Source: Acholoe squamosa (lineage: Eukaryota; Annelida; Polychaeta; Phyllodocida; Polynoidae). From it: a stretch of 64,000 nucleotides of DNA. Both the position numbers and the translations under genes were made by a program. Below the pieces are notes generated by a model. That model did not search any database. It had not been told where the DNA came from and worked only from the letters and a program-made list of their open reading frames with translations. Position 1 is the first letter of the stretch; the number at the start of each line of letters is the position of its first letter. Below, piece by piece: positions 1 through 64,000 of this stretch. The DNA lies in NCBI GenBank assembly GCA_949317995.1, contig OX439050.1, forward strand, positions 48,857,777-48,921,776. Reading direction: 5' to 3'.

Positions 1-111
1 CAAAAGTCATGATATACAGTAGTTCAAAGGTAAAGCAAAATTTTAATGTTGTTCTTCTTGGATATGAATAATCTAACAAATAATGACAACCATTAAATGA
101 GTATCTATCAT

Positions 112-117
112 TTTATT
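112..117 (-). terminator. poly(A) signal of gene 1
   Basis: AATAAA on the minus strand about 67 nt past the TAG stop at 184-186. The last coding exon (184-206) follows a pyrimidine-rich acceptor and adds only the tail GLLERYV, so a short 3' UTR is expected. Confidence 0.7.
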
Positions 118-183
118 ACATCCAAGAAATCAAATGACAGTTTCGACCACAGGGAATCATTGTTGAAGATGTAATTTCCTTGT

Positions 184-6768
<6,585 letters not shown>

Positions 6769-7244
6769 GCTTAAAGTTGAGTCCTGAAAAAGAGCACTCG
6801 GATTAGTGGTGTCAGAAAGGAATTTATATGTAATTTATGTAATAACTTGCCTGCCATGAAAAGGATAGAGTATAATATGACTCAAAGCAATATTGGTAAC
6901 AAAACAGGGACATGGTAACTATTGTTGGTGAAAGCGGCATAGCTTCAACAGTCCTTAACCCCTTGACGATGGCCAGCATAATGCAAAAAAGGTTCCTTGG
7001 TCATTGGTTGTCAATAGCACCTTTACTTTATGACAAATATGCAGAATTATACCAAAGCCCCCGAAATTGATGAGTAGGAATATAGCAGAGATATTCTGTG
7101 CAATTATCTTAGACAAGCTTCGATTAAATCCCTGTATGGGCTGGTGAAGAGAAGCATAGCTAAGGATCTCTACTTATGGCAATGAATTCAGAATGCTCCC
7201 TTTTCAATACTTGTTTCGAGCTATGATACTAGTAAAGTTCTCAC

Positions 7245-7321
7245 CTGCTGGGCCTGCAGGTCACAACTCCTCTGAGATGTTTCCCAGTCTGTCTTCTTAC
7301 CTGTCCTACTGCTGCTTATAT
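7245..7321 (-). promoter_or_regulatory. TATA box and 5' noncoding exon of gene 1
   Basis: Minus-strand ATATAAG at 7315-7321 is followed by a GACAGACTGGGAAA block and a donor CAG|GTGAG ending the exon at 7245. The matching acceptor (TTTTTCAG) precedes the second UTR piece at 6769-6783, 15 nt before the ATG. Genes 2, 3 and 4 have the same TATA, CAGACAG block and donor arrangement, which supports a shared promoter type and a noncoding first exon. The transcription start is inferred, not seen. Confidence 0.6.
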
Positions 7322-8090
7322 CTGGATAACAAGGTGAGATCAACCTGGGCACCAACAGGTGTAGGCATACCTTGATAACCATGGTACAGCTGATAACCTT
7401 GTGTAACCCGACCAATATCTTGGCTTCATTTGGACATAGCCTGGCTCTTCAACCCATAGCTTGGCTCTATAATTGGCCATGGCCTCTAGATCTTCAAGGC
7501 CAGCAGAATGCTTAATTGCATTAACCTTTTTACCCTTTCATTTTTCATGGCAGCTAGTGCCAACAAGCAGGCCCAATTATGCCGGTGGTGCAGCAATACA
7601 TTATGGATGAGTTATTTACAGGTTTCATATTAGAACCAGACAAGAAATGCATGAGGAGTTTTAGGATGCCAGCTATCAAGGGGAAATTGAGTAGATTAAG
7701 ATGAGGTGATCTCGGTAACCCAGACAATACCTTAGGTAAGCATGCATGCTTATATAAAATTATTATGCAATGTAGCACAAGACCAGTGCCTGACTAGTTC
7801 GTGGACAGCTTTACAAGTTCATTAACTTCGATGTGTCTGCATCCATTCCCATAAGTGGCAGTCAAAACTTAATTTTTAGTGTATTTAACATTTGATTCAA
7901 TATCTATTCTTTTGCTAGCCCTTATCTCTATTGCTCAAAGTGGTTGAGCAGACACCACTGAGGAAACATATTCAATGAATCTTGGAGATTATTCTAAGCA
8001 ATCTTTGAATCCCTGTGAGATCCATAAAATAGTGTTATCAGCGTACAGTCATGCTTTGCGGGCACCAAAACAAGGGGCAATAGTCATTTA
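7322..8090. other. Spacer without recognised feature
   Basis: Upstream flank of gene 1. AT-rich, with only short frames on either strand and no repeat I could recognise. Confidence 0.5.
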
Positions 8091-8274
8091 GGCCCATTTT
8101 CCACCACCCGATATGGACCCTCTATCGGCCGATAGACCCTTACTTGACACTGTTGTCGGCCAACAGAGGCCATGCTCCACCATTGAGCCCTATGTCAGTC
8201 CTGTCGGCCGAGGTGGTAGTTTGATGCAGTGGTCGGCCGCTATTGGGACCACATCGGGTGGTGGAAAACGGCCC
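8091..8274. mobile_element. MITE with TTA target duplication (PIF/Harbinger-like)
   Basis: A 184-bp element flanked by TTA on both sides (8088-8090 and 8275-8277). Its ends are long imperfect inverted repeats: GGCCCATTTTCCACCACCCG at the left and the complement of GGTGGAAAACGGCCC at the right. The interior carries several TCGGCCGA-type palindromes. TTA duplication with G-rich ends is the known signature of PIF/Harbinger elements; no transposase is present. Confidence 0.7.
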
Positions 8275-8277
8275 TTA

Positions 8278-10157
8278 GGGCCTAAACCCATTACCCGATT
8301 TTGCAATAATTGGCCACTCTATCAGATGAATATAGCATAAAAATCATGGATATCACTCAGTTTGAACCAAATGAGTGGTGAAATCAAGGAATATGCACAC
8401 CAATTCTGTGGCCGATGGTGCAACAGACGCCCGATTTTGTTGATTATTTAATCTGCATTCCCGATTTTAAAACATCAAACCTGTTTGATATTTTAGGTAG
8501 ACATTCAAGCTATTTTTGTGAAACATCTTATCATTAAACAAATGAAAACCTGGCTCCATGTGCACTTCTAATGTGTGTCATATCTGAATCGGCCGATTAG
8601 TAAACTAGCTGGCAGGAAAACACTATTTTATTCAACAGAAAGCCCCTTATTACCCGATTATGAAACCGATTTTGAATTGATTTCTACCTGATTTGTATGA
8701 TGCACTAGTTTCACAGTCGTTTAATGGGTTTTGACCCTTACATATAGCAGTTTCCCAAGGAATGAACCCTCCACCGCAGACCACCCTCCTTATCACGAAT
8801 TGAAGAATATCTACAATTGTCTTATGTGAGAGGCAAGTGAAATATTGTCCCAACCAACTGTGGTTCTGTCCCTTAACTCCCTATTATCATGCAGTTGCGA
8901 AAAAGGAAACAGACAGATTTGGCAAGTGTGCCCTCCCCCTCACATTCTTTTATACAACCAAAAGAGCAGAGTGATAACCAAGAACATACAAAATCAGAGC
9001 TGATTTTGGCATTCAACTGGTTTTATAGCAGGCGAGGCTATCACACAATGAAAGAGCACTAAGATGTAAATGCAGTTTCTGCATTAGACATTTGGTATTA
9101 TGGTAGCTAGCTTTATTTAGGGTTAAAAGAGGAAGCACATCCTAGTTGCTTCTACTTTAATACAGAAGTCAGCATGTTTCTCTAATGCTTGTTCATAATG
9201 ACACATTCAAGTGTTGGCTGTTGATTAAGGGACACAAATATGCTGTATATACCCATATTTGGCTCATTGTGGCTATATTGGAGTTTTCAGAAAATTTGAA
9301 ATTGTGGGTACTTTGGACTTGTTGATATTTTTTTTATTCTTTGCATGAAGTATATTTTAGTGAGCTCTAGAGTGATTGGAGGCCTGAAAAAGGTCATAAA
9401 ACAATCAAAATGAAAAAGTTTAATGTTTTCCCACTTTTCAAATTTGGAGGGTTGTCTTGGGAATTAGAATGCCAAAAATCAAATACAAAACCCCAGATTC
9501 TGGTTTTTCGCGATGAGTAGCATCTTTTGAACGTATACTCGAAAATTAAAAATTGGTCTAACGTTTCCTTCCTACCATAGAATTAGTGTCATGTAATAAG
9601 TGTTCATGAATATTTATGGTTGACTCTTTGGCTTGCTCAAACGCTGGAGAGAACAACACAAACACCAAGGGTGTTGGTTGGACAAAATGGACACAAATGT
9701 GAACGTCTATTCCGAAGAATACAACAATCATTAATTTTGGACCAGAAGATCAATAACTAGTCTCTAGATGGTGTCTAGTCTTCTAGCCTTTTGGGGCAGG
9801 GGCGGATTCAAGGAGGGTGGGCGGACGTGGCGGACCCCCCCCCCCCTTTTTGGGGCAGCAAGCTACACTTAATAATAGCTGAAGTTGCAGCACTGTACAT
9901 GCAACACTTACTAATAACTTAATAAGTGCTACTGTGAAATTTGGCAAAATGTTGATCCTAACCAGGAGGTTGCATGAGTGGCTAGTAAACATTGCGGTGA
10001 AACTAGTCACTCATGCAACGTTTATTAGCTAGTGCAGACTTGTACTGTGCCCACTGGAAATTCAGTGAGTTCTTCGCTACATGCAAGTTTTTAGGGTTTT
10101 TATATTGGACTATTATTAAGGATTCTACAGCTTAAAACATAAAAGAAAGATTACATT
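8278..10157. other. Spacer with scattered CCCGATT words and a poly-C tract
   Basis: No gene seen. CCCGATT or a close variant occurs about five times between 8290 and 8690, and the same word lies in the inverted repeat of the element at 8091-8274, so a larger eroded relative may extend here. Near 9783-9850 a GGGGCGGATTC block leads into a run of C, a low-complexity end typical of degraded dispersed repeats. The rest is AT-rich without recognisable content. Confidence 0.4.
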
Positions 10158-10276
10158 GGGCAGGATACACACTGGGGGCGTGAATAAAGACAGTGCATGG
10201 TACTGGGGGCGTGGGCAGGGCATAGAACATGATACTGGGGGCGTTGACAGAGTGTGGTACATGATACTGAGGGCTG
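10158..10276. repeat. Degenerate tandem repeat around ACTGGGGGCGT
   Basis: Four imperfect units of roughly 35-45 bp, each with a word like CATGATACTGGGGGCGTG. A small minisatellite in the gene 1 to gene 2 spacer. Confidence 0.6.
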
Positions 10277-11299
10277 AGCTCTGTATGCAAACCACTCGAG
10301 TTATTTTTTTCAGTTTTTTTTAACATCCACAACAGGATCCAGTTCCAGTGAGATCTCATTTATCATCTATGTGGGGGTTAGTAAAAAAAGAATTTAAACA
10401 GGGAACCAGACATCCTTAAAATCCACCAGAATGTATACATTGGGTCTCTAGATTTGCAAAATTTCCCAATCCTGGGGGCAAACCCCCAGACCTCCCTAAA
10501 CTTACACAGTCCAACCTCCTTTTCAAACAGAAGAGTAGTATTTACAGGCTTAGTTTTATGTACCCTGGCCATGCCCCGAGTATCATGTTTGCAGTGTCTT
10601 CCCTGACTGTCCAATTGTCATAATTCCCTTGTATGACTGCAATGTAGTGCATAATGTCCTGGCAAGATCTTTTCACTGATGTCACATCATGTAGCATGTC
10701 AGTATCTATACAATACTATTGTAGCCCAATGATAAATGTATCCATTACTGAATTTCACTATCAAGTAGTGCTATAATATCTTCATGGTGAATGATGGTAG
10801 ACAATCATTTGAAGTGTCTATACTAACATTTTCATGGTATAACAAGATGCTGAAGGCATCGCATGTCTTCTCCAATTCAGATTTCTCTCATCTTAGGCCA
10901 TAATAAAAGTAGCTATTGCCGAAATTCACTGTCTTTACCTAACATCAGTGACTATCCAAATGTTAAAGGGTACAAGCAATTTATTAAAAGTGCCTCCATT
11001 ATAATTATGGGACATGCCGTAAAAAGATCAGTCGGCCGTCAGTTTTTTATATATACAAAAAGGACGGATAAGAGCAATGGTCACATGACCTCCCCGTAAT
11101 CACCTTGCTCAGAGGCGGTGATAAAGCTGTCACTGACAGCCAGTCAGGCCAGTGACGAAGTGTCCACATAGGTCCAATATAAATTATATACACATTGATA
11201 AAGTACAGTAGGTGTTTTCTGTATAGACCTATCTTATATCACCTTAAGGTGCAATAACTGAGATTTTCAAAAGATTTATTTTGGCTTTGCTGAGCTGCA
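10277..11299. other. Spacer without recognised feature
   Basis: No gene, splice-like exon series or clear repeat seen on either strand. Confidence 0.45.
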
Positions 11300-12410
11300 G
11301 AATGTGCCAATACATGTGGCCAGGTGAGGGAAAACATGCCTCCTGGGGGACAATGGCTTTTAAAATGAGATATCCTCAGCTAAAATATCCCCGGTAGTTT
11401 TGCTGTAATTGCTTGTCAAACATAGGTTTGTGTGTACAACTGAAAATGGGAAATAAGCTCTAAATGCATTATATCCTATTATATAACATGGTTATCGAGT
11501 TTAGGCACTGATTTCAGTTCCTAAAATGGATAATATGAGTTCTGATATTTCGGGATAAGGAATCCAAAATTGACAGCGGACCGGACATACCTTGACAACG
11601 AGTTGACATGAAAGTAAATCCTCCATTTTTTAAGCTTATGTACGAAATGTGACGACATGCTTTGGACATAACATAGTTGAAACCATATTCTACCTGCCTG
11701 TCGACTAGATTCCTTGATATTATGGCTGTATTTGATATAAAAAAAAAAGATTAATCTTTCGAAGCGAGCGACTGGCCGTGCGTGTTCGCCATTCTGTCAA
11801 TAGAACCTGTGGCACCGCCTGGAGTGTACAGGCTATAGACTGGCGCAGAGCTCTCTGTCTCAACGGTAGTAGGCCTACGAGAATGAGAGTTGCAGGAGGT
11901 CGCCAGCTTAACCATACATTAACATGAAACCAAGATGGCGCAGGGCCATCTCGTCGACTTGCAAAAGAAAACAATGGATTCTATCAATTTTAAAGGTAAA
12001 AACTTAGAATTAATGGTGGAAACCATGTTATATATGCAATATGTAATGATCAGACCTTTTTAGCTCTGTTTTCGGTTCTGGGTTCCTGAAGGAATTTCAA
12101 AAAATATTTGTGGCAAAAATTTTCAATTAGAATAGGGGAGTGGTTTTCATGGCAACCAGAAATTGCCTTATCTACCAATTTTCTATGTTTCCATGGCAAC
12201 CAACATTCAAAAACATTTTCAGTAGAGATGGAACAATTTTAAGCATACCACTGGCTACCTTATCAAAAATTGGCCTAAAGCCTTTTTTAGTATATTTGCC
12301 AGTGTTTTACCCATATACTGCCCCCTGGTGGCAAAAACCAGTACTAAAAATCCCCCCGGAGGTGTGTTCTCCCCCGTTGGGCCACACATTTCTTCCAGTG
12401 TAGTTAGAAT
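11300..12410. mobile_element. Dispersed repeat R1, long copy
   Basis: Two blocks of this stretch reappear in reverse orientation at 24118-24754: the GCATGCCTCCTGGGG-type block near 11325-11365, and the block from the TTTCATGGCAACCAGAAATT start (12145) to the CCCGGAGG end (12362). A middle part (11570-12050) is similar to 45340-45910. The shared order of blocks and about 25% divergence by eye indicate an old interspersed family without visible coding capacity. Confidence 0.6.
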
Positions 12411-12589
12411 TTCCCACACAAGGAGGTAGGTCAGTAAAGACCTGCCTTTACATCCACCCCGCAACCACAGCCTTATGAATGTGCCTGAAGCACAGCGTTG
12501 ACAGCAGCGTTAGTTGCTTCAAGGCACATGATGGCGCACTGATGACCTGCTTCAGGCCAGTGATGGTGGATAGCCTTATTTTGAGTCCA

Positions 12590-12800
12590 ATTAGGTCATG
12601 ATGTCACAGGTAGTGATGGCGTCCGCCCATCGGCCACTGGTGTGTATTATAATGGATTTTAAAAGATTTCTGCTGAATTAGGAACCAATATAACATACAC
12701 CAAGCTCTAATAGAATGCCGGGACCCTAAGGATACTGTTCCTACGCTGTCCATCAGTGGCTGATGTCCATCGGTCTGCTGCTTATTTTGATTTTGGTTTA
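12590..12800. repeat. Dispersed repeat R2
   Basis: Similar over about 200 bp to 26270-26470 and, through the segmental duplication, to 37250-37450. Shared words in the same order include GATGGCG or GATGGAGGCCGCC, CCAAGCTMTAATAGAA, CCCTAAGGAT and TCCATCAGTGGCTGATG. No coding signal. Confidence 0.6.
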
Positions 12801-13273
12801 AAGCACCTGACACCATCATCACTGCTGTGCTTCAGGCATGTTACAAAGTGATCGTAAGGGACACCACCATGAAAAGATGCAATATGTCTGCTTGCAAGCC
12901 TATGTAGAATAGATCCTCGTAGTATCGAGAAATCAGCTAAAGTCTGAGAAATACATGCAAAGAATATCTTGGACTCATTTACTTTTCTCCCATCAAAATA
13001 TATTTAGAAGGCTGGCCATTTAGTGGGGAAATTTGCATACTTGAATGCCCTGATTCTTTGCCCTTGAATAATCATTGAGAGGAACTGTGTGTCAATTTTC
13101 ATAGCTAAGTGAATTTTACTTTTTATTCTGATTGCATATCAAGACTATACAGAGGCTGTTAAGGACTCTTATTCCACGATTTCTGGGATTCTCAGTGCTT
13201 TTCCTGGATATCGCCATGCACATACCTGTCGATATTGCACACCCTGTAGGCTGTAACATCAATTTTGTAAGGT
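12801..13273. other. Spacer without recognised feature
   Basis: AT-rich, no gene or repeat recognised. Confidence 0.45.
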
Positions 13274-13333
13274 GTGCAGTTATCCATGGATAACCTGCAT
13301 GCCGTGCAGTTATCCATGGATAACCCGCACGCC
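13274..13333. repeat. 2 x 30-bp tandem repeat with palindromic core
   Basis: Two adjacent units beginning GTGCAGTTATCCATGGATAA, differing at two positions near their ends. The core TTATCCATGGATAA is a perfect palindrome. Confidence 0.85.
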
Positions 13334-13533
13334 TCTCATGTCCTTACATGTCATATGTTACATGTTAAAACCTGGCATTGCGCCACAGGGACTGACGAGA
13401 GAAGCTTGGTTAGAACCATGTTTCTATGATATAAAGCCACCCAGCAGTAGTGTAGTGTGAACGCGTCCAGCACCTTGACCCATAACCAGGCCAGTCGCGC
13501 ACAGTATCTAACCAACGGCTGCCAGGCGCTGAA

Positions 13534-13883
13534 GGAGGAGACGCGGCGGTCTAGTGGTTAGCGCATTGCACTCAGCCGTCAGAGGTATGCGGGTCGAGTC
13601 CCGGTCCGGGCGCGTCTCTTTTTTCGCCGTGTGCGCTATATCTGTCCGCTGCCGGGCGACAAGGTGTATGTACCGATCGTGTACAAACACTATGCTGACA
13701 GCTTCTGGTGGCATTCTAACCTTATTCTAACCTTATTCTAACCAATAGACCATCAGTACACACACCTCGGCGCCCGGCAGTGGACAGCTATAGCGCACAC
13801 GGCGAAAAAAAGCCGAGATGGGCGCTGTCGCTGTCCGCTGCCAGGCACTGAGGTGTATGTACCGATCGTGTACACACAATGGC
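13534..13883. mobile_element. tRNA-derived SINE with inverted second copy
   Basis: 13534-13617 is tRNA-like: a perfect 7-bp acceptor pair GAGACGC/GCGTCTC, an A-box-like GGTCTAGTGGTTAGCGC and a B-box-like GGGTCGAGTCCC that lacks one T of the canonical box, so a working tRNA gene is unlikely. It is followed by TTTTTT and a body (about 13618-13671) that recurs inverted at about 13754-13809 and, in part, directly at 13835-13883. Together this suggests tRNA-headed SINE copies joined head to head. Confidence 0.6.
13713..13742. repeat. 10-11-bp tandem repeat (TTCTAACCTTA)
   Basis: Three consecutive TTCTAACC units lie in the loop between the inverted SINE arms. Confidence 0.75.
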
Positions 13884-14295
13884 TGGCTTCGAGTCCCGGG
13901 GAAGGGGAACAATTTTTGTTTTCAACTTGAATTTATTGGTATTCTATTGGTTATCTATTGGTTTCGTGGAATAAAATAAGTAGTCAATGGATAATTCATG
14001 ACTTGTGTGTGTTAGCAATTGATTACTTGTTCACTATACGTACCATAGTTTACATCAAATTACATGCAGTATTTAGATATGTTGTACAAGTGTACACAGA
14101 TGCCTGCTATGCAGAATAATGGTTAGTTCATTGTGAAAAGGAATTCACGATACTGACAGCTCTGTACCTGGTGAATTGACTCCCTCATAATATATGAGAG
14201 TCTAGTGTTGTGACAGATATACCAAAATCTAAATGGGACAGTGCACAATTTAAGCAATTTGCATCCGCGTTTTCATGAAAAAAGTCTTGGTGAAA
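13884..14295. other. Spacer without recognised feature
   Basis: AT-rich, no gene recognised. Confidence 0.45.
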
Positions 14296-14424
14296 GGGGT
14301 GCATCCACGGCCGACGGATGGACCATCCGTTGGTTTTATCCGTGTTATTTATCATTGATTTCTATGGAGAAAATATGGATGAAGGGCGACGGATGGTCCA
14401 TCCACCGGCAATGGATGCAGCCCT
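14296..14424. mobile_element. MITE-like element, GGGYTGCATCC termini (copy 2)
   Basis: 129 bp with imperfect inverted ends: GGGGTGCATCCACGGCCGAC at the left, GGCAATGGATGCAGCCCT at the right. The inner arms GGATGGACCATCC and GGATGGTCCATCC make a long hairpin. Same family as 2964-3090. It lies about 170 bp past the end of gene 2. Confidence 0.75.
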
Positions 14425-14579
14425 AAGGTTTTGGTAATGGATGTTTTCGTTGAACGTATGCCATACATCGCTTTTTTTCCTTTTAAAGTGTAATTTTCAT
14501 GTTTTCCCATGACTTTATTGTCCTTAACCTTACATGACAATATCAAAACGACACACCACTAACGGTTCTGTAAACTAGT

Positions 14580-14599
14580 TTTATTAAACAGTTTTTATT
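14580..14599 (-). terminator. poly(A) signals of gene 2
   Basis: Two AATAAA hexamers on the minus strand, at 14594-14599 (4 nt past the stop) and 14580-14585. The nearer one almost abuts the stop, so the distal one may be used. Confidence 0.65.
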
Positions 14600-14603
14600 T
14601 TCT

Positions 14604-21511
<6,908 letters not shown>

Positions 21512-21725
21512 GTTGATAGCACTGCCCTGTAAAGAAGTCATTTAAAGATTAAATTATCAAATTGTAGCTGTAGTGATCTATTATTTCTCATTTTCATCAA
21601 TCTGTAGACTGCTATCAAGAAATACATTCACAGGTGAAAAAAATATGACATCGGTAGGATCATTTTGACTACACTCATGAATTTATTACATATAATTTCA
21701 TTGTCTAAGATACAATAATGTTTAC

Positions 21726-21829
21726 CTGTTGGGCCTTCCACTAGACACTAGGAGTGGAGCTTGCTAGGGCTCCTTCTTGGGACCTTTCCCCGTCTGTCTG
21801 CGACCCTGTAAAAGACGGTCACTTATATG
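21726..21829 (-). promoter_or_regulatory. TATA box and 5' noncoding exon of gene 2
   Basis: Minus-strand CATATAAG at 21822-21829. Downstream is GCAGACAGACGGGGAAA, matching the block in genes 1, 3 and 4, and a donor CAACAG|GTAAAC closes the noncoding exon at 21726. The acceptor TTTACAG joins it to 21512-21526, directly before the ATG. Confidence 0.62.
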
Positions 21830-21919
21830 GGGATGTTGACATGTTGGTCCAATCTCATGATTTTGGCCTACATTCAGGTATACAACTTGGATCATGGGCT
21901 TTGTAATGTGACTGTGTTA

Positions 21920-22226
21920 GAGAGTGGTTATTATTAATTAGCGGGGTGATGAGTTTTTGTGCAGATGCGCCAAATTTTATTATGCCCCCCTACAATGGCG
22001 TTCAAAATTAGTTGTTGCCCCCCTGATGCCAGACATGGGGAAAAATTTTGCACCACTCTTTGATCTATAGTAGCATGCGGGATGTTTTGCCAAAAAGAGG
22101 CTAAATATTTTTAGCCCCCTCCCCGGAGGGGTCTGAATTTTTAAGCCCCCCCCCTCAGGAGGGGTCTGATATTTTTACACCTCCTCAAACCCACCTCCCC
22201 CCCGGTGATAAATAATGACCACTCCC
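21920..22226. mobile_element. MITE with TTA target duplication (PIF/Harbinger-like)
   Basis: 307 bp flanked by TTA (21917-21919, 22227-22229). Ends GAGAGTGGTTATTATTAATT and, inverted, ATAAATAATGACCACTCCC. The interior has G/C homopolymer blocks (GGAGGGGTCTGA, CCCCCC) repeated in both orientations. A single end of the same type occurs at 47503. Confidence 0.75.
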
Positions 22227-24117
22227 TTATTCAACCTCATGAGAATCACCCCCTATCGAGTGATATTGTAGAGTGACACAATAATGCTGGTAGAGTTATG
22301 TATACACTTTGGGCTGAATATGTGAGAATCGAACACATTCTTATGAGACATAATATAAACAAGAAAATATACATTGGTAATGAACCCACAGTAATATGAT
22401 AATCAAAAGGACAAAGTATGTCCCCAAAATGGGTCGTTGCATCATATATAAGCGTATTAGTAGTGGTGATGTGAAAAACACCTAGCCTGACAGCTGTTAC
22501 AAAGATAGCAGAATTGGTTATGCAAAAAACCCACCAAGTCTTTTTAAGATTCGTATAATGTACAATGCATGCCAGTCCGTCACCAGTCTGTAATATCCCC
22601 TCCTCATCGGCTTTTCTTTCCTTCTTCAAAACTTCCGAATTAAATCCTTTTCAGATCAGGTTATCTCTGAAGGTTGGTTGAAAATCAAGCTATCATTATT
22701 TGAACTGGAGGTTGATTCATAAAAACTCACGATATCAGCATTAGAAGACCTCAGAATTATGATTTTCTTCAATACTGATAATTATTCTTGGAAGTATTGG
22801 AATTATAACCTTTTTAGCATACTCTTTCATATGAAATAATAATTGTATCTAATGAATATTCCTTAGGGCTTGAAAGGTTGTAAGAAAGGTGAATCTTCTT
22901 GATATTATTTTCAGAAATATCTTTTTAGAAGGGTTGTTTCTTAATCCATCTTTTACTTCTAGAAAGGTCGTCAGTTTTTATGATTCACCCTGCAGGTCAA
23001 TGTCTTTATAAAACAACACAATTTAATTCAGCAGATGAGGGGACAGGGTCCTCTGAGGGAAAATGTAACATTTAAAATCAAAGTTAGCATATTTAATATG
23101 AGATACAGCCCTTGTAGTCCCTTTGGTCATGGAGATATGGTTTCCTGAATACGGAATGGCATTTAACCATACCAATACAGCCAATATGCTCTATCATTCA
23201 TTGTCTTTTCTATGAGAACGCTTATTTAAGCTTTGCTTTGGATTTAGAATATTCCACTTACATAACAAATACACATAAATTGTGGGGAAATAGAATGAAA
23301 GAGATCACCAGCTTCTTCTGCGTAAAAAAAGAACTTGTCTATTTTTCACATTTCCAGCCTAGCACCTATAGCTGCCAGACCCAGGAAGACCTTGAACTTA
23401 TCCTCATTTGCCCATAATTTTTGTCTTTTCACAAAACATGAAATCACAACACACTTTAAATTTTAAGAAATTACTGCCTGATTGGGCAATATCTAGTGGG
23501 GGAGGGAATTCCTCGCATTTCAATGTAAAATGATAAAAATTATTGCTGCAACATGTAAAGAATAATCACGTTTTATAGGCACTTTAGAAGACTTGCATAC
23601 CAAATGCCAGTTCTAACCATATATCTGTGGGTTTTTTTTTATTCTCTTTTCTTCTGCTTAATCTCAACATTCAGTTTATGGGAGTTTTATGTTTTGATTT
23701 GCCCAAATTCAACCACTAAAGCTGGATCAGGTCTAATGTTGCTCTCTCAATTGATACGCTTCATAGACCAGAATGCCCAGCGCTGAGACCATTGTTTCCT
23801 CCGTCATTCGGGTATCCACTTATTTTATTGCCACTTGGAAAGAAACAGACCATTTCCTATGCACTTCAAAGCTACTCCCTGCAATACTGTAAGCAAGTAT
23901 ACTATGGCCTGTAATACATTGAAGGAAGCTATGAATTAATACAGGCACGTCCGAGGTTAAAGGATGGTTTGAGGAGTAGGGATATCTGGCCAACAATCTG
24001 CATTTTTATTTTGAAAATGATGGCCCATAGGTTAAAGCAAGGAACTGCATATCTGACAAGCCTCCCCGCGGAGTATCTATCTGCTTATTTCAAAGTTGCT
24101 AACAGTATAAATAATAA

Positions 24118-24754
24118 TAAAATGTGGCCCATCTGGAGAAAACGTGCATCCGGGGGGATTTTTAGTTTGGCATTTGGCCACCAGGGGGCAGTGTATGAGT
24201 AAAACTCTGAAAAGTATACCAACAAATGGCTTAGATCAATTTCTGATGGGGAATTCAGCTGTATGCTCAGAATTATTCCATTTCTACTGAAAACATTCCA
24301 TTTATGTAATGCAAAAGAGACATCCGTTGCCATGGAAACATAGATAATTGGCATACATAGCAATTTCTGGTTGTCATGGAAACCACTCCATTATTCTAAA
24401 TGGGAATATTTGCCATAAATGTGTTGGATATTTACACAATGAACTCATAACCGAAAAACAGACCCAGAAAATTCCCTCTAGATATGACCAATTTTATGAT
24501 AAAAATCACATTTCTTTCTTTAGTTTCCCACAAAACTGTATTATTTTGCATTATCACTATTTAAGCTAGGATATAATGTATTTAGAGCTTATTTGCATTT
24601 TGCAGTTACTCACACCGACCCAAGTTTGGCAAGCAATTACAGAAGTACTACCTGGAATATTTTAGCTCTTGATGTCCCATTTTAAAGCACATTACTTCAA
24701 CTTTTAAAAGCCATTTCCCCCTTGGATGCAGGTTTTCCCCCATCTAGTCACATA
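24118..24754. mobile_element. R1-family segment present only in unit A
   Basis: Reverse-complement relative of blocks in 11300-12410. Unit B runs straight from AAATAATAAT to GTTGTTATGAATT at this place (near 35910). It is either an insertion after the duplication or a clean loss in B. Confidence 0.65.
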
Positions 24755-25420
24755 TGTTGTTATTAATTAAAATGAGAAATGCAAAGGTTTTGTAGCATAG
24801 AATCATCAGGGGCCTTGCAACATATTTTGATGGATATTCGCCACGCCACAAGATTGTATGGTCAAAATGATAATTGATATGATTACTATCTTTACATTAT
24901 GATAATCTAAGTTACTATGGTTACTATGATGCTCAATATTCAAAATGGATAGATAATGTAAACATTGAATAAATTTACAGAGACAGGCAGTTAACATGAA
25001 TATCATGGCTTTATTTCAAGCAGTATTGGCTTCAATGAAAATGTGAATCCTAGGATTTACAGTCATCAGGGGCTCTGGATAGGGGTACCCCATGTCATAA
25101 TTTTTTCAATCTTTAGGAAATGCTCTAGTCACATGTCACTTAAATCCTCATGTCTCATGTCATCTCTAAGAACCAATCATGTCTCTTGTCAAATTTAAGA
25201 AAGCGTGCATCTATGTCATGTCACTATTTCCTTTGCCTCATATCACTATTAAAGGCCCATTTCACATGGCAATATCACGAAATGGCCATGTTACCATATC
25301 GAATTTATTGGTCCAGACCCATTCATTAGTGTGCCTCAGTACCTGTTGATCAGAACCGGAGTACCAAATCACAGAAGCTGGACCCAAGGGGTCACAAAAT
25401 TGCTGGGAGTACACCCACTC

Positions 25421-25739
25421 CTATCCCACTGAACAGGACTTGAGTTGGGAACATTCAAAACTTGGGCAAGGAGAACATGATTTTCCCTGGAAATTTGGAC
25501 ATGCCATATGCTCTTATACTCGGGCAAAAAACATGACCAGTTCCTTGGAATATCCCAAGTCTTTCCCAAGAAATTCCTTTGAAATTCCCGAGATCTAGAC
25601 TCGGGAATTTTCTTTAGTGTAATATGTTAGAGCGTGTCCAAATTTCCGGGGAAAATCACGATCTCTATTCTTGTTGTATTCACGAGTCGGGACTCGTGAA
25701 ATTCCTGAGTAATTCTCGAGATCTTGTTCAGTGGGATAG
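25421..25739. mobile_element. MITE with CTATCCCACTGAACA termini
   Basis: 319 bp bounded by CTATCCCACTGAACA and its exact complement TGTTCAGTGGGATAG. The arms continue into the interior as a long imperfect hairpin (GGACATGCC, ACTCGGG and ATTCCCGAG words). The unit B copy starts at 36574 and has lost its right half. Confidence 0.8.
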
Positions 25740-26269
25740 CATCGCCATAACCTTCTCAGACACATTGTTATCTTATTTGTCTTAATTGCTGCAATTGACA
25801 CAATACCATTGGTCAATGGATCAAGAACTGCATCCACTGGCTATGGATTAAAGAAAGGCCAATCGGTTTGTGGGTGTCAGATGTCACTTTTGGCTATCTG
25901 TGGTGGAATCACTCCTTTCTTTGGACAAATCTCTCCCATCCATCCCTTTCCATGGACATGATTTTTTCACATCAAATGAACCTTAATGCCTCAACCATGA
26001 CTTTGTATACATTTTGCTTTATGGATTATATGGAATAAAATATTTACAGTGATCCGCTGTTATTTTTACTGATCTATAACCAAAAAGATCATGAGAGCAG
26101 CCCTGGGAACACTCATCACAGCCTGACTAGTGACAATCTTCCTTGGTTAAGGCTATGGGATTTTTCATCAATTGTTGCCATCATGCCAGTGGAATGCCCT
26201 AGAGCCTAGATGAATCTCGGTAGGTCATGTGCCCTCCATAATATAATATTTGGGCAAATAAGGTCATGA

Positions 26270-26470
26270 GGTCTGAACGTCACACGCAGTGATGGAGGCC
26301 GCCGGTAAGTTGTGATAATAGTATTTAATAGATTTGGGTTGAAATAGGGACTTAAATAACAAACTCCAAGCTATAATAGAACTACATAAAACAAGAACCC
26401 TAAGGATCAAGGGTGACACTATCCATCAGTGGCTGATGCCAGTACGTGGGCCTTCAGTTTATCTTAATTT
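26270..26470. repeat. Dispersed repeat R2, copy in unit A
   Basis: Similar to 12590-12800 in the same orientation. The duplicate lies at 37250-37450. Confidence 0.55.
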
Positions 26471-26782
26471 TATTTTGATACATGGAGATTTATTCACTCA
26501 TTACTGCCTGACAATCTGTTCATAGGGGTTATGAGAGACAATCATAATTAAAACCATCAACCATTGTCTGTCTATAGACTGAATGTGCTGTCTGTATACC
26601 CTTGTACATAGATGTAGCAAATCTAGAGCAAATATCTGGTTCCATTAATGGTGAAACTTCATTGATTTAAAGCAAGTAAATGGGCAACACAGGTTTACAA
26701 TGGTTCCTTAGTTCAATAGCTCATATACATAATCAAAGAGCCTATCTGGTTGCAAATAAGACAAGGTATTTTATCAATTATT

Positions 26783-26788
26783 TTTATT
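26783..26788 (-). terminator. poly(A) signal of gene 3
   Basis: AATAAA on the minus strand about 80 nt past the TAA stop at 26869-26871; conserved in gene 4. Confidence 0.75.
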
Positions 26789-26868
26789 GGCACATTTATC
26801 AAATATAGGATGTCAATCTCATCAGGTTATTCTTGATCACAGTTTGTGACACAGCCGTGGCATCCTAA

Positions 26869-32659
<5,791 letters not shown>

Positions 32660-33030
32660 ATTGAAAGTCGTGCCCTGAAATAAAATAAAATAATGAATAT
32701 TAATCTCACATTCTACCAGTTGTTACAAATCCTGTAGGGTACCTCTGCTTATTGTTCTAATTGGACCAGCCCTGAGACAATGATATGAACATAGAAAAGG
32801 TGGTGTAGTTATGTAAATGAAATAGTGGTGTGTAATAAATGATTTTTTCTCTTCAGCATGATGTTCAAACTATTCTACATTTAATAGAAGAATTCCAAGC
32901 TGCGGGGGTGTCGACCGCAACTATGGTTCTAGAATATCTATTTGACATTATAGCAAGGTAATACAAAGTGGGATAGATTTGGCAGTCCTTGATGCCTGGT
33001 CCTAAGCCTAACATGACCAATGATACCAAC

Positions 33031-33124
33031 CTGTTTGGACTTCTACCGGAAATCAAGAGTGGCTGTGGGTCCTCCAGGAGGTGTCCCTGTCTGTCTGCCC
33101 ACCTGGTAGACAGCCCTTTATATA
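33031..33124 (-). promoter_or_regulatory. TATA box and 5' noncoding exon of gene 3
   Basis: Minus-strand TATATAAA at 33117-33124. About 40 nt downstream lies CAGACAGACAGGGACA, the block shared by all four genes. Donor AAACAG|GTTGGT closes the exon at 33031; acceptor TTATTTCAG opens 32660-32674 just before the ATG. Confidence 0.68.
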
Positions 33125-36100
33125 CTGATGTTGAACACTGAGATGATGTATACCATACAGATAAGTGGGGGTGATGATGATAAACTAGTTCTGGGACAAT
33201 ATGGGCAGGTGTCATTTGGATGACCTCAAAGGGCACATGGTATACATTATCACATCACATTACAGACGGTGAGAAGAAGACATAAGACAACATATGGCAC
33301 CTGTTTATAGACAGACTTGTTCTTATACATTCCATAATACAACAATAGCATGTGATATATGTAGCACATGGGGTCGGAGATTTTGCCTAGGTGTTTTTTG
33401 GTTTGTGTTGTTTGTTTTATTTTGTTATTTTTTAAAGTTAATTTTTGTTGGTGTTGCTGCTGCTGCTGTTTTTGTGAAGGAAAGGGAGAGGAGAGATTTC
33501 TGAGGAAAAAGTAGGAGATTTTTTTCATCAATTCTCTCTTATTTGCATGTGCCATAATACCTCGCATGTATTGGATTGCTTAGATGCGAGGATGGATTAG
33601 AAAAAAATGGGGGTAAGACGTTAAGCTGTAGAACCGTAGTAAATGACTAAAATTTGGCACATGCACCCTATAGGTTTGGCTTGAAGTCAGGGTGTACCTT
33701 ATACGTGGGATACACTTTACAACCGAGGTATCATTATACTTATAAAATAAAATATTCAGAAATGACTAACCACACTCAATTCTAATTCTCCCCTATTATA
33801 TATGTAGTTATCGGACAAAATAACCGAAAATGACTACTCCACTACACTGACTCATTAACTATTCGATGTGACCAATTTATAACAAGATTCACAGGACCAC
33901 ACGTTGCTAACAGAGCAAGATGTTTGGGGGTGTGTAGATTACACATAGGCCCAAGGGGAAAACCTCTCACACTATACAAAAGTTCTATCAAGGATATACA
34001 GTAGATGGCGTTAGTGTCGAACAAGCCAAATTGCTCCTGCAACAGGGGCATGGTGAGTTCCTTTCTTACTCACTTCAGAGTGTACCTCAAGATTTGAAAT
34101 GCTATAGAAGATGTTTGGTTCATTTTTCCAATCCAATATTTATGGGATATCTAGATACACTAGTTCTCTCTGGATATCTCTGATTTCTAAGCTCTTGGAA
34201 CAGTTTTTCAATTTCAAAACAGTATAATGGTGAGAGGTGTTTCTGCCCCCTCAATAGGCCTATGGGGCTGCAGGGGCTGGGTGGAGAGTAGCCCCTGTAG
34301 CCTAAGGGTCAACTAGGACGCCATCTAGTGTATCAAACTGATAAAACTGATAAAACCAACTACCAACCTCTGATACTCGTACCGACTGCTATCGCTCAAC
34401 ATAGTTCCCTTCATCCTTAAGACATAAACTTCCGAATTAAATCCTTTTCAGATCAGGTTATCTCTAAAGGTTGGTTGAAAATCAAGCTATCATTATTTGA
34501 ACTGGAGGTTGATTCATAAAAACTCACAATATCAGCATTAGAAGAAGACCTCAGAATTATAATTTTCGTCAATACTGATAATTCTTGGAAGTATTGGAAT
34601 TATAACCTTTTTAGCATACTCTTTCATATGAAATAATAATGATTATATCTAATGAATATTCCTTAGGGCTTGAAAGGTTGTAAGAAAGGTGAATCTTCTT
34701 GATATTATTTTCAAAAATATCTTTTTAGAAGGGTTGTTTCTTAATCCATCTTTTACTTCTAGAAAGGTCGTCAGTTTTTATGAATCACCCTGCAGGCCAA
34801 TGTCTTTATAAAACAACACAATTTAATTCAGCAGATGAGGGGACAGGGTCCTCTGAGGGAAAATGTAACATTTAAAATCAAAGTTAGCATATTTAATATG
34901 AGATACAGCCCTTGTAGTCCCTTTGGTCATGGAGATATGGTTTCCTGAATACGGAATGACATTTAACCATACCAATACAGCCAACATGCTCTATCATTCA
35001 TTGTCTTTTCTATGAGAACGCTTATTTAAGGTTTGCTTTGGATTTAGAATATTCCACTTACATAACAAATACACATAAATTGCGGAGAAATAGAATGAAA
35101 GAGATCACCAGCTTCTTCTGCGTAAAAAAAGGACTTGTCTATTTTTCACATTTCCAGCCTAGCACCTATAGCTGCCAGACCCAGGAAGACCTTGAACTTA
35201 TCCTCATTTGCCCATAATCTTTGTCTTTTCACAAAACATGAAATCACAACACACTTTAAATTTTAAGAAATTACTGCCTGATTGGGCAATATCTAGTGGG
35301 GGAGGGAACTCCTCGCATTTCAATGTAAAATGATAAAAATTATTGCTGCAACATGTAAAGAATAATCACCTTTTATAGGCACTTTCGAAGACTTGCATAC
35401 CAAATGCCAGTTCTAGCCATAAATCTGTGTTTTTTTTTATTCTCTTTTCTTCTGCTTAATCTCAACATTCAGTTTATGGGAGTTTATGTTTTGATTTGCC
35501 CAAATTCAACACTAAAGCTGGATCAGGTCTAATGTTGCTCTCTCAATTGATACGCTTCATAGACCAGAGTGCCCAGCGCCGAGACCATTGTTTCCTCAGT
35601 CATTTGGGTATCCACTTATTTTATTGCCACTTGAAAAAAAGAGACCATTTCCTACGCAATTCAAAGCTACTCCCTGCAATACTGTAAGCAAGTATACTAT
35701 GGCCTGTAATACATTGAAGGAAGCTATGAATTAATACAGGCATGTCCGAGGTTAAAGGATGGTTTGGGGAGTAGGGATATCTAGCCAACAATCTGCATTT
35801 TTATTTCGAAAATGATGGCCCATAGGTTAAAGCAAGGAACTGCATATCTGACAAGCCTCCCCACGGAGTATCTATCTGCTTATTTCAAAGTTGCTAACAG
35901 TATAAATAATAATGTTGTTATGAATTAAAATGTGAAATGCAAAGGTTTTGTAGCATAGAATCATCAGGGGCCTTGCAACATATTTTGATGGATATTCGCC
36001 AGGCCACAAGATTGTATGGTCAAAATGATAATTGATATGATTACTATCTTTACACTATGATAATCTAAGTTACTATGGTTACTATGATGATCAATATTCA

Positions 36101-37249
36101 AAATGGATAGATAATATAAACATTGAATAAATTTACAGAGACAGGCAGTTTACATGAATATCATGGCTTTATTTCAAGCAGTATTGGATTCAATGAAAAT
36201 GTGAATCCTAGGATTTACAGTCATCAGGGGCTCTGGATAGGGGTACCCCATGTCATAATTTTTTCAATCTTTAGGAAATGCTCTAGTCACATGTCATTTA
36301 AATCCTCATGTCTCATGTCATCTCTAAGAACCCATCATGTCTCTTGTCAAATTTAAGAAAGCGTGCACCTATGTAATGTCACTATTTTCTTTGCCTCATA
36401 TCACTAGGCCCATTTCACATGGTAATAGCACGAAATGGCCATGTTACCATATCAAATTCATTGGTCCAGACCCATTCATTAGTATGCCTCAGTACCTGTT
36501 GATCAGAACCGGAGTACCAAATCACAGAAGCTGGACCCAAGGGGTCACAGAATTGCTGGGAGTACACCCACTTCTATCCCACTAAACAGGACTTGAGTTG
36601 GGAACATTCAAAACTTGGGCAAGGAGAACATGATTTTCCCTGGAAATTTGGACATGCCAGAACATCTTATACTCGGGAAAAAAACATGATCAGTTCCTTG
36701 GAATATCCCGAGTCTTTCCTGGGAATATCCCGAGTCTTTATCTTATTTGTCTTAATTGCTGCAATTGACACAATACCATTGGTCAATGGATCAATAACTG
36801 CATCCACTGGCTATGGATTAAAGAAAGGCCAATCGGTTTGTGGTTGTCAGATGTCACTTTTGACTATCTGTGGTGGAATCACTCCTGTCCTTGGACAAAT
36901 CTCTCCCGTCCATCCCTTTCCATGGACATGATTTTTTTTCACATCAAATGAACCTTAATGCCTCAACCATGACTTTATATACATTTTGCTTTATGGATTA
37001 TATGGAATAAAATATTTACAGTGATCCACTGTTATTTTTACTGATCTATAACCAAAAAGATCATGAGAGCAGCCCTGGGAACACTCATCACAGCCTGACT
37101 AGTGACAATCTTCCTTGGTTAAGGCTATGGGATTTTTCATCAATTGTTGCCATCATGCCAGTGGAATGCCCTAGAGCCTAGATGAATCTGGGTAGGTCAT
37201 GTGCCCTCCATAATATAATATTTGGGCAAATAAGGTCATGAGGTCTGAA

Positions 37250-37450
37250 CGTCACACGCAGTGATGGAGGCCGCCAGTAAGTTGTGATAATAGTATTTAA
37301 TAGATTTGGGTTGAAATAGGGACCTAAATAACAAACTCCAAGCTATAATAGAACTACATAAAACAAGAACCCTAAGGATCAAGGGTGACACTATCCATCA
37401 GTGACTGATGCCAGTACGTGGGCCTTCAGTTTATCTTAGTTTTATTTTGA
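37250..37450. repeat. Dispersed repeat R2, copy in unit B
   Basis: Duplicate of 26270-26470. Confidence 0.55.
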
Positions 37451-37756
37451 TACATGGAGATTTATTCACTCATTACTGCCTGACAATCTGTTCATAGGGG
37501 TTATGAGAGACAATCATAATTAAAACCATTTATATCAACCATTGTCTGTCTATACACTGATAGTGCTGTCTGTATACCCTTGTACATAGATGTAGCAAAT
37601 CTAGAGCAAATATCTGGGTTCCATTGATGGTGAAACTTCATTGATTTAAAGCAAGTAAATGGGCAACACAGGTTTACAACCTTAGTTCAATAGCTCACAT
37701 ATATAATCAAAGAGCCTATCTGGTTACAAATAAGACAAGGTATTTTATCAATCATT

Positions 37757-37762
37757 TTTATT
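37757..37762 (-). terminator. poly(A) signal of gene 4
   Basis: AATAAA on the minus strand about 80 nt past the TAA stop at 37843-37845, as in gene 3. Confidence 0.75.
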
Positions 37763-37842
37763 GGCACATTTATCAAATATAGGATGTCAATCTCATCAGG
37801 TTATTCTTGATCACAGTTTGTGACACAGCCGTGGCATCCTAA

Positions 37843-43629
<5,787 letters not shown>

Positions 43630-44000
43630 ATTGAAAGTCGTGCCCTGAAATAAAATAAAATAATGAATATTAATCTCACATTCTACCAGTTGTTACAAAT
43701 CCTGTAGGGTACCTCTGCTTATTGTTCTAATTGGACCAGCCCTGAGACAATGATATGAACATAGAAAAGGTGGTGTAGTTATGTAAATGAAATAGTGGTG
43801 TGTAATAAATGATTTTTTCTCTTCAGCATGATGTTCAAACTATTCTACATTTAATAGAAGAATTCCAAGCTGGGGGGGTGTCGACCGCAACTATGGTTCT
43901 AGAATATCTATTTGACATTATAGCAAGGTAATACAAAGTGGGATAGATTTGGCAGTCCTTGATATCTGGTCCTGAGGCTAACATGACCAATAATACCAAC

Positions 44001-44094
44001 CTGTTGGGGCTTCTACCGGAAATCAAGAGTGGCTGTGGGTCCTCCAGGAGGTGTCCCTGTCTGTCTGCCCACCTGGTAGACAGCCCTTTATATA
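44001..44094 (-). promoter_or_regulatory. TATA box and 5' noncoding exon of gene 4
   Basis: TATATAAA on the minus strand at 44087-44094, then the CAGACAGACAGGGACA block; donor GT at 43999-44000 closes the exon at 44001. The acceptor opens 43630-43644 upstream of the ATG. Nearly identical to gene 3. Confidence 0.68.
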
Positions 44095-45339
44095 CTGATG
44101 TTGAACACTGAGATGATGTATACCATACAGATAAGTGGGGGTGATGATGATAAACTAGTTCTGGGACAATATGGGCAGGTGTCATTTGGATGACCTCAAA
44201 GGGCACATGGTATACATTATCACATCACATTACAGACGGTGAGAAGAAGACATAAGACAACACATGGCACCTGTTTATAGACATACTTGTTCTTATACAT
44301 TCCATAATACAACAATAGCATGTGATATATGTAGCACATGGGGTCAGAGATTTTGCCTAGGTGGTCTTTGGTTTGTGTTGTTTGTTTTATTTTGTTATTT
44401 TCTAAAGTTAATTTTTGTTGGTGTTGCTGCTGCTGCTGTTTTTGTGAAAGAAAGGGAGAGGAGAGATTTCTGAGGAAAAATAAAGGAGATTTTTTTCATC
44501 AATTCTCTCTCATTACATGTGCCATAATACCTCGCATGTATTGGATCGCTTAGATGCGAGGATGGATTAGCAAAGGTTGGGGGTAAAACGTTCAGCTGTA
44601 GAACCATAGTAAATGACTAAAATTTGGCACATGCACCCTATAGGTTTGGCTTGAAGTCAGGGTGTACCTTATACGTGGGATACACTTTACAACCGAGGTA
44701 TCATTATACTTATAAAATAAAATATTCAGAAATGACTAACCACACTCAATTCTAATTCTCCCCTATTATAAATGTAGTTATCGGACAAAATAACCGAAAA
44801 TGACTACACTGACTCTATTCGATGCGACTCTATTTGATGCGACCAATTTATAACAGGATTCACAGGACCACACGTTGCTAACATAGCAAGATGTTTGGGG
44901 GTGTGTAGAGTATACATAGGCCCAAGGGGAAAACCTCTCACACTATAGAGCACTACTTTGGAGAATTGGGCAGTCAGTAGTCCCGACCTACGACTGTGTC
45001 ACCACCTTGTGCCTAAACCACCAACTACCAACCTCTGATACTCGTACCGACTCCTATCGCTTAACATAGTTCCCTTCATCCTTAAGACATCACTCTATGA
45101 TATCACTCTCTGGGATTACCAGTGGAAGGCTGGGGTTATTTCATGAAGAAAATGCACATTAGGTTATTTTTGCTGCCAACTGAAGAAAATGCACATTAGG
45201 TTGTTTCTGGCATTGCCAACGTATAAGAATCATACATACTCTGCATTTTCACATAGGAGAATTTATACCATGGTTATGACGAATTTGCATATTTTTGTGT
45301 TCAAGTTTAATGATTAAAAGGAGTTCATGTAACCGCGGC

Positions 45340-45910
45340 TATAAAGAACGATGTTGACACTAAACCAAAACATACCATGACAGTGAGTTGACTCGTATCC
45401 TTTACTACAGCGGGCTGCGCGTCTCCGCCATAGTGTCAACATCCCCTGTCATGCCGGAGTCCCTCCGTCTGTTGTTTAGACAAAGTACTACCCTTCTTCT
45501 CAGACAGCGAGAAGTTGATTTGATTTTGAAGTTGATTGATCTTTATTCAATATAAGTTGGCGTAATTGGTTTACATTGATCCTTTAAGAAAATTATAGTG
45601 TGAAAAAAATCAGAGTTCTATCTTTCATTTGACAGCATAAATTTGTACATTCACATTATATATTTTACATTGAATATTAGAATGGCTGCTACTTTAGCTG
45701 GTTAAGGCTAATTAACTTTAGCAGCCTTACCTTTTGACTCTAATGAACATGTGAGAGAGCCTTGTGGAGGACTCAAATGCTCTATAAATGGTAATATGGC
45801 AGAAGACCACCCTCCTCGTCCGCTCCGACTCGCATCAGAATTCATTGATTTTTAAAGATAAGTACTTAATATAGAGGTTGGAACCATGGTATAAAGAGCA
45901 TATGTAAGGT
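45340..45910. mobile_element. Dispersed repeat related to R1
   Basis: Shares ordered blocks with 11570-12050: CATACC-TGACA-GAGTTGAC, a CGCCAT-GTCAA-CCTGT block, and GGAACCATGGTATA or its variant. Strongly eroded and noncoding. Confidence 0.45.
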
Positions 45911-46018
45911 TTATTGATAAACTCGTTGATTCCAGCCACTTGATACAATCAACTTGTGCTTCGCCCTGGTTGATTGTATCAGTGGCTGAAACCAACTCGT
46001 TCATCAATAAACCTTATA
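45904..46018. repeat. About 115-bp foldback hairpin
   Basis: The arm GTAAGGTTTATTGATAAACT at the left is inverted at the right (ATCAATAAACCTTAT). The arms continue through CAGCCACTTGATACAATCAA and GTTGATTGTATCAGTGGCTG with a few mismatches around a loop of about 15 nt. Confidence 0.85.
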
Positions 46019-47499
46019 TAATCCTCTAAATAGCACATTCCTGTAAAACTATGTTTTGACAGAGAGTATATAAATAAAGCGCCTATTCCATAAAACATTT
46101 TTTCTTTCTTTTTCACATAGGAGGTTCAACATTAGAGCACAAATTTTATAAAACATTTTTATTTTTACATAAGGTATTATAGAATATTAGCACAGACTCA
46201 TTTATAAAACCATGATATTTCTCAAAAGTCGTTGAAAAAGTCATTGAAAACACCTAGAAGGCCAACATTCAGTGATATGTGTTTTATTAGCAAGTGCCTG
46301 ATAAGGGAAGAGTTGTACATAAGTATCATACCCTCATCAATATCAATATATGAGAGCAGAGATAGCCCCAACAGCTGTTAGAGGTGGATAGGAACCAAGG
46401 AACGTGCACGTCTTGTTATGCGGTTGAATGGATATTGACCCTATACTATCATGTCTGGTCCACCTGGATCATCTTGAACTGATAACAATGACATATTCGG
46501 TAGGCTCCTACCAATACAAGAGGATGCAACACGTGTCTGATGACTGTTCAACTTATCAATTTGATAATTATTATCATTGGCAAAAGAACATAATAAGCAA
46601 GTCAGCCAAATATCATACGCTGGCAAAACTCTTGGAGAAAACTATGTCTATCTAATTGGTGTAATTGCACAGAATATACAAGTTTGCTGAAATGACAAGG
46701 GAACTTAGAAAATCAGGTTTATCAGGCTAAAGAATCAATTTAAATCTTATTAATGTCAAGCAGTGATAGGGGAGAGCGGGGCATATTATGACACTTTTGG
46801 TCAGTTTTACTCTCCCCTGAAAATCATTAAGAGACATAATTCTAAAAAATACCCTTAAATGCTGGCTATAATCATAGAATAGTCATGAATTTCTGAGTAA
46901 TATGGATTTCGGGGAATTAAATTTTTCTTGAAAATAAAAGTAATATGTGCCTCAGTTATTAGACCAACTCACCTGTGACAAAATCAGGTGGTGATTATAT
47001 TTTCTCGGTACAACTGCTTGTTATGTTCAGTTGTATTTCAGCATGTTTTATTCCTTGTTGAATTAAGTGATTGATTTCTATCCAGGTGGCGTTTAGTTGG
47101 TATGTATATGTATAAGCAATTGTATTAAATGGTGAATTATATGCGTATATGCCTCAATCAAATAGACAGTATAGAGTGCCAGTGGGTTCATTTTGCTTTC
47201 TGAATAAGAATACAGTCTGGTATGTCTTCTTTTAAGATGCAACATTAATTTTGAAAACATGGTACCGTCTAAAATGTTCCCCTTCTCTGTCTCTGCTGTA
47301 CAAATACCTGGCTACTGACAGACAGGTTAATCAATACATTGATGTCGGATGTAGTTTCTCGTTATGAATATCCTCGACTGTGGGAATGACATGAAACAAC
47401 CATTACTCACTCAGACTCTACGATTGGTCAATTATAGGTTGTTCGTTTTTACAGGCACAAATGGCTGCGTGTAGCTGCAGGCAAGATGACCTACCCAAC
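46019..47499. other. Spacer without recognised feature
   Basis: No gene, exon series or repeat recognised on either strand. Confidence 0.45.
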
Positions 47500-47502
47500 T
47501 TA

Positions 47503-47650
47503 GGGAGTGTTCATTTTTTAACAACAGAGGGGAGTTGGTGAGTTTGGGGGGTGGCATAGAATATTTGGACCCCTCCTGAGGGGGTGGCGAAAAATATTTT
47601 AATCCTTCTTGAGGGGGTGGCGTAAAATCTTTAGACCCTTCTCTATGACG
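47503..47650. mobile_element. One-ended relative of the TTA-flanked element at 21920
   Basis: After TTA (47500-47502) the sequence GGGAGTGTTCATTTTTTAAC opens a block with repeated GAGGGGGTGGCG words. It resembles one end of 21920-22226. I found no second end. Confidence 0.45.
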
Positions 47651-48599
47651 CGCGAATTGTTGGGCCTTGCTGCGAAAACCTGCATTTGATAAAGTGGTGG
47701 GTACAACTTCTCAAGATATTACTTATTAGACTATATATAAAAATGCCTCCTAGGTCGCTGGTTAGAAATGTGCAATATATGACTGCTTCAGCCCACAGTA
47801 CCCTTGGTGTACCAGATGAAGCAAAATTTTCAGGCTGTGAAATAATTAGGAAAGAGCCAGCTAACTCGACCTGGTGTACAGGAATTTCAGCAAAAATGTA
47901 TTCATGACTTAGAAATGTTTACAAACCTGACTGGTTATAATGTTTTACTATTTAGTTTTTTCTTTAATTCAGAGTTTTGTAAAAATTTTATAGCCTCAAA
48001 AATCGGCAGTCAAGCTGTAATTTCCACCATCTCAGATCACTATTCAAAGAAATCAGCGCTCATCCTGATTTCATTATCAAGTAAACTGTTCACCGATTGT
48101 AGATCTGGTTTCCCCTTCTGATTCCCTTTAAATTGATATCTCATATGTAAAGATCTGATGAGTACTTCCAGAGTAATTCACTAAAAACAAACCTCCGAGA
48201 GAATCTGCTGGGAGAGTGCTAAATTGTTTGATGTTGCTATGAAACACATCATTGCTAAGTTAAGCACTGCTAAGATAAGCGCTTCTACTGTAAGACACCA
48301 GAGGGCTCTGGTGGTCAGTAGGCAGAGTTTGCAGTGATCAGTAGGCCACTCAGCAGAATTTGTCATGATCTGTAGGCAGAATTTGTCTTTGGCCATTGCC
48401 CCCACTATCTAGCGGCAAAGCCACTAGCGTAAGGAAAAAAATATAGGCCTATTTATATAAATGCATCAGGATGTACCTTCTTTTTTAAATTTCAAAACAT
48501 TTTCAAATGAATGGGGACGAAAATGTATTGATAAATGTATTTATGATCATGGGGTAATAAAACCTTTGGCTCAGATGGAGTATGTGCCCCCCACACCAT
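47651..48599. other. Spacer without recognised feature
   Basis: Only short frames without family resemblance. Confidence 0.4.
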
Positions 48600-48790
48600 C
48601 CAGTCATATCGTAAAACCCCACTTATAAGCCAAACCCACATATAAGCTGCACCCCACCTTTGGAGAATGCTATAAGCCACACAATGGGTCCAAAATGGTC
48701 TTCATTCCTTACAGTAGCCTATATGAGTAAAACTCCTCATAAAAGCCGCATCCTGAGTTCAGGAAGACTAAGGCACAGAAGGTATCTGAA
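48600..48790. repeat. Dispersed CTTATA-type repeat fragment (reverse orientation)
   Basis: CACTTATAAGCC, CATATAAGCTGCACC, CTATAAGCCACAC and ATAAAAGCCGCATCC recur at 20-70-bp spacing. This is the complement of the words at 17523-17690. Confidence 0.5.
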
Positions 48791-49696
48791 ATGGTCTAAA
48801 AGCTGCAGTTTATACATGGGGGTTTACAGCACTTGGAGTCTACTCATTTCTTTTTCAGTTATTCCAAGACCTTCCATGGTCAGTCATGTGATTTGTCCAA
48901 CCCCAATAAGATTCATCATTGAAAACTTTTCATCTGCGGGTTTTAGCTATCCTGAAAATGCACCAGATGGCACCAGATGGCTTCTGGATATTAAAAAATT
49001 TCCTGAGGGAATATACCCCCAGCCCCCCCTCCAATTCTTATTCTCTATTGCACAATAAAGAGAAGAATGGCCAGTGTAAAATTGCCAAGACACAGTCTAC
49101 TTTGGCCTGTGTTGAGAAAAAGATTTCGGCAGCACTGGATATGAATCAAATCTTTATTGGGGTTGCAGCCAAGGAGGACCAAGCCAAACCATCTCGGATC
49201 GCGCATGCGCAGTCAGTTCAGGAAAACTCGGCATCAACAACAGTCAGTTCTTACAGTTCACCACTGTTTAGCCTGGTAAGTACAGTTCTTCTTGTTATTT
49301 AGCATTCCCTGCTTCAGGGAACCATTATGAATGTATTCTGCAGCCTTGGTTCCCCCCGGAACCTTGGATGTTCAGCAGATTCTTAGTTATTTAGGACTCT
49401 GCACTGCCTCCCCTTGCGCCCAGATCGATGCCGGGAACTAGGTCACGGTGGCGTCCTTCTCCCTGGGCTGTCCTAGCTCTGGACTAACCTGCACCCCCTG
49501 GTGCCAAACTGTCCGGTTTTAGACATATTAGAGCCTTAATGATCGATTTGCTGCCCCCCGGTAGCTCACAGATCAGTCTAGGCCGAGTTATTCGCCCTGG
49601 TAGCATCTAAATCGCTCACATTTGCTCAGAAATCGCTCAGCTTGACCTCATCCCCCGACGACCAGAGCTGTAGTGACACCCCTTACGCACGACCGG

Positions 49697-50060
49697 GCCA
49701 GACCCTCGCCGCCGTGGCCGAGCGGGTTAAGGAGCTGGAATAGTTCCTCCAGTCGCCATCTTTTGGGGCTGGAGCCACTGTACATCAGGATGTCGTGGGT
49801 TCGAATCCTGCTAGCAGCGCAGTTATGCACGCTCGCCTCCCGGCTACGTACAGACGCGGGCAGGACCCTCGCCGCCGTGGCCGAGCGGGTTAAGGCGAAT
49901 AGTTGAATAGTTCCTCCAGTCGCCGTCTTTTTGGGGCTGGCGCCACTGTACATCAAGAGATCGTGGGTTTGAATCCTGCTAACGGCGCAGTTTTGCGCGC
50001 CCGCCTCCCGGCTACGTACGGACGCGTTCCGCAGTCAGAAGACGCAGGTTCGAATCCCAC
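49697..50060 (+). repeat. Tandem tRNA-like (Ser/Leu-type) repeats
   Basis: Two units with a 163-bp period. Each begins GCCGCCGTGGCCGAGCGGGT (49708 and 49871), an A-box match, and carries a B-box: GGTTCGAATCC at 49799-49809 and GGTTTGAATCC at about 49966-49976. A third B-box, GGTTCGAATCC, lies at 50047-50057 without a full head. Spacing between A and B boxes exceeds that of a normal tRNA-Ser, so these are tRNA-derived repeats, not standard tRNA genes. Confidence 0.7.
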
Positions 50061-50954
50061 CCTTGGCGTTCAATATTTAGCAGTTATTTTATGATCTTCT
50101 GGTATTGTACGTAGTAACTATTAGACAGGACTGTTCATCAATTTACTAATAGAGCCCTCTCTGCTTTTTTACAGAAAATGAGTGGAAGGAAAACCGGTAG
50201 ACGTGCTACCCGTAGCCATGCTATGAGTTACACGAGCTCCACCAATGGTGACGCCGCCACCCAGATGCCGGTGACGACGAACCCTAGCACTGACACCACT
50301 GACACCCAAGGTGTCAGGGCTGGGAGTACCACGGCGACACCAACGCCGTTCGACCTCTCGGCCATGCTTCAGGGCCCTAACTCGGGTATGTTCATGGGCC
50401 AGATGCAGATGATGCAGGGTCAGGCTCAGGCCACGACCCAGGAAGAGGAAGAGCCAGCTGAAGTTACGGAACCGGAACCAGCAGCCACTAAGGCGCTGCC
50501 AACAGGCAAGCTTCATGACTTAATGACGGAAAGGATTGTCAAGGAGAAGGAGAAGTCCAAGAAAGGGAAGGACCTCTCGCCACTAGTGAGTGACTTCCTC
50601 GGGTCGCTCTTCTCTGAGAAGAGGACACAGGCGGACCTCGACCTCGTCCACGGGTCGTATCCGTAGCCAGACAACGCGGCCAAGCTAGTAGCACCTGACC
50701 TGGAGCCTGCACTGCAGGCACTGCTGAACAGGCCGGGCAGCGCTGAATACCTCAAGAGGGACGAAGCGCTGAAGAAGCTCCAGATGCATCTGGTGAAAGC
50801 AATGTTAGCTTTCCAGCCAGTGATCGAACTGTGGCTCTCTCGAGGATCATCGGACTCTAAGTTGGATGACTGCAGAGAGTCATTCATAGATGGCATGCAG
50901 CTGATCGTCAGCACGATCAACGCTATCATGGCTCACCGAAAGGATCAACATTAA

Positions 50955-53900
50955 GTTGGTTATTTCTGTTGGTGGATATCTGAGCCTCTGGCTAGAATTT
51001 AGCCAGGGGCTCCTTTATTTTTTTTAATTTATAATTCTTTATTTTTTGTATATAAATTATTGTCTACTTGTATTTGTTTATGTAATGGCAACAACTACAC
51101 GATTAAACAATTTTCTAAATATGAAGGGCTTGAAAATGGTACATCTAAATACGCGAAGCATGTTTAACAAAAGACAGGAAATATTTGACCATTTAGATGG
51201 TGCTGATATAGTTGGAATGAGTGAAACTTGGTTACATGAAGACTATGATGATGACTTAATAAACTGGGAAGGCATGAATTGATTCAGGCTGGACTGAAAA
51301 AGAAAGAAAGGCGGAGGTTTAGCAGTTTACATTCGAGATGACATTAATCTTGATGTTAAGATACGCAATGACATTAGTTGTAGTAACAAGGATATTGAAT
51401 GTCTAGTATTAGATCTAGTCTTGAAGACACATACTTTACAATTGGTCACTCTATATAGACCTCCTTCTGGCAAGATAGATAAGTTTTTTCTACATTTGTC
51501 TCGTGTTATGGAAATTGCAGATAAAGAAGGGCTTGAACAATGGATTATGGGGGACATAAATATAAATACCTTGCGTGAAAAACTACCTAGTACTGTAAAG
51601 CTAATCGATGCTTGCCGATTTAACGGCTATCATAAACTCATTAATCAGTGCACTAGACCCTATAAGATTATTGTATCATGTTTAGATAATATATTGACTA
51701 ATTACAATGAGTCTATTACATCTGGTGTCTTGAATTTTTTAGTAAGTGATCATCTGCCTGTGTTTTCTGTAAAAACAAGAGAGAAGGTTGACTATATCAA
51801 AAAGAAAGTTTGGTTGAGAAAGTACAAAGGTTATGATGAAGAAACTCTCAAAGAGTGGCTAATAATGGCAGACTGGGATGTTTTTTATGAACTGCACGAC
51901 CCTGATGGTGCTTGGTGATTCATTGAAAACTTGATAATTGAATACTTAGATGAGTACTGTCCTTGGTCTGAAATTGAGATTGTGGACAGGAGAAATAAAT
52001 GGATGACACATGACATTTTGTCAATGATAAATGAGCATGAGGACAATGTGGAAATGTTTTCGAAAATTAAAGATGATTATTATCTCAATAAAGCCAGGCA
52101 GCTACGTTGTAGAATTAATAAGGCTATCAGGTACTCAAAGGCCAACCAGGTCAAGTCTGCACTGGAGGAGGCTAAGTCTGACCTAAAGCGATTCTGGAGA
52201 GTTTTAAATGGAGTTTTGAAACCAGAGGTGCAAATTGCCCCTCCAGAATTGATAGGTGATGATGGTTTTATCAAGTAGGAGCACGAATCTGTAAATTATT
52301 TAAATGATTATTTCTCAAATATTGGTGCTAAACTATCTTCAGTTTTCACAGATAATGGTTATCCTGAGCGTGTATTAATGACTGAACCTGTTGATCCAGC
52401 TGAAATTCCTGTGCGAGTTGAAAAGGGCTTTGTTGAGATGCTCATAAAAGAAATAAATGTTAACAAAACTTCCGGAATTGATGTGATATTTTGAAAACAG
52501 CACTGTTATTTTTGTTAGATCCTGTTACTAGGTTGTACGAACTGAGCTTAACCAGTTGCATATTTCCTGAAAAATGGAAAAGGGCAAGGGTGAATCCAAT
52601 ACCCAAGCCCGGTAATATAAAGTTAATCACCAATTGGCGGCCGATATCACTATTACCTGTACCTTCCAAAATTGTGGAAAAAATAATGTATTGCCATCTA
52701 AATGAAATTCTAAATAAGAAAAATGTTATTTCTGCAAAACAATTTGGTTATCGATCAGGACTGGGGACTGCAGATGCAGTCTTCAGACTCCTGAGTGATA
52801 TCTATGAAAATAGAGATAGAGGCCATTTGACTGGAGTTTGTTATCTTGACCTACGTAAGGCGTTCGATTGTGTTAATCACGCCTATCTTGTTGAAATTTT
52901 AGGACAACTTGGTTTACATGACACAACACTCAATTGGCTAATGAGTTACTTAACTGGGAGAAGCCAGTATACTAAAATTGGTTCCTTTGTTTCTAATGAA
53001 GCCCCAGTACAATTTGGTGTCCCGCAAGGGTCTGTATTGGGACCGCTCTTGTTCATACTATATATAAATGATGTCAGTGATGTTCTTGCTGATTGTAAAA
53101 ATTATCTTTATGCAGACGACTTGGTAATATACAGCTCAAACAACAAAATTGAAACTATAACCAATAGGTTACAAACAGCATTAAATCGATTACAATCCTG
53201 GTTTGTAACCAAGAGGCTTACTGCTAACAAGGATAAATCCAAAGTTGTGTGGTATGGTTCATGCAAAAAGTTACCAAAGTCCAGGGGCCAAAAACTATAT
53301 TTGTATAACAAAGAACTTGAAACCCTGAATAACTACTGCTACTTAGGACTAAAGTTAGACAGTTTTTAACCTGCACTAAAGGATTTAAATAGTAAAATTA
53401 ACCACCGTCTTTTTAGATTCAGTAAATTCAGAAACATGTTATCTGAAAAAGTTGCTGTAACAGTCTATAAAACCACCATAATGTCTGTTTTTGATTACGC
53501 TTGTTTTGCCTACGAGGGGGCTAATGAAGGTCTGTTAAAAAAATTGGACAGAATGCAGAAGAGAGGCCTTAAAATTTGTTTCAGAGGTTTGGATCTTAAT
53601 GAAGAAGAGCTCCATGAACGGGCTAATATTCCACTCCTGATGAGGAGACGACAAGAATTATTGCTTAGCTTCATGTACAAATTATCAAGAAATCCAGATT
53701 GGGTCGATGAGGAAATCAGAAGGCCAGGTATGAGGTCCGAATCAAAGATCAAGATAGTCATTCCGAGAGCACGTAACATGGGATTCAACAACTTGCCGCT
53801 ATATAGAGGAGTTGAGTTATGGAACAATCTCCGAGCTGATGTCCAACACAGTGAAAGTAAACTTAAATTTAAAGCGAGAATTAGGCAGATACAAGACTTG

Positions 53901-54527
53901 TCCAAGATGATGTTAATGGGTGATGAGCTGAATGAGCTGGATGAGTAATATGAAAATAGATACAGGTTAGGGAGCTGTTGAAAGACTACACCTTATCCTG
54001 ATTGAGTAGAGGGAGCTGTTGTTTGCTGACTACACCCTCTACTAGAATGTATTCATGTGGAGCTGTTGAAAGACTACACTGCATGAATTTCATCCATGAG
54101 CTCACAGTGACTATACTCTCATACTGTATATCTGCTGATCATCTGTTTAAGATATGTTTTGTACCTACTGATCTGTCCATATATATCCTATTAGTATAGT
54201 GTAATACATGCTAGTATAAAACTTGTCGATAGTAACAAACTGGTGTACCATGCCTGCTTCCCCCTCTTTTTGAAATTTTATTGTAAGATTATAGAGGTTG
54301 CTATTTGTGTACATAATATATACTGTTTGATATATAGATTTTATTTTTTCTGTTTATATTATTGTTCTCATCCTTCATTGTATAAATTCCCATCTTTATT
54401 CATTGAACTATGTGCAAACAACCACTTAATGTAATAACTGAACGAGGATTCACATTATTGTCTAATTTTACCACTTTCTGTATGAATAGTGACTTGACAA
54501 TAAAACTTTTTCAAACCTCAAAAAAAA
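50955..54527 (+). mobile_element. Non-LTR retrotransposon (LINE), jockey superfamily, CR1/L2-like
   Basis: Endonuclease domain from about 51085 (VHLNTRSMFNK, MSETWLH, LYRPPSG, MGDININ, VSDHLPVF) and reverse transcriptase 52491-53369 (NWRPISLLP, LDLRKAFDCVNH, FGVPQGSVLGPLLFILYIND, catalytic YADD at 53109-53120), then a C-terminal region to 53948. It ends with a 3' UTR, AATAAA (54499-54504) and A8 (54520-54527). Inactive: in-frame stops at 51280 (TGA), near 51295 (TGA), 51916 (TGA), 52276 (TAG) and 53367 (TAA), and a frameshift near 52490. No separate ORF1 is seen, so the copy may be 5' truncated. It sits inside the gag-like region of the DIRS-like fossil, so it is younger than that element. 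The exact 5' edge is uncertain. Confidence 0.88.
53973..54085 (+). repeat. Repeated motif in LINE 3' UTR
   Basis: GAGCTGTTGAAAGACTACA occurs near 53970 and 54060, with an imperfect copy between them. Short 3' UTR repeats of this type are known in several LINE families. Confidence 0.6.
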
Positions 54528-54896
54528 TCTCCTCATGCCCAAGTATGGGGAACACCTCCTGAAGAAGGCAGGCAACGATCCCAAATACCTGCACGGTGGT
54601 AACCTTGAGGAGGCCATCAAGGAAGTGGATGCAGCCCATAAGATGGTGGAGAAGCTGGAAAAGTCCCAGCCGAAGACCGCCCCCGGGAAGGCCAAGCCCG
54701 CACCAAAGCCGCAGCAACGAAGGCCGTACCCACCAAAACGGCCTAACAACACTCAAATGGCCATGGCCATGCCGGGGAATTACGGTACTCCCACAAACTC
54801 CAGTCTGGGAAATTCATTTCTGTTATTTCCCTCATGCTATGGTCATTATTTGCTTAGAAACAGGCATTCTTTTAATTTATCTGCCTGGCATGGCTA

Positions 54897-55635
54897 AATC
54901 CATGGGCTTAGGGCCTAAATCAACTAACTGCAGCAGGGCTAACGGTGAAACCATCTAATTGTGAAGAGTGATGTTCCTTGGGCACACAGTTAGAGAGGGG
55001 GTGAGGTCACTTATCCATCCAAGGTGGAGGTAGGGAGAGAGTTGAGAGCAATGAAGAGCATGTCTGAGGTCTGCAGTTTCTTCTGCCTAGCTGTTGTGTA
55101 ATGGTCAACCCTAAGTTAGCAATAATTTGATTACTTTAAGAATACTTGACTAGTCTATACATCACAGGCTCGATGGACTAAACCTGTGGGTGGAGACAGT
55201 GGGAGGTAGTTCTTAAAGGTCTGACACATGGTGGTCAGCCATTTATTGATGTTGTTTGGGGGTTTGTCTATGTTGTAAGGAACCATTTTTACTGCATTTA
55301 CACTGAATAGTATCTAGCCTTAGTAATATGTATCTTTTATGTTTTCATACATCTTCTATGAATTAAGTGTAATTTATTCATGCACTCTTGTATTTTTTCT
55401 CCCACTAAATAAGAAGATAATTATAGTATGAGATCACTTCACATATGCCTGCAAGTCAGAATTGCACTAGATTACTTCTTGGTGTAGGGCCTATCACAGT
55501 GCTGCCACACTCATAGGGCATGAGTAGGCTTACTTGAAATTAACAACTACCATAAACACCACTGATCAGTCTATGCAAATGAGCCATGTGCTTTCAGGAC
55601 TGCACAATGTTGACATAGAGATGAAGGGAGACTAG
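54897..55635. other. Spacer without recognised feature
   Basis: No gene or repeat recognised downstream of the retroelement. Confidence 0.4.
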
Positions 55636-55730
55636 CAGGGGTGTTCAGTAGCTCAGCCAGGGGCACACTAATTCACATACATTCACTACTACAGGTGGGC
55701 CCCTGGATGTCTGCCTATTGAACACCCCTG
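55636..55730. mobile_element. 95-bp MITE, CAGGGGTGTTCA termini
   Basis: Starts CAGGGGTGTTCAGTAG and ends CTATTGAACACCCCTG, a 16-bp inverted repeat with one mismatch. An inner inverted pair (GCCAGGGGC and GCCCCTGG-like) follows. CAGGG ends are common in hAT elements, but no 8-bp target duplication is visible. Confidence 0.8.
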
Positions 55731-55977
55731 GGTGCAGAGATGACCGTGCCACAAGAGTGTCACCCCTTCTATATAATTAGAACACCTATACCCTCCTTCT
55801 CCAATGACAGACTTCCATATATCCTGTGCTATACGACATGTTTACATATAAGTGTATAATTAAGATGTCCAAAAATAAGTGGACAAGTGGTGTGTCGTGT
55901 CTTATATCGAAAGTGAAAGAAAGTACTTACATCACCTGTTATCTTCATGTTCATACATCATGTTTACATAAAACTAA

Positions 55978-56002
55978 AGAGAGAGAGAGAAAGCGAAAGA
56001 GC
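55978..56002. repeat. (GA)n-rich microsatellite
   Basis: A GAGAGAGAGAGAAAG tract in otherwise featureless spacer. Confidence 0.7.
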
Positions 56003-56453
56003 ATACAGTGTATAAGCAAAGAGTTTGGATCACGGTCTAGAAACACCCCCCTAACATCCAGATGTAATGATGGAAACGTGACATTCTTTTTGATGTTTAG
56101 CCCTTTGGTGCCCAGAAATATTTTGAGAAAACTGATTTTTTTCAACATTATTTAAAGGGTGCAGATGTATATATGTGTCTGATTTTGATAAGATGACAGA
56201 GGTTTATCATTTTTATCAACAAAGGATATTTGTAGCATGTAAACTTGCTAGCCCAACATTCAAAATGAGAATATTCTCATGGAAGTAGGAGATAAACAAT
56301 GCTACAACCAAAACCAATTTATGTGTGGTTTTGTGGATTTTCTTCAATCAATATGTTTTCCTACATGTCAAGAGTGTGCACCTTTGTGTTGTATTCAAAC
56401 CATTAAATTACATATAGAGATTTATCATTAAATACCACTTTATAGTACCATAA

Positions 56454-56625
56454 CCCAGCAAATCTTCTTAAAGTTGAGTCAAAGTGTGTGAGCCTTGACT
56501 CAGTGCGCTCCTGGAAATTTTATTTGCGTCAAGCATTGCCTGGGCTGATTCAGCTTCACATAGATTGATGCATGCGTTATGACACAGTATTACACACAAT
56601 GACACACTGACCAATTTTTGCTGGG
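56454..56625. mobile_element. Inverted-repeat element, CCCAGCAAAT termini
   Basis: 172 bp from CCCAGCAAATCT to ATTTTTGCTGGG. The interior is rich in GTTGAGTC, TTGACTCAG and GACACA words. The same terminal word occurs once more at 62058-62069, beside the minisatellite that uses similar words, suggesting one family. Confidence 0.6.
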
Positions 56626-56823
56626 GGGGCTAGGAATGGGAGGGGGGTGTGGATTTTTATTTTTTGGCTTTATTGTGAACATCAATTCATCTGATTGTCC
56701 AGTTCCCATGTGAGGATATCTTTCCTTACAATACCAATATGTTTTACCCACTCTCCTTGGAAATGGATGGTGGTGCTGTTGATAGATGATTCCTTGTAGT
56801 ATTCCTGGGAATACCTGTTCATA

Positions 56824-56963
56824 CAGGGGCATAGGAAGCAATGTTTTATTGGGGGGGCCCAGGGGTCTCGGTTGGGGAGGCCAGCTATATTATTATATAG
56901 GCTTATATAGGGAACCTCCTCATTATTGGGGGGGGCAGGCCCACCCCTTTTCCTATGCCTCTG
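56824..56963. mobile_element. 140-bp MITE with TCATA target duplication
   Basis: Ends CAGGGGCATAGGAA and TTCCTATGCCTCTG, flanked on both sides by TCATA (56819-56823, 56964-56968). The interior has G- and C-homopolymer blocks. The ends look hAT-like but the duplication is 5 bp, so the superfamily is left open. Confidence 0.8.
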
Positions 56964-56968
56964 TCATA

Positions 56969-58980
56969 TCAAAACAAATAACTATAAACACAAAACAGAA
57001 ACAGTCTAAATCTAGACCACCCCACTCCCACCCATGTTGACAATGAATAATCATTCACTTAGTCCCCAGATATCAGAACTTATAACTTAGCACTGATAAC
57101 ATTCTGAATCCCCTAAATTTCCATAGGCTTTACTCATAGTTCAAATATACTACTTTCTTGGGGTATTGCCACTTAAGCTTGGAATTAGCAGTAGGGCATG
57201 GTCAGACATAATCAGTAATAACAATATATTACTGTAGAAATACCTATCAACTGGGATTTGAAGTTCAAATTAATCTAGAACTTTGTGACCACCTACCAAA
57301 ACATCTGTCCTCCTTGGCTGTCTCTGCTTGTCTGTTTTTAACTCAGGAGGAGAACAAAGAAAAGGGAGGGAAATTTAAAATGGACCAATCAGAACACAGA
57401 ATACTATGTAGTGTGTCACCTTACATGAAGTTGTGTCATGATGACTGAGAGTTTACAGAAGTTGACACAGGTTGACGTATACTCACAGAGTCTGTTATAC
57501 CTATATTGGATACAAGATCTACCCCTTTTATCACTCAATACAGACCATTTTTACCATCATATTAATAAGTCCTATCTATTTCCCCTCATCATATGTGACA
57601 TGTACTGGGAGAAGGGGTCTTAAAACCCCTGCCCCTTTTTGCAGATCATGTCACATATGTGACCTAGCTGATCACTAGACATTAAACTTTTTATATTCTG
57701 CTAAACCAGGCCCAACAGATGCATAGATTACATATAAGGGGGGATTCAACTTATGATGTATTTGGCCCTTTTTGGCTTCTGGGAGCTACAGCAAAATATT
57801 CAAAGCCCCATTCTTCTTTATTCTAAACATATTTGATAGAAAACATATAGGGGCTTAAAAAAAGGGCAAATTTGCGTATGTCGGCCTATTATTTTGAGAG
57901 ATATAGGCCTTCGAAGGTGAAAATTCACCAAAAAATGCCATTTTTTCACCTTTTCCTCTATGTTCAAGGTCATGTATTATATGATAAATCATTTCTAGGA
58001 CATCCTGATTTATTTTTTCCATGAGGGGACACTGTTTTGTCATCAATAACCAATAATTATAATGAACGGGTATAACAGGGTACACTTATGTGGGTATTTA
58101 TTATATGCTGTATTATGTATGTATTTATTGTATGCTATACGAGAGAGTGCTATAGGAGTCCTGTGTAGGGTTTATGGTAGCTAGAGTTTATGGTAGCTGT
58201 GGAATGCTGCAGACGGAGATGGAGTCGACGAGATCTGGTCAGGTAGATTCTGTAAGGAGAAAGAATACGTGTGAGCCAAAGTACATGGCGTCTGGGAGGT
58301 GTAGTGGATTGGTGAGAGATAGGTGAGGAGTTAGTATTGTGGGAGCAGTTGAAGAAGCAACACATACTCCTGGAGTAGACGAGAATGAAGCTGTTTAGTA
58401 TCTAGTATTACACTTAGCCAATGTAAGAACGGATTAAGCAGGATCTCTATGGCACCTATACCTCTCTAGAAGCACTGGATTGTTAGAACATGAACTGCTT
58501 GTGTGAATAGACTGATGTCGTTGAAGCTGTACAAACCTGAGTGGAATTACCAAACAACTGTAACTGTGAATAACGAGTGAACAATAAATGGTGACTTGTA
58601 TCAGCGTCTTGGTGTTGGTTAAAAGAATGGGCTAGGCCAACATCATACCACTAGAGTTAGTCTTCCCAATACGTGAGATCAGTGGAGCGAGCTGATAATA
58701 ACTACACAAGTGAGACCACATTAATATACATATAAACACAACCCACACAGCCCAACACTCCTAGCTAATATTTCAATATCGTTCGGAGTTGATTGATCTC
58801 GTAAATTTTCCGCGGGAAGGCCTACTATGAAAAATGACAGGTTTTCTAACCACCAGGCATATAACAAAAGTAGATTAGCTAGCCTGCTAAAATACTAGCT
58901 TTATTCTTATAAATAGCCACCATGAAAGGGGTCCTTATAGGGGTCTATTGGGCAGAAAAAAAATTGGCACTACCTTGGAA
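56969..58980. other. Spacer without recognised gene
   Basis: No coding signal. The part 58090-58750 has a less AT-rich composition with an AATAAA near 58582, but I could not prove an element there. Confidence 0.35.
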
Positions 58981-59025
58981 CCCAACATCACCACAGCCAT
59001 CAACGTAATTTTCAATTTCGAGAGT

Positions 59026-61046
59026 GTGACCAACGCTGAACGGTCATTTTCCTCAATTAATCAACAAATACTGGTCATTTCTATAATTTTTCTACCCAAG
59101 CTATGTCAAAATATGTAGTTTCTCACCACAGAAGCAAAAAAACGAAGAAAGGTTTCACAGGCTGGCCATAAGGGGAGGTTCTTCGTATGTTTCAGCGTTG
59201 GTCACACTTTCGTGCTGAAATCAGCATGGGAAAGAAAAACGACTTCCTGTTAACCGGCGGAAATGACCTAGATCCAGGTGTCTTTGTAAACAACTCAGAG
59301 GAACCCAAGCTGTGAAACCAGAGCAGTTTTTTGCAATTTTTCCTCAACTTTCGGGTCAAAAATCAACACAAAGGTAAGGAAATTTGATGAAATTTTCATG
59401 AAATGTTGTTGTGGAAGTGTGCAGGGATATGTAGATTGCTTTTTGTGTACTGCAATGATGTAATTTGGATGCTAGGGGGTAAAAACGATCTGGGAATGAA
59501 GTTTCCTAACCGCTACGGCCATTGGCTTGCTCGGGATGAGCGACTAGGCTTGGTCCGGTCCCTCTCCCCGGTAGTTTCAGCGTTGGTCACACTTTGCTCG
59601 CATGGCCGAGAATGGTCGAAATAGGTGGAATTTGGTGGGATTTTGCTGTAATTAAATACTGTATCTGTAGATTAGGGTCTGTACTACATCTTTGAATGGT
59701 TTAGCACCCTTTTCCTCCATTTTGAGACAACCCCCGGGCACTTACGAAGCCAGGGTGGCGAAAATCAGCTGAAAAATACATGTTCTTAGGCCCAACACTT
59801 GCTTATTTTACAAATTTTCATGGTTTTTGCATGTTAAAAATCCTGAACAGGCCTCCCTCCATTGTTTTATTTTATTTTGCTCATGTTTGAATGGTCAGCT
59901 TTCCCTCAGTGCAAGCCTATAGGTATTTAACCCGAAAATGTGACCAACGCTGAAGCCGAGTCAAGTTCGGCCCCACGTTCGCCCATACATATACACCGGA
60001 GTAAATTCTAGTCATCATTACTTAGATAGGACTAGTATCTAACCTCGTGGCCACATATATTCACTATTTGACATTTCCCCTCTTCTTTATGGCACATTTT
60101 TGAAAGTGTGACCAACGCTGAATCGATAAATTTTGGGCTATAAGGTATGTACGGTACACTTCCACTGCACATATGTCATTTATATTTAGCCATAAGATGG
60201 CCCTAAGGTTCCTCTAACTTATAGAAGTACCAACAAGTACATCCTGAATACTTCCTAAAAAAAAAAAATTCTGGTGGTTATATTTTTGGTTTTCACAAGG
60301 TGTTTGGTAAGTATTTTTCCGTGTCATGTCTGTATGCGCTCATTTTTTTCTTATACCTATAGGACATCACTAACATCATATAAATGCCCCATAATGTGTG
60401 TTTCCTGCAATTTGTCACTCATTATTTACATTTTTCACCTGGTACCAAAATTCTCAAAATCTATTAAAAATACCAATTTTATATTTGTAGACTAACCTCG
60501 GACATTGTATAACATTATATAGACATCGTATATATTTGGAATTATTTTCTGAGGGTTTTTATGTGTTTCTGGCTATATTTTAATCACTATTGGAATGTAA
60601 CAGGGATGTAATCTAATAAGTTATATTGAGTGTATGGTGGAGTAATCAATATGGTGTCACCACTTCAGCGTTGGTCACGTTTTCGGGAGTTTGCGAGGGT
60701 TCGGTGAAGGCCAAGATAAGTTCCTTGAGTTACTCATAGATGGCCAAGGGTCCTTTTCCTGTATAATAGACCTTCTTAAGATAAAGCAGAGTAATTTTCA
60801 AGAGAATATGATGAGTTTTGGTGAACTGAGGGTAAAGTTAAAATTGTGGATCGATTTTCACCAAATTTTACACCTCGCGCTATATTACACAAGACCCATA
60901 AATCCAAAAGTTTAGATCCCCGGTTTTTGATTTTTGGTCAACTTAAACTACTATATTGTAGTATTATTGAAACAGCATTTGGTGACAATCCAAGCATTAC
61001 TCAGTGTGGTATTGATGTTATATCTAAAAACGTGACCAACGCTGAA
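59026..61046. repeat. Seven-copy 15-bp motif cluster, both strands
   Basis: TTCAGCGTTGGTCAC occurs exactly at 59191-59205, 59576-59590 and 60664-60678 on the plus strand, and at 59026-59040, 59940-59954, 60108-60122 and 61032-61046 on the minus strand. Bases after it are partly conserved (RYTTTCG). The sequence between copies is unrelated as far as I can see. No gene is recognisable in the interval. Function unknown: either protein-binding sites or internal motifs of an uncharacterised non-autonomous element. Confidence 0.92.
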
Positions 61047-61476
61047 CGATATTCTAAGGGTTTTACGCCATGGGCTATAAAAACTGAACCCCTGGAAGTT
61101 AAATCCTTGAACGGACCTTTCTGATATGCCAAGATATAGGGCTTTCAATAAAATAAAGTGTTATTAAGTAATACTGAGTTTGTAAATCTATCAGTCCTGA
61201 GCCAGATATGCATAGAAAGTTGAATCCCCCCATAAAATGCAGATAAGTCCAACTTAGTTGTAAGTCCCATAGACAAAACAAATAATCCTTTTTGTCTTAT
61301 ATATGCACCCAATTCCATATTCTTTGGTATCATTACATTCCTGATTTATGTATATTTCATATCATGTAAGAAAGAAAACTGCTATATGTAACATAATCTA
61401 TCGTATTAACATTCAATCAATTGGCCCATTCTGTAAAGTACAAGCAGTTAGAATTTATACAGATTCCATAGTCTCT
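61047..61476. other. Spacer without recognised feature
   Basis: No gene or repeat recognised. Confidence 0.4.
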
Positions 61477-62000
61477 CATTGTGAATATGAGTCATGCCGA
61501 GTGAGAGCTAGCAATTATTGACCCATGCTGACAATTGTTCACCAAGTTGTCCCTCACATCTTTATGGAAGTGAGTGAATGTTCGTAAAGCTGTGTGCAAC
61601 TGGGCTACTATTGACACACATTGGCATATGCTACCCAATCTTCCCTAACATCTTCATTGAAGTGAGTGATTGTTCGTCAAGCTGAGTGAGAGTTGACAAC
61701 TGTAGACACATGCTGACACACGCTCACCCAGTCTTCCCTACCATCTTTATCACAGTGAGGGATTGTTTGTTAAACTGAGTGAAAGTTGACAAGTATCGAC
61801 ACCAGCTGACACATGCTCATGCAGTCTCCCCTACCATCTGTATCAAAGTGAGTGCTTGTTTGTCAAGCTGAGTGACACTTGTCCAGTATTGACACATGCT
61901 AACGAACATTCACCCAACCTTTCCTACAACCTTTATTGAAGAGAGTGATGGTTTGTCAAGCTGAGTGAGAGTTGACTCAGTATGACACAAGATGACACAG
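61477..62000. repeat. 93-bp minisatellite, about 5.5 degenerate units
   Basis: Units start near 61477, 61570, 61662, 61755, 61848 and 61941 (period 92-93). Shared words are GTGAGTGATTGTTCGTCAAG, GCTGAGTGAGAGTTGAC, GACACATGCT and CTTCCCTACCATCTT. Units differ by roughly 15-25%. A CCCAGCAAATCT-type terminus (complement at 62058-62069) follows at the right, so the array may be internal to an element. Confidence 0.88.
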
Positions 62001-62069
62001 TTCATTATCACGCAAAAGTTATCACACATCATGACTCATAATGACTCATCTTCACTCAGATTTGCTGGG

Positions 62070-63873
62070 AATGTATTTGGTACCATTAGAAAGCATGTCT
62101 CGTGCTGAGTCCAGGCTTTGATAATCAGGGAGCATTGGTCTCATGAAATCAGTTGTAGTAAGATGAATGTTGATCTTGGCAGTTTCCAGAATATTCAACA
62201 ACTACTAATACCTTTGGGTGGCATTAGCGACTGTTTTTAAAAATATTTAGACTACCCTTATCTCAATCTAGATATAAAAATAGATTGGCAGATCCTCTTT
62301 ATGGTAGTTATGACACAGGTGCCTCATAAAATGGCATTACAATGGCTAAGGTTAGGGGTGCCAGTAATACATTCATCTATATGCCAGTAATGACCAACTA
62401 ATTAAATATATTGCAGTCAGTTTTCTCTTATACCCCATGGGAAATGTGTAAAAGACCTTCCTTTGTCAACATATAAAAGAAATTTGAAAAAATATTCATT
62501 GTAAAGCCACCCAGGACGAAATGCCCTTAAGGTGCCACGGCTACTCTAGCGTCATAATAAAACTGGTTATAAAGCATATATTTTTATATATATTGACTTA
62601 TGAAGCTTTCCCTCTTCTTCAACTTAAATTTTCAATAGACCTTTCCTCAACATTTCAGACATTCCACAATTGTTCAACAATTTTAAAATTGGTCCATCAA
62701 ACTTAATTGAAAATCTTGGTATTTTGGATAATTCTGGCATGATAGTGTCTTCTCTCAGCTAACAAAAGTAACATGGTGTTTAGAATCTGTAGAAGTTAAT
62801 ACAGATATTTCAGGTAAAGGTGAAACTGTCAAGTCTCATAAATTCTAAGTAAAATATCATTCGGTACATAGAATATTTTTTTCAATAATTGCTTTTAAGT
62901 GTAAACACACCTTTTCCTTTTATTCTGATCATCCACTACATATGCAAACCCTTGCCTCTCTAGTAGTTCTCAGAGGCTGAGAAATTAAATGTGAATCTTG
63001 GTCATTTTGGGATCACTAGCGTATAGTGTGGATGCTTTCTGAAAGTATCATTTTTTTCAGGGTCCTGAAGAACTGGTTCCATTAATACTGGTTGGGAAAT
63101 TCTTTGCTAATTCAACAAATTTTTTACAGCAGATATATAGAAAAGTATCCTTTGCCCACCTATATCAGTTAAACCTGCCCATTGCACTATGACTAGCATA
63201 ACACCAAACACATAAGGTGAACTTCCTGGCTATTCTTATGGGGCTAGACACTTACTTGTTCAGCCATGTAAATTTCAAGGGAAAATGGGTGAAAACAGGT
63301 GAAAATTACACTTTTTGAATGACAACTTTGAACAGCTCTGTAGACCTTAATAATTGGAGTATCAACAAAAGAAAAAAAGTGCCCACTGAAATCCCTCCAA
63401 AATTAATCTGAACTCATCAGAAGTAACATATATAACAAATTTCTATCCTGTAATGATGTTCATAGCAAAAGAAGCTAAAAAATAACATTTTTGTTCCATT
63501 TACATTTCATAGACAAGAAAATGTTACAGGGTGGAAGGAAATTGATAAAGGCACTAGTTATGCTTCCAACCATGACATAATGTATGGGCAGGTCTGTTGT
63601 GTTTTACACTTATTTTTCATGAAAAATTGATTTTGTGGAATCGCCCCTTACGACCCTTAAAGAAAATCATGCAATATGAAATTAGCCCAGCAATGCCAGC
63701 TTGGTAACATTTAGATACATAATCAGGGTGGTCTCCCTGTTAAGAATCACCAAGTACACACTATGTGTCCTTGCTGTACCTACAAATATCTGAAATACAC
63801 CCCTTGTCAACAGCAAACCATCACAAATTGTTCACATTCTTGCCAGGCACCACAGGATGTTGACATAAGAAAA
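62070..63873. other. Spacer without recognised feature
   Basis: AT-rich, short frames only, nothing recognisable. Confidence 0.4.
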
Positions 63874-63987
63874 TGTCCACACAATGTGCTACAAAATGTC
63901 CACAGAGCACATATCTTCCACACAAACCATCACAAAGTGTCCATTCGGACACATTTTAGCCTGTGGACAAAATATAATTTGTGGACA
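63874..63987. repeat. TGTCCACA motif cluster at window end
   Basis: TGTCCACA at 63874-63881 and 63897-63904, its complement TGTGGACA at 63962-63969 and 63980-63987, and a GTGTCC/GGACAC palindrome between them. Likely the start of an inverted-repeat element cut by the window edge. Confidence 0.6.
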
Positions 63988-64000
63988 CTGTGTATATATC

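Follow-up and report, generated by a model that had tools for sequence, protein, structure and literature searches.

What keeps a 15-bp word identical, letter for letter, at seven places within 2 kb of DNA that is otherwise dissimilar? In the 64-kb stretch analysed here as a whole (the window), TTCAGCGTTGGTCAC is present in seven exact copies at 59026-61046, each followed by a less strictly kept tail (Table 1). As judged from the letters of this stretch, the interval could be a regulatory or boundary element, built as an array of candidate sites for a single protein that recognises a long motif. We give this reading about an even chance, and weigh it below against two forms of mobile DNA, a decayed satellite and an RNA-based explanation.

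Results

Seven exact copies

Searching both strands of the 64 kb bore out the original prediction of seven exact 15-bp copies within 2 kb, three of them on the plus and four on the minus strand; its statement that chance cannot give this was upheld. A first-order Markov model of both strands predicts 4.1e-5 exact 15-mer copies per 64-kb window, and none of 100 dinucleotide shuffles reached seven matches at up to three mismatches. No further copy of TTCAGCGTTGGTCAC with three or fewer mismatches lies elsewhere in the 64 kb, and the motif was not found inside any other repeat within the window. A gapped search of the 64 kb returned one extra weak match to the 22-mer (the 15-mer with its tail) and four to the 15-mer, compared with 0-4 and 2-8, respectively, in 20 Markov-simulated sequences. 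The seven copies in 2.0 kb correspond to what defines a homotypic cluster, namely several copies of a motif in a short non-coding stretch above chance.

The 22-mer and a 20-mer had no match in IMG/VR, nor had the 22-mer in GTDB; as these are viral and prokaryotic collections, their empty result says little about animal DNA. In PMC text, four 15-mers and two 14-mers of the motif are absent, and two 11-mers occur in 18 papers that look unrelated by title. The 15-mer matches no sequencing adapter that we know of.

Table 1. Positions of the seven sites and of the annotated features in the 64-kb window, counted from its first letter
Feature	Position	15-mer	Strand	Remarks
GH9 copy 1	474-6789		-	mainly nucleotide similarity; Pfam match below cut-off
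GH9 copy 2	15021-19876		-	Pfam and nucleotide similarity
GH9 copy 3	27340-32680		-	Pfam and nucleotide similarity
GH9 copy 4	38314-43650		-	Pfam and nucleotide similarity
LINE	51298-53948		+	reverse transcriptase E 1.5e-36; endonuclease-like frame with a weak match below the cut-off (E 0.018)
Interval with sites	58781-61060			raised CpG; longest stop-free frame 99 aa
Site 1	59019-59040	59026-59040	-	tail ACTCTCG; lattice index 0
Site 2	59191-59212	59191-59205	+	tail ACTTTCG; lattice index 1
Site 3	59576-59597	59576-59590	+	tail ACTTTGC; lattice index 3
Site 4	59933-59954	59940-59954	-	tail ATTTTCG; lattice index 5
Site 5	60101-60122	60108-60122	-	tail ACTTTCA; lattice index 6
Site 6	60664-60685	60664-60678	+	tail GTTTTCG; lattice index 9
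Site 7	61025-61046	61032-61046	-	tail GTTTTTA; lattice index 11

A fixed core and a looser tail

The real unit is about 22 bp long and consists of 15 fixed positions and a looser tail. The partly conserved RYTTTCG extension that had been noted earlier is indeed there: across the seven sites, columns 16-22 read A5/G2, C4/T3, T7, T6/C1, T7, C5/G1/T1 and G4/A2/C1, that is, two purine and pyrimidine columns and then mostly TTTCG. Departures from ACTTTCG, tallied by eye, affect 11 of the 49 tail cells, whereas none of the 105 core cells departs (Fisher p 1.5e-6). Transitions account for nine of these 11 changes, compared with the one third that unconstrained letters would give (P 0.0014). On the outer edge, before TTCAG, conservation ends at once, and the extension is one-sided only. 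The CpG within the core is intact in all seven sites, and CpG elsewhere stands at about 0.35 of expectation. The gap in constraint between core and tail, together with the excess of transitions, makes the fixed part unlike what is left when a whole 22-bp unit has been copied recently and has then drifted.

Spacing of the sites

The centre-to-centre spacings of 165, 385, 364, 168, 556 and 368 bp were reproduced exactly as first given. In a period scan they approximate 1, 2, 2, 1, 3 and 2 times 182.75 bp, with R 0.971 and residuals of -12 to +8 bp. This lattice of about 183 bp is new and was missed by the original prediction, which had pointed to recurring intervals near 166 and near 370; the spacings behind that remark stand, and whole multiples of one period describe them better. 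The near-equal intervals (165/168 and 364/368) are by themselves weak, the closest difference having P 0.11 and the third smallest P 0.03. With both end sites held fixed, random placement yielded lattice P values of 0.0027 (20,000 uniform placements) and 0.0033 (3,000 placements, minimum spacing 100) for periods of 100-400 bp, and of 0.01 (uniform) and 0.008 (minimum spacing 100), from 3,000 placements each, for periods of 30-1000 bp; as the lattice was first seen while seven periods were being tried, all these values are post hoc, and seven points are few.

With 182.75 bp, the period corresponds in length to a nucleosome repeat. The five lattice positions that are unoccupied within the array carry no degenerate site beyond background, the best match there being 9/15. 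GC content folded at 182.75 bp is without signal, since 52% of background windows reach the same value, and no helical phasing of the sites was detected at 9.5-11 bp (P 0.80 and 0.97).

The DNA between and around the sites

As had been claimed, the DNA between the sites shows no similarity: comparing the six intervals all against all gave a best E of 0.27, and comparing 58.5-61.5 kb with the whole window returned only the sites at E 0.01. Within the window the intervening DNA is thus non-repeat and dissimilar, as in a homotypic cluster. Promoters of the snRNA type were considered and rejected, as no TATA-like box was seen by eye at a fixed distance in the flanks and Rfam was empty at gathering scores.

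A second new observation is that the interval keeps more CpG and less TpG/CpA than most of the window. Its CpG observed/expected ratio (o/e) is 0.66, compared with 0.354 in the rest and 0.37 in the whole window. Cutting the sites out leaves 0.595, a value as high as in 9.9% of windows; setting them to N leaves 0.569, reached by 8.6% of 2280-bp windows, and TpG/CpA is then as low in 2.4% of them. The two properties coincide in 2.7% of windows starting before 56.5 kb; those listed begin at about 47.9-49.8 kb, in front of the LINE and at it. The retention of CpG is not unique to the sites, as it recurs in windows that start at about 11.4-13.7 kb, at 44.4 kb and at 47.8-50.6 kb. Weak germline methylation would produce such a pattern of CpG and TpG/CpA. 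Windows starting at 11401-13700, between GH9 copies 1 and 2, are richer in CpG than the interval, with an o/e of up to 0.76, but have high TpG/CpA.

Genes and repeats in the window

Altogether, 538 stop-free frames of at least 45 aa are found in the window, 112 different ones of which were scanned against Pfam (10 + 45 + 57); 67 of the 76 long frames were included (10 + 57), with nine left out. The genes recognised are four tandem multi-exon copies of an animal-type GH9 endoglucanase. Taken with the LINE and the CpG depletion, they mark the window as probably animal-type DNA. A Pfam GH9 match at E <=0.01 was obtained for 13 of the 57 frames; when ten members of the same 57-frame set were scanned singly, six matched the family and five passed the Pfam cut-off. 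Copy 1 is recognised mainly by nucleotide similarity to the other copies and by a match below the cut-off (E 1.6e-4), and one GH9 frame matches solved endoglucanases at 3e-22. A direct segmental duplication (25768-33976/36738-44947), 97.4% identical and 11 kb apart, carries the last two copies, and six 85-bp tandem units with 99% matches lie inside the first copy at 1781-2292.

The sites lie rightward of both the LINE and the GH9 copies, at a distance of about 15 kb from the last of these copies; because the GH9 genes are on the minus strand, this is their 5' side. In the LINE, the endonuclease-like and reverse transcriptase domains occupy separate reading frames, and the frame at 50118-50666, which has no Pfam match, may be its first ORF. 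Just before the LINE, at 49694-50026, are two 168-bp tandem units with the tRNA-like stretches GTGGCCGAGCGGGTTAAGG and GTGGGTTCGAATCC, which we take to be A- and B-box-like. ARAGORN called no tRNA at 49694-50026, and the units are possibly SINE-like or part of a Pol III promoter. On the right, site 7 is followed after about 450 bp by a 93-bp minisatellite of 5.5 units with 74% matches (61491-61999).

Discussion

Based on our data we propose that a single protein with a long site offers the best account of the seven copies. We favour it on account of the strict core and loose tail, the free orientation, the unrelated intervals, the retained CpG and the spacing in whole multiples. The suggestion that a sequence-specific protein holds the sites, one of two explanations put forward initially, is therefore favoured, though by this indirect route. 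Several of our observations count against such an array: the empty lattice points have no degenerate sites, there is no GC signal, and the CpG retention is shared with other parts of the window. In addition, known site clusters usually tolerate degenerate sites and their sites normally vary, whereas there is no such variation here.

The second initial explanation, that this is the inside of a non-autonomous element, in its simplest form makes the sites terminal inverted repeats that bound small DNA transposons of the non-autonomous kind, and we consider it unlikely. The convergent sites would bound one unit of 379 bp (59576-59954), nested in another at 59191-60122, and one of 383 bp (60664-61046), with a lone end at 59026. 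The sites are indeed sharp outside and taper inside, as at transposon ends, and the arms of the three convergent units, 20-21 bp long and 95-100% complementary, are what terminal inverted repeats would look like. Moreover, a G at column 16 is found only in the pair 60664/61032, although chance alone would place it in a convergent pair of neighbours in 2 of 21 pairings. However, none of the 12 plus/minus combinations, seven of them convergent, has a target duplication, whether exact over at least 4 bp or over at least 6 bp with one mismatch, at offsets of -6 to +6, and at the exact site edges their flanks do not match over even 2 bp. That target duplications were lost at ends this perfect is hard to accept. 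The presumed transposon intervals share no interior within the window, no single or decayed ends occur elsewhere in the 64 kb beyond shuffle level, and a paired unit with a gap of about 350 bp had no match in IMG/VR or in GTDB contigs, which are not animal collections. An inverted repeat of 17 nt at 58775/61037 is by our estimate about at chance level, and no target duplication was seen there by eye. Since target duplications are missing and the interiors are unrelated, the simple transposon form is not supported; it also leaves the lattice unexplained.

Less probable still is that the interval lies within a larger element, mobile or viral, whose ends fall outside it, so that the sites would be internal binding repeats of the subterminal or replication type. 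Several copies in both orientations within otherwise unrelated DNA are in keeping with such an element, and plant transposons are known to carry such subterminal sites for their transposase. Spacings of 165-556 bp are nevertheless wide for subterminal sites, and the other inverted repeats in 58.0-62.1 kb look, in our judgement, like chance. Nor does the coding content speak for such an element, as the longest stop-free frame over the cluster has 99 aa, and the 45 ORFs of at least 50 aa beyond 54.9 kb gave no convincing Pfam match (two at E ~0.04).

The lattice could also be the remnant of a decayed satellite array of about 183 bp, in which only a protein box resembling the CENP-B box was kept by selection; this we find quite improbable. 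The sites fit the 182.75-bp lattice, and the core presumably has CGTTGG in common with the CENP-B box. Yet the mixed orientation of the sites is not that of head-to-tail monomers, the intervals have no residual similarity, and identity at lags of 178-190 bp is near background except at lag 186, where 0.294 is the third highest of 320 lags (mean 0.267, sd 0.011). We give the least credence of all to inverted sites that act as RNA through hairpins between opposite copies of a transcript: the two stretches that were folded are more stable than shuffles (z -5.35 for 59010-59220, z -3.69 for 60660-61050), but any inverted 20-bp copies would fold like that, the 15-mer never changes although pairing alone would allow compensated changes, which argues against RNA as the cause, and an Rfam search of the window was empty at gathering scores, with three permissive matches in 58700-61400 far below the cut-offs.

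Returning to the array of protein sites, the sites themselves, their two-tier conservation, their fit to the lattice and the retained CpG are what we observe, and from these we infer a protein, nucleosomes, an unmethylated state and an output that could be linked as follows. One protein, probably of the multi-zinc-finger type, would dock at all seven sites through an asymmetric recognition of about 22 bp, most simply with several zinc fingers, and would tolerate no change in the 15-bp core and some in the 7-bp tail. The sites would function in both orientations. As they lie at multiples of about 183 bp, successive bound proteins could sit in the linkers of one phased nucleosome array, with one site per linker, and the bound array might hold some 2 kb open and unmethylated. 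Its likely effect on nearby genes, conceivably those of the GH9 array on its left or one outside the window, would be that of a boundary, an enhancer or a locus-control region. A more specific version, which we regard as doubtful, is that an undescribed long-motif architectural protein of an invertebrate uses sites that face either way and are spaced by whole multiples of the nucleosome repeat, so that the DNA would encode one regulatory domain or boundary as a ruler of about 183 bp with 7 of 12 marks filled.

Clusters of sites are familiar, and seven copies identical at 15/15 positions in a nucleosome-like register, with near-copies absent from the 64 kb, would be unusual. If this held true genome-wide, it would mean that an animal lineage has a hitherto unknown chromatin protein with a long motif, and whether the spacing of sites encodes the nucleosome register would become a directly testable question.

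Clusters of CTCF-type sites, of which the H19 imprinting control region is an example, offer the closest comparison, although we take the sequence of the 15-mer to differ from the CTCF motif. As in the CTCF clusters described as 2xCTSes, several copies of a long asymmetric site occur together, the CTCF core motif being 20 bp there; unlike 2xCTS motifs, which share one ChIP-seq peak, the sites here are much farther apart, exact at 15/15 and mixed in orientation (PMC4562119). Human CTCF is reported to occupy a linker, the nucleosomes on either side having a mean spacing of 185 bp, compared with 182.75 bp here, and conservation in the surrounding 2 kb is described as limited to the site itself (PMC2453330). 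The lattice of the sites is indirect support for a possible nucleosome phasing of the CTCF type, of which the folded GC content shows nothing.

Drosophila Motif 1, given as G[A/C]TACGGTCACACTG, is linked through its zinc-finger protein M1BP to insulators and TAD borders (PMC8263732). Measured against that consensus, the full motif is not found in our sites and only GGTCACACT is present, in four of the seven (59026, 59191, 59576 and 60108). The other three break the common 9-mer, nothing in the motif as quoted there corresponds to TTCAGCGTT on the left side of the fixed core, and neither a promoter nor the start of a gene was identified. Chance may suffice for a 9-bp match with one known motif or another.

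Like MITEs, the locus has 20-bp inverted pairs that bound units of 379 and 383 bp, and unlike MITEs it lacks both the target duplications and, within the window, a common interior. The pairing centres of C. elegans, which are clusters of one short motif bound by the zinc-finger proteins HIM-8/ZIM, presumably have a TTGGTCA-like part in common with our sites and differ from them in the length and sequence of the core; the strong CpG depletion of the window is, we assume, also unlike a nematode genome. Both CTCF clusters and C. elegans pairing centres are analogues of this array, not its relatives.
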